In this document: positions 1 to 64,000 of the stretch, one piece after another
Layout: every line of letters starts with the position of its first letter
Numbering within the stretch: position 1 is the first letter of the stretch
From: [Muricauda] lutisoli (nom. illeg.)
GTDB lineage: Bacteria > Bacteroidota > Bacteroidia > Flavobacteriales > Flavobacteriaceae
Assembly: GCF_017313105.1 (NCBI RefSeq)
Contig: NZ_JAFLND010000004.1
Coordinates: forward strand, 62,001-126,000
Length of the DNA: 64,000 nucleotides
Direction: 5' to 3'
Made by a program: the position numbers and the translations under genes
Notes under the pieces: generated by a model
What the model saw: the letters and a program-made list of their open reading frames with translations, nothing else
Told to the model about the DNA's origin: nothing
Database searches by the model: none

Positions 1-534
1 TACCACGATCATTTTCTTAGGTTGTTTTTTCAAGGACATGGCCTCGCGGTACCCAATTACCTTTTCTCCATCTTGTGGAAGGCTGGGCAGCTCGCGGCTA
101 CGGGCTCCTGTTGCGATGATGATATTATCGGCCGAATACTCGGTGGTTTCTCCGTTTTCAGCTTTTACTTCAACTTTTTTGCCTGGTTTTACCTTTCCAT
201 ATCCATTGATGACCTCGATTTTGTTCTTCTTCATCAAGAATTGAACACCTTTGCTCATTCCCTCGGCAACACCACGGCTTCTTTTAACAACCGCATCAAA
301 ATCATGGTCCACGTCTTTCGCACTCAAACCGTAATCCTCGGCGTGCTTCAAATATTCGAAAACTTGAGCAGATTTAAGAAGGGCCTTTGTTGGGATACAT
401 CCCCAGTTAAGACATACACCTCCCAAACTTTCTTTTTCTATAATGGCTGTTTTGAAACCTAATTGTGATGCCCTTATGGCAGTAACGTATCCACCTGGAC
501 CACTTCCCAAAACAATTATATCGAACTTGCTCAT
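1..534 (-). CDS. lpdA: Dihydrolipoyl dehydrogenase (E3), N-terminal part, cut by window edge
   Basis: FAD-dependent E3 subunit that reoxidises dihydrolipoamide in the pyruvate and 2-oxoglutarate dehydrogenase complexes and the glycine cleavage system. The minus strand reads an open frame of 178 codons from an ATG at 534 down to base 1 with no stop, so the 3' part lies outside the window. It starts MSKFDIIVLGSGPGGY, the dinucleotide-binding glycine motif for FAD (residues 10-16), followed by the redox-active disulfide motif with Cys41 and Cys46 (GGVCLNWGCIPTK). An ATG-type IATGAR motif follows near residue 140. A promoter-like box lies just upstream at 588-620. Confidence in the family is very high. 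Whether it belongs to a pyruvate or branched-chain complex cannot be decided here, because its neighbours are off-window. Confidence 0.95.
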   Translation of the reverse strand, partial: MSKFDIIVLGSGPGGYVTAIRASQLGFKTAIIEKESLGGVCLNWGCIPTKALLKSAQVFEYLKHAEDYGLSAKDVDHDFDAVVKRSRGVAEGMSKGVQFLMKKNKIEVINGYGKVKPGKKVEVKAENGETTEYSADNIIIATGARSRELPSLPQDGEKVIGYREAMSLKKQPKKMIVV

Positions 535-587
535 TAGATTTTGATTTTAGTTGTTAGATTAAAAAAACTGCCTTTGATTGGCAGGTG

Positions 588-620
588 CAAAAGTACGCAA
601 ATCAATCTCCATTTCCCAAG
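588..620 (-). promoter_or_regulatory. Candidate Bacteroidota promoter for lpdA
   Basis: On the minus strand TACTTTTG (595-588) matches the Bacteroidota -7 consensus TAnnTTTG. A CTTG at 620-617 lies 21 nt upstream as a 3/4 match to the -33 TTTG. The predicted start is about 50 nt before the lpdA ATG. This is inferred from consensus only. Confidence 0.5.
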
Positions 621-699
621 TCGAAAAAATTCAAATATGGATTAGTTTGTGAAATAGGTGAAAACGGGTGTTCGCAATAAAAAAATATGGGGGTAAACC

Positions 700-1104
700 T
701 TATGTTTCAGGGTCAAAATCAATGCTCACCGAATTAATGCAATAACGTTGTCCCGTGGTCTCTTTGGGGCCGTCGTTAAAAACATGCCCTAAATGACTGC
801 CACAATTTGCACAGACTGTCTCGGTACGTATCATACCATGGCTGGTATCGCGAATATATTCAATGGCCCCCTCAACCGCCTGGTCGAACGAAGGCCAACC
901 ACAACCACTTTCAAATTTGTGCTCACTTTCGAATAATTTTGCATTACAAGCTTTGCAATGGTAGTCCCCGTCTTCAAAATGAAGGTCGAATTTGCCGGTA
1001 TAGGGTCGTTCGGTCCCTTTTTGTCGCAAAACATAGTATTCTTCAGCGGAGAGTTCTTTTTTCCACTCTTCTTCGGGTTTGTTTACGCTGTATTTTTTGT
1101 CCAT
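700..1104 (-). CDS. msrB: Peptide-methionine (R)-S-oxide reductase MsrB, cytoplasmic form
   Basis: Reduces methionine-R-sulfoxide in proteins back to methionine. The 134-residue protein from the ATG at 1104 is a complete single-domain MsrB without a signal peptide. Zinc is bound by two CxxC pairs (Cys50/53 and Cys98/101). The catalytic Cys122 sits in [11 protein letters not shown], and the resolving Cys68 is present in SGCGWPSF. The open frame can be extended upstream to 1236, but that would overlap the preceding msrB. The internal ATG at 1104 leaves a 16-nt gap and gives a normal MsrB N-terminus, so I chose it. It is the second gene of a two-gene unit with the lipoprotein MsrB at 1121-1609, probably a tandem duplication that now serves two compartments. 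Confidence 0.95.
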
Positions 1105-1120
1105 TGGATTTTTGGGCAAT

Positions 1121-1609
1121 TTATTGGTTGTCGGGGATAAAATCAAGGGCTGCACCGTTAATACAATGTCTTTTCCCCGTGGTATTGCTCGGCCCATCAT
1201 TAAAAACATGCCCCAAATGGCCTCCGCAAACTGCACAATGTTCCTCGGTGCGTGCCACGCCTATTTTGTAGTCCGTATCAAAAGCCACATTTCCTTCGAT
1301 TTCCCTGTCAAAACTGGGCCATCCCGTTCCGGATTTAAATTTGTGCTCACTTTTAAAAAGAGGGGTTCCACAACCTGCGCACACGTAGGTGCCTTTTTCC
1401 TTATTATCCAACAAATCGCTGGAAAATGCATTTTCCGTTGCAGCTTTTCGAAGTACGTAATACTCCATATCGGTCAGTTCCGCTTTCCACTCGGCATCTG
1501 TTTTGTTTACTTTAAAAGTTTCCTTTGCAGTTTCTTTTTTCTCTTCTTGTGACGTTCCCTTGCATCCGGCAAATATTACCAAGGCAAGCAATAGCATTCT
1601 TTTTCCCAT
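1121..1609 (-). CDS. msrB: MsrB-domain lipoprotein (envelope methionine-R-sulfoxide reductase)
   Basis: This 162-residue protein has an N-terminal hydrophobic stretch ending in a lipobox (VIFAGC, Cys16), so it is probably a lipid-anchored envelope MsrB that repairs oxidised periplasmic proteins. The MsrB domain covers about residues 37-158. Its zinc cysteines are Cys77/80 and Cys125/128, and the catalytic Cys149 lies in [11 protein letters not shown]. Where the neighbouring paralogue has the resolving Cys (SGCGWPSF), this copy has Thr95 (SGTGWPSF). It therefore probably uses another thiol or an external reductant for recycling. It is the first gene of the msrB pair, 16 nt before the cytoplasmic copy. 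An alternative start four codons in (1597) would shorten the signal. Confidence 0.93.
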
Positions 1610-1667
1610 TCTTTTGTCTTTTATCTGTTTGGACGTATTTCTATTGAAATCCTTTCACTATAATGTA

Positions 1668-1701
1668 TAAAAAAAAGTCCCATTGATGACCAATGGGACT
1701 T
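1668..1701 (-). terminator. Rho-independent terminator of the collagen-like gene
   Basis: AAGTCCCATTG (1675-1685) and CAATGGGACTT (1691-1701) form a perfect 11-bp stem with a 5-nt loop. Read on the minus strand it is followed by a run of eight T. It lies directly after the stop of the gene at 1723. Confidence 0.9.
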
Positions 1702-1722
1702 AAAATACTCTTTTTCAATCGA

Positions 1723-2301
1723 TTAATTGACATCCAAGGTTGTAATGTGTTCTTCATCAATATTAAGATGGGACATTACACTTTCAATGTTCGAGGCATC
1801 AAAGTCGGGAGATTCGGCATATTCACTTGGCACAAATACAATCCTGAACAGCTGATTATCGGTGAAATCGGTGCTCAATGTAGAAAGGTCGAAGTTACCG
1901 TCAATAAATAGTTCCACATCCACAAAGGTGTGGGCAAAAACATATTGGATGGTACCTTCGTTCAAAAAGTAATTTTGGGGTATTTGTGTCCAAGCATCTG
2001 CAGTGGTCCCATCGTTGAGGTCAATTATACCGTCGTGTCTGTATACCAAAACAGCATCTGATTCAAATACTTCGAAGTCGGTGACATCGGAAAATGTAAT
2101 CAGGGTGCTAAAAAGATTGGCCTCGGCATCGTAGCCAAAGTTCACGCCTTCGACTTCTACAACCTGTCCTTGAATGCCATCTGCCCCATCCAGTCCGTCA
2201 AGTCCATCGAGTCCATCAAACCCCGGAGGTCCTTGGGGCCCTTCGCATGCCGCGAATACAAAAACAATAACTGCTCCTAAAATTGTACTAAATTTATTCA
2301 T
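1723..2301 (-). CDS. Collagen-like repeat lipoprotein of unknown function
   Basis: This is a 192-residue exported protein from the ATG at 2301; the open frame extends to 2328, but the internal start gives a clean signal peptide. A lipobox (FVFAAC, Cys19) is followed at once by about eight Gly-X-Y collagen triplets (residues 21-46, e.g. GPQGPPGFDGLDG). The rest is an acidic globular domain of about 145 residues, rich in Phe, Asp and beta-prone sequence. Short Gly-X-Y stalks behind a lipidated Cys are common in Bacteroidota surface lipoproteins, where they probably act as a spacer. The C-terminal domain is not one I recognise. The gene is monocistronic with its own terminator and is divergent from glgB. 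Confidence 0.85.
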   Translation of the reverse strand: MNKFSTILGAVIVFVFAACEGPQGPPGFDGLDGLDGLDGADGIQGQVVEVEGVNFGYDAEANLFSTLITFSDVTDFEVFESDAVLVYRHDGIIDLNDGTTADAWTQIPQNYFLNEGTIQYVFAHTFVDVELFIDGNFDLSTLSTDFTDNQLFRIVFVPSEYAESPDFDASNIESVMSHLNIDEEHITTLDVN

Positions 2302-2444
2302 GATTTTTGGATTTTGATTTGTGTTCATTTCATCTGTTGATGCAATAAAATCAAAAAGCGTTCCATTTTTAAAAAAAATGTTGTTTAAAACACCAAACCT
2401 GTTGTTATAATCGTATTCTTGCTCAAAGATGCTTATTATTGTAT

Positions 2445-4358
2445 ATGACTAAACCATCAAATATGTCCAAGGTAGTTTCACACAGTTTTTTTACGGAGTT
2501 TGATATCAATCTTTTTAAAGGGGGGAAGCACTTTCGCCTCTATAACAAATTGGGGTCGCACCTTACCGAAGTAGACGGTGTTAAGGGAACCTACTTTGCC
2601 GTTTGGGCCCCAAGTGCGAAATCGGTCAGTGTTATTGGAGATTTTAATTATTGGACCGCCGGTGAACATGAATTGAACGTTCGTTGGGACAGTAGTGGAA
2701 TTTGGGAAGGATTTATTCCCGGAGTGGACAAAGGAACCAAATACAAGTATAAGATTCACTCGAACAACAACGATATCTGGACCGAAAAAGCAGACCCCTT
2801 TGCTCGTTTTTGTGAGCAGCCCCCACAAACCGCCTCTTTGGTTTGGGAGGATAATCATAAATGGAAAGACGATACTTGGATGGATACCCGAGAGGCGAAA
2901 AATGGTCTGGATAGGCCTTATTCGGTATACGAGGTCCATTTAGGTTCTTGGAAGAAAAAAAATGGTTGGGAGTCCTTGAGTTACCTCGAGCTGGCGGAAC
3001 AGTTGGCAGATTATGTTGAGGAGATGGGCTTTACACATGTAGAGTTTATGCCCGTTATGGAATATCCTTACGATCCATCTTGGGGATATCAAATTACGGG
3101 ATATTTTGCACCTACCTCACGCTTTGGAAAACCGGAGGACTTTAAAGTTCTGGTGGATGCCTTGCACCAGCGTGGTGTCGGGGTTATTTTGGATTGGGTG
3201 CCTTCCCACTTTCCCGAAGATGCCCATGGACTTGGTTTTTTTGATGGATCGCATTTATATGAACATCCCGATAGAAGAAGAGGTTACCACCCTGATTGGA
3301 AAAGTCTCATTTTTAATTACGGAAGAAATGAAGTGCGGGCATTTTTGATCAGCAATGCCATTTTTTGGCTAGATCAATACCATGTGGATGGCTTACGGGT
3401 AGATGCCGTGGCATCTATGCTTTATTTGGATTACTCACGGGAAGATGGCGAGTGGGAGCCGAACATGTATGGCAACAACGAAAATTTGGAGGCCATGTCC
3501 TTTTTACGGGAAATGAACCAAGAGGTTTATGCCAGTTTTAAAGGAATACAGACCATTGCCGAGGAATCCACTGCATTTACAGGCGTTACCAAACCTGTGC
3601 ATTATGGAGGACTGGGTTTCGGTATGAAATGGATGATGGGATGGATGCACGATACCTTGGAATTCTTTAAAAAGGACCCCATACACCGTTCGTACGATTT
3701 AAATATGATCAGTTTTAGTCTCACCTATGCATTTACCGAAAACTTTATGCTGCCTTTTTCGCATGATGAAGTGGTATATGGTAAACAATCTTTGCTTTAC
3801 CGAATGCCGGGTGATGAATGGCAACGATTTGCGAATCTACGGTTGCTGTTCGGGTATATGTTCACGCATCCTGGAGGTAACCTGTTGTTTATGGGAGGAG
3901 AGTTTGGCCAGTCTTCCGAATGGAATTTTCAGGAAAGTTTGGATTGGCATCTAACGCAATATGATTTTCATTCGGGAATACAGGAGGTGATCAAGGATCT
4001 GAACAAGATGTACAAGACCAATCCTGCACTATATGAAAAACAGTTTAATCCGGATGGGTTCCAATGGATTGAATACAACGACCAAGAAAATACAGTGATA
4101 TCGTATATCAGAAAAGGCAACGACCCCAAGGATGATCTGATCATTGTTTGCAATTTTACTCCTGTACCACGCGAAAACTATAGGCTGGGAGTTCCAAAAA
4201 CGTCTACCTTAAAATTGGTCTTTAACAGCGACGATAAAAAATACTCAGGTAGCGGGATGGGCAAAAAAACGATGAAACCATCCAAAACATCTTGGAATGG
4301 GTACAAGCAGTCAGTTTTGATGAATCTTCCACCTTTGGGTGTTGTCGTGTACAAATAA
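2445..4358 (+). CDS. glgB: 1,4-alpha-glucan (glycogen) branching enzyme, GH13
   Basis: Cuts alpha-1,4 glucan chains and re-attaches them by alpha-1,6 bonds in glycogen synthesis. The protein has about 637 residues. An N-terminal CBM48-like module (around 30-120, YFAVWAPSAKSVSVIGDFN) is followed by the GH13 barrel. The catalytic Asp is in DGLRVDAVASM (about residue 320), the acid Glu in TIAEESTAF (about 372), and the transition-state Asp in LPFSHDEVV (about 440). A C-terminal beta domain ends the protein. The start is taken as the ATG at 2445; an ATG at 2463 is also possible, and the frame opens with a TTG at 2439. The GH31 glucosidase follows after 96 nt. No glgA or glgC is visible in the window. 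Confidence 0.96.
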   Translation: MTKPSNMSKVVSHSFFTEFDINLFKGGKHFRLYNKLGSHLTEVDGVKGTYFAVWAPSAKSVSVIGDFNYWTAGEHELNVRWDSSGIWEGFIPGVDKGTKYKYKIHSNNNDIWTEKADPFARFCEQPPQTASLVWEDNHKWKDDTWMDTREAKNGLDRPYSVYEVHLGSWKKKNGWESLSYLELAEQLADYVEEMGFTHVEFMPVMEYPYDPSWGYQITGYFAPTSRFGKPEDFKVLVDALHQRGVGVILDWVPSHFPEDAHGLGFFDGSHLYEHPDRRRGYHPDWKSLIFNYGRNEVRAFLISNAIFWLDQYHVDGLRVDAVASMLYLDYSREDGEWEPNMYGNNENLEAMSFLREMNQEVYASFKGIQTIAEESTAFTGVTKPVHYGGLGFGMKWMMGWMHDTLEFFKKDPIHRSYDLNMISFSLTYAFTENFMLPFSHDEVVYGKQSLLYRMPGDEWQRFANLRLLFGYMFTHPGGNLLFMGGEFGQSSEWNFQESLDWHLTQYDFHSGIQEVIKDLNKMYKTNPALYEKQFNPDGFQWIEYNDQENTVISYIRKGNDPKDDLIIVCNFTPVPRENYRLGVPKTSTLKLVFNSDDKKYSGSGMGKKTMKPSKTSWNGYKQSVLMNLPPLGVVVYK

Positions 4359-4364
4359 AGATAC

Positions 4365-4382
4365 AACTACAACGTTGTAGTT
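4365..4382. promoter_or_regulatory. Perfect 18-bp palindrome, candidate operator
   Basis: AACTACAACGTTGTAGTT is a perfect, loop-free palindrome that begins 7 nt after the glgB stop and lies about 70 nt upstream of the GH31 start. There is no T-run, so it does not look like a terminator. The central AACGTT with a CpG at the dyad resembles operators of LacI/PurR-type regulators. The assignment to a regulator family is inference. Confidence 0.5.
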
Positions 4383-4454
4383 AATTGCTTTTCAAAACAT
4401 ATTTTTATTTATTCGGGCTTTTGTGTTTCTTTTGTGAGCCTCAATCAATTATAG

Positions 4455-6854
4455 ATGATAACCAATACTGAAATTGCAAAAACAGGGAACCAGTTCCCAA
4501 ACCATATAGTCGATTTTAAACAAGAAAACGACAAATTATATTTTACCACTCAGAACGGTGTTATTTTACAAGTAACCATTTTAAGGGATAGCGTGGTCCG
4601 TTTCAGGTATGCCACCGAATATGTTTTTGAACCGGATTTTTCTTATGCGATAAGCGAAGATGTTAACCTCGGGTACAATGAGCTTACTGTGGAAAATGAG
4701 ATACCGGAATATGTAATTACGACATCAAAAATCAAGATTTATATCAATAAGACCAACCTTAAGGTGCAAATTGTTGATATGGACGATGTGATTCTGGCCG
4801 AGGATGAACTGGGATTTCATTGGGAGGAGAATTTTGATTACGGGGGCAATGTGGTGAAAATGAGCAAGATTTCCCATTCGGGAGAGAGTTATTACGGCAT
4901 GGGGGATAAAGCCTCACACACAAACCTGAAAGGAAAAAGGGTGAACAATTGGGTGACCGACTCCTACGCATACGGAAAGGACCAAGAGCCACTTTATAAA
5001 TCCATTCCATTTTATATTGGACTGAAGGAAAGCATAGCTTACGGAATATTTTTCGATAATTCGTTCAGCACTTATTTTGATTTTGCTGCGGAAAAAAGAA
5101 ATGTCACAAGCTTTTGGGCAGATGGGGGCGAAATGAACTATTATTTCTTTTACGGTCCCGAAATGAAGGAAGTAGTGGAGTCCTATACCGATTTGACCGG
5201 TGTTCCAGAACTTCCGCCACTTTGGGCTCTGGGCTTTCATCAATCCAAATGGAGTTACTATCCAGAGAAAAAAGTAAAGGATATTGCCAATACCTTTAGA
5301 AAATTGAACATTCCATGTGATGCCATTTACCTGGATATTGATTACATGGAAGGATTTAGATGCTTTACATGGGATAACAAAAAGTTCCCCAAACCTAAAA
5401 AAATGATTGAGGAACTCGAAGAAGATGGCTTTAAGACCATTACCATGATCGATCCCGGTATTAAGATAGATCGCGATTATTGGGTGTATCAACAGGCCAT
5501 GGACAATGGTTTCTTTTGCCGAAGGGCGGATGGACCCCATTTTAAGGGAAAAGTATGGCCAGGGGAATGTAAGTTCCCGGATTTCACCAATCCTGAAGTG
5601 CGTGAGTGGTGGGCTGAACTATATAAGGAAATGATTGCCGATATGGGCGTTAGCGGTGTTTGGAACGATATGAACGAACCCGCCATCATGGAAGTTCCCA
5701 CAAAAACGGCAAATTTGGATGTAAGGCACGATTATGACGGTCATCCTTGCAGTCATAGAAAAGCACACAATGTTTATGGGATGCAAATGGTACGGGCCAC
5801 CTACGAGGGCGTTAAAAAGTTTATGTTTCCGCGTAGACCCTTTGTCCTAACAAGGGCAGCATATGCCGGAACCCAGCGCTATTGTGCCACATGGACGGGA
5901 GATAACGTGGCCACATGGGAGCATTTGTGGATTGCCAATGTACAGATGCAACGTATGTGCATGAGTGGATATTCCTTTGTAGGTTCCGATATTGGTGGAT
6001 TTGCGGAACAACCCAATGGTGAATTGTTTGCCCGTTGGATGCAATTGGCTGTTTTCCATCCATTTTGTCGAGTGCATTCCAGCGGTGACCACGGTGACCA
6101 AGAACCCTGGTCTTTCGGCGATGAGATCACGGATATTGTAAGAGACTTTATTGAACTAAGGTACCAACTAATGCCTTACCTATATACGATGTTCTACAAT
6201 TACATCAAGGAAGGCTTTCCAATGCTCCAATCATTGGTTTTTTATGATCAAGAAGATCCGCAGACACATTTCCGAACAGATGAATTCATATTTGGCAAAC
6301 AAATGTTGGTTTGCCCTGTGCAAGAACCCAATGCCCAAGGTAGAAGAATGTATTTCCCTAAAGGGAACTGGTACAACTATTGGACCGATGAACTGACCGA
6401 GGGAGGAGTGGAACGTTGGGTGCCTGCCGAAATCCATCGGGTGCCTTTGTTTGTTAAAGAAGGAGCCATGATTCCCAAATATCCCGTACAGCAATATATT
6501 GGTGAAAAAGAAATAGAAAAGCTGGGGATTGATGTTTACTTTAAGGAGGGAACAGAAAATTCGAAGGTCTACGAAGACCAGCAAGAGGGCTATGATTATA
6601 AAAAAGGAAGGTATAGTCTGCGCCGTTTCAAATTAACGGGAAAAGAAAACGAACTTATCATCCAACAGTTCAAGGATGGTAACTTTATTACCCCTTACGA
6701 TAATTTCAAAATGACATTCCATGGGCTTCCGTTTACCATAGAAACCGTGGAACTGGACAACGAAGAAGTTGATTTAAAGGATATCAAACTAAATGGTAAT
6801 AACTCCATTGAAGTAAGCAAAGATTTCACGGAGCTCCATATTTTCGGAAAATAA
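4455..6854 (+). CDS. Glycoside hydrolase family 31 alpha-glucosidase
   Basis: Exo-acting glycosidase expected to release glucose from the non-reducing ends of alpha-glucans or maltooligosaccharides. The protein has 799 residues with no signal peptide, so it is probably cytoplasmic. It shows the GH31 layout: an N-terminal beta-sandwich (about 1-230), a TIM barrel, then two C-terminal beta domains. The catalytic nucleophile Asp is in GVWNDMNEPAIM (about residue 405), and the acid/base Asp is in HSSGDHGDQEPW (about 543). The substrate motif YLDIDYMEGFRCFTWD is typical of alpha-glucosidases. It lies behind glgB with a palindrome between them, which suggests joint work on intracellular glycogen or maltodextrin. 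Alpha-xylosidase activity cannot be fully excluded. Confidence 0.92.
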   Translation: MITNTEIAKTGNQFPNHIVDFKQENDKLYFTTQNGVILQVTILRDSVVRFRYATEYVFEPDFSYAISEDVNLGYNELTVENEIPEYVITTSKIKIYINKTNLKVQIVDMDDVILAEDELGFHWEENFDYGGNVVKMSKISHSGESYYGMGDKASHTNLKGKRVNNWVTDSYAYGKDQEPLYKSIPFYIGLKESIAYGIFFDNSFSTYFDFAAEKRNVTSFWADGGEMNYYFFYGPEMKEVVESYTDLTGVPELPPLWALGFHQSKWSYYPEKKVKDIANTFRKLNIPCDAIYLDIDYMEGFRCFTWDNKKFPKPKKMIEELEEDGFKTITMIDPGIKIDRDYWVYQQAMDNGFFCRRADGPHFKGKVWPGECKFPDFTNPEVREWWAELYKEMIADMGVSGVWNDMNEPAIMEVPTKTANLDVRHDYDGHPCSHRKAHNVYGMQMVRATYEGVKKFMFPRRPFVLTRAAYAGTQRYCATWTGDNVATWEHLWIANVQMQRMCMSGYSFVGSDIGGFAEQPNGELFARWMQLAVFHPFCRVHSSGDHGDQEPWSFGDEITDIVRDFIELRYQLMPYLYTMFYNYIKEGFPMLQSLVFYDQEDPQTHFRTDEFIFGKQMLVCPVQEPNAQGRRMYFPKGNWYNYWTDELTEGGVERWVPAEIHRVPLFVKEGAMIPKYPVQQYIGEKEIEKLGIDVYFKEGTENSKVYEDQQEGYDYKKGRYSLRRFKLTGKENELIIQQFKDGNFITPYDNFKMTFHGLPFTIETVELDNEEVDLKDIKLNGNNSIEVSKDFTELHIFGK

Positions 6855-6894
6855 AATTTTGTAATTTTCATAGGACAAAAACACGATTTACCAT

Positions 6895-7704
6895 ATGAAA
6901 AAGCTGAGTCTTACTTTGTTGGTGTTTATGGCTGTAATGGCCTGCAAAACCAATCCGTTTACAGGCAAAAGTACGTTGAACTTTTATGATAACAGTCAGA
7001 TGTTTCCAATGGCGTTTTCCCAATACGATCAGTTTTTGAAAGAAAACAAGGTGATTACCGGGACTTCCGATGCACAAACTATCACAAGGGTGGGGCAGCG
7101 GATAGCTACAGCTGCAGAACGTTGGTTGGATGCCAATGGATACCCAGGATACTTGAAAGATTATCAGTGGGAATATAATTTGGTCGAGGATGAGGCGGTA
7201 AATGCATGGTGTATGCCAGGCGGTAAGATCGTTTTTTATACAGGTATTTTGCCGATAGCACAAAACGAGGCGGGCATAGCCGTTGTAATGGGGCACGAGG
7301 TAGCACACGCATTGGCCGATCATGGTGCCCAGCGTATGAGTGCAGGGACCTTGCAACAGATTGGGGCCGTAGCGGGAAATGTAGCTATTAAAGATGACAA
7401 GACAAGGGGCTTGTTTAACCAAGCTTATGGTGTTGGTTCAACAGTTGGGGTAATGTTGCCCTTTAGTCGAAACCATGAAACCGAAGCAGATAGAATTGGA
7501 CTTCAGATTATGGCGATTGCCGGATATAACCCTGATGAAGCAGCTAAACTTTGGCAACGAATGAAAGCTAAGTCTGGAGGGCAGGCACCACCAGAATTTT
7601 TGAGTACACACCCGTCCAACGATACAAGAATCAGTAACTTGACCGCATGGGCCCCAGCCGCAAAACAAGAGGCACGAAAATTTGGGGTAACATCGTTTAA
7701 ATAA
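6895..7704 (+). CDS. M48 family metalloprotease, lipoprotein
   Basis: Zinc endopeptidase of the M48 (Oma1/LoiP/BepA-like) group, predicted to act in envelope protein quality control. The 269-residue protein has a short signal with a lipobox (VFMAVMAC, Cys17). The zinc motif HEVAH lies near residues 134-138 (VVMGHEVAHALADHG), and the third ligand Glu is in ETEADRIGLQIM (about 195). It has no TPR extension like BepA, so it is closer in architecture to LoiP. It lies alone, 40 nt after the GH31 gene, and is followed by a long hairpin at 7722-7799. Confidence 0.93.
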   Translation: MKKLSLTLLVFMAVMACKTNPFTGKSTLNFYDNSQMFPMAFSQYDQFLKENKVITGTSDAQTITRVGQRIATAAERWLDANGYPGYLKDYQWEYNLVEDEAVNAWCMPGGKIVFYTGILPIAQNEAGIAVVMGHEVAHALADHGAQRMSAGTLQQIGAVAGNVAIKDDKTRGLFNQAYGVGSTVGVMLPFSRNHETEADRIGLQIMAIAGYNPDEAAKLWQRMKAKSGGQAPPEFLSTHPSNDTRISNLTAWAPAAKQEARKFGVTSFK

Positions 7705-7721
7705 AAGAACAACAACGTAAG

Positions 7722-7799
7722 AATGTCACTTTGAGCCAAATGAGAAATCCTATGAATGCGAAAGGGTTTTTCCATGGCATGCGAAGTGACATTTTTTCT
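7722..7799. repeat. Long imperfect hairpin, dispersed-repeat-like, probable terminator
   Basis: Outer arms AATGTCACTT (7722-7731) and AAGTGACATT (7784-7793) are perfectly complementary. Inside lies GCCA/TGGC, and then a second 10-bp arm pairing GAGAAATCCT with AGGGTTTTTC (two G-U pairs). A run of six T follows the 3' arm, so it can terminate the M48 transcript. The GTCACTT...GAGAAATCC sequence resembles palindromic dispersed repeats often seen between flavobacterial genes. I see no second copy in this window. Confidence 0.6.
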
Positions 7800-7810
7800 T
7801 AATAAATAGC

Positions 7811-9142
7811 ATGGCTCAAACACTGGCATTAAAAGGAAGCAAGAAACTGTTGAACGCCTGGGCATTTTACGATTGGGCCAATTCTGTGTATAGCTTAGTG
7901 ATTTCATCTGCCATATTTCCCCTTTTTTATGGCTTGTTGTTCCGAACTGCTGGAATTGAGCAGATCACAATTTTTGGCGGTGAAATAGCTAGGGCACCCT
8001 TGATCAGCTATGTTACTTCTTTGGCCTTTGTTTTTATCGCCATTGTAACCCCACTTGTTTCTGGCGTGGCGGATTATTTGGGCAACAAAAAAGTGTTCCT
8101 CAAATTCTTTTGCTATTTGGGTGCAGCTTCCTGTATTGGATTATATTGGTTCTCGTTGGAACATATTTATTTTGGCCTCGCATGCTATTTCTTTGGCCTT
8201 GTGGGCTTTTGGGTGAGTTTTGCCATCAATAACTCCTACTTGCCGGATATTGCCTATCCAGAACAACAAGACCGTATTAGTGCCAAAGGTTTTTCTCTCG
8301 GTTATATAGGTAGCGTGATTTTATTGGTTTTCAATTTAGCCATGGTAATGAAACCAGATGTTTTTGGCATTACCGACAATGGTGGGGAAATCGCAGAATT
8401 AAAGGCCATGAAATATTCTTTTATTACTGTAGGTATATGGTGGGCACTATTCAGTCAATATACCTTTAAGCATTTGCCCAAAGGGTACAAACGTGAAGGA
8501 AAACGGGACCATATTATCCTGAATGGCTTTAAGGAATTAAAACTGGTCTGGCACCAACTTGGCGAGAATAGAAAACTGAAACGGTATTTAGGCGCCTTTT
8601 TCACCTATAGCATGGCAGTGCAGACCATTATGCTGATCGCCACCTATTTTGGAGAGGAAGAAATAGCATGGGGCTCCGATACGGAGCGAACCACTGGGTT
8701 GATTGTAAGTATTTTGTTGATACAAATTGTTGCTATTTTGGGGGCAACGGTCACCGCATGGGCTTCCAAAGCTTTTGGAAATATCAGAACCTTGGTGGTG
8801 ATCAACGTAATTTGGGCATGTCTCTGTGTGTATGCCTATTTTCTTCAAACCCCAATGGACTTTTATCTTGCGGCCGGACTGGTCGGTATTGTGATGGGAG
8901 GAATTCAAGCCTTATCACGCTCCACATATTCTAAGTTTTTGCCGGAGACAACGGATACCACATCGTTTTTCAGTTTTTATGACGTGGCAGAAAAAATAGG
9001 GATCATTATCGGCACTTTTATGTATGGAATTGTTTCCCAGCTCACGGGTAGCATGCGTAACAGTACCATCTTTTTAGGACTGTTTTTTTTGATGGGAATA
9101 TTTTTATTGCTCCGTGTAAATAAGGTGCAAACATCAAAATAA
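7811..9142 (+). CDS. MFS transporter, UMF1/Atg22-like family
   Basis: Polytopic inner-membrane protein of 443 residues with about 12 hydrophobic segments. It has the UMF1-type opening (LLNAWAFYDWANSVYSLVISSAIFP), where the FYDWANS motif is the family hallmark. It also carries the GIQALSRSTYSKFLPE and SFFSFYDVAEKIG motifs in the second half. Members of this family are predicted to export small molecules (amino acids or similar), but the bacterial substrates are largely unknown and nothing here defines one. The gene stands alone between the 7722-7799 hairpin and a strong bidirectional terminator. Confidence 0.9.
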   Translation: MAQTLALKGSKKLLNAWAFYDWANSVYSLVISSAIFPLFYGLLFRTAGIEQITIFGGEIARAPLISYVTSLAFVFIAIVTPLVSGVADYLGNKKVFLKFFCYLGAASCIGLYWFSLEHIYFGLACYFFGLVGFWVSFAINNSYLPDIAYPEQQDRISAKGFSLGYIGSVILLVFNLAMVMKPDVFGITDNGGEIAELKAMKYSFITVGIWWALFSQYTFKHLPKGYKREGKRDHIILNGFKELKLVWHQLGENRKLKRYLGAFFTYSMAVQTIMLIATYFGEEEIAWGSDTERTTGLIVSILLIQIVAILGATVTAWASKAFGNIRTLVVINVIWACLCVYAYFLQTPMDFYLAAGLVGIVMGGIQALSRSTYSKFLPETTDTTSFFSFYDVAEKIGIIIGTFMYGIVSQLTGSMRNSTIFLGLFFLMGIFLLLRVNKVQTSK

Positions 9143-9147
9143 CACAT

Positions 9148-9177
9148 AAAAAAGCCCTGAGAATATCAGGGCTTTTT
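9148..9177. terminator. Bidirectional rho-independent terminator
   Basis: AAAAAGCCCTGA and TCAGGGCTTTTT form a near-perfect stem around the loop GAATA, with A-run and T-run on both sides. It serves the MFS gene (plus) and the DUF2807 gene (minus), which converge here. Confidence 0.92.
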
Positions 9178-9205
9178 CAGTCTTTGATTGATGATAAACT
9201 CTAAA

Positions 9206-9931
9206 TTATCCTTTGGTTATGTCTCCAGAACCAGAGGTTTTGGAGTTTATTTTTTTAGGATTTCCACGGTAATGGATATCACCAGAACCGGATACCCTCG
9301 CTTCAAGGGATTGGTTGGCGGTAACCTTGATGTCGGCAGAGCCCGAAACGGTTGCCTTTACAAAGTCAGCTTCTAAATCGTAAGCTTTAATATCTCCAGA
9401 ACCGGAAACCGTAACGGTAAAGTCGGTTGCCCTACCGGATAGGTTGATGTCGCCTGAACCCGATAATGTAGCGTTCAACTCATCGGCGTCTACCATTAGC
9501 GTAACATCGCCGGATCCCGACATTGCGGTGCTGAAGTGGTCAGCTTTAATGGTTGTTTTTCCGACCAAGTCACCAGATCCTGAAAGGCTTACCGAATGCA
9601 CTGATTCCACAGGTACTGTTACACGAATACCGTTTTTCCAGTTGGAAGACTTCAAATTGACGCCTTTTTCCTTTTTAATGACCAATTTTCCGTTTTTCAC
9701 CTCGGTTATAATATATTCCAACAAGTTGGATTCTCCTGTTAAGGTAATTTCCCCTTCGGTACCCGATACCAGTTCCACATCGAACCATCCTGCCATGGCA
9801 ATCTCGTCATAGTCGCTCACCGAACGTTCAATGGTAACTACATCTCCATTGCCCTTAATTCTTTTTCCCCATTGGGCATTGGTACAGGCCAACATTCCCA
9901 ATGCCAGCGTAAGCGTGATAAATTTTTTCAT
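9206..9931 (-). CDS. Head-GIN domain (DUF2807) exported beta-solenoid protein
   Basis: This 241-residue exported protein has a signal peptide (MKKFITLTLALGMLACTNA; Cys16 could also be a lipid site). The mature part carries seven regularly spaced SGSGD/SGSAD motifs (about every 17-20 residues, from residue 115 to the C-terminus), each the turn of a right-handed beta-helix coil. This is the DUF2807 'putative auto-transporter adhesin, head GIN' family, abundant in Bacteroidota and without an established function. It is the last gene of the minus-strand unit sigma factor - anti-sigma - DUF4097 - DUF2807, which suggests that it is a product under control of that sigma factor. It shares the solenoid plan with its neighbour but not its repeat sequence (SGSGD against DYGS). 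Confidence 0.9.
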   Translation of the reverse strand: MKKFITLTLALGMLACTNAQWGKRIKGNGDVVTIERSVSDYDEIAMAGWFDVELVSGTEGEITLTGESNLLEYIITEVKNGKLVIKKEKGVNLKSSNWKNGIRVTVPVESVHSVSLSGSGDLVGKTTIKADHFSTAMSGSGDVTLMVDADELNATLSGSGDINLSGRATDFTVTVSGSGDIKAYDLEADFVKATVSGSADIKVTANQSLEARVSGSGDIHYRGNPKKINSKTSGSGDITKG

Positions 9932-9963
9932 GATTCTGTGTTTAAATTGTTTTTGATTTGATG

Positions 9964-11064
9964 TTAATTCTGATAAAATGATATGCCACCGTAGTCACTG
10001 GTAATGTTCACCCTGTTTCCGGAATTTGCTTGTCCGTAATAACCACTATAATATTTTTCATTGGATTTTTCTTCGCTGATATTAATTTCAAAATCGTCCT
10101 TGCCACTTACTCCGGCATATTCTGTTGAGATTTCAAAATCAAAATGATAACCGGTATCATAACCAATTTTTATTCCTGTGTAATCTGAACGTATTTCCAA
10201 ATTACCGGCATCGGCTGCCATGCGGTCAATTCTTATAGAACCGTAGTCGCTCGTAAGGGATACATTGCCATGGACATTGCCCAATTTTACACCGATATAG
10301 TCGCCTTTACCGTCTACATTTTTTACATTTTTCACATCAATGGAACCGTAGTCACTGGAATATTGAAGGTTTTCCATTTCTTCTATGGTGGCATTGGTGT
10401 AGTCGGCCCTAATGTTTAGGTTGCCCGCTTTTTCAATGGTGAAACCAGAGTAGTCCGCTACAATTTCAGCACTGTTTACATAATCAAAAGTGGATCGAGA
10501 GGTATAGTCGAACCTGAGTTCGTTATTGCGTCCACGAAGTTCGCCTATTTCCAATTTACCGTAATCGCAGCTAATTTTGGCATGGCCATCAATACGGTCC
10601 AAGATAATGCTTCCGTAGTCGTTGCTTAGGTTAACACTGTTTTTTACGGGCAATTTAATCGTATAATTCACCTGTACGCTGACTTTTTTGCGTTTTCCCC
10701 AGCTCCATCCCCAGCTATTGCTGCGGTTTCCAAAATCGGTTTTGGCCGATACCATGCTGGCACTGTTCTCAAAATCCACATTGATTTCGTCCAATCGTTC
10801 TTTTACACGGTCTTCATCGTTGCCGTTGGTTTTTATATGCACCTCGATTACAACCCGGTTTTCGTTCCAAGAAGTTATGTTGAGGTTACCGTAGCTATTG
10901 TCAACCTTTAATAAAGCATCGGAATTAACATTGTATTCCTTTTTAATGGTTTTTTCCTTGGTATACCTGCCATTCAGCTTATCGTTGTCCATATGGGCAC
11001 TCGCGACAAGGGGAATCAAAGCCAAGGCGAAAAAGATGTGTTTAAATTGTAAAGCTTTCATCAT
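9964..11064 (-). CDS. DUF4097-like exported beta-solenoid protein
   Basis: A 366-residue protein with a Sec signal peptide (ends near VASAHM, about residue 24) and at least nine DYGS/DYTG/DYSG turns (e.g. LSNDYGSIILDRIDG, SSDYGSIDVKN), spaced about 20 residues. This predicts a parallel beta-solenoid. It belongs to the DUF4097/'adhesin-like' group of unknown function. Its ATG (11064, or the second ATG at 11061) overlaps the end of the anti-sigma gene by 23 nt, a sign of translational coupling. It has a conspicuous Trp-rich insert (SNSWGWSWGKRKK, near residue 115). The surface, periplasmic or outer-membrane location is not decided by the sequence. Confidence 0.85.
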   Translation of the reverse strand: MMKALQFKHIFFALALIPLVASAHMDNDKLNGRYTKEKTIKKEYNVNSDALLKVDNSYGNLNITSWNENRVVIEVHIKTNGNDEDRVKERLDEINVDFENSASMVSAKTDFGNRSNSWGWSWGKRKKVSVQVNYTIKLPVKNSVNLSNDYGSIILDRIDGHAKISCDYGKLEIGELRGRNNELRFDYTSRSTFDYVNSAEIVADYSGFTIEKAGNLNIRADYTNATIEEMENLQYSSDYGSIDVKNVKNVDGKGDYIGVKLGNVHGNVSLTSDYGSIRIDRMAADAGNLEIRSDYTGIKIGYDTGYHFDFEISTEYAGVSGKDDFEINISEEKSNEKYYSGYYGQANSGNRVNITSDYGGISFYQN

Positions 11065-11602
11065 TTTGTGTTTTTAAATTCTTAATATTTTCTATTTGGC
11101 TCAAAACTTCTTTCAAAAGGTCGATTCGTGTTTGGAAATTTGTGATCATCGCGCTCAATATGATCTTGCTGTCACCACCGTCTACCAAATCTTGCTCAAG
11201 GGATTGGTAATCTTTGTCCAACCGTTGTAGTTGTGCCAAGGTGTCATCCACCAATTGGGCGGTTTCCGGTGTTTTTTCTTCTTTGAGCACTTCTACTTGC
11301 TGCTCTATAAGATTTGCAAAGTAGAACTCCGTTTCGGAAACTTCCGGGGCAATTTTCACCACCTGTTGTTTAATGTTCGGTTGAGGTCCGAAAGCTTGGT
11401 ATCCCAAAATGGCAACCAGGGCTATAGATGCGGCAATGGACAAAGTTTTCCACCAAGATGTATTTTTTTTGTTTAGGGCGATGGTGCCCTGGTTTTGGTT
11501 CAGTTTTTCCAAAAACCGTTCTTGGTGTCCGCTTTGTGGCTCGGCTACATCGAACTCCCCTTGGAGTCTTTCAAACAAACTATCTAAACTATCCTTGCTC
11601 AT
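11042..11602 (-). CDS. Candidate membrane-bound anti-sigma factor
   Basis: This 186-residue protein has a short soluble N-terminus (about 1-48) with a DSLFERLQGEFDVAEP motif common in cytoplasmic anti-sigma domains of Bacteroidota. A single membrane segment follows (about 50-68, TLSIAASIALVAILGYQAF), then a periplasmic domain of about 115 residues rich in predicted coiled coil (e.g. LAQLQRLDKDYQSLEQDL). The gene lies 2 nt downstream of the ECF sigma gene and overlaps the DUF4097 gene. The assignment as anti-sigma rests on topology and position; I see no zinc-binding HxxxCxxC motif, so it is not a ZAS-type anti-sigma. Confidence 0.75.
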   Translation of the reverse strand: MSKDSLDSLFERLQGEFDVAEPQSGHQERFLEKLNQNQGTIALNKKNTSWWKTLSIAASIALVAILGYQAFGPQPNIKQQVVKIAPEVSETEFYFANLIEQQVEVLKEEKTPETAQLVDDTLAQLQRLDKDYQSLEQDLVDGGDSKIILSAMITNFQTRIDLLKEVLSQIENIKNLKTQNDESFTI

Positions 11603-11604
11603 AA

Positions 11605-12162
11605 CTAAACATTTACGGTCAACTTTTTTCTAAGGCTCTGTTTGGCCCTCGAAATCATGGTTCTACAATTAGCATAGCTAATGTTCATTATTTCACTTAT
11701 TTCTTCGTAATCGTACCCTTCAATTAAATGTAAGGTCAAAGAAACTCTGTAATTGTCTTTCAAACTTTTCATGGTTTCCATCACTTTTTGAGCCTTCAGT
11801 TCTGTGTAACCATTTTGATCCGAAGCAACTCCATCATTATCTTCGACCTTGTACATTACATCATCCAAATCGGCAGCACGTTTTTTCTGCTGCTTTTTGT
11901 AATGATAAATACTGTTATTGATCACGATCCGCTTCAACCATGCCCCAAAAGTGACGTCTCCTTTAAAGGTGTGCAGTTTGGTAAATGCGCTCAGGAACGA
12001 TTCCTGCATCACATCCTCGGCTTCGGCAGTGTGTTTTACAATCCTAAAAGCAGTGTTGTACATTGCTTTGTAATAGCGGTTGTAAACCTCTAGCTGCGCA
12101 CTTTGTTGCCCCTGCATGCACAATTTGAGCAGTGTGTCAATATGTTCATTTTGTTGGCTCAA
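11605..12162 (-). CDS. ECF-type RNA polymerase sigma-70 factor
   Basis: 185-residue sigma factor with only regions 2 and 4. Region 2 includes AEDVMQESFLSAFTKLHTFKG, and region 4 includes LHLIEGYDYEEISEIMNISYANCRTMISRAKQSL, the helix-turn-helix that reads the -35 element. The frame starts with TTG at 12162; no in-frame ATG exists between the upstream stop (12187-12189) and the sigma domain, so a non-ATG start is likely. It heads the unit with its probable anti-sigma partner and two solenoid proteins. It is divergent from lon across a 217-nt gap. Such factors typically drive their own operon, but I cannot assign a promoter motif. Confidence 0.93.
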   Translation of the reverse strand: MSQQNEHIDTLLKLCMQGQQSAQLEVYNRYYKAMYNTAFRIVKHTAEAEDVMQESFLSAFTKLHTFKGDVTFGAWLKRIVINNSIYHYKKQQKKRAADLDDVMYKVEDNDGVASDQNGYTELKAQKVMETMKSLKDNYRVSLTLHLIEGYDYEEISEIMNISYANCRTMISRAKQSLRKKLTVNV

Positions 12163-12270
12163 AAAATGAATGGTTTGTCTTATAGATTATACAATTTACC
12201 ATTTGTTACACTTTTTTCTTAAAATTTGATTTTTAATGGCACAGGAATTGCCAATTATTGGGTGATAATA

Positions 12271-12318
12271 AGTCTTCGATTCGCTATAAACATTGATTTT
12301 GAGGGGTTTGCGAAGACT
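12271..12318. promoter_or_regulatory. Inverted repeat upstream of lon
   Basis: AGTCTTCG (12271-12278) and CGAAGACT (12311-12318) are perfect 8-bp inverted repeats 32 nt apart, in the divergent gap between the sigma-factor gene and lon. It is not a CIRCE element. It may be an operator for either gene; the function is unknown. Confidence 0.35.
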
Positions 12319-12379
12319 CGAATGTTGAATTAAAATGTTGGTCGATCGTCTATTCTGACAAAATGACCGAAAAGATGAT

Positions 12380-14830
12380 ATGGGAGAGATGAAAATTACC
12401 AAATTTGACAATATAGATCTTCAGGGGCTTGATGAAGATGCGGAATTGATTCCGTTGTTGACCCCGGAGGACGAAGAACAGATGAACAGGGAGAGTTTGC
12501 CGGAAACTTTACCGGTACTGCCACTTAGGAATACGGTTTTGTTCCCTGGGGTTGTTATTCCTATTACCGCTGGGAGGGATAAATCCATCAACTTGATCAA
12601 GGACGCCAATAATGGTTCCAAGACCATTGGTGTAGTGTCCCAAAAAGATGAAAGTGTCGAAAACCCAGGTCCTGAGGATATCAATACCATGGGAACCGTT
12701 GCACGTATTTTAAGGGTGCTTCAAATGCCCGATGGAAACACTACCGTGATCATTCAGGGAAAGAAAAGGTTTAAAATAGACGCCGTTCTTACAGAGAAGC
12801 CTTATATGACCGCGAAAGTTAGTGAGGCCAAGGAAGAACGTCCCGATGAAAAAAGCAGCGAATTTGAGGCTATTATAGATTCTATCAAGGAATTGGCCTT
12901 CAAGATTATCAAGGACAATCCGAATATTCCGAGCGAGGCTACTTTTGCCATCAAGAATATTCAGAGCAATTCGTTCTTGATCAATTTTGTGTCATCCAAC
13001 TTGAATCTTGCCGTAAAGGAAAAACAGCAACTTTTGGAAATGCCAAATCTTCAGGAAAGGGCTTTGGCCACCTTGAAGTACATGAACATGGAACTCCAAA
13101 AGTTGGAACTGCGCAACGATATACAAAGCAAGGTCCGTAGCGATATGGACCAACAGCAACGTGAATACTTCCTTCACCAACAAATGAAGACCATCCAAGA
13201 GGAACTTGGGGGGTTGTCTTATGAGGAAGAGGTGGACGAAATGGCCGAAAAGGCCAAAAAGAAAAAGTGGGGAAAAAAAGTGCAAGAGCATTTTGAGAAG
13301 GAACTCTCCAAAATGCAGCGCATGAACCCACAGGTGGCAGAGTATTCCATCCAACGGAACTATTTGGACCTGTTGTTGGATTTGCCATGGAACGAGTATT
13401 CCAAAGACAAGTTTGATTTGAAAAGGGCCCAAAAGATCTTGGACAGAGATCATTACGGTCTGGAAGATGTAAAGCGTCGAATTATTGAATATTTGGCAGT
13501 TCTGAAATTGCGAAACGATATGAAGTCGCCGATCCTTTGTTTGTACGGTCCTCCTGGTGTGGGTAAAACCTCTTTGGGAAAATCTGTGGCAGAGGCCTTG
13601 GGCAGGGAATATGTGCGCATGTCCTTGGGTGGTCTTCGTGATGAAGCGGAAATCCGCGGACACCGAAAAACATATATCGGAGCCATGCCGGGTAGGATTA
13701 TCCAGAGCTTGAAGAAAGCAGGAACTTCCAACCCCGTATTCATTTTGGACGAGATTGATAAGTTGGCCAGTAGCCACCAAGGGGATCCATCTTCGGCCAT
13801 GTTGGAGGTGTTGGACCCCGAGCAAAACAGCGATTTCCACGATAACTTCTTGGAAATGGGCTATGATCTATCCAAAGTCATGTTCATCGCAACGGCGAAC
13901 AACCTGTCCACCATACAGCCAGCTTTGCGCGACCGTATGGAAATTATCAACGTGACCGGCTATACCATCGAGGAAAAGGTGGAGATTGCCAAGCGTCACT
14001 TGTTGCCCAAGCAGTTGGAGGAGCATGGGTTGTCCAAAAAAGATTTGAAAATCGGTAAGCGCCAATTGGAAAAAATCGTCGAGGGTTATACCCGAGAATC
14101 CGGGGTGCGAAGCTTGGAAAAACAGATAGCCAAGGTAGTGCGTTACGCTGCAAAGTCCATTGCGATGGAAGAAGAGTACAACGTTACCTTGACCAACGAG
14201 AATATTGAGGAAATTTTGGGCCCTGCCCGATTGGAACGCGACAAGTACGAAAACAATGATGTGGCAGGCGTTGTCACAGGCTTGGCGTGGACCAGCGTAG
14301 GAGGCGATATTTTGTTCATTGAATCCATTCTTTCTCAAGGAAAAGGGACTATGAACATTACGGGTAACCTTGGAAAAGTAATGAAGGAGTCCGCCACCAT
14401 TGCCATGGAATACATCAAATCCAATGCCCATGAATATGGTATTGATTCCAGCGTATTTGACAAGTACAATGTGCATATTCACGTTCCGGAAGGAGCTACG
14501 CCAAAAGATGGTCCAAGTGCAGGTATTACCATGTTGACCTCATTGGTGTCCCTTTTTACGCAGCGCAAAGTGAAAAAGAGCTTGGCCATGACTGGTGAGA
14601 TCACCCTTCGTGGTAAAGTGTTACCGGTAGGTGGAATCAAGGAAAAAATCTTGGCGGCGAAAAGAGCTCGAATCAAAGAGATTATTCTTTGTGCGGACAA
14701 CAAAAAAGATATTGAGGAAATCAAACCGGAATATCTGAAAGGGCTTACTTTCCACTATGTTACCGATATGAGCGAGGTTATCGATATTGCCATTACCAAA
14801 CAGAAAGTGAAAAATGCAAAGACACTTTAA
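12380..14830 (+). CDS. lon: ATP-dependent protease Lon (endopeptidase La)
   Basis: Hexameric cytoplasmic AAA+ serine protease that degrades damaged and regulatory proteins. The 816-residue protein has the N-terminal substrate-binding domain (about 40-240, [18 protein letters not shown]) and the coiled-coil helix region. The AAA+ module has Walker [14 protein letters not shown] (about 389) and Walker B FILDEIDK. The C-terminal protease domain has the catalytic Ser in DGPSAGITM (about 714) and Lys in [13 protein letters not shown] (about 756). The start may be the ATG at 12380 or at 12389. It has a flavobacterial N-terminal extension with an acidic [11 protein letters not shown] stretch. cmk follows 49 nt downstream on the same strand. 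Confidence 0.98.
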
Positions 14831-14879
14831 ATGACTTTGGTCATAACAGCATAAGACCTTTTCTGCCTATTTTTGGTAT

Positions 14880-15572
14880 ATGGGAAAAATAACGATAGCA
14901 ATTGATGGATATTCCTCTACGGGAAAAAGTACGATCGCCAAAAGGTTGGCCTCTACCTTAAACTATATTTATGTGGACACAGGTGCCATGTACCGCGCCG
15001 TAACCCTTTTTGCGCTGCAACAAGGCATTATAAGTGAAAGGGGAGAGGTGGATGAAGCCACATTGATTGATAAATTATCCGAGGTGCACCTCAAATTTGT
15101 GCCCAATAAAGAAACAGGGAAGTCCGATATGTTCCTAAACGATGTGAACGTAGAGAAGGAAATCCGTTCGATGAAAGTGTCTAGACAGGTGAGCAAAGTA
15201 TCAGCTATCAAGGATGTTAGGGAAAAGTTGGTGAAAATCCAACAAGAAATGGGCAAGGACAAAGGCATAGTAATGGATGGCCGTGATATTGGCACCGTTG
15301 TTTTTCCAGAAGCGGAGCTAAAATTATTTATGACGGCGTCTCCCGATAAGCGAGCGGCCAGGCGCTACAAGGAATTGTTGGAGAAAGGCGAGGAAGTTAC
15401 CTATCCCGAAGTATTGAAAAATGTGGAGGAAAGGGATCGTATCGATTCCACCCGAACCATTTCACCCCTTACCAGGGCCAAAGATGCCATTGAGTTTGAT
15501 AACAGTGACATGGGCTTGGAGGAGCAGTTTGAACGAATCCATGAGTTTGCCAAAAGGGTGATTGCGAAATAG
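14880..15572 (+). CDS. cmk: Cytidylate kinase
   Basis: Phosphorylates CMP/dCMP to the diphosphate in nucleotide recycling. 230 residues; the P-loop is IAIDGYSSTGKST (about 5-17), with the CMP-binding segment YVDTGAMYRA and the RDIGTVVFPEAELKLF motif. In many bacteria cmk lies directly before rpsA. Here the two are 2 kb apart, with three minus-strand genes in between. A -7-like TATTTTTG (14868-14875) ends only 4 nt before the ATG, so a promoter there would give a nearly leaderless mRNA; its -33 partner is not convincing. Confidence 0.97.
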   Translation: MGKITIAIDGYSSTGKSTIAKRLASTLNYIYVDTGAMYRAVTLFALQQGIISERGEVDEATLIDKLSEVHLKFVPNKETGKSDMFLNDVNVEKEIRSMKVSRQVSKVSAIKDVREKLVKIQQEMGKDKGIVMDGRDIGTVVFPEAELKLFMTASPDKRAARRYKELLEKGEEVTYPEVLKNVEERDRIDSTRTISPLTRAKDAIEFDNSDMGLEEQFERIHEFAKRVIAK

Positions 15573-15631
15573 GGTTAATGGGCCTATCACCTGTGCATGA
15601 CCCAAGCATTGCTTTGAAGGGTATCGGTGAA

Positions 15632-15922
15632 TTATTTTACTATGATTTTATCCTTCATCATTTCAGGTGGATATCCCATTATTCCGTCATGATGTTCATT
15701 ACAGTAAAACCCATACTCGCTGCCGTCATGGGTTCCCAAATGTTTATGGATTTCAACGCATTCATCCAAATCAAGTCTTTGTGAGAGCGAAACAGCATCT
15801 ATAAAGCAGTTGTAATACACCCACTCCCGACAATTATTTGACCACGCTTGCCCACGATACTTTTCTTTTATCTTTTTTTCTTGTATTATTTTTTCAATCG
15901 GCTGTAGGTGTTCACAAATCAT
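15632..15922 (-). CDS. Small conserved-looking Cys/His protein, function unknown
   Basis: Encodes 96 residues from an ATG at 15922. It is soluble and acidic, with Cys3/His5 at the N-terminus, a CREWVYYNC segment in the middle and CNEHHDGIMGYPPEMM at the C-terminus. The spaced Cys and His residues suggest metal binding. I recall similar uncharacterised proteins of about 100 residues in other Bacteroidota but can name no family. Its opposite-strand frame at 15578-15784 is less protein-like. The gene is the first of three minus-strand genes that separate cmk from rpsA, so it may be an acquired gene. Confidence 0.6.
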   Translation of the reverse strand: MICEHLQPIEKIIQEKKIKEKYRGQAWSNNCREWVYYNCFIDAVSLSQRLDLDECVEIHKHLGTHDGSEYGFYCNEHHDGIMGYPPEMMKDKIIVK

Positions 15923-16023
15923 TTGTTTTGTTTTAAAAATAGTTAATCAGGGGCAATGAATTATGGTCAAGTAATGAAGAGTAGCGAGTATTGATCAATG
16001 TTGTACTTCTATTAAAAAAAAAA

Positions 16024-16812
16024 TCATTGATTGAATCTCCCCAACTCCTTACTAAGTTCTTCCAAAATTTCATAGATCTGTATATTTATTCTTTGGGTAT
16101 ATTGAAAATTTAGTTCAGCATCCGCTCCGATCAAAGTACTGACATGATATAAGGAACTCGAATCATTTTTAAAGCCCTCAATATCCATTTTAAAATCCTC
16201 CATAGCCTTTTGAGTAATAATTCTATCTTCTCTTCTGTTATGGTTTTTCCATAAATACGTCATAATCTCAGCATCAAAATATTTGTAGAGATGTGCATTG
16301 TACTTCTTCTTGAGTTCATGAGCTTCCATGAATAGAAATGAATTCGCGGAACTGATATTACTCTTATAGTTGGAGATTTTGGTTTTTAAATTTTCACTGG
16401 TTATTAAACTCAAATTTCCCGAAGATATGATTTCATCATAAGTGGGGGTATGGCTTTGAAACAACAAGGTTTTCCCGTTAAAAAACAAAAAGCTCACTAA
16501 AGAATCTGAGCGTAAATTGTTTTTTCCTCGTAAAAATAACTTTATCATCTTGCCATCATGTACTTTCAAATTTGTCAGCCAAGCTTGTGTGGCGATTGTA
16601 CTACTGTCCTTTTTGAATTCTTTTTGCATTTGTTCCAACAGATAAAATTCCTTTTTGGAATTCTTTTTTACTTCATTCCAATTATTGATCTGTATGGCGA
16701 TTAAAATCCCTATCACAACCAGAATAATTTCACCAATTGCATATTTCAGGTACTTTCCGGTTTTTCCCTCTGAAAGTAAAAATCGTCTAGTTTTTCTAAA
16801 GAATTTTATCAT
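16024..16812 (-). CDS. DUF6090 family membrane-anchored protein
   Basis: A Bacteroidota family of unknown function. From the ATG at 16812 (262 residues) the protein begins MIKFFRKTRRFLLSEGKTGK, followed by one membrane segment (YAIGEIILVVIGILIAIQINNWNE, about residues 25-46). This opening is the hallmark of DUF6090. The remaining 210 residues are charged and helical, without recognised catalytic motifs. The frame extends to 16860, and a second ATG lies at 16830, but the family motif favours 16812. The gene is noticeably more AT-rich than lon, cmk or rpsA, in line with acquisition or weak codon selection. Such genes often occur as clustered paralogues; here there is only one. Confidence 0.85.
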   Translation of the reverse strand: MIKFFRKTRRFLLSEGKTGKYLKYAIGEIILVVIGILIAIQINNWNEVKKNSKKEFYLLEQMQKEFKKDSSTIATQAWLTNLKVHDGKMIKLFLRGKNNLRSDSLVSFLFFNGKTLLFQSHTPTYDEIISSGNLSLITSENLKTKISNYKSNISSANSFLFMEAHELKKKYNAHLYKYFDAEIMTYLWKNHNRREDRIITQKAMEDFKMDIEGFKNDSSSLYHVSTLIGADAELNFQYTQRINIQIYEILEELSKELGRFNQ

Positions 16813-16930
16813 TGGTTTGTGATTGGTCATAGCACGACTATTGAATGAACATCGTATCAATGGATTTTACTGCAAGTTCAATGTCGTATGGAGTGAATTT
16901 AACAATTTTAACTCTAAGCTTAATAAACAA

Positions 16931-16955
16931 AAAACGCCCAAAGGGCGCTTTTTTA
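16931..16955. terminator. Bidirectional rho-independent terminator
   Basis: CGCCC-AAA-GGGCG stem (16935-16947) flanked by AAAA and a run of six T on the plus strand (six on the minus). It most likely ends the LysM gene transcript (minus strand). Confidence 0.85.
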
Positions 16956-17001
16956 GTTTATAATGAAATACTGTTCCAGACAGTGCTCGAACTGTCAACT
17001 A

Positions 17002-17382
17002 CTACAAATTCGGAATTACCAATACCTGATCGGGATGGATCACGTTCGGGTCTTTTAAAATATTGGTGTTCGCATCAAAAATTTTGGTGTATTTCATCGG
17101 GTCGCCGTAGTAATGCTTAGCAATCTTGCTCAACGATTCTCCGCTCTTTACCGTATGTCTGTGATACACGGAATCATCCTCCACGGTAATATTTGCTTTA
17201 ATATCGGATGGGTGCTCCCCGCCAATTTCTTTGATCTTGTCCCATAACAGGTTCTTTTCATATTGGGTCTTGGTCATTCCCTTTATCTTCAAAATGTCGC
17301 CCTCAACATTTACATCGCCGTTTTTCACTTCCAACTTTTCACCTAAGTCGAGTACAGGTTGATACTTTGCTTTTACATTCAT
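17002..17382 (-). CDS. LysM-domain protein with BON-like N-terminus
   Basis: A 126-residue protein without signal peptide. The first half (about 5-65, LEVKNGDVNVEGDILKIKGMTKTQYEKNLLWDKIKE) looks like a BON-type domain. The second half (74-126, HTVKSGESLSKIAKHYYGDPMKYTKIFDANTNIL) is a complete LysM ending in DQVLVIPNL. This is the layout of the small YgaU/Kbp family, whose E. coli member binds potassium. LysM alone would suggest peptidoglycan binding, but the lack of an export signal fits the Kbp-like role better. It is divergent from rpsA. Confidence 0.85.
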   Translation of the reverse strand: MNVKAKYQPVLDLGEKLEVKNGDVNVEGDILKIKGMTKTQYEKNLLWDKIKEIGGEHPSDIKANITVEDDSVYHRHTVKSGESLSKIAKHYYGDPMKYTKIFDANTNILKDPNVIHPDQVLVIPNL

Positions 17383-17444
17383 AAGGGTACTTTTTTATAG
17401 TTAATAATTAGAACATTCAAGATAATCAATCCGCGAATATTTTG

Positions 17445-17458
17445 CCATTAAATAATGG
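17445..17458. promoter_or_regulatory. Short inverted repeat in the LysM/rpsA divergent region
   Basis: CCATTA-AA-TAATGG, a 14-bp near-palindrome located between the LysM start and the rpsA promoter box. It may be an operator site; there is nothing further to support it. Confidence 0.25.
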
Positions 17459-17492
17459 TAATACTTTTTTTGCGTAAACCTGGCTTGTAGGC

Positions 17493-17523
17493 TTTGTATA
17501 TCAATATTTTAATTGTATTTTTG
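17493..17523 (+). promoter_or_regulatory. Promoter of rpsA (TTTG-N19-TAnnTTTG)
   Basis: TTTG at 17493-17496 and TATTTTTG at 17516-17523 are separated by exactly 19 nt, a full match to the Bacteroidota housekeeping promoter. The predicted start is near 17530, giving a leader of about 110 nt. This is the best-formed promoter in the window. Confidence 0.75.
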
Positions 17524-17583
17524 CACCCCTTTTGGCAAGGAGGCAAGAGAAAAAGGGAATTTAGAAAATCAATTTAAAACCAC

Positions 17584-17620
17584 TTCCGCGGTAATTGTTC
17601 AACTCTTGTAAAACGTGGAA
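17584..17620 (+). promoter_or_regulatory. Candidate hairpin in the rpsA mRNA leader
   Basis: TTCCGCG (17584-17590) can pair with CGTGGAA (17614-17620) in a 7-bp stem with one G-U pair and a 23-nt loop, just 21 nt before the rpsA ATG. It could be a site for autogenous control by S1, as known for rpsA in gamma-proteobacteria, but that is speculative here. Confidence 0.3.
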
Positions 17621-17641
17621 TACAAATTTTAATCAGCAAGC

Positions 17642-19474
17642 ATGGCTGAAGAAAAACAAAACGTTGAGGTAGAAGAAACTGCCGCAGCACCAGAAGTAAA
17701 AGAAACAGAGCCCAAACAAGATCCTCAGGAATTTCTTGAAAATTTTGACTGGGAAAAGTATGAAGAAGGAATTGAGCGCGTTGACGACAGCAAGCTTAAG
17801 GAATTCGAAACACTTGTAGAGGAAAACTTTGTGGACACTGCCGATGAGGAAGTAGTGGAAGGAGAAGTTGTTCACATGACAGACCGTGAGGCCATCATTG
17901 ACATCAATGCCAAGTCCGAAGGTGTAATTTCCTTGAATGAGTTCCGCTACAATCCCGACCTAAAAGTTGGAGATAAAGTTGAGGTACTTATAGATATCCG
18001 TGAAGACAAAACCGGTCAGTTGGTATTGTCTCACAGAAAAGCAAGAACCATCAAGGCGTGGGAGCGTGTAAACAATGCACATGACAAAGAAGAAATTGTT
18101 ACTGGATTCGTTAAATGTCGTACCAAAGGTGGTATGATCGTTGACGTATTCGGAATCGAAGCCTTCTTGCCAGGTTCTCAAATCGATGTGAAGCCTATCC
18201 GCGATTACGATCAGTATGTAGGTAAGACCATGGAGTTCAAAGTAGTGAAGATCAACCACGAGTTCAAGAACGTAGTGGTATCCCACAAAGCTTTGATCGA
18301 AGCGGACATCGAAGAGCAGAAAAAAGAGATCATCGGCCAATTGGAAAAAGGCCAAGTATTGGAAGGTGTGGTCAAGAACATTACATCTTATGGGGTATTT
18401 ATCGACCTTGGAGGTGTGGATGGATTGGTACACATTACCGACCTTTCCTGGAGCCGAATCAACCACCCGAACGAGGTGGTGGAGCTAGACCAAAAACTGA
18501 ACGTTGTTATCTTGGATTTTGATGATAACAAGTCCAGAATTCAGTTGGGTCTTAAGCAATTGGAGAAACACCCATGGGATGCCCTAGGTGATGAGATCAA
18601 AGTAGGTGACAAAGTAAAAGGTAAGGTAGTGGTGATCGCTGATTACGGTGCCTTTATCGAAGTTGCCGAAGGAGTAGAAGGTTTGATCCACGTTTCAGAA
18701 ATGTCATGGTCTACGCACCTAAGGTCTGCTCAGGACTTTGTGAACGTAGGTGACGAAGTTGAAGCTGTTGTATTGACCTTGGATAGAGAGGATCGTAAAA
18801 TGTCGTTGGGTATCAAGCAATTGACTCCAGACCCATGGACCGATATCACCACCAAATATCCTGTTGGATCAAGACACAAAGGAATCGTTAGAAACTTTAC
18901 CAACTTTGGTGTATTCGTAGAGTTGGAAGAGGGAATCGACGGTTTGATCTATATCTCAGACCTTTCTTGGACCAAGAAAATCAAGCACCCATCCGAATTT
19001 GTTGCCGTAGGCGATACCTTGGAGGTGGAAGTATTGGAATTGGACGTGGAAGGACGCAAATTGAGCCTTGGTCATAAACAGACCACAGAAAACCCTTGGG
19101 ACAAATACTCCGAGGAGTTTGCTGAAGGAACAATTCACAAAGCTGCCATTGCAGAGGTGGTTGATAAAGGAGCAACTATCAATTTCAACGAGGACATCGT
19201 TGGATTTGTTCCACAACGTCACATGGAAAAAGAAGACGGCAAAAAACTTGTTAAAGGTGAAGAGGCCGAATTCAAGATCATCGAGTTCAACAAAGATTTC
19301 AAGAGAGTTGTGGCCAGCCACACTGCGATCTTTAGAGAGCAAGAAGATAGAAATGTGAAGGCTGCCGCCAAGAAAAGAGCTGCATCTAAAGATGAAGCCG
19401 CTCCAACCCTTGGAGATGCCAACTCACAGTTGCAAGCATTGAAGGACAAAATGGAAGCCGATAAGAAAAAGTAA
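17642..19474 (+). CDS. rpsA: 30S ribosomal protein S1
   Basis: RNA-binding ribosomal protein needed for initiation on structured mRNAs. 610 residues with six S1 (OB-fold) repeats beginning near residues 75, 150, 235, 320, 408 and 495. Repeats 3-5 are the most canonical (GVVKNITSYGVFIDLGGVDGLVHITDLSW). Two acidic, low-complexity tails flank the repeats: the N-terminal 60 residues are Glu-rich, and the C-terminal 40 residues are Ala/Lys-rich. The gene has a consensus promoter, a leader of about 110 nt with a possible hairpin, and its own terminator. Confidence 0.98.
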   Translation: MAEEKQNVEVEETAAAPEVKETEPKQDPQEFLENFDWEKYEEGIERVDDSKLKEFETLVEENFVDTADEEVVEGEVVHMTDREAIIDINAKSEGVISLNEFRYNPDLKVGDKVEVLIDIREDKTGQLVLSHRKARTIKAWERVNNAHDKEEIVTGFVKCRTKGGMIVDVFGIEAFLPGSQIDVKPIRDYDQYVGKTMEFKVVKINHEFKNVVVSHKALIEADIEEQKKEIIGQLEKGQVLEGVVKNITSYGVFIDLGGVDGLVHITDLSWSRINHPNEVVELDQKLNVVILDFDDNKSRIQLGLKQLEKHPWDALGDEIKVGDKVKGKVVVIADYGAFIEVAEGVEGLIHVSEMSWSTHLRSAQDFVNVGDEVEAVVLTLDREDRKMSLGIKQLTPDPWTDITTKYPVGSRHKGIVRNFTNFGVFVELEEGIDGLIYISDLSWTKKIKHPSEFVAVGDTLEVEVLELDVEGRKLSLGHKQTTENPWDKYSEEFAEGTIHKAAIAEVVDKGATINFNEDIVGFVPQRHMEKEDGKKLVKGEEAEFKIIEFNKDFKRVVASHTAIFREQEDRNVKAAAKKRAASKDEAAPTLGDANSQLQALKDKMEADKKK

Positions 19475-19494
19475 TCGGACTTTTCAATGATACG

Positions 19495-19526
19495 AAGCCC
19501 CGCTGGAAACAGTTGGGGCTTTTTTA
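19495..19526 (+). terminator. Rho-independent terminator of rpsA
   Basis: AAGCCCC (19495-19501) pairs with GGGGCTT (19515-19521), followed by TTTTT. It lies 20 nt after the rpsA stop. Confidence 0.92.
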
Positions 19527-19552
19527 TGTCCCGAACATTTTAAAGAATTGCT

Positions 19553-19560
19553 TACTTTTG
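19553..19560 (+). promoter_or_regulatory. Candidate -7 box of the pyrR-pyrB promoter
   Basis: TACTTTTG is a perfect TAnnTTTG box. No clear TTTG lies 19-21 nt upstream. The predicted start is near 19567, so the leader before pyrR would be only about 20 nt, too short for a PyrR-type attenuator. Confidence 0.5.
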
Positions 19561-19589
19561 TATTTAACCGAGTTGGTCGCACATAGCAT

Positions 19590-20126
19590 ATGAGTCAAAA
19601 AGTTCTGCTTACTTCAAAGGAAATCAACATCATACTGCACCGGTTGGCCTGTCAGCTAATGGAGAATCATTTGGATTTTAAGGATACGGCATTGATTGGT
19701 ATTCAGCCCAGAGGCGTTTTTTTGGCAGAAAGATTAGTAAAGATTCTCAAAAAGGAATACAAGATCAAGCATATTGATCTTGGTTTCTTGGACATCACAT
19801 TTTTTAGGGACGATTTTGGAAGAGGGGAGATCCTGAAGGCCAATTCCACACAAATGAATTTTTTGGTGGAAGACAAAAAAGTGGTGTTCATAGATGATGT
19901 ACTATACACGGGAAGAAGTATCAGGGCGGCGCTAACGGCCATCCAATCCTTTGGTAGACCTAGCAATATAGAACTCTTGACATTGATCGATAGGCGTTTT
20001 AGTAGACATTTGCCCATACAGCCTACGTATCGCGGTAGACAAGTGGATGCCATAAACGAGGAAAAGGTTAAGGTAATGTGGGAAGAGAACGATGGAGAGG
20101 ACAAAGTATATTTAGTAAGCAAATAA
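19590..20126 (+). CDS. pyrR: PyrR-family uracil phosphoribosyltransferase / pyrimidine regulator
   Basis: 178 residues with the type I phosphoribosyltransferase fold. The PRPP-binding loop is VVFIDDVLYTGRSIRAALTAI (about 100-120), and a PyrR-like RPxGV motif (IGIQPRGVFLAERL) lies near residue 35. In Firmicutes PyrR binds the pyr mRNA leader; in other phyla it may mainly recycle uracil. It directly precedes pyrB (6-nt gap), which supports a role in pyrimidine metabolism. The short predicted leader and the lack of an obvious terminator/antiterminator between promoter and ATG argue against classical attenuation at this site. Confidence 0.92.
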   Translation: MSQKVLLTSKEINIILHRLACQLMENHLDFKDTALIGIQPRGVFLAERLVKILKKEYKIKHIDLGFLDITFFRDDFGRGEILKANSTQMNFLVEDKKVVFIDDVLYTGRSIRAALTAIQSFGRPSNIELLTLIDRRFSRHLPIQPTYRGRQVDAINEEKVKVMWEENDGEDKVYLVSK

Positions 20127-20132
20127 AAGATA

Positions 20133-21059
20133 ATGAGCGAGTTAAGTGTAAATCACTTGTTGGGAATAAAGTATCTGAACAAAAAGGATATATCGCTCAT
20201 TTTTGAAACGGCCGATCATTTTAAGGAAGTGATCAACCGATCTATCAAAAAAGTACCTACCCTTCGAGATATTACCATTGCCAATATCTTTTTTGAGAAC
20301 AGCACCCGTACAAAATTATCTTTTGAACTGGCCGAAAAACGACTTTCTGCCGATGTGGTGAACTTTTCGGCGGGGCAATCTTCCGTTAAAAAGGGAGAGA
20401 CTTTGATAGATACCGTGAACAATATCCTGTCCATGAAAGTGGACATGGTAGTGATGCGTCATCCCAATCCGGGAGCAGGAATTTTCTTGTCCCAGCATGT
20501 TAATGCCTCCATTGTGAATGCAGGGGATGGTGCCCATGAGCACCCAACGCAAGCGCTGTTGGATTCCTTTTCCATTCGTGAAAAATTAGGTGATGTGGGC
20601 GGAAAAAATGTTGTGATCGTAGGGGATATTTTACATTCCCGAGTGGCACTGTCCAATATTTTCGCCTTGAAATTACAAGGAGCCAATGTAAAGGTCTGTG
20701 GACCAAAAACACTTATTCCCAAGCATATTGAGTCGTTGGGAGTGGGGGTGGAGACCAATTTAAGAAAAGCCTTGGAGTGGTGTGACGTGGCCAATATGCT
20801 CCGCGTACAGAACGAACGGATGGATATCAGCTATTTCCCGTCCACAAGGGAGTACACTCAGCAATTTGGGGTCAACAAAGAACTTTTGAACAGTTTGGAC
20901 AAACAAATTGTAATCATGCACCCTGGCCCTATAAACCGAGGGGTGGAAATTACCAGTGATGTGGCCGATTCCGATCAGTCCATTATTTTACATCAGGTAG
21001 AAAATGGAGTAGCCGTACGTATGGCCGTACTCTATCTATTGGCATCAAAAATTAAGTAA
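20133..21059 (+). CDS. pyrB: Aspartate carbamoyltransferase, catalytic subunit
   Basis: Condenses aspartate and carbamoyl phosphate to carbamoyl-aspartate, the second step of UMP synthesis. 308 residues, the usual length. The carbamoyl-phosphate site FENSTRTKLSFELA (about 53-66) and the aspartate-binding HPGPINRGVEI motif are present, as are the catalytic HEHPTQALLDSF residues. No pyrI regulatory subunit follows, so the enzyme is probably an unregulated trimer or is associated with other subunits. It lies between pyrR and a STAS-like gene, with gaps of 6 and 2 nt, so one mRNA probably covers pyrR to rnz. Confidence 0.97.
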   Translation: MSELSVNHLLGIKYLNKKDISLIFETADHFKEVINRSIKKVPTLRDITIANIFFENSTRTKLSFELAEKRLSADVVNFSAGQSSVKKGETLIDTVNNILSMKVDMVVMRHPNPGAGIFLSQHVNASIVNAGDGAHEHPTQALLDSFSIREKLGDVGGKNVVIVGDILHSRVALSNIFALKLQGANVKVCGPKTLIPKHIESLGVGVETNLRKALEWCDVANMLRVQNERMDISYFPSTREYTQQFGVNKELLNSLDKQIVIMHPGPINRGVEITSDVADSDQSIILHQVENGVAVRMAVLYLLASKIK

Positions 21060-21061
21060 AG

Positions 21062-21394
21062 ATGATTTTCGACAAAGACGGAACAACAACGATTGTTTTC
21101 CAGGAAAAAACCACACTTTCTGGTTTTCTGGAAAACCTCAATAAAGCGTATCCAAAACTCAAGCACGATAACATTGTGGTCAATCTTTTTTCTTTTGATA
21201 AACTGGGTATCAATGACATCTTGGAGTTTTTGGATCTATCCAACAGGCATAAAGCAGGAGGGCAATCCTTTGTTTTAGTCACCGATAAGCTAAGCTATGA
21301 TGAAATTCCGGAAGAGATAAGTGTTGTGCCCACCTTGCAGGAGGCAAAGGACCTTATCGAGATGGAAGAAATTGAACGTGACCTGGATATATGA
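21062..21394 (+). CDS. STAS-like small protein, partner of rnz
   Basis: 110 residues, soluble and acidic. The core NIVVNLFSFDKLGINDILEFLDLSNRHKAGGQSFVLVTDKL has the alternating strand/helix pattern of STAS/SpoIIAA-like domains, though the phosphorylatable Ser motif (DSSG) is replaced by LGIND. The function is unknown. Its stop overlaps the rnz start by 4 nt (ATGA), so the two are translationally coupled. This coupling seems to be a standing arrangement in flavobacteria, to my recollection. Confidence 0.7.
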   Translation: MIFDKDGTTTIVFQEKTTLSGFLENLNKAYPKLKHDNIVVNLFSFDKLGINDILEFLDLSNRHKAGGQSFVLVTDKLSYDEIPEEISVVPTLQEAKDLIEMEEIERDLDI

Positions 21395-22302
21395 AACTTA
21401 CTGTACTTGGTTGTTATGCGGCTACACCACGAACATTCACCAATCCTACTTCACAGATACTCGAGATAAAGAATCATCTTTTTTTGATTGATTGCGGTGA
21501 GGGAACCCAAGTACAGCTCAGAAAATACAAGGTCAAGTTTTCCAGGATCAACCACATTTTTATATCACATCTACATGGGGACCATTTTTTTGGTTTGCCT
21601 GGGCTCATATCCACCTTTAGGTTATTGGGCAGGGACAAGGAACTGCATATTTATGGTCCAAAGGGCATCAAAGAGGCCATTACTTTATTTTTAAAATTAG
21701 GTGATTCATGGACCAATTACCCCTTAATATTTCATGAGCTGAAATCCAAGGAATCGGAACTCGTTTTTGAAGACGAAAAAGTTACCGTTAGAACGGTTCC
21801 CTTGATCCATAGGGTGTATACCAACGGATATCTATTTAAAGAAAAGAAAGCTCCCCGAACGTTGGACATCACGGCTGCTCGAAAATATGGTGTGGACAAG
21901 AGCCAATTCAACAATATAAAAAAGGGAGTGGATGGAGTTGATACATCAGGAAAAACAATTCCCAATAAAAAACTCACCATTGATCCACCTGAGCCCAAAA
22001 GCTATGCTTTTTGTAGCGATACGGTTTATAATGAAGCTGTCTTACCTACAATAAAGGATGTTACTGTACTGTATCACGAATCCACTTTTTTGGATTCAGA
22101 GGAACATCTATGTGAAAAAACAAAGCACTCCACCTCCAAACAAGCGGCACAAATCGCTAAAAAAGCCAATGCGAGCCTTTTGATCTTGGGGCATTATTCC
22201 ACACGCTATAAATCCATCGAACTATTTAAAAAGGAGGCAGAACAAGTTTTTCCCGTTGTGGAGTTGGCCGATGATGGCAAAGTGTTTGATTTTGGCAGCT
22301 AG
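21391..22302 (+). CDS. rnz: Ribonuclease Z (tRNA 3' endonuclease)
   Basis: Zinc-dependent endonuclease that trims the 3' trailer of tRNA precursors. 303 residues, typical for the short bacterial form. The metallo-beta-lactamase motif HLHGDHFFGLPG lies near residues 61-72, and further ligands are in AFCSDTVY (Asp) and LLILGHYSTRY (His). The flexible arm region (about 150-190, rich in Lys/Gly) is present. Both tRNA genes in the window lack an encoded CCA, so they would need Rnz-type 3' processing plus CCA addition. Confidence 0.96.
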   Translation: MKLTVLGCYAATPRTFTNPTSQILEIKNHLFLIDCGEGTQVQLRKYKVKFSRINHIFISHLHGDHFFGLPGLISTFRLLGRDKELHIYGPKGIKEAITLFLKLGDSWTNYPLIFHELKSKESELVFEDEKVTVRTVPLIHRVYTNGYLFKEKKAPRTLDITAARKYGVDKSQFNNIKKGVDGVDTSGKTIPNKKLTIDPPEPKSYAFCSDTVYNEAVLPTIKDVTVLYHESTFLDSEEHLCEKTKHSTSKQAAQIAKKANASLLILGHYSTRYKSIELFKKEAEQVFPVVELADDGKVFDFGS

Positions 22303-22345
22303 GATTTTACAAAACTTTTCCAAACCCGATACTTTGAGGTGACCC

Positions 22346-22353
22346 TATTTTTG
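22346..22353 (+). promoter_or_regulatory. Candidate -7 box upstream of pdxH
   Basis: TATTTTTG fits TAnnTTTG and lies 14 nt before the pdxH ATG. No clear -33 box was found. Confidence 0.35.
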
Positions 22354-22367
22354 ACGAACTTCACGTC

Positions 22368-23015
22368 ATGCAAAAAGACCTTGGCGATTATAGAAAATCT
22401 TACGAGAAAAGTGAACTGACCGAAGCATCGGTAAAGGAAAATCCAATGGAACAATTTCAAAAATGGTTTCATGAAGTCGAAGCGGTGGATGGGGTTGATG
22501 AGCCCAACGCCATGACAGTCTCGACCATTGGTTTGGATGGTTTTCCAAAAAGCCGTGTGGTATTGATGAAAAAATTCACGTATGAAGGCTTCATTTTCTA
22601 CACCAATTACCAAAGTGAAAAAGGTAAAGCCATAGCAGCCAATCCATCGGTTTGCCTATCCTTTTTCTGGCCGAATATGGAGCGTCAGGTGATCATAAAG
22701 GGAAAAGCTGAAAAAATTGCAGAAAACCTTTCAGATGGTTATTTTGAATCTCGTCCGCACGGCAGTCAATTAGGTGCCGTTGTCTCCGATCAGAGCGAAG
22801 TAGTTCCGACCCGAGACTATCTGGAAAACAAGTTGAAGGAACTCGAACAGCAATATGAGGGTAAGGAAGTGCCCAGACCCGAATATTGGGGCGGGTATCT
22901 TGTGCGTCCCGTTTCCATGGAATTCTGGCAGGGACGTCCAAACAGATTGCACGATAGGATACGATACTCCCTACAGGATGATCTGGATTGGAAAATAGAA
23001 CGTTTGGCGCCATAA
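22368..23015 (+). CDS. pdxH: Pyridoxamine/pyridoxine 5'-phosphate oxidase
   Basis: FMN enzyme that oxidises PNP or PMP to pyridoxal 5'-phosphate, the last step of vitamin B6 synthesis or salvage. 215 residues. FMN-binding motifs include SRVVLMKKFTYEGFIFYTNYQSEKGKAI (about 64-90). The C-terminal WGGYLVRPVSMEFWQGRPNRLHDRIRY signature is diagnostic of PdxH and holds the substrate-binding Arg and His. The gene is followed by a SixA-like gene whose start lies 11 nt after the pdxH stop. Confidence 0.97.
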   Translation: MQKDLGDYRKSYEKSELTEASVKENPMEQFQKWFHEVEAVDGVDEPNAMTVSTIGLDGFPKSRVVLMKKFTYEGFIFYTNYQSEKGKAIAANPSVCLSFFWPNMERQVIIKGKAEKIAENLSDGYFESRPHGSQLGAVVSDQSEVVPTRDYLENKLKELEQQYEGKEVPRPEYWGGYLVRPVSMEFWQGRPNRLHDRIRYSLQDDLDWKIERLAP

Positions 23016-23026
23016 ATCCCAAAAAA

Positions 23027-23515
23027 ATGAAACAACTTATATTAATGAGACATGGGAAATCCTCATGGGAATACGATGTCTCCGACAAGGACAGACCACT
23101 AAAAAAAAGAGGGATAAACGATGCTCATTTAGTTGCCAAAACCTTTGGTCTGCATGCGCCTTTCATTGATTTTATCTATTCCAGCCCCGCCAACCGTGCC
23201 CTGCACACCAGTATGATCTTTGCAAGAAATCTGGAGTTTGATTTATCAAAATACGGCGTGGACGATGCCCTTTATGACTTTTCCGGCAACAGTGTTGAGC
23301 AATTTATACGATCACTGGACAATGATTTAGAAACCGTTGCGATCTTTGGACATAACTATGCCTTCACTTCACTTGCAAATACTTGGGGAGATCAGTATAT
23401 TGAGAACGTTCCTACGGCAGGACTAGTCCACATTACATTTGGCGTGGACGATTGGTCCAAAATATCAGAGGGAACCACCAAGCAAATGGTCTTTCCAAAA
23501 CACTTGAAAAAATAA
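23027..23515 (+). CDS. SixA-like histidine phosphatase family protein
   Basis: 162 residues from the ATG at 23027, which is preferred over the frame's upstream start at 22988 because the phosphatase motif begins immediately (MKQLILMRHGKSSWE). The RHG motif (His9) supplies the catalytic phospho-histidine. The second active His lies in VAIFGHNYAFT (about residue 108). The length and simple fold match SixA, which removes phosphate from phosphohistidine in proteins. Its TAA stop directly abuts the ppk1 ATG, so the two are surely co-translated. Ppk1 itself works through a phosphohistidine, which makes a functional link plausible but unproven. Confidence 0.88.
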   Translation: MKQLILMRHGKSSWEYDVSDKDRPLKKRGINDAHLVAKTFGLHAPFIDFIYSSPANRALHTSMIFARNLEFDLSKYGVDDALYDFSGNSVEQFIRSLDNDLETVAIFGHNYAFTSLANTWGDQYIENVPTAGLVHITFGVDDWSKISEGTTKQMVFPKHLKK

Positions 23516-25591
23516 ATGGTAAAAACAAAGAACGAATATATAAATAGAGAAATCAGCTGGCTGCAATTTAATGCCAGGGTATTGCAAGAGAGCAAGGACC
23601 ATAGGGTTCCGCTCATCGACAGATTACGATTTTTGGGTATCTTCAGTAATAACCTGGATGAGTTTTTTAAGGTTAGATATGCTACCGTAAAACGAATAGT
23701 CGATGCTGGGAAAACCGGTAAAAGTGTTTTGGGGGGCGAAAAGGCAAAAGACCTTTTAGAGGAAATCACCAAAATTGTAATTGATCAGCAGGCCCGAAGT
23801 CTGGAGGTTTTTAAGCAAATTGACAAGGAACTTCGTCAAGAAAATATTTTTATAATAAGGGAAACCGAAGTCAACGAAAGCCAAGCTGAATTTATTCGGG
23901 ACTATTTCTTTAAAAAGGTAAACCAAGAGTTGATGACCATCATCTTGAACGACCTTACGGAATTTCCCCTTTTAAAGGATACCGCGGCTTATTTGGCCGT
24001 TAAAATCGTAATGAAGAATGGTTCTTCAAAAGGGATGCACAACCGATATGCATTGATCGAGATTCCCAAAGGTATCGACCGTTTTGTGGTGTTGCCCAAA
24101 GAGGGGGAGAAGGACTATGTTATAATGTTGGACGATTTGATTCGTTTTTGCTTGGACAGTGTATTCACCATGTTCGAGTTCGAGTCCATTTCTGCTCATA
24201 TGATCAAGATTACACGTGATGCTGAATTGGACATCGACAATGATTTGAGCAAGAGTTTTATCGAAAAGATTTCCTCAAGTGTCGAGCATAGAAAAATAAG
24301 TGATCCGGTTCGTTTTGTGTACGATAAGAACATCGATAAGGACACCCTTCAATTCCTGAAGGAGAAAATGGATATCATGGATACCGATAGCGTTATCCCT
24401 GGTGGCCGTTACCACAATAGAAGGGATTACATGGGCTTTCCCAGTTTGGGAAGACACGACCTTATGTACGATAAAATTGAGCCCTTACCAGTAAAGGGAT
24501 TAAGTATGAAGGGTAGTTTACTGGATATGATCGCCCATAAAGATTATATGATCTATGCCCCATACCATACATTTAGTTATGTGACCAAGTTTTTACGTGA
24601 AGCTGCACTGGATCCACAGGTACGAAGTATCATGATTACGATATATCGATTGGCAAGTGATAGTCAAATAGCCTCGGCTTTGGTCAATGCGGTCAAAAAT
24701 GGAAAGCAGGTAACGGTACAGATTGAATTGCAGGCTAGATTTGATGAGCAGAACAATATTGAATATGCCAACCATTTACAGGACGAAGGGGTAAATCTGA
24801 TTTTTGGTGTCCCTGGACTAAAGGTACACAGTAAGGTCTGCTTGGTGGAACGCGAAGAGGATGAGGGCATCAAAAGGTATGGCTTTATCAGTACAGGAAA
24901 CTTTAACGAGTCAACTGCAAAAATTTATACGGATTACACCTTGTTTACGGCCCATCAAGGTATTTTAAAGGATATGAGCAAAGTGTTCGCCTTCTTTGAG
25001 ACCAATTACAAAATCAATAAATACAAACACCTGATCGTATCTCCACATTACACCAAAGCAACTTTTATGAAGTTGATAGATAAGGAAATCGAATATGCCA
25101 AAGCAGGTAAAGAGGCTTACATCAAAATAAAGATGAATAGCCTAACTTCTTATAAGATGGTGGACAAGCTCTACGAAGCCAGCCGGGCAGGAGTTAAAAT
25201 ACAAATGATAGTAAGAGGTATTTGCTGTCTTATACCAGGTGTTGAAGGAATGAGCGAGAATATTGAGGCCATTAGTGTGGTGGATAAGTTTTTGGAACAT
25301 CCCAGATTGTTCATTTTTGGTAACAATGGTGACCCAAAAATCTATATTTCCTCAGCGGATTGGATGACACGTAACCTAGACTTTAGGGTAGAGGTGGGTT
25401 GCCCTATTTACGACCCTGACATTAGACAAGAACTTCTCGATACTTTTGAGATATCCTGGAAAGATAACTCTAAGGCAAGGGTGTTTTCAGAAAAGCAGGA
25501 CAACGCCTATAGAAAGCGAGCCAAAGGGGAACCTGAACTACGTTCTCAATTTGAGATGTACGATTACTATAAAAGAAAATTGGAGGCCTAG
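23516..25591 (+). CDS. ppk1: Polyphosphate kinase 1
   Basis: Transfers the terminal phosphate of ATP to long-chain inorganic polyphosphate. 691 residues, the usual size. The N-terminal domain opens with INREISWLQFNARVLQE, a Ppk1 hallmark, followed by the head domain and two phospholipase-D-like C-terminal domains. The autophosphorylated His is expected in GLKVHSKVCLVER (about residue 435), and a second conserved His is in FLEHPRLFIFGN (about 595). The gene abuts the SixA-like phosphatase gene. Its stop overlaps the end of the convergent miaE gene by 4 nt, so no terminator fits between them. No ppx is present nearby. Confidence 0.97.
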   Translation: MVKTKNEYINREISWLQFNARVLQESKDHRVPLIDRLRFLGIFSNNLDEFFKVRYATVKRIVDAGKTGKSVLGGEKAKDLLEEITKIVIDQQARSLEVFKQIDKELRQENIFIIRETEVNESQAEFIRDYFFKKVNQELMTIILNDLTEFPLLKDTAAYLAVKIVMKNGSSKGMHNRYALIEIPKGIDRFVVLPKEGEKDYVIMLDDLIRFCLDSVFTMFEFESISAHMIKITRDAELDIDNDLSKSFIEKISSSVEHRKISDPVRFVYDKNIDKDTLQFLKEKMDIMDTDSVIPGGRYHNRRDYMGFPSLGRHDLMYDKIEPLPVKGLSMKGSLLDMIAHKDYMIYAPYHTFSYVTKFLREAALDPQVRSIMITIYRLASDSQIASALVNAVKNGKQVTVQIELQARFDEQNNIEYANHLQDEGVNLIFGVPGLKVHSKVCLVEREEDEGIKRYGFISTGNFNESTAKIYTDYTLFTAHQGILKDMSKVFAFFETNYKINKYKHLIVSPHYTKATFMKLIDKEIEYAKAGKEAYIKIKMNSLTSYKMVDKLYEASRAGVKIQMIVRGICCLIPGVEGMSENIEAISVVDKFLEHPRLFIFGNNGDPKIYISSADWMTRNLDFRVEVGCPIYDPDIRQELLDTFEISWKDNSKARVFSEKQDNAYRKRAKGEPELRSQFEMYDYYKRKLEA

Positions 25592-26169
25592 CCGTGCATG
25601 GTCTCCTTTTTTCCCAAGTCTTTCATTAGTTGTGCTTCGTAGTCCAAAAGGTCGTTCCATTTTTGGTCCACTTCCTCTTTGTTGCCATATTTTCGGGCAA
25701 ATTTTAGGAACATGGTGTAATGGTTGGCTTCACTGACCATAAGGTTTCGGTAGAATTCGGATAATTCTTCGTCATCTATTTCTTCAGAAAGTAATCTAAA
25801 GCGTTCACAACTGCGGGCTTCAATTAGGGCGGCATATAATAGCTTGTGCACCAAATGGGTTTCTCGGCTGCCACCTTTAGGGAAGAATTTCATCAATTCA
25901 ACAACATATTCATCCTTTCGTTCGCGACCCAAGACCCAACCGCGATTTATAATTTTATCATGCACCATATTGAAATGCCCCATTTCCTCACGGGCAAGAG
26001 CGGTCATTTCCTTTACCAATTCCGATTTTTCAGGAAAACCGATGATCAAAGAAATCGCTGTGCTTGCCGCCTTTTGCTCGCAATAGGCATGATCGGTCAA
26101 TATTTCTTCGATATTCTTTTCAACAATGTTTACCCATCTTGGGTCCGTAGGTAGTTTTAGGCCTAACAT
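25588..26169 (-). CDS. miaE: tRNA-(ms2io6A37) hydroxylase, MiaE-like diiron protein
   Basis: Ferritin-like diiron monooxygenase that hydroxylates the isopentenyl group of modified A37 in tRNA. 193 residues. Iron ligands are seen as paired ExxH motifs: EEMGHF (about 75-80) and SEANHY (about 165-170), plus Glu residues in AYCEQKAA and EARSCERF. The protein opens LGLKLPTDPRWVNIVEKNIEEILTDHAYCEQKA, as in MiaE. The gene converges on ppk1 and is preceded by a -7 box at 26197-26204. In flavobacteria a miaE-type gene is common, although the miaB/miaA partners lie elsewhere. Confidence 0.93.
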   Translation of the reverse strand: MLGLKLPTDPRWVNIVEKNIEEILTDHAYCEQKAASTAISLIIGFPEKSELVKEMTALAREEMGHFNMVHDKIINRGWVLGRERKDEYVVELMKFFPKGGSRETHLVHKLLYAALIEARSCERFRLLSEEIDDEELSEFYRNLMVSEANHYTMFLKFARKYGNKEEVDQKWNDLLDYEAQLMKDLGKKETMHG

Positions 26170-26196
26170 GACTATGCTTTTTGAATGTTACAGGTG

Positions 26197-26204
26197 CAAA
26201 GATA
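26197..26204 (-). promoter_or_regulatory. Candidate -7 box of miaE
   Basis: TATCTTTG on the minus strand matches TAnnTTTG and lies 27 nt before the miaE ATG. The -33 region is weak. Confidence 0.4.
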
Positions 26205-26223
26205 AAAGTATTGTGCGGTAAGT

Positions 26224-27981
26224 TTAAAAATCGAGGTCAAACTCTTTTCTGAGCAAATCCAAATTTGGGTTTTTCTCTCTCAACTTTTCATATTTTTCTT
26301 CGGGAGTAAAGGCAAACTTTTTGGCAACCTCCTCGTTTACCGTAATGTAAAGAGAAATGGAATAGTTGTTCAATTTTTGTTTCAAGTAATCCAGCATCAG
26401 GCTTTGTTCCCGTTCTATTTCTTTTTTCATGGTGCCATTGGGGAGCTCTATCCAAATGGTATTCTCATTTTTTAGCTTGGGAACATCGGTTTGTAAATTA
26501 CTGGCCAAAATCTTTCTGCCCTGCTTTTCCAATATGTTCACAAAATCATTCCAATGCTGCTGCATGTCTTTTTCCTCAAAGGAATCTTTGGGGAGATCCT
26601 TTTCGTCTACGCTTGGCGATTTCGTGTTCTCGTGAGCCTTTTTAACCTTAATGCTGGAAAGGGAGAGTCCTGAGACCCTTTTTTCCGAAGTCTTAATATT
26701 TATTTTTTTGGATTGATATGGTTCTTTTGGCTCGGTTACCTTTTCTTTTACCGCTTCCTTGGGCTCAGGGGCTTCTTTTGAAGTATTGGAAGGTATCGAT
26801 TTTTCCACTGTTGGTGGTGGAGTGGCACCGTTGGTTTGAGGTGATGTGGATGTGCCGTTTGATGATGTTGTTTTTCCGGAAAAATAGGAGGCCGGAATTA
26901 TGAAATTAGAGTTTTTTTTTTCTCCATCGAAAGTGATGGATGCCAATTTCATAAGCGTTAGTTCGACCAACAATCGCTGGTTTTTACTGGTTTTGTATTG
27001 CAGGTCACAATCGTTTGCCAGATCTATGGCTTTTAAAAGGAACTCTTTTGAAGCTTTTTTTGCTTGATCTTTGTATTGTTTGGTTACATCTTCGCCTACT
27101 TCCAGCAAATTTAAAGTGTCGGGGTGTTGACATACCATTAAATCCCTAAAGTGTGATGCCAAACCGGAAATAAAGTGATGACCATCAAAACCGAGGGACA
27201 GGGTTTTGTTGAAAAGAATCAGAAGTTCTGGTATGTTGTTCTCTAGAATTAAATCCGTGGCAGAGAAATAAATGTCGTAATCCAGAACGTTTAGGTTTTC
27301 GGTCACCGCTTTTCGGGTCAATTCTTTACCCGAAAAACTTACCACACGATCAAAAATGGATAGGGCATCCCGCATGGCACCATCTGCCTTTTGGGCAATG
27401 ATGTTCAGTGCGCTTTCCTCCGCTTCAATACCTTGCTGCTCAGCGATATACTTTAGGTATTCTGCGGCATCCTTAACGGTGATGCGTTTAAAATCAAATA
27501 TTTGGCATCGGGAAAGTATTGTCGGAATTATTTTGTGCTTCTCTGTGGTTGCCAAAATAAATATGGCGTGTTTTGGAGGTTCTTCCAATGTTTTTAAAAA
27601 GGCATTGAATGCCGATTGGGATAGCATATGCACCTCATCAATAATGTACACCTTGTACTTCCCCGTTTGAGGTGGGATCCGAACTTGATCTATTAAGCTA
27701 CGAATATCGTCTACTGAGTTGTTGGATGCAGCATCCAGCTCAAAAATGTTGAAAGCAAAATCTTCATCCTCCCTTTCCGTGCCATCTTGGTTTATTTTTT
27801 TTGCCAGAATACGGGCGCAAGTGGTCTTCCCGACACCTCTTGGACCACAGAACAATAGAGCTTGGGCCAAATGGTTGTTGTCAATTGCATTGGTCAAGGT
27901 ATTGGTAATAGAGGATTGGCCCACAACATCCTTGAATGTTTGGGGTCTATATTTTCTAGCTGATACTATAAAAGGTTCCAA
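26224..27981 (-). CDS. dnaX: DNA polymerase III subunit gamma/tau
   Basis: Clamp-loader ATPase of the replisome. 585 residues. The Walker A motif is FCGPRGVGKTTCARIL (about 44-59), Walker B is YIIDEVHMLS, and sensor 1 is ILATTEKHKIIPTILSRC. The four-Cys zinc module that normally follows Walker A in E. coli or B. subtilis DnaX is missing: the chain passes through a short acidic loop (INQDGTEREDED). I believe this is normal for flavobacteria. A low-complexity Ser/Thr/Pro-Lys linker spans about 370-450. The start is TTG at 27981: no in-frame ATG exists between the upstream stop (28000-28002) and the conserved VSARKYRPQTF opening. Confidence 0.96.
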   Translation of the reverse strand: MEPFIVSARKYRPQTFKDVVGQSSITNTLTNAIDNNHLAQALLFCGPRGVGKTTCARILAKKINQDGTEREDEDFAFNIFELDAASNNSVDDIRSLIDQVRIPPQTGKYKVYIIDEVHMLSQSAFNAFLKTLEEPPKHAIFILATTEKHKIIPTILSRCQIFDFKRITVKDAAEYLKYIAEQQGIEAEESALNIIAQKADGAMRDALSIFDRVVSFSGKELTRKAVTENLNVLDYDIYFSATDLILENNIPELLILFNKTLSLGFDGHHFISGLASHFRDLMVCQHPDTLNLLEVGEDVTKQYKDQAKKASKEFLLKAIDLANDCDLQYKTSKNQRLLVELTLMKLASITFDGEKKNSNFIIPASYFSGKTTSSNGTSTSPQTNGATPPPTVEKSIPSNTSKEAPEPKEAVKEKVTEPKEPYQSKKINIKTSEKRVSGLSLSSIKVKKAHENTKSPSVDEKDLPKDSFEEKDMQQHWNDFVNILEKQGRKILASNLQTDVPKLKNENTIWIELPNGTMKKEIEREQSLMLDYLKQKLNNYSISLYITVNEEVAKKFAFTPEEKYEKLREKNPNLDLLRKEFDLDF

Positions 27982-28005
27982 TGCTGGGAAATAATAGAAT
28001 TACTA

Positions 28006-28013
28006 CAAATATA
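28006..28013 (-). promoter_or_regulatory. Candidate -7 box of dnaX
   Basis: TATATTTG on the minus strand lies 24 nt before the dnaX TTG start. It matches TAnnTTTG; no clear -33 is present. Confidence 0.4.
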
Positions 28014-28078
28014 AAAATAGGATTATGTAAAGTTACCTGCAAGAGGACAGTTAAGCTGTTTTTTATTAACAATTGGAT

Positions 28079-28086
28079 TACCTTTG
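28079..28086 (+). promoter_or_regulatory. Candidate -7 box of rnpB
   Basis: TACCTTTG is a perfect TAnnTTTG box ending 5 nt before the first base of the P1 helix of the RNase P RNA, exactly where a start site is expected. Confidence 0.6.
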
Positions 28087-28091
28087 CAAAC

Positions 28092-28386
28092 AGCAGGCCA
28101 CCTTATCGCTGCAAGTAAGGGCAACCAAGCTTGAAGAGGAAAGTCCGGACACCACAGTGCGGCATAGCGGGTAACGCCCGTCCGCCGCAAGGCGAGGACC
28201 AGTGCAACAGAAAGCAAGTACAGTTCGGCTGTAGTGAAATCGGCAAACTCTATGCGGTGAAACGCCATGTAAACCAATGTTTGAGGGCTGCACGTCCGAG
28301 TTGGAGGGTAGGCGGTTGGAACACTTGGGCAACCATGTGTCTAGATAAATGATAAGGGTATACAGAATCCGGCTTATGGCCTGCTT
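28092..28386 (+). ncRNA. rnpB: RNase P RNA (catalytic RNA subunit)
   Basis: Catalytic RNA that removes the 5' leader of tRNA precursors. Ends are defined by the P1 helix: AGCAGGCC (28092-28099) pairs with GGCCTGCT (28378-28385). Conserved core blocks are present: GAGGAAAGTCCGGAC (28136-28150, CR-I/P4 side) and ACAGAAA (28207-28213). The CR-V/P4 3' side AGATAAATGATAAGG is at 28343-28357, and CAGAATCCGGCTTAT is at 28363-28377. The layout fits type A RNase P RNA of about 295 nt. P1 followed by TTTTATT may end transcription. The 3' end abuts the convergent rsmD stop with no spacer. Confidence 0.95.
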
Positions 28387-28926
28387 TTATTCAACTTCAA
28401 AGAAACTGAAAATACTTCCACCATACTTTCTTTGCTCCGAAAATTTTGGATGTTCCGAAAGATTGGTTTGGTCGGAATGTTCAATAATCAGTAGACCCTC
28501 TTCCAGTAATAGTTCTTTTTCAAAAACCAAATCGGCAATGTTGAGAAATTGTTCGGTGTCAAAATCATAAGGTGGGTCTGCGAAAATAAGATCGTATTTT
28601 TCAGTGGTTCGCTCTAAAAACTTAAAGACATCGGATTTTACGGTATTTATGGAAAAATCCAATTCTTCAGCAGTTTTTGAAATATAGCGAACGCACCCCT
28701 GAAACCCATCTACAGCAGTTATTTTTTCTGTTCCCCTGGATGCGAATTCAAAACTAATGTTACCGGTGCCCGAGAATAGGTCAAGAACTTTGAGTTCATC
28801 AAAATAGAACCGATTGTTCAGAATATTGAACAGTGCCTCTTTGGCCATATCCGTGGTTGGGCGAACAGGTAACTTTTTGGGGGCAGTTAGTCTTTTGCCC
28901 TTATATTTTCCGGATATGATACGCAT
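28387..28926 (-). CDS. rsmD: 16S rRNA (guanine966-N2)-methyltransferase RsmD
   Basis: SAM-dependent Rossmann methyltransferase that makes m2G966 in 16S rRNA. 179 residues. The protein begins MRIISGKYKGKRLTAPK with the TTDMAKEALFNIL segment typical of RsmD. SAM-binding motif I is VLDLFSGTGNISFEFASRG (about 50), and the catalytic motif is FADPPYDFD (about 118). It lies directly downstream of the DUF3822 gene (the stop at 28927 abuts the ATG at 28926), and its 3' end meets rnpB. Confidence 0.95.
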   Translation of the reverse strand: MRIISGKYKGKRLTAPKKLPVRPTTDMAKEALFNILNNRFYFDELKVLDLFSGTGNISFEFASRGTEKITAVDGFQGCVRYISKTAEELDFSINTVKSDVFKFLERTTEKYDLIFADPPYDFDTEQFLNIADLVFEKELLLEEGLLIIEHSDQTNLSEHPKFSEQRKYGGSIFSFFEVE

Positions 28927-29685
28927 TTAGAGGGAGCTTAATATCGAAAAATCTATGCTCTCATTTTCCAATTGCTCCACTGGAAAAGATGGATTGCTGG
29001 GAACAAAAACAGAAACGTTTTTTATGTATTGGTAGCAGAGGTCATAAATGGGGTCTCCCTCTTCGACCGCACCAAAAAGTTTTAGGTTGACCTTTTCAAG
29101 GTCTAGTTGCATTTGTTCCAAACTAAATAGTAAGTAATATAGAAAGTCTTCTTTGTTGCTGTACTCGAACTGATTGTAGAATTTTAACTTCTTGTCGGAG
29201 ATGACCATCATTTCCATCTCCCGTTCTGAAACCTGGACATAGCAAACAGGTTCCGATGCCGTCCTGTTTTGATTTAATAGTGTATTGAGAAGAACGGTTC
29301 CACTGTGTTTAAATTCAAATTCACCAAAAAGTTCAAATATATAATTGTTCACATTGGTATATGGAACATAAACATTGATAATTTCTTGATTGGGAATCTC
29401 GTCATACGCTATCAGGTCATTTGGCATGATCTTAGCGTTGAACTTTAGGTAATTTGGTAGCTCCTCCTTATTGAACAATGGTTTGGGAACCAATCCGAAC
29501 ATGTTGTTCTTGTGGATAACCATTACCTCTGAGAAGTTTGTTCCCACATCGCCTTGTTTGCTGAGTTTTTCCTTTAACTCCTTGAGCATTAGGTAGGGGG
29601 TGAGCGGTGTTTTAAAGCTCATACGCTCAAATGCGAGAATCTTATTTGTAATAGTATCCACTACACAAAAAGAAAGTCCATTCAA
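28927..29685 (-). CDS. DUF3822 family protein; true start probably upstream at a non-ATG codon
   Basis: A Bacteroidota family with an actin/ASKHA-like fold suggested by its pattern; function unknown. The listed frame starts at a TTG (29685) and yields 252 residues beginning MNGLSFCVVDT. However, the same frame stays open upstream to a stop at 29758-29760 and encodes STYRKLSIQAG just before LNGLSF, which I recognise as the normal DUF3822 N-terminus. No ATG, GTG or other TTG lies in that stretch. The best-placed candidate is an ATA at 29739-29737 (giving ATA-AQNESNSTYRKLSIQ), 2 nt after the stop of the upstream gene. The true gene may therefore be 28927-29739. It sits between a membrane protein gene and rsmD in one minus-strand unit. 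Confidence 0.85.
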   Translation of the reverse strand: MNGLSFCVVDTITNKILAFERMSFKTPLTPYLMLKELKEKLSKQGDVGTNFSEVMVIHKNNMFGLVPKPLFNKEELPNYLKFNAKIMPNDLIAYDEIPNQEIINVYVPYTNVNNYIFELFGEFEFKHSGTVLLNTLLNQNRTASEPVCYVQVSEREMEMMVISDKKLKFYNQFEYSNKEDFLYYLLFSLEQMQLDLEKVNLKLFGAVEEGDPIYDLCYQYIKNVSVFVPSNPSFPVEQLENESIDFSILSSL

Positions 29686-29741
29686 GCCAGCTTGAATGGA
29701 CAGTTTTCTATAAGTGCTATTTGATTCGTTCTGTGCTATAG

Positions 29742-30479
29742 CTAGTTCTTCTTTTTCCTATCGTAGATAGGTGGCCAGTTACCGTTTGTACTAACTTCGG
29801 TCAAGGAACCTACTTTTATTTCGGTACCATTGACCTCCTCTACGCTTTGATATGATTTTTCTTTTTCAAGTAAATCTTCCGGCTGATCGTAAAGAACAAC
29901 TTCTTTCTTCACCTTTGCTTCAAAAACGGGAGCGCTGTATCCACTTTTTTCGATGATGTCCGCCTTCATTTCAAACTTTTCATTGTTTTGAGCGTAAGGA
30001 ACGTTCATCATGGTTTTGTAACGGTCGTCAGCTCCAAAAAGGGAATCTTTTACCTTAACAGTGCCCAAGGTGTCAATAATTATTGTATCCTGTTGCATTT
30101 CGATCTGATACACTCGGTCATACCTCATAAACGAGGAGTCGCGCTGTGTAGTAATGGTATAGTTTCCGGTATCGATGAATTTGATCAAGCTTTCAAAATC
30201 ACCAGCGTACTTGCCGTTTACAGTTTTATAGGCTTCTTGTGAATCCCTGATATCCTTTAGTTTGTTGATGACCTGGGTGAACCTTTCGTTTCTTACCTTA
30301 TTGAACTCAATGGGGGCGTTGATGGAATCGTATATTTTAAACCCAAGGTAAATACTTAGAATTCCAAATAGAATTACTAATACAGGCTTTACTTTTTGAG
30401 GTAAAAATCTATCGATCAAGAAAACAAGCCCTATGGTCACAAGGCATATTAAAACAACAATAAGAATTAAGTTTAACAT
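29742..30479 (-). CDS. Membrane protein of unknown function with two N-terminal TM segments
   Basis: 245 residues. Two hydrophobic helices (about 4-24 and 33-52) are followed by a short conserved segment (EFNKVRNERFTQVINKLKDIRDSQEAYKTVNGKYAGDFESLIKFI) that looks like the N-terminal helix and turn of a pseudopilin-like or secreted domain. The rest (about 140 residues) is Lys- and Glu-rich. I do not know a named family; proteins like this occur next to DUF3822 and rsmD in other flavobacteria, to my recollection. It has two candidate -7 boxes upstream (TAACTTTG at 30503-30496 and TAGATTTG at 30527-30520). Confidence 0.75.
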   Translation of the reverse strand: MLNLILIVVLICLVTIGLVFLIDRFLPQKVKPVLVILFGILSIYLGFKIYDSINAPIEFNKVRNERFTQVINKLKDIRDSQEAYKTVNGKYAGDFESLIKFIDTGNYTITTQRDSSFMRYDRVYQIEMQQDTIIIDTLGTVKVKDSLFGADDRYKTMMNVPYAQNNEKFEMKADIIEKSGYSAPVFEAKVKKEVVLYDQPEDLLEKEKSYQSVEEVNGTEIKVGSLTEVSTNGNWPPIYDRKKKN

Positions 30480-30495
30480 ATCTGATACTGTCTTT

Positions 30496-30527
30496 CAAAG
30501 TTAATTTAGTGGTTACAGACAAATCTA
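30496..30527 (-). promoter_or_regulatory. Candidate promoter region for the membrane protein - DUF3822 - rsmD unit
   Basis: Two TAnnTTTG boxes on the minus strand, TAGATTTG (30527-30520) and TAACTTTG (30503-30496). Neither has a clear -33 partner at 19-21 nt, so which is used is open. Confidence 0.35.
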
Positions 30528-30586
30528 CAATATTTTTTTTATTGGGAAACTTTTTGCTTTAAAAAAGACCACTATATTTAGCACTC

Positions 30587-32020
30587 ATGAAGGATTTTAA
30601 CGCACCTGGATTTTTAAAGATTTTAACCGAAAAATTTCCCCATACACCTACCCGAAAACAAGGTATTGCCCTTAATAAGCTGGCTAACTTTGTTTTAGAG
30701 GGCAAAAAGGATGAAGTATTCCTTTTAAAGGGTTTTGCCGGAACTGGGAAAACAACACTTGTGGCCACTTTGGTCAGCAGTCTGTGGAAAGTAAAAATGA
30801 GTTCCGTTTTAATGGCTCCCACTGGAAGGGCGGCAAAAGTTATGTCTGTGTATTCGGGGAACAAGGCCTTTACCATTCATAAAAAAATATATTTTCCAAA
30901 GAAACAATCCGGTGGAGGCATTCAATTTGTTTTGGCTCCTAACAAGCACCGTAATACGGTATTTATTGTAGATGAAGCATCTATGATTCCCGACACGCCG
31001 GCTGATTCGAAACTGTTTGAAAATGGTTCCCTTTTGGACGATTTAATGTATTATGTACACTCTGGCCATAATTGTAAATTAGTATTGATTGGCGATACCG
31101 CACAGTTGCCCCCGGTAAAATTGGAGCTTAGTCCAGCCCTTGATGAAAACCGTTTATCCTTAAATTATGATAAGGAAGTGGAGTGTTTGGAGTTGGATGA
31201 GGTTATGCGACAATCGGACGATTCCGGTATTCTTCACAATGCAACGAACCTTCGGGAGCAATTGCAATCGGAGTTTTTTGATGATTTTAAATTTGATCTA
31301 CATCAATATAAGGATATTGTCCGTTTGATCGATGGCAACGAGATTCAAGAGGCTATCGATTCCTCTTACGGTCAAAATGGGAAAGAACAAACCGCTATTA
31401 TTGTTCGGTCTAACAAAAGGGCCAACCTTTACAATCAAAACATAAGGGAGCGCATCCTATTTTTGGATAACGAAATTTCCGTGGGCGACTATATGATGGT
31501 CGTAAAGAACAATTACTTCTGGTTAAAGCCCAATTCCGAAGCTGGCTTTATTGCCAATGGGGATATAATTGAGGTATTGGAACTTTTTGCCATCAAGGAA
31601 CTTTATGGTTTCAAGTTTGCCGAGGTGAAGGTGAAAATGGTGGATTATCCCAATCAAAAACCATTTGAGACGGTTCTGCTTTTGGACACAATAACAGCCG
31701 AGACGCCATCGCTATCCTATGAAGATGGAAACAAACTTTATCAAGAAGTGATGAAGGACTATGCACATGAAAAATCCAAATACAGAAAATTCTTGGGGGT
31801 AAAGAACAATAGGTTCTTTAATGCTCTACAAGTAAAGTTTTCCTATGCGATAACATGTCACAAATCCCAAGGAGGGCAATGGGATACGGTTTTTGTGGAA
31901 CAGCCCTATTTGCCCAATGGTGTGGACAAAGATTACCTAAGATGGCTTTACACGGCGGTAACAAGGGCAGAGCGACAACTCTATTTAATAGGTTTCAAGG
32001 ATGATTTTTTTCTTGACTAG
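30587..32020 (+). CDS. RecD-like ATP-dependent DNA helicase
   Basis: Superfamily 1B helicase of 477 residues. Walker A is LKGFAGTGKTTLVATL (about 46-61), Walker B is VFIVDEASMIPD, motif III is LIGDTAQLPPV, and the C-terminal UvrD-like domain holds YAITCHKSQGGQWDTVFVE and LYTAVTRAERQLYLIGF. This is the short RecD2/PIF1-like form without the N-terminal domains of long RecD2, so it is not part of a RecBCD complex here. A role in DNA repair or genome maintenance is likely. DUF4126 follows after 24 nt on the same strand. Confidence 0.93.
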   Translation: MKDFNAPGFLKILTEKFPHTPTRKQGIALNKLANFVLEGKKDEVFLLKGFAGTGKTTLVATLVSSLWKVKMSSVLMAPTGRAAKVMSVYSGNKAFTIHKKIYFPKKQSGGGIQFVLAPNKHRNTVFIVDEASMIPDTPADSKLFENGSLLDDLMYYVHSGHNCKLVLIGDTAQLPPVKLELSPALDENRLSLNYDKEVECLELDEVMRQSDDSGILHNATNLREQLQSEFFDDFKFDLHQYKDIVRLIDGNEIQEAIDSSYGQNGKEQTAIIVRSNKRANLYNQNIRERILFLDNEISVGDYMMVVKNNYFWLKPNSEAGFIANGDIIEVLELFAIKELYGFKFAEVKVKMVDYPNQKPFETVLLLDTITAETPSLSYEDGNKLYQEVMKDYAHEKSKYRKFLGVKNNRFFNALQVKFSYAITCHKSQGGQWDTVFVEQPYLPNGVDKDYLRWLYTAVTRAERQLYLIGFKDDFFLD

Positions 32021-32044
32021 GAAAAACCTATTTTAGACATCGAC

Positions 32045-32617
32045 ATGAATATTGAACCGGATACCATAATAAGTTTGTTCCTCGGAATCGGATTGGCCGC
32101 TTCCGTTGGTTTTCGTGTTTTTCTACCTCTTTTTGCCCTTAGTTTTGCGGCTTACTTGGGAGTGTGGGACCTAAACGAGAACTGGCAATGGATAGGAAGT
32201 TTAACGGCGCTCATCACCTTGGGTGTTGCAACCATTGTTGAGATTTTTGCCTATTTCATCCCGTGGGTGGACAATGCTTTGGACAGTCTTGCCATTCCTT
32301 TAGCTGGAATAGCGGGCACCGCTGTAGTCGTATCCACTGCTGCGAATTTGGACCCGGTGGTTACTTGGTCTTTGGCCATTATTGCCGGGGGCGGAACAGC
32401 GACGGCCATTAAAGGGGCCAATGCCGCAGGAAGACTCACTTCTACAGGAACTACAGGTGGTTTGGCCAATCCTCTGGTATCTACAGTGGAAACCGGTGCG
32501 GCCGTTGCCGTGAGCACAGCGTCGATTTTGGTGCCGCCCATAGCCGCAATCCTTGTGATTATCATATTATTGATCATATTCAGGATCTATCGAAAAATAA
32601 GACCAAAAGCTAAATAA
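32045..32617 (+). CDS. DUF4126 family membrane protein
   Basis: 190 residues with about five hydrophobic segments and a Gly/Ala/Thr-rich stretch (TATAIKGANAAGRLTSTGTTGGLANPLVSTVE, about 118-150) that is conserved in DUF4126 proteins. Inner-membrane location is expected; function is unknown. It lies between the helicase gene and kdsB and may be co-transcribed with either (gap 23 nt to kdsB). Confidence 0.85.
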   Translation: MNIEPDTIISLFLGIGLAASVGFRVFLPLFALSFAAYLGVWDLNENWQWIGSLTALITLGVATIVEIFAYFIPWVDNALDSLAIPLAGIAGTAVVVSTAANLDPVVTWSLAIIAGGGTATAIKGANAAGRLTSTGTTGGLANPLVSTVETGAAVAVSTASILVPPIAAILVIIILLIIFRIYRKIRPKAK

Positions 32618-32640
32618 CCTAATCATCCAAAAGCCTAAAA

Positions 32641-33369
32641 GTGAAAATAATTTCCATGATTCCCGCTCGTTATCAAGCCTCCAGGTTTCCTGCAAAACTA
32701 ATGCAGGACCTCGGTGGTAAGCCCGTAATTGTACGAACGTATGAAGCGGCGGTGAACACGGAACTTTTTGATGAGGTATATGTAGTGACCGATAGCCCTA
32801 TAATTTCCGATGTGATCCAGGGAATAGGAGGAAAGGTCATTATGAGCAAAAGAGCACATGAGAGCGGCAGCGATAGAATTGCCGAAGCAGTGGAGGACAT
32901 GGATGTTGATGTAGTGATCAATGTGCAAGGTGACGAACCCTTTATTGATGCCGAAAGCTTGGGTAAGATCATCAAAGTCTTCAAAAACGATACAGAAAAA
33001 GAGATTGACCTTGGGTCATTGATGACCCCAATAACCGATTGGGAAGAAATATCCAACCCTAATACGGTAAAGGTAGTTGTGGATCATCAGGGTTTTGCAC
33101 TCTATTTTTCACGTTCCCCGATTCCTTACCCGAGGGACAAGGAGGTGGAGGCAACCTATTACAAGCACAAAGGGGTCTATGTTTTTAGAAAACGGGCATT
33201 GATGGATTTTCAAAAATTGTCCATGCTGCCTTTGGAGGCAAAAGAAAAAATTGAGGCTATACGTTTTTTGGAGTATGGCAAAAAAATAAAAATGGTGGAA
33301 ACCCACGTCACGGGCATCGAGATAGATACCCCTGAAGATTTGGAACGTGCAAGAAAAGTATGGAAGTAG
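32641..33369 (+). CDS. kdsB: 3-deoxy-manno-octulosonate (Kdo) cytidylyltransferase
   Basis: Activates Kdo (or the 8-amino form, Kdo8N) with CTP to give CMP-Kdo for lipopolysaccharide core synthesis. 242 residues, start codon GTG. Nucleotidyltransferase motif [16 protein letters not shown] (about 5-20), metal-binding [13 protein letters not shown] (about 96) and the C-terminal [13 protein letters not shown] are typical of KdsB. The 3' end overlaps the HAD gene by 10 nt, and the HAD gene overlaps the KdnB-like gene by 1 nt. The tight packing with an iron alcohol dehydrogenase of the KdnB type suggests a link with C8-modified Kdo. Confidence 0.96.
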
Positions 33370-34064
33370 ATTTCTCCAACATAAAGACCATTGGCTTTGA
33401 TGCGGACGATACCCTTTGGGTAAACGAGACCTATTTTAGGGATACGGAAGAAAAGTTTGCGGAATTATTGGAAAACTATGAGACCAAAAATAAGATAGAT
33501 CAGGAGCTGTTTAAAATGGAAATGGACAACTTGGATATATACGGATATGGCATAAAAGGATTCATGCTTTCCATGATAGAATCGGCCTTGGACCTCTCCA
33601 ATAACAAAGTGTCACAAGAAACCATTGGAGAAATAGTAAAGCTCGGAAAAAGGATGATATCGCATCCCGTGGAATTGCTCGATGGAGTAGAGGAAGTCCT
33701 GTCCAAATTGATGGGAAAGTACCGATTGATCGTACTTACTAAGGGCGACCTTTTAGATCAAGAGCGGAAACTGGAAAAGTCGGGATTATCAAAATATTTC
33801 CACCATGTTGAGGTATTGAGCGATAAAAAAGAAATTAATTACAAGAATTTGTTGGACCATTTGAATATTGATGTCAATGAATTTTTGATGATAGGCAATT
33901 CCCTAAAGTCGGATGTATTGCCCATATTGAATATTGGGGCAAAGGCGGTACATGTGCCTTTTCATACCACTTGGGCCCATGAGATGGTGGGTGAAGACGA
34001 AATGGTGAACAATCACCTAAAATTGAATAGCCTCAAAGATATTTTGAAGTATTTGGACAACTAA
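33360..34064 (+). CDS. HAD superfamily hydrolase
   Basis: 234 residues. It opens with the HAD motif [10 protein letters not shown] (the nucleophile Asp is the first D of DADD, about residue 14). Motif II is LIVLTKGD, motif III is a Lys in KEINYKNLL, and motif IV is [14 protein letters not shown]. The cap domain is a small helical (C1) type. Members of this group dephosphorylate small sugar or nucleotide phosphates, so the substrate is open. A role in the Kdo pathway is suggested only by its position between kdsB and kdnB-like. Confidence 0.85.
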
Positions 34065-35191
34065 TGAAGACAGAAGATAATTTGAAGAAGCAAGGAACTA
34101 CACCGACCCATAAAACTGCGTTCAAGAACTTCCCAATGGTACCCAGGGTAATTTTTGGGGCGGGATGTTTTACGCAACTGGGAGATATTTTGTTACCCAT
34201 GCGAAAGAGTTCGGAAGCACCATTTATATTTTTGGTGGACGATTTCTTCGAAAATGAGGAGTTTTTGGCCAAGGTTCCGTTAATGTTCAACGATGAGGTC
34301 ATTTTTATATCCGCAGAGGAAGAACCCAAAACAGCCCAAGTCGATGCCCTGGTGGCCCGGATAAGAGAAAGATATAACGAACTTCCTTCTGGAGTGATAG
34401 GTATTGGCGGTGGAACATTGTTGGATTTGGCCAAGGCTGTTTCTATTCTATTGAACAATAATGGATTGGCCAAGGATTATCAAGGTTGGGACTTGGTGAA
34501 CAAACCCGCGTTGTATCATGTGGGCATTCCTACGATCAGTGGCACTGGAGCAGAGGTCTCCCGTACCACCGTATTATTGGGACCGGAAAAAAAACTGGGA
34601 ATCAATTCGGACTTTACTCCGTTTGATCAAGTACTGTTGGATCCTGATTTTAGTAAAACGGTGCCCAAGGAACAATGGTTTTACACTGGAATGGATTGTT
34701 TTATCCATTGCGTGGAGTCGTTGACAGGAACTTATTTAAACGCCTTTAGCCAGAGTTATGGCGAAAAGGCCATGGAACTTTGTAAACAAGTGTTTCTCGA
34801 AGACATAGCTCCAGAAGAATCTAGGGATAAACTCATGATGGCGTCTTGGCACGGTGGAATGAGCATTGCTTACTCTCAAGTAGGTGTGGCGCATGCCATG
34901 AGTTATGGGCTTTCTTATCTTTTAGGGGTTAAACATGGAATTGGCAACTGTTTGGTATTCCAGCATTTGGAAGAGTTTTATCCGGAAGGAGTGGCACTTT
35001 TCAATAAAATGATGGAAAAACATCATATCAAATTGCCAAAGGGCATTTGTGCAGAACTTACTCAAAACGATTTTGATGTAATGATAAATATTTCCTTGAG
35101 CCTTCGACCGCTTTGGGAAAATGCTTTGGGAAAGGATTGGGAAACTATAATGACACCTGAACGGCTTCAGGCCTTATATCAAAAAATTTAA
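34064..35191 (+). CDS. kdnB: Iron-type alcohol dehydrogenase, KdnB-like (Kdo 8-oxidation)
   Basis: NAD-linked, iron-dependent dehydrogenase of 375 residues. In Shewanella oneidensis KdnB oxidises Kdo at C8 before amination by KdnA, giving Kdo8N. Here I recognise a long series of matching blocks as I remember that protein: FKNFPMVPRVIFGAGCF, DYQGWDLVNKPALYHVGIPT, WFYTGMDCFIHCVESL, MASWHGGMSIAYSQVGVAHAMSYGL and FYPEGVALFNKMMEKH. Metal ligands are Asp and His in GMDCFIHC and two His in VAHA and VKHGIGN. The gene context (kdsB two genes before, an acyltransferase after) supports an envelope function. No PLP aminotransferase (KdnA) is in the window. A generic alcohol dehydrogenase is the alternative. 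Confidence 0.75.
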   Translation: MKTEDNLKKQGTTPTHKTAFKNFPMVPRVIFGAGCFTQLGDILLPMRKSSEAPFIFLVDDFFENEEFLAKVPLMFNDEVIFISAEEEPKTAQVDALVARIRERYNELPSGVIGIGGGTLLDLAKAVSILLNNNGLAKDYQGWDLVNKPALYHVGIPTISGTGAEVSRTTVLLGPEKKLGINSDFTPFDQVLLDPDFSKTVPKEQWFYTGMDCFIHCVESLTGTYLNAFSQSYGEKAMELCKQVFLEDIAPEESRDKLMMASWHGGMSIAYSQVGVAHAMSYGLSYLLGVKHGIGNCLVFQHLEEFYPEGVALFNKMMEKHHIKLPKGICAELTQNDFDVMINISLSLRPLWENALGKDWETIMTPERLQALYQKI

Positions 35192-35227
35192 AAGTCTGCT
35201 TACTAAAAAACAGATAACCACTACTCC

Positions 35228-35770
35228 ATGCAAAGGCTGGCTAAATTTATCTATTTTAAAATTTTGGGATGGAAACTGAAAGGCTCTTTTCCCGAAGTGG
35301 ATAAATGTGTTGTGATTGTTGTGCCCCACACACACTGGTTGGATTTTTTTATGGGACTATTGATTCGGAAAGTGATTGACCAAGAAATCAATTACATCGG
35401 AAAAAAGAGTCTTTTTAAACCGCCTTTTGGATGGTTTTTTAGATGGACGGGCGGTGCTCCTGTGGACCGATCTAAAAACTCCAACACGGTAGATAGTATC
35501 GTGCAGATTTTCAATGAAAGAAAAGTATTTCGATTTGCCCTTGCCCCCGAAGGAACCCGTAAAAAAGTAGAGGCTTTAAGAACTGGATTTTATCATATTG
35601 CAAAAAAAGCCAAAGTTCCCATAGTTATGGTGGCCTTTGATTTTGGTAAAAAAGAAATCAAAATAGCAGAACCGTTTCTACCCACGGAAAATCAAGAAAA
35701 TGATTTTCAAAAAATCCACAACTTTTATAAAGGGGTCAAGGGAAAAGTCCCTGAGTATAGTTTTGAATAG
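35228..35770 (+). CDS. PlsC-family 1-acyl-glycerol-phosphate acyltransferase-like protein
   Basis: 180 residues. The catalytic HxxxxD motif is seen as PHTHWLDFF (about 33-41), and the second motif as FALAPEGTRKKVEALRTGFYHIA. There is no long N-terminal membrane anchor, so it is a short form of the family. It may act in phospholipid synthesis or as an O-acyltransferase in the envelope. It follows the kdnB-like gene by 36 nt on the same strand, and its stop meets the convergent yebC stop with 1 nt between. Confidence 0.88.
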   Translation: MQRLAKFIYFKILGWKLKGSFPEVDKCVVIVVPHTHWLDFFMGLLIRKVIDQEINYIGKKSLFKPPFGWFFRWTGGAPVDRSKNSNTVDSIVQIFNERKVFRFALAPEGTRKKVEALRTGFYHIAKKAKVPIVMVAFDFGKKEIKIAEPFLPTENQENDFQKIHNFYKGVKGKVPEYSFE

Positions 35771-35771
35771 C

Positions 35772-36482
35772 CTACTCCTTCATGCTGTGGAAAACATTCT
35801 GTACATCATCGTCCTCCTCAATTTTCTCAAGTAATTTTTCCACATCGGCAGCTTCCTCTTCATTAAGCTCTTTGGTTACTTGTGGGATACGGTCAAAGCC
35901 TGAGGAAATGATTTCGATTTCCCTGGATTCCAATTCTTTTTGAATGGCCCCAAAATTTTCGAAAGGAGCGTAGATATGGATGCCATCTTCATCCACAAAA
36001 ACCTCTTCGGCACCAAAATCGATCATTTCAAGTTCTAGCTCTTCAGGGTCAATGCCATCTCCGTTTATGGTAAAGTTGCAAGTGTGGTCGAACATGAACT
36101 CCACCGATCCCGATGTGCCTAAACTTCCGTTGCATTTATTAAAGTAACTACGAATATTGGCAACGGTCCTGGTATTGTTGTCTGTTGCGGTCTCGATTAA
36201 AATGGCAATCCCATGGGGTGCATAGCCTTCAAAAAGAACCTCCTTGTAGTCACCCTGACTTTTGTCCGAAGCCCTTTTAATGGCACGTTCAATATTGTCC
36301 TTGGGCATGTTCACAGACTTCGCATTCTGAATCACGGCACGTAGCTTGGAATTGGCGTCAGGGTCGGGACCACCTTCCTTAACAGCCATTACAATGTCCT
36401 TTCCAATTCTGGTAAATGCTTTGGACATTGCTGCCCAACGTTTCATTTTTCGTGCTTTTCTAAATTCGAACGCTCTTCCCAT
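35772..36482 (-). CDS. yebC: YebC/PmpR family DNA-binding regulatory protein
   Basis: 236 residues with the family opening MGRAFEFRKARKMKRWAAMSKAFTRIGKDIVMAVKEGGPDPDANSKLRAVIQ and the acidic C-terminal EEDDDVQNVFHS segment. Recent work links YebC/YeeN to translation of proline stretches; older work describes transcription control. A consensus-like promoter lies immediately upstream (36507-36537), so it is a monocistronic gene that converges on the acyltransferase gene. Confidence 0.96.
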   Translation of the reverse strand: MGRAFEFRKARKMKRWAAMSKAFTRIGKDIVMAVKEGGPDPDANSKLRAVIQNAKSVNMPKDNIERAIKRASDKSQGDYKEVLFEGYAPHGIAILIETATDNNTRTVANIRSYFNKCNGSLGTSGSVEFMFDHTCNFTINGDGIDPEELELEMIDFGAEEVFVDEDGIHIYAPFENFGAIQKELESREIEIISSGFDRIPQVTKELNEEEAADVEKLLEKIEEDDDVQNVFHSMKE

Positions 36483-36506
36483 AAAATCTTAAATTCTGGA
36501 TGAAGG

Positions 36507-36537
36507 CAAATTTAGCAAAAAAAGCACCTTTGTCAAG
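36507..36537 (-). promoter_or_regulatory. Promoter of yebC (CTTG-N19-TAAATTTG)
   Basis: On the minus strand TAAATTTG (36514-36507) matches TAnnTTTG, and CTTG (36537-36534) lies 19 nt upstream as a 3/4 match to TTTG. Confidence 0.6.
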
Positions 36538-36548
36538 TTGAATATTTT

Positions 36549-36836
36549 TCAAGCTTGGGCCATAATGTCTTCAATGGTTTTTGCCAGGTCAATATCCTTT
36601 TGGGTAACACCACCAGCATCATGCGTGCTGAGTTTTATGGTAAGACTGTTGTAGACGTTTTCCCAATTGGGATGATGGTTTTGCTTTTCACATTCAAAAG
36701 CGATATGTGTCATCACGGAGAAGGCCTCTTTAAAGTCTTTGAAAGTGAACGATTTCTCGATCATTTCATCTTTTAGGGCCCAACCTGATAGATTTTTTAA
36801 TGCCTCTTCAATTTCATTGGTGTTCAACTTCTCCAT
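36549..36836 (-). CDS. 4a-hydroxytetrahydrobiopterin dehydratase (pterin-4-alpha-carbinolamine dehydratase)
   Basis: 95 residues of the PCBD/PhhB family, which recycles pterin cofactor after aromatic amino acid hydroxylation. The signature HHPNWENVYNSLTIKLSTHDAGGVTQKDIDLA contains the active-site His residues (about 55-56) and the second His (about 73). An aromatic amino acid hydroxylase would be expected elsewhere in the genome. Confidence 0.93.
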   Translation of the reverse strand: MEKLNTNEIEEALKNLSGWALKDEMIEKSFTFKDFKEAFSVMTHIAFECEKQNHHPNWENVYNSLTIKLSTHDAGGVTQKDIDLAKTIEDIMAQA

Positions 36837-36885
36837 ACATCTGTGTTTTTCTTAAAGTTAACCAATAACAAATGGAATGGAAAAC

Positions 36886-37704
36886 TTATACAGGAAGATG
36901 ATGTTCAATTATCTCTTGGCAACTAATACGTAGGTTTTTCGGGAGAATGTTGTCCTTGGGCAAAGCAGCTAAATATCGGTCTTCATTGGTGGTATAGACT
37001 CTTTTGTATACGGGATGATAGTTCCCCAAATGCGCAATGACCTCTTTGATGAATTCCTCGTGCTGGATAAGGTCGCTACTGCCCAAATGATAAATGCCTG
37101 TTTTGTTCCTGTTGATGAGGTAATGGATTTGTTGTGTAAGCCTGTCGTCGTTGGTTACGTTTATGATCAAGTTCGGAAAAACTTCAATAGGCTCGTTGTT
37201 CGCTATGTTTTCCTTGATTTCCTTGATTCTTGGCGAGGAGTTGCCAAATACCATGGGCACCCTCAAAATAGCGGATTTTCCTTTAGGCAACCGCATCATC
37301 ATGTTCTCGATCTTGATTTTTAACCGACCATATACACTCAACGACAAGGTTTTGTCATGCTCGTAGGATGGGAACTTGCTATAGGCATCAAACACATTGG
37401 CCGATGAAATAAAGTACAATTTGGCATCTGTCTTTACCAAGTACTCCATCAAATGCTGATGTGCCTGTACCTGGGCAGGAAAATTTCCACGAAGCGCGGA
37501 TACGATAATATCGGGTTTTACTTGCTCGAGCACCCGAAAAATATCATCCTCTTCTAGATCGTACCTTATAAATTGCTTGTTTTCGGCAAAAGAGCGGTTG
37601 GAATAATAGGTGCCGTAAGTATCAAAATAGGAGCAGAGTTCTTTGTATATGGCATTGCCAACAAATCCACTTGCTCCTAATATCAATATCTTTTTTTTAT
37701 CCAA
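36886..37704 (-). CDS. NAD-dependent epimerase/dehydratase, RmlD-like
   Basis: 272 residues, extended SDR fold. The NAD motif ILGASGFVGNAI lies near the N-terminus. The catalytic YxxxK motif appears as VYGRLKIKIE (about 130), with Ser in FISSANVFDAYS. Such enzymes reduce or epimerise nucleotide sugars (dTDP-rhamnose type); the exact substrate is open. The start is TTG at 37704: a stop (TAG) lies two codons upstream, and no other start codon gives the full NAD motif. It follows gcvT on the same strand, 7 nt after the gcvT stop. Confidence 0.88.
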   Translation of the reverse strand: MDKKKILILGASGFVGNAIYKELCSYFDTYGTYYSNRSFAENKQFIRYDLEEDDIFRVLEQVKPDIIVSALRGNFPAQVQAHQHLMEYLVKTDAKLYFISSANVFDAYSKFPSYEHDKTLSLSVYGRLKIKIENMMMRLPKGKSAILRVPMVFGNSSPRIKEIKENIANNEPIEVFPNLIINVTNDDRLTQQIHYLINRNKTGIYHLGSSDLIQHEEFIKEVIAHLGNYHPVYKRVYTTNEDRYLAALPKDNILPKNLRISCQEIIEHHLPV

Positions 37705-37711
37705 AGGCTAA

Positions 37712-38800
37712 TTAGGTGTTTTTATAAAATGGGAGTTTTACTACGGTCGCCAAAACACTGTTTTTCCGTATTTTGATATGAATAGGTGTGTCAACTTTCG
37801 AAAATTCAGTAGTTACATAACCAAGTCCGATTCCTTTTGAAAGGGAAGGGGACATGGTACCAGAGGTCACTTTTCCAATTTCGTTGCCATCGGCATCCAA
37901 AATAGGGTATCCGGCTCTTGGGATGCCTCTCTCTTCCATTTGAAATGCAATCAATTTTCTTTTCGAACCTTCGGCTTTCTCCTTGGCAAAGTTCTCGCTG
38001 TTCACAAATTCCTTGGTGAATTTGGTGATCCAACCCAAACCGGCCTCAAATGGAGATGTAGTATCATCAATATCATTTCCGTATAGGCAGTAGCCCATTT
38101 CTAAACGCAAAGTATCACGTGCGGCCAAACCGATGGGCTTAATGCCATAGTCGGCACCAGCTTCCAATACTTTGTCCCACACTTGTTGGACGTCGGAATT
38201 TTTACAATAAATTTCAAATCCACCGGAACCCGTGTATCCCGTTGCTGAAATAATGACGTGCTCGATCCCTGCAAAATCACCTACAACAAAGTTGTAGAAC
38301 TTGATGGACGATAAGTCTACCGAAGTCAAAGATTGCATGGCCTCTACCGCTTTAGGGCCCTGAATGGCCAGTAGCGAATAGTCATCGGAAATATTTCGCA
38401 TCTCTGCACCGATGGCCTTGTTGTACTTGGAGATATGTTCCCAATCCTTGTCAATGTTGGAAGCATTCACTACCAAAAGATAGGTTTCTTCCTTGATCCT
38501 GTAAATAATAAGGTCGTCCACGATACCTCCGGTTTCGTTGGGCATACAACTATACTGCGCTTTACCTACGGTCAATTTGGAAGCATCGTTGGTGGTCACT
38601 TTTTGAATAAGTTCCAAAGCTTTTGGTCCTTCGATCAAAAACTCGCCCATATGGGATACGTCGAACACCCCGACCGCCTTGCGAACAGTCTCGTGTTCAA
38701 TGTTCACACCCTCATAAGAAACGGGCATATTGTAACCCGCAAACGGTACCATTTTGGCTCCCAACGCTTCATGCGTTTTAGTAAGTGCAGTATTTTTCAT
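37712..38800 (-). CDS. gcvT: Aminomethyltransferase (glycine cleavage T protein)
   Basis: Transfers the methylene group from the aminomethyl-lipoyl H protein to tetrahydrofolate, releasing ammonia. From the ATG at 38800 the protein has 362 residues, beginning [20 protein letters not shown]. An in-frame start at 38824 adds eight residues that do not belong to the family. Diagnostic are the [10 protein letters not shown] segment (with the catalytic Asp) and [11 protein letters not shown]. No gcvH or gcvP and no glycine riboswitch are near it. A -7 box on the minus strand lies at 38822-38829. Confidence 0.96.
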
Positions 38801-38821
38801 TGACTTTATTTTTAAGATGGG

Positions 38822-38829
38822 CAAATTTA
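38822..38829 (-). promoter_or_regulatory. Candidate -7 box of gcvT
   Basis: TAAATTTG on the minus strand matches TAnnTTTG and lies 21 nt before the gcvT ATG. An inverted repeat ATACCC/GGGTAT (38845-38864) lies just upstream, in the position of the -33 region. Confidence 0.45.
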
Positions 38830-38940
38830 TAGAATTAATTGAGGATACCCTTACTTTAGGGTATTATGATTTTGCTAAAACCACATCGGGATACTCGTTG
38901 CAATATGTCCAAAATTCGTATTTTGAGAAAAAATAAACGC

Positions 38941-40557
38941 ATGTCAAAATTAACCGTTAGCCTCTTATCGATTTTATTTCTCGCTACAATGGCGATATCA
39001 CAGGATTTGCCCACCGATTATTTGCCTGCCGATTTCCATAAGGAAAGAAGGGATGCCGTGAGGGAGAAATTACCCCCCAAAACCGCAGTGGTGCTTTTCG
39101 CCAATGCGGAACGAAATCGGTCAAATGATGTTGACTATGTGTATCATCAAGATCCTAATTTTTATTATTTGACGGGTTATAAAGAGCCCAATGCGGTATT
39201 GATCATTTTTTCGGAAGAGCAGACAGATGCCTCAGGAAACACTTTCGATGAGATTTTTTACGTTCAGGAAAGGGATGCAAGAGCAGAGCAATGGACCGGT
39301 AAGCGATTGGGAGTTAAAGGGGTTAAGGATAAATTGGGCTTCAAAACCGTATATAATGGCAGTGAGTTCGAAAACTTTCCGTTGGATTTCACTTCATTTG
39401 ACAATGTATCCTTTGTGGATTTTCATAACGATTACAGGGATAAATCAGGCAAGGCAGATTTGTTTGATTTGATTAAGACATTTAAGATAAAGGCCAACTA
39501 TCCTGCGGATTATAATCCTGTCCGAAACAGTCTTTACAGTAGAATATCCTCTGCCAATTCGCAAAACAGCAATGATGTTGTGGCCACCATTGAGCGCTAT
39601 CTGGAACGTTATCCAGAGTTGCAGGACGATGATATATTAAATGATTTTGTAGCGGCCAACAATGACGAGATACGATATGAAATCAAAAACCAGGTACTCG
39701 TAATTCAACGTTCCAATAATTTGGATTCCAGTATTCTGCCAAAGGTGATGGCGGAATTGCGCCAAGATAAAACCCCGGAGGAAATGAAACTGTTGAAGAA
39801 AGCCATTGAAATCTCAGCAGTTGGTCAAATAGAGGTCATGAAAGCCATGCACCCCAATATGTCCGAAACTGAAATACAAGGGGTGCACGAATATGTATAT
39901 AAAAGATATGGAGCCGAGTACGAGGGCTATCCATCCATAGTGGGCGGAGGGCATAATGGTTGCATACTTCACTACATTGAAAACAACAAGACCAAAGTGG
40001 GCGATGATTTGGTGCTGATGGACTTGGGGGCGGAGTACCATGGGTATACAGCCGATGTAACCAGGACCATACCTGCCAATGGGAAATTCTCGCCAGAGCA
40101 AAAAGCCATTTACGATATCGTATACAACGCCCAGGAAGCTGGGATTGCCGCAAGTGTGGTCGGGGCTTCTTTCCGGGAGCCACACAAGGCGGCATACGAT
40201 GTGGTTGCCAAAGGATTAAAGGATTTGGGCATTATTAAAGATTCCAAAGAGGCCAGAACCTATTTTCCGCACGGTACTTCACACTATTTAGGGTTGGATG
40301 TGCACGATGCGGGTACTTATCAAGCATTCAAACCCAATCAGGTAATTACCGTAGAACCTGGTATTTATATCCCAGAAAACAGTGATTGCGATGAAAAATG
40401 GTGGGGCATTGCCGTTAGGATCGAGGATGATATCTTGATTACCGAGGATGGGCCCGTAAACCTTTCAGGATTGGCACCGCGGACTACCGAAGCCATTGAG
40501 GAGGTAATGAAGCAACCCAGTCCCTTGGACAGTTTTAAACTGCCCAAGTTGGATTAA
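38941..40557 (+). CDS. pepP: Secreted Xaa-Pro aminopeptidase (aminopeptidase P, M24B)
   Basis: Removes an N-terminal residue next to proline. From the ATG at 38941 (the open frame begins earlier at 38866) the protein has 538 residues with a signal peptide (MSKLTVSLLSILFLATMAIS, cut before QDLP). An N-terminal creatinase-like domain (about 25-170) precedes the M24 metallo-domain. Dimetal ligands are two Asp in LMDLGAEYHGYTADVTRTI, His in HGTSHYLGLDVHD, and Glu in TVEPGIYIPE and AVRIEDDIL. Export points to a role in periplasmic or external peptide use. The gene ends with a 4-nt overlap of the convergent thrC. Confidence 0.95.
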   Translation: MSKLTVSLLSILFLATMAISQDLPTDYLPADFHKERRDAVREKLPPKTAVVLFANAERNRSNDVDYVYHQDPNFYYLTGYKEPNAVLIIFSEEQTDASGNTFDEIFYVQERDARAEQWTGKRLGVKGVKDKLGFKTVYNGSEFENFPLDFTSFDNVSFVDFHNDYRDKSGKADLFDLIKTFKIKANYPADYNPVRNSLYSRISSANSQNSNDVVATIERYLERYPELQDDDILNDFVAANNDEIRYEIKNQVLVIQRSNNLDSSILPKVMAELRQDKTPEEMKLLKKAIEISAVGQIEVMKAMHPNMSETEIQGVHEYVYKRYGAEYEGYPSIVGGGHNGCILHYIENNKTKVGDDLVLMDLGAEYHGYTADVTRTIPANGKFSPEQKAIYDIVYNAQEAGIAASVVGASFREPHKAAYDVVAKGLKDLGIIKDSKEARTYFPHGTSHYLGLDVHDAGTYQAFKPNQVITVEPGIYIPENSDCDEKWWGIAVRIEDDILITEDGPVNLSGLAPRTTEAIEEVMKQPSPLDSFKLPKLD

Positions 40558-41849
40558 TCGTTCAGGAGGAATTGCTTTAATTCTTCATAAGTGGCAATGT
40601 TATGTGATTTTTTGTCTTTGTCCATAACCTTCATAATCTGAGGAGGAATTTTTGGGCTAACCTCCAAGGTTTCCTCCACCACATCCAAAAATTTGACGGG
40701 GTGCGCCGTTTCCAAGAAAATACCATAGGTGTCGAGATGGGATTTTTGATATTCTTTTAGTCCCAAATATCCTACGGCACCATGTGGGTCCATAACATAG
40801 CCTGTTTTGGAATACACCTCTTTCATGATTGCCTTAGTGGCATCATCCGTAAACGAGTAGGAGGACAGGCTTTCCTGTAGTTTTTCCAAATTATCTTGGT
40901 ACAAATGCCTGATGCGGACAAAATTACTGGGATCACCTACGTCCATAGCATTGGATATGGTCGCGATGGAAGGCGTGGGTTCGTACACACCATTTTCCAT
41001 GAACTTGGGTACTACGTCATTTACATTGGTAGAGGCCACAAAATGTTTGACCGGCATTCCCAATTTTTGTGCCACCATTCCGGCACAGACATTTCCAAAA
41101 TTTCCTGATGGCACGGAAAAGACAATTTCCTTTCCCTTAGATTTAGCCTGTTTATAAGCAAACAAAAAGTAGAACAGTTGTGGCAGCCATCTGGCTACGT
41201 TGATACTATTGGCCGAGGTCAATTTTTTATGGTCCGTGATATCGGTGTCCAGAAAAGCGGTCTTGACCATACGCTGGCAGTCATCAAAAACACCATCCAC
41301 TTCCATGGCCTCAATGTTTTGACCCAAGGTAGTCAATTGTTTTTCTTGTATCTCGCTTACTTTTCCGCTAGGGTAGAGAATGACCACTTTTACACCATCG
41401 ACCCCTAAAAAGCCATTGGCCACGGCACCTCCAGTATCTCCCGAAGTGGCTACGAGAACTGTTACATCTTGTTTTTCTCCCTGTGAGAAGTAACCGAGGC
41501 AGTTGGCCATAAAGCGAGCGCCAACATCTTTAAAAGCCATGGTTGGACCATGAAAAAGTTCCAATGCCCCCACATTTCCCTCAATATCGACCACTGGGAA
41601 ATCAAAATCCAAGGTGTTCGCGATGATCACTTTCAATGCATCGTCGGGAATGTCTTCCATTACAAATTGATGAATGGCCCGAAAGGCTATTTCCGGATCG
41701 GACAACTCTTCGATGTGTTCAAAAAAATCAGCAGGAAGAGGTGTAATGCTCTCTGGAAAATAAAGCCCCTTGTCCGGAGCGATTCCAGCAATGACGGCCT
41801 CTTTGAACGAAGCCTGTATATTTTGATTGTTTAGACTATAGAATTTCAT
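40554..41849 (-). CDS. thrC: Threonine synthase
   Basis: PLP enzyme that turns O-phosphohomoserine into threonine. 431 residues. The PLP lysine is in GPTMAFKDVGARFM (about 100-113), with the phosphate-binding SGDTGGAV and the SVPSGNFGNV motif. Last gene of thrA-thrB-thrC; the gap to thrB is 3 nt. It converges on the aminopeptidase P gene. Confidence 0.97.
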   Translation of the reverse strand: MKFYSLNNQNIQASFKEAVIAGIAPDKGLYFPESITPLPADFFEHIEELSDPEIAFRAIHQFVMEDIPDDALKVIIANTLDFDFPVVDIEGNVGALELFHGPTMAFKDVGARFMANCLGYFSQGEKQDVTVLVATSGDTGGAVANGFLGVDGVKVVILYPSGKVSEIQEKQLTTLGQNIEAMEVDGVFDDCQRMVKTAFLDTDITDHKKLTSANSINVARWLPQLFYFLFAYKQAKSKGKEIVFSVPSGNFGNVCAGMVAQKLGMPVKHFVASTNVNDVVPKFMENGVYEPTPSIATISNAMDVGDPSNFVRIRHLYQDNLEKLQESLSSYSFTDDATKAIMKEVYSKTGYVMDPHGAVGYLGLKEYQKSHLDTYGIFLETAHPVKFLDVVEETLEVSPKIPPQIMKVMDKDKKSHNIATYEELKQFLLND

Positions 41850-41852
41850 GGA

Positions 41853-42776
41853 TCAAGCAATTTTCTTTACGCCTTGGCTGTTTACTTTGGAAATATGGAT
41901 ATCGAAATCCACTCCAATATTTTGATAGGTGTTTTTCATGGACTCCGCCACCTTTTTGGCGGTATCCTCGCCTTTGCTCAAGGCAAAAATCGAAGGTCCC
42001 GACCCTGAAATTCCACTTCCCAAAGCACCTGCTTTTAAAGCATTGGCCTTAATATCGTCAAATGCTGGAATTAAAATGGAACGGATAGGCTCAACTATAT
42101 AATCGTGCAAAGAGCGTCCGATAAGATCGTAATCATTTTGGAAAAGTCCTGCGACCAATCCGCCCAGGTTGCCCCACTGTTGGATGCCCTGTTGCATGGA
42201 AATCGTGGTTTTTAAAATTTTTCGGGAGTCCGAGGTTTTGATCTCGATCTGTGGATGGATTACCGTTGCATACAATTCCGATGGCGTCGGTATCGGGATA
42301 ATGTCCAGAGGTTCGTAACTACGGACTAAAGTGAATCCTCCGTAAATGGCAGGGGCAACATTATCGGCATGGGCCACATCGCTGGCCAGTTTTTCCCCTT
42401 GCATGGCAAATTCCACCAGTTCCAACTTGGAAAAGGGCTTGCCCAATAATTCGTTCATGGCCCAAACAGCCCCTGTGGAACTTGCAGCACTGCTACCAAT
42501 GCCACTACCGGGCTTTATGCGTTTGTCTATTTCAATTTCAAAACCACCTTCATAATCACTCTTTTCCAATAGGGCCAAACCCGCTACACCGGCCACATTG
42601 TTTTCCGTTTCTAGCGGAAGTTTCTGGCCAATTATTTTGGTGATGTGAATCCCTTTGTCGGAAGTTTTGCGAACTGTCATTTGATCTCCTACCGAATCCA
42701 GTGCCAATCCAAGTACATCAAATCCGCAGGAGACATTGGCTATGGTTGCCGGGCAAAATACTTTAATTTCCTCCAT
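41853..42776 (-). CDS. thrB: Homoserine kinase
   Basis: GHMP-family kinase that phosphorylates homoserine. 307 residues. The ATP loop is RIKPGSGIGSSAASSTGAVWAMN (about 85-107), and the C-terminal motif is GALGSGISGSGPSIFAL. It is placed between thrA (3-nt gap) and thrC (3-nt gap) in the order thrA-thrB-thrC, as in E. coli. Confidence 0.97.
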   Translation of the reverse strand: MEEIKVFCPATIANVSCGFDVLGLALDSVGDQMTVRKTSDKGIHITKIIGQKLPLETENNVAGVAGLALLEKSDYEGGFEIEIDKRIKPGSGIGSSAASSTGAVWAMNELLGKPFSKLELVEFAMQGEKLASDVAHADNVAPAIYGGFTLVRSYEPLDIIPIPTPSELYATVIHPQIEIKTSDSRKILKTTISMQQGIQQWGNLGGLVAGLFQNDYDLIGRSLHDYIVEPIRSILIPAFDDIKANALKAGALGSGISGSGPSIFALSKGEDTAKKVAESMKNTYQNIGVDFDIHISKVNSQGVKKIA

Positions 42777-42779
42777 CCC

Positions 42780-45224
42780 TTAAAAATTTCCGATTCGAAC
42801 GATATCCGCAAAGATACCCGATGCGGTAACATCGGCTCCTGCTCCGGCACCTTTTATGATCAAGGGCTGGTCAACATAACGGTCCGTAAAGAACAGCACA
42901 ATGTTGTCACTTCCCTCCAAATTGTAAAAATCGTGTCCTTTTGGTATTTGTTGTAGGCCTACTTTGGCCTTTCCATCTTCGAACTGTGCGACATATTTTA
43001 GTTTGCTATCCGCTTCTGCAGCATCTTTGTACAATTTTTGAAAGTCAGCCTCATATTTCTTCAGGCTTTCAAAAAATGCTTCGTTGGAGTCGGTCTCCAA
43101 GCTTTCCTTGGGTAGGAATGCCTCGTTTTCGATATCCTCAATATCCAATTGATAACCGCTCTCCCTGGCCAAAATAAGAATCTTTCGCATCACGTCCACT
43201 CCGCTGAGGTCAATAGTGGGATCAGGTTCGGTGTAGCCTTCTTCCTGAGCCTGTTTCACCACATCGTGAAAGGTAGTGGAATCATCAAACGTATTGAAGA
43301 CAAAATTCAAGCTACCGGATAGCACCGCCTGTATTTTTCTCACCTTGTCCCCCGAGGCGATGAGATGTTTTAAGGTATCGATAATAGGGAGTCCAGCGCC
43401 CACATTGGTCTCGAATAAATAAGGTGCATTGTATTGCTTTGCCAATTGTTTCAATTCCTTGTAGTATTCATAATCCGAAGAGGATGCAATTTTATTGCAG
43501 GTGACCACGGATATACTATTCTTTAGATAGCTCGAATAACTTTTGGAAACTTCTGCACTGGCCGTATTGTCCACAAAAATACTATTGCGATAGTTCAGTG
43601 AGTTGATGCGGTCAAAAAATACTTCTTTGTCCGCCGGTTCACCAGAATCCAAGATGTTTTCCCAATCTTTAAGGGAAATTCCATTTTCATCAAAGGCCAT
43701 TTTTCTTGAATTACTGATGCCGATAACACGAACGTTGAGCTTTAGCTCTTCCTTTAAATATTTTTTCTGTTGACGGATTTGCTGCAAGAATTTGGAACCT
43801 ACATTGCCTACGCCCATCACGAATAGGTTGAGCTGTTTGATGTTCTCCTCGAAAAAAGTCTCGTGCAACGAGTTCAGGGCTTTTTTCACATCTTCCTTTT
43901 TGATGACGGCCGAAATGTTACGTTCGGATGCCCCCTGGGCGATGGCTCTTATATTCACGTTGTTTTTACCAAGTGTGCTGAACATTTTACCGCTAAGACC
44001 TTGATGACTTTTCATATTGTCCCCGACCAACGCAACAATGGTAAGGTCTTTTTCAACAATGACGGGTTTGATCTTATTCCTTGAAATCTCGAATTCAAAG
44101 GTCTCGTTCACTGCCTCGGCCGCCAAATCCACATCTTCATCGGCAATACCCACACAAATGGAATGCTCTGAAGATGCTTGGGTGATCAAAACAATACTGA
44201 TGTTCTTGACCGAAAGCGTTTCAAAAAAGCGCTTGGATATTCCAGGGATACCTATCATGCCCGGCCCTTCCAGTGAAAGTAGACTAATATTGCCTACATG
44301 GCTGATGCCGCGAACTGTTTTTCCATTTCCGTTATTGTTCTTAGCAATCAAAGTGCCCGGGTTTTCAGGGTCGAAGGTGTTTTTAATAGCGATCGGGATC
44401 GCTTTGCCCAATACGGGTTGAATGGTTGGCGGATATAGTACTTTGGCTCCAAAATGGGAAAGTTCCATAGCTTCTTGGTAGCTGATATGGGATACGCATT
44501 TGGCCTGTTTCACCAATTTTGGATTAGCCGTGTACATGCCGCTAACGTCGGTCCAAATCTCAAGAATATCCGCATCTATGGCAGCTGCGATTATGGCGGC
44601 GGTATAATCCGAACCTCCTCTGCCCAAGGTGGTCAAATCTCCACTCTTACTGGAGGCAACGAATCCTGGTAAAATTGTTATTTGTTTTTTTGTGGATGAA
44701 AAATAGGTTTCACAATTTGCATTGGAAATGTTGAAATCTACATTGGCCTTACCAAAATTGTTGTCGGTTTTAATGAGTTCCCTGCTATCTTTATAGACAA
44801 CGTCCAAACCTTCGGATTTTAGGAATTCGCTGATGATGAAGGAAGATAACAGCTCGCCATAGCTTACAATTTTGTCGGATAGTTTGGGAGTCAGCTCACC
44901 AATCAGAAAAGCACCCTCCAGCAAGGTCTCCAAAATATTGAGTTCACTTTTCACCTTGCTCAGTGCCGTACTTTGTGAGGTGACGGGAATCAATTCCCTA
45001 ATGGCGGAAATATGTTTGTCCTCGACTTCCTTGAGGCTGTTTTTGTAGCTTACATCTTGCTCGGATGCCGAACGGGACGCGTTAAGAAGCAGGTCTGTTA
45101 CACCTCCAAAGGCCGATACGACCACAGCTATTTGGTCATTTTTTTGATTGGCAAGGATGGATTTGACCTTATTTATATTTTCTGGATTGGCCACCGAAGT
45201 GCCTCCAAATTTTAAGACTTTCAT
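42780..45224 (-). CDS. thrA: Bifunctional aspartate kinase / homoserine dehydrogenase
   Basis: Two enzymes of threonine synthesis in one chain: an N-terminal aspartate kinase and a C-terminal homoserine dehydrogenase. 814 residues, the same plan and size as E. coli ThrA (820). Aspartate kinase opens with KVLKFGGTSVANPENI and holds LTTLGRGGSDYTAA. ACT-type regulatory domains lie at about 305-455, including LVGDNMKSHQGLSGKMF. Homoserine dehydrogenase starts with LFVMGVGNVGSKFLQQI (about 464) and holds EGYTEPDPTIDLSGVDVMRKILILARESG. The operon is preceded by a threonine-rich leader peptide (45290-45343), which suggests that supply is sensed at the tRNA-Thr level. Feedback by threonine through ACT is expected from the family but is not shown here. 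Confidence 0.97.
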   Translation of the reverse strand: MKVLKFGGTSVANPENINKVKSILANQKNDQIAVVVSAFGGVTDLLLNASRSASEQDVSYKNSLKEVEDKHISAIRELIPVTSQSTALSKVKSELNILETLLEGAFLIGELTPKLSDKIVSYGELLSSFIISEFLKSEGLDVVYKDSRELIKTDNNFGKANVDFNISNANCETYFSSTKKQITILPGFVASSKSGDLTTLGRGGSDYTAAIIAAAIDADILEIWTDVSGMYTANPKLVKQAKCVSHISYQEAMELSHFGAKVLYPPTIQPVLGKAIPIAIKNTFDPENPGTLIAKNNNGNGKTVRGISHVGNISLLSLEGPGMIGIPGISKRFFETLSVKNISIVLITQASSEHSICVGIADEDVDLAAEAVNETFEFEISRNKIKPVIVEKDLTIVALVGDNMKSHQGLSGKMFSTLGKNNVNIRAIAQGASERNISAVIKKEDVKKALNSLHETFFEENIKQLNLFVMGVGNVGSKFLQQIRQQKKYLKEELKLNVRVIGISNSRKMAFDENGISLKDWENILDSGEPADKEVFFDRINSLNYRNSIFVDNTASAEVSKSYSSYLKNSISVVTCNKIASSSDYEYYKELKQLAKQYNAPYLFETNVGAGLPIIDTLKHLIASGDKVRKIQAVLSGSLNFVFNTFDDSTTFHDVVKQAQEEGYTEPDPTIDLSGVDVMRKILILARESGYQLDIEDIENEAFLPKESLETDSNEAFFESLKKYEADFQKLYKDAAEADSKLKYVAQFEDGKAKVGLQQIPKGHDFYNLEGSDNIVLFFTDRYVDQPLIIKGAGAGADVTASGIFADIVRIGNF

Positions 45225-45244
45225 AAAGGACTAGTGTTGAAAAA

Positions 45245-45276
45245 AATTCTAAATAGATTGAAAAACGGACGGAATT
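45245..45276 (-). promoter_or_regulatory. Weak hairpin and T-run before thrA, possible attenuator end
   Basis: On the minus strand AATTC (45276-45272) and GAATT (45249-45245) can pair around 22 nt and run into seven T in total. The stem is weak and AT-rich, so a terminator role is doubtful. A second possible pairing joins AAACGGA (45366-45360, before the leader ORF) with TCCGTTT (45269-45263, after it). Confidence 0.25.
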
Positions 45277-45289
45277 ATATATAGCAGAC

Positions 45290-45343
45290 TTACCCCAAAG
45301 GGGTGGTAGTGGTAATAGTGAAGGTAGATGAAAAAGGATTCAT
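45290..45343 (-). CDS. Threonine-rich leader peptide of the thrABC operon (thrL-like)
   Basis: A 17-residue ORF (ATG 45343, TAA ending at 45290) encoding MNPFSSTFTITTTTPLG. It lies 65 nt before thrA in the same direction. Six of 17 residues are Thr (residues 7, 9, 11-14) and one is Ile, the same amino-acid bias as the E. coli thrL peptide. A promoter-like pair of boxes sits 54-85 nt upstream of its ATG. Its last codons form the arm of a small ACCCC-TTT-GGGGT hairpin (45291-45303). No strong terminator is seen between it and thrA, so the mechanism of control is not settled. It was found by reading the intergenic region and is too short for ordinary gene finders. Confidence 0.75.
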   Translation of the reverse strand: MNPFSSTFTITTTTPLG

Positions 45344-45382
45344 CAAATTAAGGTTACTATCCGTTTGTTTTAACTTCATTGC

Positions 45383-45414
45383 TCTGTAATGAGGTGATAA
45401 ATGTAGTACTTTTG
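45383..45414 (+). promoter_or_regulatory. Candidate promoter of nnr (TCTG-N20-TACTTTTG)
   Basis: TACTTTTG (45407-45414) is a perfect -7 box, and TCTG (45383-45386) lies 20 nt upstream as a 3/4 -33. It overlaps the divergent thr promoter at 45398-45428. Confidence 0.55.
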
Positions 45415-45428
45415 TGTACTTCATCAAA
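45398..45428 (-). promoter_or_regulatory. Promoter of the thr leader and operon (TTTG-N19-TACATTTA)
   Basis: On the minus strand TTTG (45428-45425) and TACATTTA (45405-45398) are separated by 19 nt; the -7 has one mismatch (final A for G). The predicted start is about 48 nt before the leader ATG. Confidence 0.6.
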
Positions 45429-45482
45429 TCATTGGTGTTGTTTTTTGCGAAATCCTTATGAATAACCAATTTTTATTGCTGA

Positions 45483-47018
45483 ATGAAAATATTTTCCGCC
45501 GAACAAATCTATCAAGCTGATAAATCCACAATTCAAAAAGAGAAGATAAAGAGTGAGGAACTGATGGAGCGCGCAGCTACACAGCTTTTCGAATGGATGC
45601 ATTCCCGTTTACGTGGTACCCAGGTCAAGATCCAGTTGTTCTGTGGTATTGGGAACAATGGTGGGGATGGTTTGGTGCTGGCCAGAAAATTGAATGAGCA
45701 CGGTTATTCCATTAAAGTATATGTGGTCAACTATAGTGATAAAAGATCGGAGGACTTTCTGCTAAATTTGGAACGTTTGAAAGATGGGAAGGTATGGCCT
45801 GATTTTATCAACGAAGAAAGTGAGTTGCCCAAGATTTCACCCAACGATATTGTGGTGGATGCCATTTTTGGAATCGGTCTCAACCGAGCTCCGGATGAGT
45901 GGGTGGGCAACTTGATCAAGCACATTAACAATTCTCGTGCTTTCACCTTATCCGTAGACGTGCCCTCGGGCTTGCCTGTTGATAGGGGGCCTTGGGAGCC
46001 TTCGTATGTGATCAATTCCAGCTATGTGTTGAGTTTTCAGGTGCCTAAATTGGTTTTCTTTTTGCCCCGAACCGGAGTGTATGTAAATCAATGGGAAATC
46101 CTTGATATCGGCTTGGACCAAGATTATATTTCCAACACGGAAACGGATTTTGAACTGATCGGACGCCCTGAAGTATTGCCCATGTACCGACCGAGGCTCA
46201 AATTTTCACATAAAGGCAATTATGGACATTCGGTGATTGTTGGTGGTAGTTATGGCAAGATAGGTGCCGTACAATTGGCTGCTAGCTCCTGTTTAAGCGT
46301 GGGTAGTGGTTTGGTGACCGCATTTATTCCCAAATGCGGGTATAATTCCCTGCAAACCGCTATTCCAGAGGTAATGGTTTTGACTGGGTCTCGAGAGAAG
46401 AATATTTCAGGCATAGAAATTCCATTTGAGCCTTCCGTTATTGGAGTAGGGGTTGGTATCGGTCAAGATGATGATACAATTTCTGCCTTTGGCACTTTTT
46501 TGAAAAAGATGGATTCTCCCATGGTGATAGATGCCGATGGACTGAACATTTTATCCCAAAACCCTGAAATGCTCAGCGATGTTCCCGAGTTATCGGTACT
46601 TACACCTCATCCGAAGGAATTGGAGCGATTGATCGGGCACTGGTCTTCCGATTTTGAAAAGTTGGAAAAAGCCAAAACGTTCGCTGCTCAATACAATTTG
46701 ATAGTAGTGATAAAAGGAGCGCATACAGTTACCCTTTTTAATGGTAAAGGTTATGTAAATACGACTGGAAACCCAGGTATGGCCACAGCAGGGAGCGGCG
46801 ATGTGTTAACAGGTATGATCACCGGGCTTATTGCCCAAGGCTATTCAACTGTGGAAGCTTCAATATTCGGAGTGTACCTGCACGGTTTGGCAGGAGATTT
46901 GGCTGCAAGCACAAAGGGTTATGAGGCGCTCAAGGCATCCACTCTTGTGGAACATATTGGAAGTGCCTTTTCAGAACTGTTCCGTCAACCGGAGATGGAA
47001 CAGAAGGATAAAAGTTAG
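45483..47018 (+). CDS. nnr: Bifunctional NAD(P)H-hydrate repair enzyme (epimerase and dehydratase)
   Basis: Repairs NADH/NADPH hydrates: the N-terminal half epimerises the R and S forms (NnrE), and the C-terminal half dehydrates the S form with ADP (NnrD). 511 residues. NnrE motif: FCGIGNNGGDGLVLARKL (about 54-71); NnrD motif: TTGNPGMATAGSGDVLTGMITGL (about 427-449), a ribokinase-like fold. The gene is divergent from thrA, with overlapping candidate promoters. Confidence 0.96.
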   Translation: MKIFSAEQIYQADKSTIQKEKIKSEELMERAATQLFEWMHSRLRGTQVKIQLFCGIGNNGGDGLVLARKLNEHGYSIKVYVVNYSDKRSEDFLLNLERLKDGKVWPDFINEESELPKISPNDIVVDAIFGIGLNRAPDEWVGNLIKHINNSRAFTLSVDVPSGLPVDRGPWEPSYVINSSYVLSFQVPKLVFFLPRTGVYVNQWEILDIGLDQDYISNTETDFELIGRPEVLPMYRPRLKFSHKGNYGHSVIVGGSYGKIGAVQLAASSCLSVGSGLVTAFIPKCGYNSLQTAIPEVMVLTGSREKNISGIEIPFEPSVIGVGVGIGQDDDTISAFGTFLKKMDSPMVIDADGLNILSQNPEMLSDVPELSVLTPHPKELERLIGHWSSDFEKLEKAKTFAAQYNLIVVIKGAHTVTLFNGKGYVNTTGNPGMATAGSGDVLTGMITGLIAQGYSTVEASIFGVYLHGLAGDLAASTKGYEALKASTLVEHIGSAFSELFRQPEMEQKDKS

Positions 47019-47022
47019 TCTT

Positions 47023-47442
47023 TTAGGCGCTATTCCTTCCTTTTTTTGCTTCAAGTTTTTTTTGTGCCCACGCCAAGGCATTGTCAAACTCTATAAAAAA
47101 CTCCATAGGCTTTTTATAGAACATTTTTTCAATATTGAAATTGTGCATGTCTATCTCCTTTTTGGAGACGATAGCGAAGGCTTTGAGATTGTCCATGCCT
47201 CTGAGGTAATTGTATACCGTCGGGTCTACGGCATACGAATTTTTTCTTAAGCTGATATAGGCAAAATCTTTATCCCTAAAATGGATTTCCGATATACCGA
47301 TCATTTGGTAAGCCCTTTCAAGGGTGATGGTGGTACCTTCATTAAAAGAAGCAACCATATAATTTTTGAAAACCTGAACGGTTCCTATGTCCAGTTGATA
47401 CTCGCGTACCACTACGGTCTTCTTTTTAGAAGTTATTTTCAT
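47023..47442 (-). CDS. SpoIIAA/STAS-like small protein of unknown function
   Basis: 139 residues from the ATG at 47442; two codons upstream a TTG also begins the frame. A conserved-looking core (NYMVASFNEGTTITLERAYQMIGISEIHFRDKDFAYISLRKNSYAVDPTVYNYLRGMDNLKAFAIVS) has the alternating strand/helix pattern of the STAS-like fold, with a helical C-terminus (MEFFIEFDNALAWAQKKLE). No phosphorylation motif is evident. It lies between the convergent nnr and the terminator after clpC, on the minus strand. Confidence 0.75.
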   Translation of the reverse strand: MKITSKKKTVVVREYQLDIGTVQVFKNYMVASFNEGTTITLERAYQMIGISEIHFRDKDFAYISLRKNSYAVDPTVYNYLRGMDNLKAFAIVSKKEIDMHNFNIEKMFYKKPMEFFIEFDNALAWAQKKLEAKKGRNSA

Positions 47443-47552
47443 TCCCAAGTGTAATTATAGTGTCTCAGGAATAAAATTATTAGGTAATGGCTGTTAACGA
47501 AAAAATAATAGATTAAACGCTAAAATATCGTATGTACGGTAATTCCAAGGCA

Positions 47553-47582
47553 TAAAAAAAGCTGACGACAGTCAGCTTTTTA
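47553..47582. terminator. Rho-independent terminator after clpC
   Basis: AAAAAGCTGAC (47556-47566) pairs with GTCAGCTTTTT (47571-47581) around the loop GACA; A-run and T-run on both sides. It separates clpC from the STAS-like gene. Confidence 0.92.
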
Positions 47583-47596
47583 AAGTTTATCTTAAA

Positions 47597-50155
47597 TTAC
47601 TTTTCAGCTTCGGGCGATTTTTCAGCCTTTTTTATTTTAATGGTGAGCTCTTCTTTCTTCTCATCCAAATCCATAAAAATACTGTCACCTTCTTCCAATT
47701 TGGAGTTTACGATTTCTTCGGCAAGCGCATCCTCAATATACTTTTGGATGGCCCTCTTCAGTGGTCGTGCTCCGTATTGCTTATCGAAACCTTTATCGGC
47801 AATATAATCCTTGGCTTTATCGGAAAGATTCAAATCGTAACCGATTTCCTTGATTCTCTTGTACAACTTGTTCAATTCTATATCGATGATTTTGTGGATG
47901 TCCTCTCTTTCCAAAGAGTTGAAGACCACAACATCATCTATTCTGTTCAAGAATTCGGGAGCAAATGCTTTTTTCAATGCATTTTCGATTACACTTTTCT
48001 GGTGACTGTCCGCCTGTGCTTTTTTGGCTGCAGTTCCGAAACCAACGCCTTGTCCAAAATCCTTTAATTGTCTTGCTCCGATATTGGAAGTCATGATGAT
48101 GATAGTGTTCCTAAAATCTATCTTGCGACCCAGGCTATCGGTCAGGAATCCATCGTCCAATACCTGTAGCAGCATGTTGAACACATCTGGGTGTGCTTTT
48201 TCCACCTCGTCCAATAATATTACGGAATAGGGCTTGCGACGTACTTTTTCCGTCAATTGTCCACCTTCTTCGTAGCCTACGTATCCTGGAGGCGCACCTA
48301 CCAATCGCGATATGGCAAATTTTTCCATGTATTCGCTCATATCTATACGTATCAACGCATCTTCGGAATCAAAAAGTTCCTTGGCTAAGATTTTGGCCAA
48401 TTGGGTTTTACCAACTCCCGTTTGTCCTAAGAAGATAAACGAACCAATAGGTTTGTTCGGATCTTTAAGACCGGCACGGTTTCTTTGGATGGCCCTTGCC
48501 ACTTTAGATACAGCTTCGTCTTGGCCGATGACGAATCCTTTGATAAGGTTTGGCAGTTCGGCCAATTTGTTGCTTTCAGTTTGTGCTATTCTGTTCACGG
48601 GGATTCCGCTCATCATGGAAACTACATCGGCTACATTGTCTTCTGTAACGGTTTCCCTGTGCAGTTTGCTTTCTTCTTCCCAGCGTTCTTGTGCGGAAGC
48701 CAATTCTTTTTCGAGACGTTTTTCATCGTCCCTGAGCTTGGCTGCTTCCTCGTACTTTTGCTTTTTAACGACACTGTTCTTTAGTTCACGAACATCTTCC
48801 AGTTGTTTTTCAAGCTCCAAAATTTGTTTTGGAACGTCCATGTTAACAATGTGTACTCGTGACCCAGCTTCATCCAAGGCGTCGATTGCCTTATCTGGTA
48901 AAAAGCGGTCCGTCATGTAACGGTTGGTCAATTTCACACAGGCCAAAATGGCTTCGTCGGTATAATTTACATTGTGGTGCTCTTCGTACTTGCCTTTAAT
49001 GTTCATCAAAATCTCAATGGTCTCTTCCACGGAGGTGGGCTCAACCATTACCTTTTGGAATCGACGTTCCAATGCACCATCTTTTTCTATGTATTGTCTG
49101 TACTCATCGAGCGTAGTGGCTCCTATACATTGAATCTCGCCCCTTGCCAAAGCGGGTTTGAACATGTTGGAAGCGTCCAAGCTTCCTGTTGCGCCACCTG
49201 CACCAACAATAGTGTGAATCTCATCAATGAACAAGATGATGTCGTCGTTCTTCTCCAACTCGTTCATTACTGCCTTCATACGCTCCTCAAACTGGCCACG
49301 ATATTTTGTGCCGGCAACCAAAGAAGCTAAATCAAGGGTTACTACGCGTTTGTTGTAAAGTATTCGTGAAACCTTCTTGTTGATGATGCGCAAAGCCAAA
49401 CCTTCGGCAATGGCACTTTTACCAACACCTGGCTCACCAATCAGTAAGGGGTTGTTCTTTTTTCTTCTACTCAATATTTGGGAAACACGCTCAATTTCCT
49501 TTTCTCTGCCCACAACAGGGTCCAATTTGTTCTCTTCGGCCAAACGGGTAAGGTCCCGCCCAAAATTGTCCAAAACAGGGGTCTTGGATTTTTTGCTTCC
49601 TTTTTGGGAAGCGCTTCCAGAGCCGAAAGAACTTTCTTTACTATCTCCCATATCGTCTGTGTCCCCAGGGAAGGATTCCGCTTGGGGTGTGTCTATGTAG
49701 TCATCGTCACTGGTGATCATGGATTTGAACTGTTCCTTGACATTGTCGTAGTCCACTTTCAGTTTGTGCAATAACTTGGTTGTTGGATCATTCTCGTTCC
49801 TAAGGATACAGAGCAACAGGTGCGCTGTATTGATAGAAGAACTTTGGAAAAGCTTTGCTTCCAAAAACGTGGTCTTCAACGCCCGTTCCGCTTGGCGGGT
49901 CAGGTGAAGATTCTTTTTGTCCTTCTGAATTGTTCCGGTATTAGGGTTCGCGGGACTCAGAATTTCCACCTTTCTGCGAAGGTGGTCCAAATCCACATCG
50001 AGTGCATCCAATATATTTATGGCCTTGCCATTTCCGTCTCTTAAAAGACCTAGCATCAGGTGCTCAGTACCAATAAAATCATGGCCCAGTCTAAGGGCTT
50101 CTTCCTTGCTGTATGCTATAACGTCCTTTACGCGGGGGGAAAAATTATCGTCCAT
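47597..50155 (-). CDS. clpC: ATP-dependent Clp protease ATPase subunit ClpC
   Basis: Hsp100 unfoldase that feeds substrates to ClpP. From the ATG at 50155 the protein has 852 residues, beginning MDDNFSPRVKDVIAYSKEEA (the frame opens six codons earlier at 50173). It has a double Clp-N domain (about 1-150), two AAA+ modules (Walker A GEPGVGKSAIAEGLAL and GQTGVGKTQLAKILAK) and a UVR-type middle segment (KKQKYEEAAKLRDDEKRLEKEL). A ClpP-binding loop probably lies near GFGTAAK. An inverted repeat lies upstream in the gap to gyrA. Confidence 0.97.
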   Translation of the reverse strand: MDDNFSPRVKDVIAYSKEEALRLGHDFIGTEHLMLGLLRDGNGKAINILDALDVDLDHLRRKVEILSPANPNTGTIQKDKKNLHLTRQAERALKTTFLEAKLFQSSSINTAHLLLCILRNENDPTTKLLHKLKVDYDNVKEQFKSMITSDDDYIDTPQAESFPGDTDDMGDSKESSFGSGSASQKGSKKSKTPVLDNFGRDLTRLAEENKLDPVVGREKEIERVSQILSRRKKNNPLLIGEPGVGKSAIAEGLALRIINKKVSRILYNKRVVTLDLASLVAGTKYRGQFEERMKAVMNELEKNDDIILFIDEIHTIVGAGGATGSLDASNMFKPALARGEIQCIGATTLDEYRQYIEKDGALERRFQKVMVEPTSVEETIEILMNIKGKYEEHHNVNYTDEAILACVKLTNRYMTDRFLPDKAIDALDEAGSRVHIVNMDVPKQILELEKQLEDVRELKNSVVKKQKYEEAAKLRDDEKRLEKELASAQERWEEESKLHRETVTEDNVADVVSMMSGIPVNRIAQTESNKLAELPNLIKGFVIGQDEAVSKVARAIQRNRAGLKDPNKPIGSFIFLGQTGVGKTQLAKILAKELFDSEDALIRIDMSEYMEKFAISRLVGAPPGYVGYEEGGQLTEKVRRKPYSVILLDEVEKAHPDVFNMLLQVLDDGFLTDSLGRKIDFRNTIIIMTSNIGARQLKDFGQGVGFGTAAKKAQADSHQKSVIENALKKAFAPEFLNRIDDVVVFNSLEREDIHKIIDIELNKLYKRIKEIGYDLNLSDKAKDYIADKGFDKQYGARPLKRAIQKYIEDALAEEIVNSKLEEGDSIFMDLDEKKEELTIKIKKAEKSPEAEK

Positions 50156-50234
50156 ACGTTTCTTTTTCAGCAATTAAAATTAATAAAACTATCGTTACGG
50201 TGGTCAAATACCGTACCCTTATTCGATAAAGTAG

Positions 50235-50258
50235 TGGTAAATGTCGGAATATTTACCA
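50235..50258. promoter_or_regulatory. Inverted repeat in the clpC/gyrA divergent region
   Basis: TGGTAAAT (50235-50242) and ATTTACCA (50251-50258) are perfect 8-bp inverted repeats with an 8-nt spacer, 80 nt upstream of the clpC ATG. It is an operator candidate; it does not fit the CtsR heptad repeat. Confidence 0.35.
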
Positions 50259-50416
50259 TTTTCTGACTATTTAACAAAGCTTTATCACCACATTTTTGAT
50301 AATACCTGCAATGTTGATAATTTTTTTAATAAAGTATTCGCAAAGCGTTATAGAGGCTGCTATTTTCTGTATATTGCCATGATAATTTAACCACAAAAAA
50401 ACAATAATAAATAAGC

Positions 50417-52945
50417 ATGGCGGAAGGAGAAAAGTTAATTCCCATTAATATTGAGGATGAGATGAAATCTGCCTACATTGATTATTCAATGTCGGTCATT
50501 GTGTCACGTGCCCTGCCAGATGTTCGTGATGGTTTAAAGCCTGTTCACCGAAGAGTGCTCTATGGAATGCACGATTTGGGGGTCAGGTCCAATAGTTCGC
50601 ATAAGAAATCTGCCCGTATTGTTGGGGAGGTACTGGGTAAATATCACCCCCACGGTGATTCTTCAGTATATGATACCATGGTACGTATGGCCCAAGAATG
50701 GAGCCTTAGGTACATGCTTGTGGATGGTCAAGGTAACTTTGGCTCCGTAGATGGCGATAGCCCTGCGGCCATGCGTTATACCGAGGCCAAAATGCGCAAG
50801 ATAGCAGAAGAGATGTTGGCCGATATCGATAAGGATACGGTAGACCATCAACTTAACTTTGATGATACCATCGAAGAGCCAACGGTACTGCCTACCCGTA
50901 TTCCCAACTTGTTGGTGAACGGAGCTTCTGGTATTGCCGTGGGTATGGCAACCAATATGCCACCCCATAACTTAACGGAAGTGGTAGATGGCACGGTAGC
51001 TTATATAGATAACCATGATATTGAGATAGATGAGCTGATCACACATATCAAAGCTCCTGATTTTCCTACAGGGGGAATCATTTATGGGTACGACGGAGTA
51101 AAAGAGGCTTTCCATACAGGTCGAGGCCGTGTGGTAATGCGTGCCAAGGCAACCATTGAAGAGGTTCAGGGCAAAGAATGCATCGTTGTTACCGAAATCC
51201 CGTATCAGGTGAACAAGGCGGACATGATCAAAAAGACTGCCGACCTGGTCAACGATAAAAAAATAGAAGGGATCTCGAACATTAGGGACGAGTCCGATAG
51301 AAATGGAATGCGTATCGTTTATATTTTAAAGCGTGATGCCATTCCTAACATTGTACTCAACATGTTGTACAAGTACACGGCCCTTCAATCCTCGTTTAGT
51401 GTCAACAACATTGCATTGGTCAATGGTAGACCTGAACTATTGAACCTAAAGGATATTATCCACTATTTTGTGGAGCACAGGCACGAAGTTGTTGTTCGCA
51501 GAACCAAGTTCGAACTGAAAAAAGCTGAGGACCGTGCCCATATTCTAGAAGGACTTATAATTGCTTCTGACAATATTGATGAAGTAATTGCCATCATTAG
51601 AGGTTCTTCCAACGTTGAGGAAGCCCGTAACAAATTGATCGAGCGCTTTAAACTGACAGAGGTTCAGGCCAAGGCCATTGTGGAGATGCGCTTGCGCCAA
51701 CTTACAGGTCTGGAGCAGGACAAATTGCGCGAAGAACATGCCGAGTTGTTGAAGACCATAGAAGATTTGAAAGACATTCTTGATAAAAAGGAGCGTAGAA
51801 TGCAAATCATAAAAGATGAGCTTCTTGAAATCAAAGAAAAGTATGGAGATGACAGAAGGTCAGAAATCAACTATGCAGGAGGGGATTTGAGCATTGAGGA
51901 TATGATTCCTGATGAGCAAGTGGTGATTACCATTTCCCATGCCGGTTATATCAAAAGAACGTCCCTTACAGAATATAAGACCCAAAATAGGGGAGGGGTC
52001 GGACAAAAAGCATCGTCTACCAGAAACGAAGATTTCTTGGAACACTTGTTTGTGGGTACCAACCACCAATATATGTTGTTCTTTACCCAAAAGGGAAAAT
52101 GTTTCTGGATGCGCGTATTCGAAATTCCCGAAGGAAGCAGAACGTCCAAGGGTAGGGCCATCCAAAACTTGATCAATATTGAACAAGATGATAAGGTAAA
52201 GGCCTTTATCTGTACCCAAGATCTGAAAGATGAAGACTACGTAAACAGTCACTTTGTGATTATGGCCACCAAAAAAGGTACGGTCAAGAAGACTTCTTTG
52301 GAGCAGTACTCGAGACCTCGTCAAAATGGTATCAATGCGATAACCATTCGAGAGGGTGATGAGTTGTTGGAAGCTAAGTTGACCACAGGTACCAGTCAAA
52401 TATTCCTGGGACTGAAGTCTGGAAAAGCCATTCGCTTTGAAGAATCCAAAACAAGACCGATGGGAAGGAACGCTTCCGGTGTAAGAGGTGTAACTTTGGC
52501 AGATGATAATGATGAAGTGGTTGGAATGGTATCTGTTCACAATTTTGAAGATGACATTCTTGTGGTATCCGAAAGAGGTTATGGAAAACGCTCCAATATA
52601 GAGGACTATAGAATCACCAATAGGGGTGGAAAAGGGGTGAAAACAATTTCCATTACCGATAAAACCGGAGGTCTTGTGGCCATCAAAAATGTAACCGACA
52701 CGGATGATTTGATGATTATCAACAAATCAGGAATCGCCATCCGCATGGGAGTTGAAGATCTTAGGGTGATGGGAAGAGCCACACAAGGGGTTCGTTTGAT
52801 CAATCTGAAAGATAATGATGCCATTGCGGCAGTTGCCAAAGTGATGAAGGAAGATGACCCGGTCGATGAAGCCGATATCAGGGATATCGAAGTAAAAGGA
52901 GAAGATGGCACGGCTATTGATGATAATACGGACGAAAAAGAATAA
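50417..52945 (+). CDS. gyrA: DNA gyrase subunit A
   Basis: DNA-breaking subunit of type II topoisomerase. 842 residues. The N-terminal winged-helix/tower part holds [16 protein letters not shown] and the [21 protein letters not shown], with wild-type Ser and Asp at the positions linked to quinolone resistance (S83/D87 in E. coli). The active Tyr is in [10 protein letters not shown]. The C-terminal domain has blades with a GyrA-box-like [12 protein letters not shown], whose box is degenerate (QNRGGVG instead of QRRGGKG). The gene follows a 261-nt divergent region with clpC and precedes a TPR gene by 52 nt. ParC is the alternative but is less likely given the length and sequence pattern. Confidence 0.95.
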
Positions 52946-52997
52946 TTAATTTAGATTAAGCAATAATCGATAAATACTAAATAATTTCAATTTTAAC

Positions 52998-54260
52998 ATG
53001 AGAACAAGAATATTAATACTATTAGCCTTAGGAGTATCCACGATGGGTTTTGCCCAGAAGGATGAGATGAAGACGGCTGAAAGGGCTTTGAAGGACGGTG
53101 ATGCAGCAGCGGCAAAAGCTGCTTTGGTAAGCGCTGCCTCCCTAATCGATTCGGCCAAGGAAAAAGATCAGGCCGAGTATTATGCGCTTTTAGGGAATGC
53201 GAACTACGAATTGGCAAAAAAAGGAGATGCATCTTCCTATGAGTCTGCATTGGAGGCTTACAAAAAAGTAATCGCTGTTGAGGAAGCAAGTGGAAAGTCT
53301 AAATATACTTCCGTTGCCCAAGAGAAAATGGGACAAATGACAGCTGATCTGGTAAATTCTGCAGTAGAGGACAACAACAACAAAAAGTTCAGTGAGGCTG
53401 CCGAGAAATTGTACATGAGCTATACATTGAGCCCAAAGGATACTGTTTATCTTTATTACGCTGCAAGTAGTGCAGTAAACGGCCAGGACATGGAAAAGGC
53501 CCTAAAATATTATAAAGAACTGAAGGATCTTGACTACAACGGAGAATCTGTAACCTACACAGCTGTTAATGTGGAGACAGGAGAAACCGAGAGCATGGAC
53601 AAAGCGACTCGTGACCTTTATGTAAAGGCTGGAACACACAAAGATCCAAAAGAAGAGGTTAGCCCATCCAAAAAACCAGAAATTGTTAAGAACATTGCTT
53701 TGATTTATCAGCAAATGGGAGAAAATGAAAAGGCCATTGAAGCTTATGCCGATGCCAGATCGGAAAATCCAGACGATGTAAACTTGGTATTGGGAGAAGC
53801 TAACTTGTACTATGCTATTGGAGACAAAGAAAAATTCAAGGATTTGATGGGGCAGGCATCTGCAATGGCTCCTGACAATCCAGATTTGTTGTACAATATC
53901 GGTGTGATCAATATGGAGCAAGGTAACTTGGAAGAAGCAAGGGATGCCTACAAAAAAACATTGGCCATTGACCCAGGTTACATCAATGCCCTGTTGAACC
54001 TTTCCACAACTTATGTGAACGAAGGGAACGGCCTTATTGACGAAATGAACGTATTGGGAACTTCCAAAGCTGACATTGCAAAATACGACGAGCTTAAGGA
54101 GAAGAAAGATAGCTTGTTCAGAGAAGGAGCAGCTGTTTTGGAAGATGCGCTTCAGTCCAACCCGGACAACGAAAGTATCTTGACCCAGTTGAAAAACATT
54201 TATGGAGCCTTGGGAGACAATGAGAACTTCATGAGAATCAAAAAGCTTTTGGGAGAATAA
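52998..54260 (+). CDS. Exported tetratricopeptide (TPR) repeat protein
   Basis: 420 residues with a signal peptide (MRTRILILLALGVSTMGFAQ, cut after Ala-Gln) and about six to seven TPR units from about residue 25 to 410. Examples are IYQQMGENEKAIEAYADARSENPDDVNLVLGEANLYYAIGD and NIGVINMEQGNLEEARDAYKKTLAIDPGYINALLNLSTTY. The protein is likely to be periplasmic and to bind partner proteins or be part of an envelope complex. It follows gyrA after 52 nt and may be co-transcribed. It ends with a strong terminator. Confidence 0.9.
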   Translation: MRTRILILLALGVSTMGFAQKDEMKTAERALKDGDAAAAKAALVSAASLIDSAKEKDQAEYYALLGNANYELAKKGDASSYESALEAYKKVIAVEEASGKSKYTSVAQEKMGQMTADLVNSAVEDNNNKKFSEAAEKLYMSYTLSPKDTVYLYYAASSAVNGQDMEKALKYYKELKDLDYNGESVTYTAVNVETGETESMDKATRDLYVKAGTHKDPKEEVSPSKKPEIVKNIALIYQQMGENEKAIEAYADARSENPDDVNLVLGEANLYYAIGDKEKFKDLMGQASAMAPDNPDLLYNIGVINMEQGNLEEARDAYKKTLAIDPGYINALLNLSTTYVNEGNGLIDEMNVLGTSKADIAKYDELKEKKDSLFREGAAVLEDALQSNPDNESILTQLKNIYGALGDNENFMRIKKLLGE

Positions 54261-54276
54261 TCAAGCCTTATTCCCC

Positions 54277-54311
54277 AAAAAAAAGCCCCGATACGTTCGG
54301 GGCTTTTTTTA
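54277..54311. terminator. Rho-independent terminator after the TPR gene
   Basis: GCCCCGA-TACGT-TCGGGGC stem (54285-54303) with an A-run before and a T-run after. It probably ends the TPR gene and, on the minus strand, overlaps the end of the NlpC/P60 gene. Confidence 0.93.
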
Positions 54312-55061
54312 TATCACTTTTTTTATGACCCGTAATTGATGGGTATATAATTTTTCCTCGGAATTAAATATGCCGGTGTGGTCAATTCTATCAATACGGA
54401 CGTGGCCGTTTACGTGAATAATGTAATTGTCCTTTAAAATAATGCCAACATGGTCTATAATACCTTCGTTGTCATCAAAAAAGGCCAGATCACCGGGCTC
54501 GCTTTCTTCAATAAAACTCAAGGCTTCTCCTTGCTTTGATTGTTCCTCGGCAGTTCGGGCCAAGGCGTATCCGTTGATTTTGTACACCATTTGGGTAAAC
54601 CCGGAGCAATCGATCCCAAACGGCGTTTTTCCGCCGGCTAGATACGGAGCCTTTAAATACATGATAGCTGTATCGATTAAACGGTCTTTAGGGTTTTTAT
54701 CAGTCGAGATATGGCCCTCAAATGTATGTTCCAATAGTTCCGGGGAATTGACCATAGAACCCATTATAATGGGTTGTAACATCCCATCCCTTGTACAGAT
54801 ATGCGATACCACATCCGCACATATTTTTTGAGGTTCTAGGGCTTCAATATGTTTATAAACATCTTCTGCAATAAGTTTAAGTTGGTTGTTTGGTATCCAG
54901 CCTTCAAAATTGTCATAAGCCGTTCTGATTCTGCTCCACTTTTTCCTGGCCTCGAGAACCTTAAAATGCTCCCCGTACAACAATTGGGATGACATTTCGG
55001 CACAATCGTCCGGATTTGTTCTAATGGGAACAATACTTAGAGGACAAATTCCATATTGCAT
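54309..55061 (-). CDS. NlpC/P60 family cysteine peptidase with SH3-like N-terminus
   Basis: 250 residues. The first 110 residues look like two bacterial SH3 modules (e.g. YGEHFKVLEARKKWSRIRTAYDNFEGWIPNNQL). The NlpC/P60 domain follows with catalytic Cys in TPFGIDCSGFTQMVYKI (about 150), His in DHVGIIL (about 204) and the third residue in IHVNGHVRID. No signal peptide is obvious at the start MQYGICPLS, so the enzyme may be cytoplasmic and work in cell-wall peptide recycling (gamma-glutamyl-diaminopimelate type). It is 3' to the thiolase in one direction and overlaps a terminator. Confidence 0.9.
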   Translation of the reverse strand: MQYGICPLSIVPIRTNPDDCAEMSSQLLYGEHFKVLEARKKWSRIRTAYDNFEGWIPNNQLKLIAEDVYKHIEALEPQKICADVVSHICTRDGMLQPIIMGSMVNSPELLEHTFEGHISTDKNPKDRLIDTAIMYLKAPYLAGGKTPFGIDCSGFTQMVYKINGYALARTAEEQSKQGEALSFIEESEPGDLAFFDDNEGIIDHVGIILKDNYIIHVNGHVRIDRIDHTGIFNSEEKLYTHQLRVIKKVI

Positions 55062-55081
55062 TTACTGTACAGATTGAATCA

Positions 55082-56257
55082 CTAATTTCTTTCCAAAACA
55101 ATGGATGAAGCTCCCCCACCACCATTGCATATGGCGGCAGCTCCTAATTTGGCGTTGTTTTGTTCCAATATATTCAACAATGTTATGGTAATTCGAGCTC
55201 CTGAACAACCCAGGGGGTGTCCCAAGGAAACCGCACCACCATTTACATTGACATTTGAGTCGTTTAGCCCAAGAATTTTCATATTGGCCAGACCCACTAC
55301 TGAAAATGCCTCATTGAATTCAAAAAAATCAATATCCTCAATGGATACTCCTGCCCTGTCCAATGCTTTTGGGAGGGCTTTTGCAGGAGCTGTGGTAAAC
55401 CATTCGGGCTCTTGGGCCGCATCGGCATATCCTTTAATTGTGGCCAAAGGGGTCAACCCAAGTTCTTCGGCTTTTTCTTCGCTCATCAGCACAACTGCCG
55501 CAGCACCATCGTTAATGGTGGAGGCGTTGGCAGCGGTAACCGTTCCATCTTTGGAAAAGGCAGGTCTTAAAGCTGGAACTTTTTCCAGTTTTACGTTCTT
55601 AAATTCTTCATCTTCATTCACTACAATAGGTTCTCCTCGGCGCTGTGGTACTTCAACAGGAACTACCTCGTTATCGAATTTGCCACTCTTCCAAGCTTCA
55701 GCAGAACGTTTATAGGATTGAATGGCATAGGCATCTTGGTCTTCTCTACTAAATTTATATTCCGTAGCACAGGCATCGGCACATACGCCCATGGCATTCT
55801 GGTCATAGGCATCCACCAGACCATCTTTCTGCATACCGTCAATCAATGTGGAAGGGCCAAATTTGGTTCCCTTTCTCATGTAGGCATAATGCGGTATCAA
55901 GCTCATGTTTTCCATACCCCCGGCAACAACTATGTAGTTTTCGCCCAAAGCAATGGATTGTGCACCTTGCATGATGGCTTTCATTCCAGAGGAGCACACT
56001 TTGTTTACCGTTGTACACGGCACGGTATTGGGAATGCCTGCGAAAATTGCAGCTTGTCTCGCTGGTGCCTGACCTGTTCCGGCCTGCACTACATTGCCCA
56101 TCAAAACTTCCTCGACAAGTTCGGGTTTTAGATCTATTTTATCCAAAGCTCCTTTTATGGCCACAGCACCCAATTTTGGGGCGGGAACGCTGGATAGGGC
56201 TCCCATAAAACTTCCAATGGGTGTTCTTGCGGCAGAAACTATAACTACTTTTTTCAT
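55082..56257 (-). CDS. Acetyl-CoA C-acyltransferase (thiolase)
   Basis: 391 residues, thiolase fold. The first active Cys is in VCSSGMKAIMQGAQ (about 88), the His in NEAFSVVGLANM (about 348), and the second Cys in GHPLGCSGARI (about 378). The sequence is closer to the acetoacetyl-CoA/short-chain (AtoB-like) thiolases than to FadA of fatty-acid oxidation, but the two cannot be firmly separated by eye. It lies on the same strand as the NlpC gene (20-nt gap) and is divergent from the PgpH-like gene. Confidence 0.93.
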   Translation of the reverse strand: MKKVVIVSAARTPIGSFMGALSSVPAPKLGAVAIKGALDKIDLKPELVEEVLMGNVVQAGTGQAPARQAAIFAGIPNTVPCTTVNKVCSSGMKAIMQGAQSIALGENYIVVAGGMENMSLIPHYAYMRKGTKFGPSTLIDGMQKDGLVDAYDQNAMGVCADACATEYKFSREDQDAYAIQSYKRSAEAWKSGKFDNEVVPVEVPQRRGEPIVVNEDEEFKNVKLEKVPALRPAFSKDGTVTAANASTINDGAAAVVLMSEEKAEELGLTPLATIKGYADAAQEPEWFTTAPAKALPKALDRAGVSIEDIDFFEFNEAFSVVGLANMKILGLNDSNVNVNGGAVSLGHPLGCSGARITITLLNILEQNNAKLGAAAICNGGGGASSIVLERN

Positions 56258-56343
56258 ATGTGCATTTTTACTCCTGCGAAAATACTAAATTTAAATGCAA
56301 AGCGATAAGGAACTTGGGCAACGTACTTCTTATATATATTTTC

Positions 56344-56351
56344 TATTTTTG
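56344..56351 (+). promoter_or_regulatory. Candidate -7 box of the PgpH-like gene
   Basis: TATTTTTG fits TAnnTTTG and ends 19 nt before the ATG; no -33 match at the right distance. Confidence 0.4.
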
Positions 56352-56370
56352 AAGCTAACAGTTTTATGGA

Positions 56371-58407
56371 ATGGGGAAAACCTTGGATAATGTATACAAA
56401 CATCAATCACTGGTCTACAAGTATTTCCTGTATGTGGTATCGGTAGCCCTGATTGTATTTTTTTTCCCAAAGGGAGGCAAATTTAAATATGAGTTTCAAA
56501 AGGGGAAGCCTTGGCAGTATGAAAATTTATATGCGCCTATAGATTTTTCGATAAAAAAGACCCAAGAGGAGATTCAAGAGGAGCAATCCTCGATCCGAAC
56601 CAATAAAACAGATTACTACACTTTTAATGCTTCGCTCGTTTCCGATGTGAAAAATGAGGTTTTGGAAGAATTGAACATCGTTTTCCAATCAGGAGACTTT
56701 TCTTCATCGGAGCGACAATCCCTCAGAAGTATTTCCGAAGCTGTTATTGATGAGGTCTATGTGCATGGTATTTTTCAAAATTTGCCCCAATCAGAATCCA
56801 CGGTCGTAGTGCGGAACAACGAGGCGCAACCCATTGCTCCGAGCGATTATTTGAGTCTTGAACAAGCAAAAAAAAATATTACAGAGCTTTTGTCGGATGC
56901 AAATGTTGATGGTTCGGTACGTCTTCAGTCTATTATCAAAAATAGTCTTAAGGCCAATCTTTTTTATGATGAGGTACTTACGGAAAGTGCGTTGAACGAT
57001 GAGCTCTCCAAAATTTCATATACCCGGGGTGAGGTGGACCAAGGCAAACTGATTATTGCCAAGGGGGAAATTGTGGAGAACGAAGATTTTAAAGTATTGA
57101 ACTCCCTCAAAGATGAATATGAGTCGGAACTATGGATGGGGAGCAACTACTATTTTATTTTATTGGGATACACCATTTTGGTGGCTTTGGTGCTCATAAT
57201 GCTGTTTTTGTTTTTGAAAAGATACAGGAACGAGATTTTTCAGAACAACAACAAGGTCACTTTTATTTTCTTCAATATTTTATTGATGGTCATTGCCACC
57301 ACCCTTATGGTAAAACACTACGAAAGTTATATTTATATGGTTCCGTTGTGTATTCTTCCATTGATATTGAAAAACTTTTTTGATGCACGATTGGGATTAT
57401 TTGTGCATGTGTTAACGGTATTGATTCTTGGTTTTATAGTGCCCAATAGTTTTGAATATATCTTTTTACAGATCATTGCGGGTATAGTTACAATTTTAAC
57501 GGCTTCAGAACTGTATAAGAGAGCAAATCTCTTTATTTCCGTAGGACAGATTACGTTGATATATATCGTGGGTTATTTTGCCTTCCACGCCATTCATGAA
57601 GGTAATTTGGAAAACATTGAATGGATTTTGTTCGGTGTATTTGTTTTGAACGGCCTGTTGACCCTTTTTGCCCAACCGCTGATTTATATGTTCGAAAAAA
57701 TCTTTGGACTTGTCTCTGATGTGTCCTTGTTGGAACTGTCCGACACAAATTCCAAATTGCTCAAAGAACTTTCGGATAAAGCGCCAGGAACATTTCATCA
57801 TTCCTTGCAAGTTGCCAACCTTGCGGAGGCTGCAGCCAATGAAATAGGAGCGAATGCCATGCTGGTCAGGGTAGGGGCATTGTACCACGATATTGGTAAA
57901 ATGGAGAACCCGACTTATTTTACGGAAAATCAAATAACCAGTGTTAACCCTCATGATGACCTTCCGCCAAAAGAGAGTGCTAAAATCATCATAGACCATG
58001 TTATCCACGGTATTGAGATAGCCAGAAAAAATAATTTACCTGATCGTGTAATCGATTTTATCAGAACTCACCATGGAACAACCACCGTCTATTATTTCTA
58101 TAAAAAACAACAAGAGTTGGATCAAGAGACGGATGTGGAGGACTTTAAGTATCCTGGCCCAATACCTTTTTCCAAAGAAACTGCAATTTTAATGATGTCG
58201 GATGCTGTTGAGGCTGCCTCCAAGAGTTTGAAGAACCCTACATTTACCATCATTGACGAGTTCGTCGAGAAGATAGTAAAAGGGCAAATGCAGGCCAACC
58301 AGTATTTAAATGCCAATATTACGCTCAAGGAAATAGAAATGGTTAAAAAAGTACTTAAGCAAAAGCTCACTAACATCTATCATTTAAGGGTGGAATATCC
58401 TGAATAG
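56371..58407 (+). CDS. PgpH-like 7TM-HD phosphodiesterase (c-di-AMP turnover)
   Basis: 678-residue membrane enzyme. A first hydrophobic helix (about 17-34) and a large external 7TMR-HD domain (to about 270) are followed by about seven membrane segments (270-450) and a cytoplasmic HD domain. The HD metal ligands appear as GTFHHSLQVANLAEAAANEIGANAMLVRVGALYHDIGKMENPTYF, followed by VIHGIEIARKNN and FIRTHHGTTTVYYFY. In Listeria this architecture degrades cyclic di-AMP. The organism would need a diadenylate cyclase elsewhere. The gene is divergent from the thiolase gene and ends near the tRNA pair. Confidence 0.93.
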   Translation: MGKTLDNVYKHQSLVYKYFLYVVSVALIVFFFPKGGKFKYEFQKGKPWQYENLYAPIDFSIKKTQEEIQEEQSSIRTNKTDYYTFNASLVSDVKNEVLEELNIVFQSGDFSSSERQSLRSISEAVIDEVYVHGIFQNLPQSESTVVVRNNEAQPIAPSDYLSLEQAKKNITELLSDANVDGSVRLQSIIKNSLKANLFYDEVLTESALNDELSKISYTRGEVDQGKLIIAKGEIVENEDFKVLNSLKDEYESELWMGSNYYFILLGYTILVALVLIMLFLFLKRYRNEIFQNNNKVTFIFFNILLMVIATTLMVKHYESYIYMVPLCILPLILKNFFDARLGLFVHVLTVLILGFIVPNSFEYIFLQIIAGIVTILTASELYKRANLFISVGQITLIYIVGYFAFHAIHEGNLENIEWILFGVFVLNGLLTLFAQPLIYMFEKIFGLVSDVSLLELSDTNSKLLKELSDKAPGTFHHSLQVANLAEAAANEIGANAMLVRVGALYHDIGKMENPTYFTENQITSVNPHDDLPPKESAKIIIDHVIHGIEIARKNNLPDRVIDFIRTHHGTTTVYYFYKKQQELDQETDVEDFKYPGPIPFSKETAILMMSDAVEAASKSLKNPTFTIIDEFVEKIVKGQMQANQYLNANITLKEIEMVKKVLKQKLTNIYHLRVEYPE

Positions 58408-58448
58408 CAGAGGAGTGATAAAAGTTCCGATAAAAAAATGAAAAAATA

Positions 58449-58480
58449 GTTGCGATCTTACATCTGAAAAGGTACATTTG
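58449..58480 (+). promoter_or_regulatory. Promoter of the tRNA-Ser/tRNA-Pro unit
   Basis: TACATTTG (58473-58480) is a perfect -7, and GTTG (58449-58452) lies 20 nt upstream as a 3/4 -33. The predicted start is about 35 nt before tRNA-Ser. Confidence 0.65.
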
Positions 58481-58520
58481 CATCCGCATTTTTAGAGTGC
58501 ACGTTCTTAAGAATTTAATA

Positions 58521-58604
58521 GGAGAGGTGCCGGAGTGGTAACGGAGCAGATTGCTAATCTGTCAGCGCGTAAGTGCTGCCCGGGTTCGAGTCCCGGTCTC
58601 TCCG
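58521..58604 (+). tRNA. tRNA-Ser (anticodon GCU)
   Basis: A cloverleaf can be drawn: acceptor arm GGAGAGG/TCTCTCC, D-arm, anticodon arm CAGATTGCTAATCTG with anticodon GCT, a long variable arm and T-arm CCGGGTTCGAGTCCCGG. The discriminator is G at 58604. CCA is not encoded. The variable arm marks it as a class II tRNA. Confidence 0.95.
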
Positions 58605-58621
58605 CTTTTTCCAACATACTT

Positions 58622-58696
58622 CGGGGTGTAGCGTAGCCCGGTTATCGCGCCTGCTTTGGGAGCAGGAGGTCGCAGGTTCGAATCCTGCCACCCCGA
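58622..58696 (+). tRNA. tRNA-Pro (anticodon UGG)
   Basis: Acceptor CGGGGTG/CACCCCG, anticodon arm CCTGC-TTTGGGA-GCAGG with anticodon TGG, and T-arm GCAGGTTCGAATCCTGC. The discriminator is A and CCA is not encoded. It lies 17 nt after tRNA-Ser in the same transcript. Confidence 0.95.
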
Positions 58697-59019
58697 CTTG
58701 AAAAACGTTTCATTTGATAATAAATGAGAATGTAAATTATTAAAAACCAGAAAATATTAATTTTCTGGTTTTTTTTTTGCCCAAATTTAACCAAGGATAA
58801 AGGTTTTCTTTAGGGTGTCCTGTTTTTATCCAATATCGTCAGACTTCGCGTCAATAGTGGGATTCAGTGGTTAGGTTCTAATCGGTTCTGGATTTAAACC
58901 AAAGAACACCCAGTAGCAGTCTTGTTTCATTTTTTTTGGGACAATAAAACCATGAGAATTTTTCAAAAGTAGGCGAGAACAAGCAATTACTTATAGCGAT
59001 TTACGGTAAATGTTTAATC
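58697..59019. other. Intergenic region with a terminator, no gene visible
   Basis: Between tRNA-Pro and the PD40 gene. The first part holds the terminator at 58742-58778. The remaining 240 nt are AT-rich; the only structure I see is a short complementary pair (GGGTGT near 58815 and ACACCC near 58907). I find no ORF with protein-like character, no integrase and no repeat of the tRNA 3' ends. Confidence 0.6.
58742..58778 (+). terminator. Rho-independent terminator after the tRNA pair
   Basis: AAAAACCAGAAAA (58742-58754) and TTTTCTGGTTTTT (58761-58773) form a 13-bp stem with a 6-nt loop, followed by a long T-run. Confidence 0.9.
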
Positions 59020-59943
59020 CTATTTTGTATTGAAGAGTACATCAGCTTTCACCCAATAAACTTCACCTTTTTCAACACCTGCCCATCCTTTTTTTTCAGG
59101 CTTGTTAAATCTTCTGGAGTAGATAAAATATTTTCCATCAGAGGACATGTATGGACAATAATAGTGCCAGTTGCTTTCATATTTTAATGGAACTTCTTTC
59201 GGTTTTGTCCATTCACCATTATCATTGAAAGTTATTTGAAATTTACCATGTCCATTAGTAATTGCATACCGTTCATCCGGTGAAACATAAGTTATTAGTT
59301 CGTTTTTCTCTGTTTTAGTAGGTATTAAAACAGGCGCTTCAAATTTTTCATTTCCTAAATATTGTGCACGATATGTATGCATTCCTCCTTCATCACTTGG
59401 TCTATTTGAACGAAAATATAGACTCCCATCCGCCGTAACAACAGGATAGGTTTCTACATATTCGGAGGAAACTGAAAAATCCACTTTAGTAGCTAATTCC
59501 CACTTACCATCCACTTTTTTACTCATATAAATGTCTGGGGGTATTGTGTAAAGTTCTTTTCGAGTAACATCATTTTTGTGAAGCTTTGGGTCTACACCAA
59601 GAAAATACATTGTCTTTCCATCTTTGGTAATTGTGGGGTCACAAGCAACTGAAACCAAAACATTATGGTCATACATTTTAATGGGTTTAATGTTGGACCA
59701 CTTACCATTGATCAGTTCAGAATGATGAATAACGAAGCTGTTATCTACAATTCTTGAAAAGAACATTTCTGTATGGTCATAGTTAAAAACTACATTAAGT
59801 TCGATATTATCGGTATTAACAATTGATGGTGCAAATAACTTAGGAATTGAAGAAGGAGGGTCTTGGTCGAAATATGAAATCGAGTAGTTTTTGCAACCAA
59901 AAAACAGTGCGATAATTAAGCAAATGGATAAAAGTTTATTCAT
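59020..59943 (-). CDS. PD40 beta-propeller lipoprotein, family member 1
   Basis: 307 residues with a lipobox (CLIIALFFGC, Cys17). The mature part has the repeated 'xDGKxxYFxS' turns of WD40-like (PD40) beta-propellers, e.g. TKDGKTMYFLG, TADGSLYFRSNR, SSDGKYFIYSRR. A shared family opening, FAPSIVNTDNIELNVVFNYDHTEMFFSR (about 37-65), is also found in the two other members at 60481 and 61410. The function is unknown; the fold and anchoring suggest sensing or binding at the cell surface. The ATG overlaps the stop of the GNAT gene by 4 nt (ATGA). Confidence 0.85.
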   Translation of the reverse strand: MNKLLSICLIIALFFGCKNYSISYFDQDPPSSIPKLFAPSIVNTDNIELNVVFNYDHTEMFFSRIVDNSFVIHHSELINGKWSNIKPIKMYDHNVLVSVACDPTITKDGKTMYFLGVDPKLHKNDVTRKELYTIPPDIYMSKKVDGKWELATKVDFSVSSEYVETYPVVTADGSLYFRSNRPSDEGGMHTYRAQYLGNEKFEAPVLIPTKTEKNELITYVSPDERYAITNGHGKFQITFNDNGEWTKPKEVPLKYESNWHYYCPYMSSDGKYFIYSRRFNKPEKKGWAGVEKGEVYWVKADVLFNTK

Positions 59944-60404
59944 TGTTGAAAATGTATTTTCATTCCTTGGTGAGAGGCCCTAAAACCCAAATTTTCATAA
60001 AAACGGATAGCATCTGGACGTTTTTTATCGGTGGTTAATTGAAGGAGGTGGGCACCGCGTTCTTTTGCTCTTTCAATGGCCCATTCGAACATCTTGGTGC
60101 CCATTCCTGAGCCCCGCTGATTTTTGTGAATTCGAACTGCTTCAATTTGTGCCCTGATCCCGCCTCGATATGTCAAGTACTGTATGAATGATAATTGTAA
60201 AGTCCCTATAATTTCCGAGTTGTCGTTTTCAACCATAATGAGCTCTTGATTAGTATCCTTGTTTATGTTTTCAAAAGCAGTATAGTACTCTTCTGGTAAG
60301 GGTATTTGGAAATTCTCCCTGGTTTTCCCCAATGCGTCATCGGCGATCATTTCCACAATTGCCAAAACATCTTTTTGGGTTGCTCTTCTAAATTTCATTT
60401 TCAT
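59940..60404 (-). CDS. GNAT family N-acetyltransferase
   Basis: 154 residues with the GNAT fold: motif A (RIHKNQRGSGMGTKMFEWAIERAKERGAHLLQLTTDKKRPDAIRFYENLGF, about 90-142) holds the acetyl-CoA loop RGSGMG. No substrate can be told from sequence. It sits inside the PD40 cluster and overlaps the following PD40 gene by 4 nt, so it is translationally coupled to it. It is probably cytoplasmic, unlike its neighbours. Confidence 0.92.
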   Translation of the reverse strand: MKMKFRRATQKDVLAIVEMIADDALGKTRENFQIPLPEEYYTAFENINKDTNQELIMVENDNSEIIGTLQLSFIQYLTYRGGIRAQIEAVRIHKNQRGSGMGTKMFEWAIERAKERGAHLLQLTTDKKRPDAIRFYENLGFRASHQGMKIHFQQ

Positions 60405-60480
60405 TTAATCCTTATTTAATTTGTTTGATAATTATTGACCAACACCCAATTACTTCCAAATTTAAAGTCATTGTCCTTAT

Positions 60481-61404
60481 CTAGAGATTGGTAGGTTTTA
60501 ACTCTTGAATGACTTCTGCACTCACCCAATATATGTTGGAAAGGTCACCATTTTCGTTGTACCTGCTAAAAAACAGATACTTGCCATCCGGCGAAATACT
60601 GGGACATGTTTCATTGAAATCGGAATTCACCGCATTTCCAAGATTGATCGGTTTGGACCAGGTTCCATTTTTCTTTTTGAAACTGACATAAATATCCCTG
60701 TCCCTTGTTTTGTCATTTTCCTTTGGGGCATCTACCAGAATAAAATCTTGTTTTGGTGAAATAAAACCATGGATGCCAAATTCGATTTCTACTTCACGTA
60801 CTTCTTCATACTTGCCATTTTTATAGGGTGAATAGCACATTTTTCTTTTCGAAATACTCGTGTAGTAAAGATCTCCGTTCAGTGCTGTGTTGGGATAAAA
60901 AACAATATCGTTATTGATGGGTGAATCGAGTTTATCCGCTTTGGCCCAAACATTTTCCAAACGTTTGGTAAACCAAATCTTCTCATCTGAAAAAATGGAA
61001 TCATATGCGGCAAAAAACAGTCCATTGCCAGAAGTGTCAACAAATGCTTCAAATTCATTTTTTTTCTTTCCTTTTGTGAGCTGCAATGGTTCAGGATTCG
61101 TCCATTTCTTGCCATCGAGTCCTGAGTAATAGACCTTCTGATTTTCGCCTTCTTTTTCGCCCGTAAAATACATTTCGCTTAAATCGGGAGAGAAGGAAAC
61201 TGCATATTCATACCTGCCGGTCACCGACACTATACCCGGTGCAAAAATTTTGGCGACCCTGCCAGGGGGATGTTGTCCAAAATAAGTTACGACTTGATCA
61301 TTCTGATCATTTTTATTCTGCCCAATAGTAACACAAGAGAGAAAAACCAGCGCCAATAGTAATGCAGGTGCTATGTAAACTTTATTTCCCAATTCTTTAT
61401 TCAT
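60481..61404 (-). CDS. PD40 beta-propeller lipoprotein, family member 2
   Basis: 307 residues from the ATG at 61404 (the open frame extends to a TTG at 61413). Lipobox LVFLSC. PD40-type turns occur, e.g. ISPDGKYLFFSRYNENGDLSNIYWV near the end, and the family opening RVAKIFAPGIVSVTGRYEYAVSFSPDLSEMYFTG lies near residues 50-80. Function unknown. It follows the larger PD40-TolB gene by 5 nt on the same strand. Confidence 0.85.
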   Translation of the reverse strand: MNKELGNKVYIAPALLLALVFLSCVTIGQNKNDQNDQVVTYFGQHPPGRVAKIFAPGIVSVTGRYEYAVSFSPDLSEMYFTGEKEGENQKVYYSGLDGKKWTNPEPLQLTKGKKKNEFEAFVDTSGNGLFFAAYDSIFSDEKIWFTKRLENVWAKADKLDSPINNDIVFYPNTALNGDLYYTSISKRKMCYSPYKNGKYEEVREVEIEFGIHGFISPKQDFILVDAPKENDKTRDRDIYVSFKKKNGTWSKPINLGNAVNSDFNETCPSISPDGKYLFFSRYNENGDLSNIYWVSAEVIQELKPTNL

Positions 61405-61409
61405 TGGAA

Positions 61410-63191
61410 TCAATGTACATCAAATAATCTATGCTTAAGCCTTTGGTTAGCTGTTTTCACCCATGAGGATTGTACACTATTGGCAATAATTTTTCTTATC
61501 GAGGAACCATCCATATTCATACTATAAATATCCCAGTCACCATCGTTGTTCGTTTTTGATCCAAAAATGATCTGAGAACCATCAGGCGACCAGCATGGAT
61601 ACCAATCATCAACATCATTATTTGTTAATCTTTTTTGATTGGAACCATCTATGTTCATCACATAGATCTCATGATTTCCATCCCTGTCGGACATGAAGGT
61701 GATTTGCTTGCCATCAGGTGAAACCTCAGGGTGCTGCTCCTCGGCTTCGCTATTTGTCAACTGAATGATGTTACCCCCATCAATATCCGCTATGCTTATA
61801 TTACTTTTGTTATTTTCTGATTCTGAGTGAAAGGCGATTCTACCATCTGGTGCAAAATGTGGACCGCCGCCTCGTAGTGATTTTATTTGAGACTGCTCAC
61901 TTCCATCGGAATTCATGATCCAAATTTCTGGATGCCGGTTATTTTCCGAGTCTTTATATTCCCTTGAAAAAACTATTCTTTTTCCATCGGGCGACCAGGT
62001 TGGGGAGTTATCCCATTTGTATTTTTCATGTGTCAACCTTTTCCAATTGGTTCCATCGCCATTTATGGTATGAATCGACCAGGTTTTTTTATCGTCATAT
62101 TTTGCATAAAAAGCGAGGTGTTTTCCGTCTGGGGACCAAGCTAAATAGCCACCTCCACTTTGAGGCGGATTTGTGATCCGAACTTTTGATGTCCCTTCCA
62201 TATCGGTCAGATAAATTTCTCCATCAGACGAATAAGCTCCTACATGGGAAGTGCGTTGCTCAATTCGTTTTTTCAATAGCTCGAAATCTATCCAATGGAT
62301 ATTTCCATATTCTTCATCATCGGAGACAAGACCTCTGTGAAAAAACAAATACTTGCCATCCGGAGAAACACTTGCCGTGAACTCACAAAGTTCCGTATTC
62401 ACCAAAGGCCCTAGGTTTTGGGCTTCTGTCCAGGTACCATTCTTATTGAAACTGATATATAGATCACAGCTACCAAACCCGCTAATGTCACTTTTACCAT
62501 CAAATATGATAAAACTTTCATCGGGAGCAATGTAAGGGTGGGCAATCGACTTAAGTCCTTTTAAGTTCACCTGGGGCCCAAGCTTATGAATACTTTTATA
62601 ATTGCCATCTTCATTGATTGAAGAATAAATTCCTTCATCTTTAAATTCTCCATTTTCATTTATCCAAGAAGTAAAATAGAGATTACCGTTCTCAGCGGAA
62701 GTCAGATACATAGCAGTTTTTTCTATAAAGGGTCCATTTAAAGGAATTGGATTGCTCCAACCGCTCTCTGTTTTCTCACAGTACCATTGGTGCAATCCGG
62801 TCCCTTTTGTAGCATTGGGCAATGGGCGTAAACTTCCAAAATAGAGTCGATCTCCTTGTGGGTTGATGTGTGGTTCAAAATCCCATCCTTCTTCTGCCTT
62901 AAAGAAGGCAACCTCTGGTTCTGACCAGCGACCATGTACCAATCTCACGGTATAGATTTCATTTTCCGCTTCTGGCTTTCTGCGGGTAAAGAACAGTTCG
63001 TCCATTTCAGGATTTAAAGTAATGGCAAACTCAAAAGCATTGGTTGACACAATTCCTGGTGCGAAAATCAAGGCAGAATCAGTCGGGGTCTGATTGCTGA
63101 GCAGGGCAAGATTCGAATTCTTACTTACTTGACAGTAAGCGGTAAAGGCCAGTAGGTATATTATGAGGAGTATTGATTTTGATTGTTTCAT
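61410..63191 (-). CDS. Exported PD40 plus TolB-like fusion protein, family member 3
   Basis: 593 residues from the ATG at 63191 (the open frame begins at a TTG, 63197). A signal peptide (MKQSKSILLIIYLLAFTAYC) is followed by a first half (about 35-305) that is a full copy of the family shared with the proteins at 59020 and 60481 (LIFAPGIVSTNAFEFAITLNPEMDELFFTRRK). A second half (about 315-590) is a TolB-type propeller with repeats such as WSPDGKHLAFYAK, WSPDGKRIVFSRE and VSPDGKQITFMSDRDGNHEIYVMN. It is best read as a fusion of the two modules. Periplasmic or cell-surface location is likely. Confidence 0.85.
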   Translation of the reverse strand: MKQSKSILLIIYLLAFTAYCQVSKNSNLALLSNQTPTDSALIFAPGIVSTNAFEFAITLNPEMDELFFTRRKPEAENEIYTVRLVHGRWSEPEVAFFKAEEGWDFEPHINPQGDRLYFGSLRPLPNATKGTGLHQWYCEKTESGWSNPIPLNGPFIEKTAMYLTSAENGNLYFTSWINENGEFKDEGIYSSINEDGNYKSIHKLGPQVNLKGLKSIAHPYIAPDESFIIFDGKSDISGFGSCDLYISFNKNGTWTEAQNLGPLVNTELCEFTASVSPDGKYLFFHRGLVSDDEEYGNIHWIDFELLKKRIEQRTSHVGAYSSDGEIYLTDMEGTSKVRITNPPQSGGGYLAWSPDGKHLAFYAKYDDKKTWSIHTINGDGTNWKRLTHEKYKWDNSPTWSPDGKRIVFSREYKDSENNRHPEIWIMNSDGSEQSQIKSLRGGGPHFAPDGRIAFHSESENNKSNISIADIDGGNIIQLTNSEAEEQHPEVSPDGKQITFMSDRDGNHEIYVMNIDGSNQKRLTNNDVDDWYPCWSPDGSQIIFGSKTNNDGDWDIYSMNMDGSSIRKIIANSVQSSWVKTANQRLKHRLFDVH

Positions 63192-63227
63192 GTTCAAAGC
63201 TTTAGCTTTTATATTATTCTAAGACAG

Positions 63228-64000
63228 TTACTCTTTGGTAAATATGTAGGCATTGGCCACACCTATTTGTATAAGGGACATTTGACCTGTTTCGGGATTG
63301 AAAATGAATTCAGCACCATTTTCCTCCATGAAAAATTTATGCTTCCCTTTGTATACCAGAGGGTTGGCAGGTGAGTCGTTCAATTGTGAATGGAGTACAC
63401 CATCCTTTTGGGTCACCGTGAATTTACCACCCCCGGTTCCGGTGTAAATCCCCTCATATTTTTCAAGTTCATCGGGCGATATTTCTACTGCGTTGAAGTT
63501 TGGGAGCGAAAAGGGTTCACCAAAATAACATTTGGCCACATCTCTTACCAGACCAGCAAAGTTGTAATCAATGGCATTTGAAGTAAGAGCGATTGCCAAG
63601 CTATCTTCTGGGAAGTAAATCGCATAGGATTTAAAACCTTCAATAATCCCACCATGCCCAAATCCTGATTTGTTCTCCACATTGAACGGCAATATTCCCA
63701 TTCCATGATTATCCTTTATGGTGGTCATCGCTTCAAGACTTTTTTGAGAAACGATCTTTAGATCAAAAAGACCCTCTAGAAATCTTGTCAAATCACCGGA
63801 TGTTGAAACCATGCCGCCAGCACCCATTGCAGTGGAAAGATCGGTTTCAATTTCTTTGATCCACTCGGTCGAGTACGTGTAAGAGTTGGATTCATTGTTG
63901 GCCAGATCTATTTTACTTCCATAGTAGGTGTCTTTTAGGTCAAGTGGCGCACAGATTTTTTCAATCAATAAATCACCGAAAGGCTTTTCATAAACGCTCT
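63228..64000 (-). CDS. Serine hydrolase, beta-lactamase-like, 5' part missing (window edge)
   Basis: The open frame continues to the window end on the minus strand and codes for at least 256 residues; the listed start at 63968 is only a TTG inside the gene. The C-terminal core shows MGAGGMVSTSGDLTRFLEGLF and FGHGGIIEGFKS (HGG box, the third catalytic motif in this class). A separate C-terminal domain of about 90 residues follows (LEKYEGIYTGTGGGKFTVTQKDG). The SxxK motif would lie outside the window. Such enzymes are serine peptidases or esterases, and the substrate is unknown. It lies upstream of, and in the same direction as, the PD40 genes. Confidence 0.88.
   Translation of the reverse strand, partial: SVYEKPFGDLLIEKICAPLDLKDTYYGSKIDLANNESNSYTYSTEWIKEIETDLSTAMGAGGMVSTSGDLTRFLEGLFDLKIVSQKSLEAMTTIKDNHGMGILPFNVENKSGFGHGGIIEGFKSYAIYFPEDSLAIALTSNAIDYNFAGLVRDVAKCYFGEPFSLPNFNAVEISPDELEKYEGIYTGTGGGKFTVTQKDGVLHSQLNDSPANPLVYKGKHKFFMEENGAEFIFNPETGQMSLIQIGVANAYIFTKE

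Follow-up and report, generated by a model that had tools for sequence, protein, structure and literature searches.

Organization of the thrABC Locus

The window, i.e., the whole 64,000-nt stretch that was analyzed, contains the genes thrA, thrB and thrC on its minus strand. The gene thrA (42780–45224) was identified as encoding bifunctional aspartate kinase/homoserine dehydrogenase I by an NCBIfam equivalog above its cut-off, and NCBIfam profile scores assigned the next genes, thrB (41853–42776) and thrC (40554–41849), to homoserine kinase and threonine synthase. The nearest ThrA proteins among named relatives belong to Allomuricauda, Muricauda and Flagellimonas (Flavobacteriaceae), with an identity of 99% for Allomuricauda profundi. 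A short co-directional ORF was found upstream of thrA. Translation of minus-strand positions 45343–45290 gave MNPFSSTFTITTTTPLG and a stop codon, i.e., 17 codons with six Thr, and the stop codon is located 65 nt from the start of thrA (45224). As for the original prediction, the ORF, its spacing and direction, the three genes and the motifs are present as it described them; its start codon and leader length are probably wrong, and one downstream stem that it mentioned is not conserved.

Two further ThrA-like genes were found in the genome. The 300 nt upstream of either match contain no apparent Thr run, and for one of them (L002, C3:515466–517868) these 300 nt are the interior of a longer frame. 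The ThrA-like stretch of L002 (40% identity) lies within an open frame of 1138 aa and is therefore probably fused to another domain. Elsewhere in the window, Rfam matched RNase P RNA of bacterial class A (28090–28391, plus strand).

The upstream region was compared with those of relatives. The genus sample included 51 of 71 genomes and, after one locus at a contig end (L025) was left out, comprised 50 leaders. The other-genus sample of the family comprised 128 loci, the best by ThrA identity among the matches listed, with a few entries skipped and some genera represented twice. Other families of the class contributed 23 + 35 loci. Three duplicates (L185, L186 and L189) were removed before most counts. 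The groups named g1, marine, PFGV, flavo and "other" were assigned by locus rank and not by a tree; the group "other" (14 loci) consists of 11 loci from outside the family and 3 from inside it.

Start Codon and Promoter of the Leader ORF

An in-frame ATG at 45379 lengthens the 17-codon ORF by 12 codons, so that the latter would be the 3' part of a leader ORF of 29 codons plus stop (45290–45379, minus strand; MKLKQTDSNLNLMNPFSSTFTITTTTPLG). Within the genus, the upstream ATG was present in 45/50 leaders, the inner ATG also in 45/50 and both in 44/50. Among the leaders of other genera, an ATG was located 20–45 codons before the stop codon in 82/88 and at 14–19 codons in 7/88. These positions, together with the promoter box ending 18 nt before the upstream ATG, make ATG 45379 the better candidate, and it is probably the true start, in place of the 17-codon extent proposed at first.

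The box belongs to the sequence TTTG (45428–45425), a 19-nt spacer and TACATTTA (45405–45398) on the minus strand (45398–45428 in full), which is present as originally described and which, on consensus, we take to be a Bacteroidota-type promoter. Given the 18-nt distance from the box to ATG 45379, the untranslated 5' region would measure about 10–20 nt and not the 48 nt suggested previously. A TAnnTTTG motif was found 60–160 nt upstream of the stop-codon hairpin described below in 33/34 marine, 41/41 flavo and 14/50 genus leaders, and the genus members lacking it, as far as displayed, have TACATTTA or TACTTTTA in its place. Segment D, a downstream element considered in the section on long-range pairing, was rejected as a second promoter: TAnnTTTG between the hairpin and thrA occurred in 0/50 genus and 0/34 marine leaders. 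The same interval contained the motif in 15/41 flavo leaders, with 2.7 expected.

Conservation of the Threonine Codons

Loci were scored by a rule that asks for at least four Thr in the last 14 codons and for a CCC/GGG hairpin around the stop. This rule was passed by 44/50 genus leaders, 92/128 other-genus loci of the family, 3/3 further family loci and 7/23 loci outside the family. None of 2040 shuffled sequences, 204 reverse complements or 61 ilvD/hisG upstream regions passed. When the hairpin condition was dropped, 93 shuffles, 1 reverse complement and 2 ilvD/hisG upstream regions did, which indicates that the pair of Thr codons and hairpin carries the weight. The six genus leaders that failed have three Thr in the last 14 codons; the 36/128 other-genus failures include loci with a weaker hairpin, loci with a lower number of Thr codons and loci without any leader. 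Outside Flavobacteriaceae, the rule was failed by 16/23 loci, and of the 35 further loci from there, 14 have at least four Thr (7 with a hairpin under a looser rule) and 21 have fewer than four.

In the window, the regulatory run reads Thr-Phe-Thr-Ile-Thr-Thr-Thr-Thr (45302–45325, minus strand), and its last Thr codon is the start of the 5' arm of the hairpin. In the codon table of the 50 genus leaders, Thr was found at codons -5, -6, -7 and -9 in 40, 36, 36 and 44 leaders, respectively, written as ACC, ACT, ACA or ACG; the commonest other residue at codons -5 and -6 is Ile. Codons -4 to -1 (ACC CCT TTG GGG) are near-frozen in the genus, with ACC always at -4. This synonymous variation beside a frozen end indicates that Thr is kept in the form of codons and the last codons in the form of RNA. 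Over 154 leaders, Thr codons are densest at positions 0 to -5 relative to the hairpin, counted in codons. The 21-base pattern for Thr-Thr-Thr-Pro-Leu-Gly-stop occurs once in the genome.

The N-terminal half of the peptide varies, which speaks for a chance ORF or a small protein acting in trans. This explanation is disfavored and highly improbable, given that the controls gave zero, that it is the Thr codons and the hairpin which are conserved, and that the 29-aa peptide has no NCBIfam match. The family comparison had been proposed beforehand, with retained Thr codons and stop position and variation elsewhere as the supportive outcome, and this outcome was obtained. Judging from the aligned sequences, the short ORF is a real, conserved Thr-codon leader of thrABC.

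The thr leaders of three Pricia loci (L373, L374 and L383) fall outside the ACCCC/GGGGT hairpin pattern, and those of L373 and L383 resemble decayed versions.

Stop-Codon Hairpin and Other Local Elements

The hairpin ACCCC-UUU-GGGGU (45292–45304, minus strand; -7.0 kcal/mol), hereafter H, overlaps the UAA codon. It had been noticed in the original prediction and proved to be conserved: a strict rule scored it as present in 154/208 regions. RNAalifold recovered H alone in three clade alignments. The stop codon is located in the 3' arm in 100 of these 154 leaders, just behind H in 45 and in the loop in 9. The C-terminus of the peptide varies across the class (TPLG, TPWG, TLWGC, TLRG, TPFGV, TP, TTR) while a short GC-rich hairpin persists, which argues for selection on the RNA. 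Base pairs were exchanged as well. At pair four, counted from the loop, 111 leaders have CG and 41 have AT; at pair six, CG, TA and AT all occur. GC takes the place of CG at the three inner pairs in 2–3 leaders, all outside Flavobacteriaceae. The 5' arm opens with a Thr codon in 145/154 leaders, so a ribosome waiting there and H would be mutually exclusive. The whole-leader fold of the window is not more stable than shuffles (z -0.59). Five loci outside the family (L210, L211, L278, L279 and L280) have an inverted hairpin, ACGGG...CCCGU, with the stop codon in its loop.

Two other elements were found near H. Behind it, CTATATAT (45277–45284, minus strand) was compared over the 154 leaders: a match resembling it or CACATAT starts 8–12 nt after the GGG of the hairpin in 94/154, and 27/154 have no match. 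In the middle of the ORF, the hairpin P1, GAUGAA-UCCUUU-UUCAUC (45327–45344, minus strand), was tested against codon shuffles and was supported in the genus (p 6.6e-10), flavo (6.2e-11), PFGV (8.5e-4) and "other" (4.3e-4) groups and not in the marine group (p 0.94). Its ATGAA..TTCAT arms are present in 34/50 genus leaders.

Search for an Intrinsic Terminator

The original prediction noted that no classical GC-rich terminator precedes thrA, and this was borne out for the thr leaders scored in the family. A scan from the stop codon at -8 kcal/mol found no intrinsic terminator in the genus thr leaders (0/50). Among the leaders of other genera, 12/91 had folds resembling a weak terminator (-8.4 to -13.5 kcal/mol), and ten of these folds begin in or before H. 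A scan with a different start, from behind H, found terminators in 0/25 genus leaders (half of the set), 1/34 marine, 1/13 PFGV, 1/41 flavo and 1/14 "other" leaders. In that scan, the group means equaled those of shuffles or were weaker, except in the group "other" (-3.34 versus -3.16), which contains L193. The weak AATTC/GAATT stem with a T-run, mentioned in the original prediction, was rejected as a terminator, being carried by 3/50 genus members.

The hisG and ilvD leaders of the same family served as controls. Among 31 hisG loci examined, His runs and terminators (-16.6 to -26.5) were present in 28/28 of those scored as leaders; His-run leaders were found in 27/30 hisG loci of the family other than that of the genome studied, whose own leader (L213, C1 near 1130529; MRNKNTHHHFYTCPQAR) has a classical terminator. 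Among 30 ilvD loci examined, a terminator was found in 20/27 of those scored as leaders, a loose calling by which some of the 27 are likely wrong. The ilvD leader of the same genome (L214, C1 near 926998; MKVNQQVIIEVTIIPKMG) has a stop-codon hairpin of the H type, and it is also predicted to form an antiterminator (-10.7) and a terminator (-21.4). This combination links H with attenuation. Ile/Val-rich ilvD leader counterparts of L214 were seen in several relatives.

Terminators were also found behind thr leaders elsewhere. Another Bacteroidia family, f41, has Thr/Ile leaders followed by terminators (-15.9 to -25.7 kcal/mol) that carry a T-run, a combination seen in 9/9 genomes (L281–L283, L285, L288–L290, L298 and L303); the antiterminator was computed for L281 alone (-17.4). 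A locus outside Flavobacteriaceae, L193, combines the hairpin with an antiterminator (-18.9) and a terminator (-25.3). The terminators of the family's hisG and ilvD leaders make their lack in the thr leaders meaningful and, together with those of f41 and L193, indicate that the Flavobacteriaceae thr leader departs from the arrangement surrounding it.

An ordinary attenuator of the enterobacterial type whose terminator was overlooked by the scan is quite improbable. A similar scan did miss terminators in 7/27 ilvD loci scored as leaders, some perhaps mis-scored. However, none of the 50 genus leaders reached -8 kcal/mol, the mean of the 25 leaders of these 50 that were tested was weaker than that of shuffles, and no antiterminator (2:3) was found in the window, where the best pairing of region 2 with D has -4.8 kcal/mol against -10.7 in the genome's own ilvD leader, -17.4 in L281 and -18.9 in L193.

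The lack of a strong intrinsic terminator would suit a post-transcriptional output, in which a stalled ribosome shields the thr mRNA from decay or changes the folding near thrA and no termination takes place; published passages on erm systems link stalled leader ribosomes to mRNA stability or translation. We consider this output unlikely: thrA begins 65 nt downstream of the leader, no specific pairing to the leader was seen for the windows tested in the late spacer, a region that reaches to the start of thrA, and the anatomy of the family's his and ilv leaders is that of leaders acting on transcription.

Long-Range Pairing and the Spacer

The original prediction also pointed to a long-range pairing of AAACGGA with TCCGTTT. 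Both segments are present. Segment A (AAACGGA; 45360–45366, minus strand) is located near the ORF start, and its ACGGA core was found in 42/50 genus leaders. Segment D (TTCCGTCCGTTTTT; 45261–45274, minus strand), able to pair with A in the tests below, contains TCCGTTT at 45269–45263, with TCCGT in 50/50. The strict motifs AAACGGA and TCCGTTT occur together in 27/50. Together with H, TCCGT forms an arrangement found at a single site in the genome, at thrA.

Shuffling of D weakened its pairing with A in the genus (p 3e-14) and marine (4e-5) groups, with p 0.09 in the flavo group. Against swapped partners, the A:D pairing was significant in the marine (p 0.005) and flavo (0.032) groups and not in the genus (0.17). 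Neither duplex test gave support in the PFGV and "other" groups. Two control windows also beat shuffles, namely M:D (genus, 0.005) and A:T (flavo, 0.036). With other window borders, the swap test was significant for A:D in the genus (0.025), marine (0.038) and flavo (0.012) groups and for no control window. In 23 further marine loci, a set from which three loci without the hairpin were excluded, p was 0.035 against shuffles and 0.09 against swaps; in about half of them, the best pairing is a stem like AACGGAC/GTCCGTT, GGACAAA/TTTGTCC or AACTGA/TCAGTT, in a register that is not uniform. An earlier duplex test with other windows on 78 other-genus leaders of the family gave p 0.03 for 5'-3' pairing and 2.5e-4 for 5'-mid pairing. 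A pairing signal of A with M in the flavo group (p 1.6e-8) is probably the P1 hairpin cut by a window border. Since kinship is incompletely controlled in these statistics, they lend the A:D pairing moderate support, with a scope confined to part of the family.

These results bear on a permuted attenuator, in which the terminator stem is split around the ORF: A would pair with D, with Us behind it, and a ribosome held on the intervening Thr codons, or queued over A, would prevent the pairing and let the polymerase pass. The excess over shuffled D in the genus and marine groups and over swaps in the latter, the significant swap tests with other borders in all three groups and the further marine loci speak for it. 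This arrangement is nevertheless rather unlikely, given the genus swap result with the first borders, the shuffle-beating controls M:D and A:T, the lack of support in PFGV and "other" and the incomplete control of kinship. Furthermore, D has no U-tract behind it in many relatives, and folding with the ribosome footprint masked still formed A:D, so that the two states were not separated.

The spacer from H to thrA is G-poor (G 6% and T 46% in the genus; G 6–11% over all groups). In the genus it is less structured than shuffles (mean z +1.29), with values of +0.35, +0.10, -0.18 and -0.41 in the other groups. A hairpin T located 22–64 nt after H was supported in the flavo group (p 2.4e-8) and weakly in the marine (0.007), PFGV (0.013) and "other" (0.03) groups, and is absent in the genus. 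In the flavo group (part of L088–L183), it is an AU-rich hairpin before thrA, e.g., GTAATTT...AAATTAC, whose arms have changed and still pair and which has no U-tract.

Proposed Mechanism

Several hallmarks of attenuators were found at the locus: a short co-directional upstream ORF with codon runs for the product of the operon, regulatory codons conserved across relatives, and a hairpin located where the leader ORF ends, whose overlap with the last Thr codon suggests exclusivity with a stalled ribosome. No intrinsic terminator was found between the leader and the first gene. We propose, with a probability of about 0.58, that the thrABC leader exerts Thr-sensing leader-peptide control, in which the stop-codon hairpin is the switch and the output is factor-dependent or linked to pausing. 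The proposal starts from what the sequence comparison shows, namely the ORF, its Thr codons, H, the constant distances between them and the lack of any strong intrinsic terminator.

According to this model, a ribosome would initiate on the leader near the 5' end of the RNA. With ample Thr-tRNA, it would pass the Thr codons, reach UAA and depart, and H would fold behind the RNA polymerase; formed after release, H would lower transcription into thrA and hence expression. When Thr-tRNA is scarce, the ribosome would halt on the Thr codons immediately before and inside the 5' arm and so block H. The output would be a step before thrA other than intrinsic termination, either linked to pausing or dependent on a factor. 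Rho acting on the G-poor spacer would be the most likely factor, as suggested by spacer composition, although the Thr codons themselves account for part of the low G content of the leader. Within the genus of the window and among the marine relatives, the A:D pairing probably shapes the output step. Several results weigh against the model: the weak folds in 12/91 other-genus leaders, the 36/128 other-genus loci and the majority of loci outside the family that fail the rule, the spacers of the other groups, whose structure is not clearly below that of shuffles, the hairpin T, which has support in those groups and is absent in the genus, and the recovery of H alone by RNAalifold.

More tentatively, and with considerable doubt, the Flavobacteriaceae thr operons might represent a widespread terminator-free class of leader peptides in which a hairpin containing the stop codon of the leader itself acts as the switch, with one branch having a permuted terminating stem whose halves lie on either side of the ORF.

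If the model is true, a widespread Thr sensor would be added to a phylum in which little of the amino-acid control has been mapped. One family would use one sensing principle with two outputs, namely intrinsic terminators for his and ilv and something else for thr. The system is suited to testing the control of transcription by a leader ribosome without an intrinsic terminator, with controls available within the genome. The analysis also fills a gap in the gene annotation and yields a motif that can be searched for.

Comparison with Known Systems

Published work on structured 5' regions of Flavobacterium psychrophilum (PMC9723704) reports "strong clues" of attenuation by leader peptides upstream of amino-acid operons and names conserved elements before pheA, hisG and other genes; its main text contains neither "thrA" nor "threonine". 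Passages of a work on B. thetaiotaomicron mention sORFs resembling leader peptides (PMC7366714), and leader genes near structural genes are counted in part of another (PMC4833913). No match for the taxa or thr terms was obtained in PMC2965389. No description of this thr leader was found in the literature searched; a prior mention is possible in the supplement of PMC9723704 or in the Lopatovskaya 2010 survey, both outside the scope of the search.

A covariance-model search for Thr leaders had been suggested for this locus. At the gathering threshold, it matched no leader or riboswitch family of Rfam (Thr leader, T-box and others), and at E up to 5 it gave only three sub-threshold matches to snoRNA/sRNA families.

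In E. coli, the Thr/Ile-rich leader peptide thrL is encoded directly upstream of thrABC on the same strand. The leader described here shares this composition and position, but no strong intrinsic terminator or antiterminator was found and its stop codon lies within a hairpin. Both elements were sought and neither was found, which places the leader outside the classical thrL-type family, while it probably works like an attenuation leader. The comparative data thus favor the original suggestion of a Thr leader peptide whose control differs from enterobacterial attenuation.

The hisG and ilvD leaders of the family likewise have a short ORF in which the regulated amino acid occurs in runs, and the genome's own ilvD leader shares the stop-codon hairpin; in contrast to the thr leader, they carry terminators (28/28 and 20/27), and the own ilvD leader has a predicted antiterminator as well. 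The f41 leader is similarly Thr/Ile-rich and precedes a ThrA homologue, but is followed by a terminator with a T-run in all nine genomes.

The leader peptide of tnaC acts in Rho-dependent control, in which the position of the leader ribosome decides on termination without an intrinsic terminator. The proposed likeness lies in this decision by ribosome position, with Rho as the presumed factor at thrABC. The signal proposed for the thrABC leader is codon starvation, unlike the nascent-chain arrest of tnaC.
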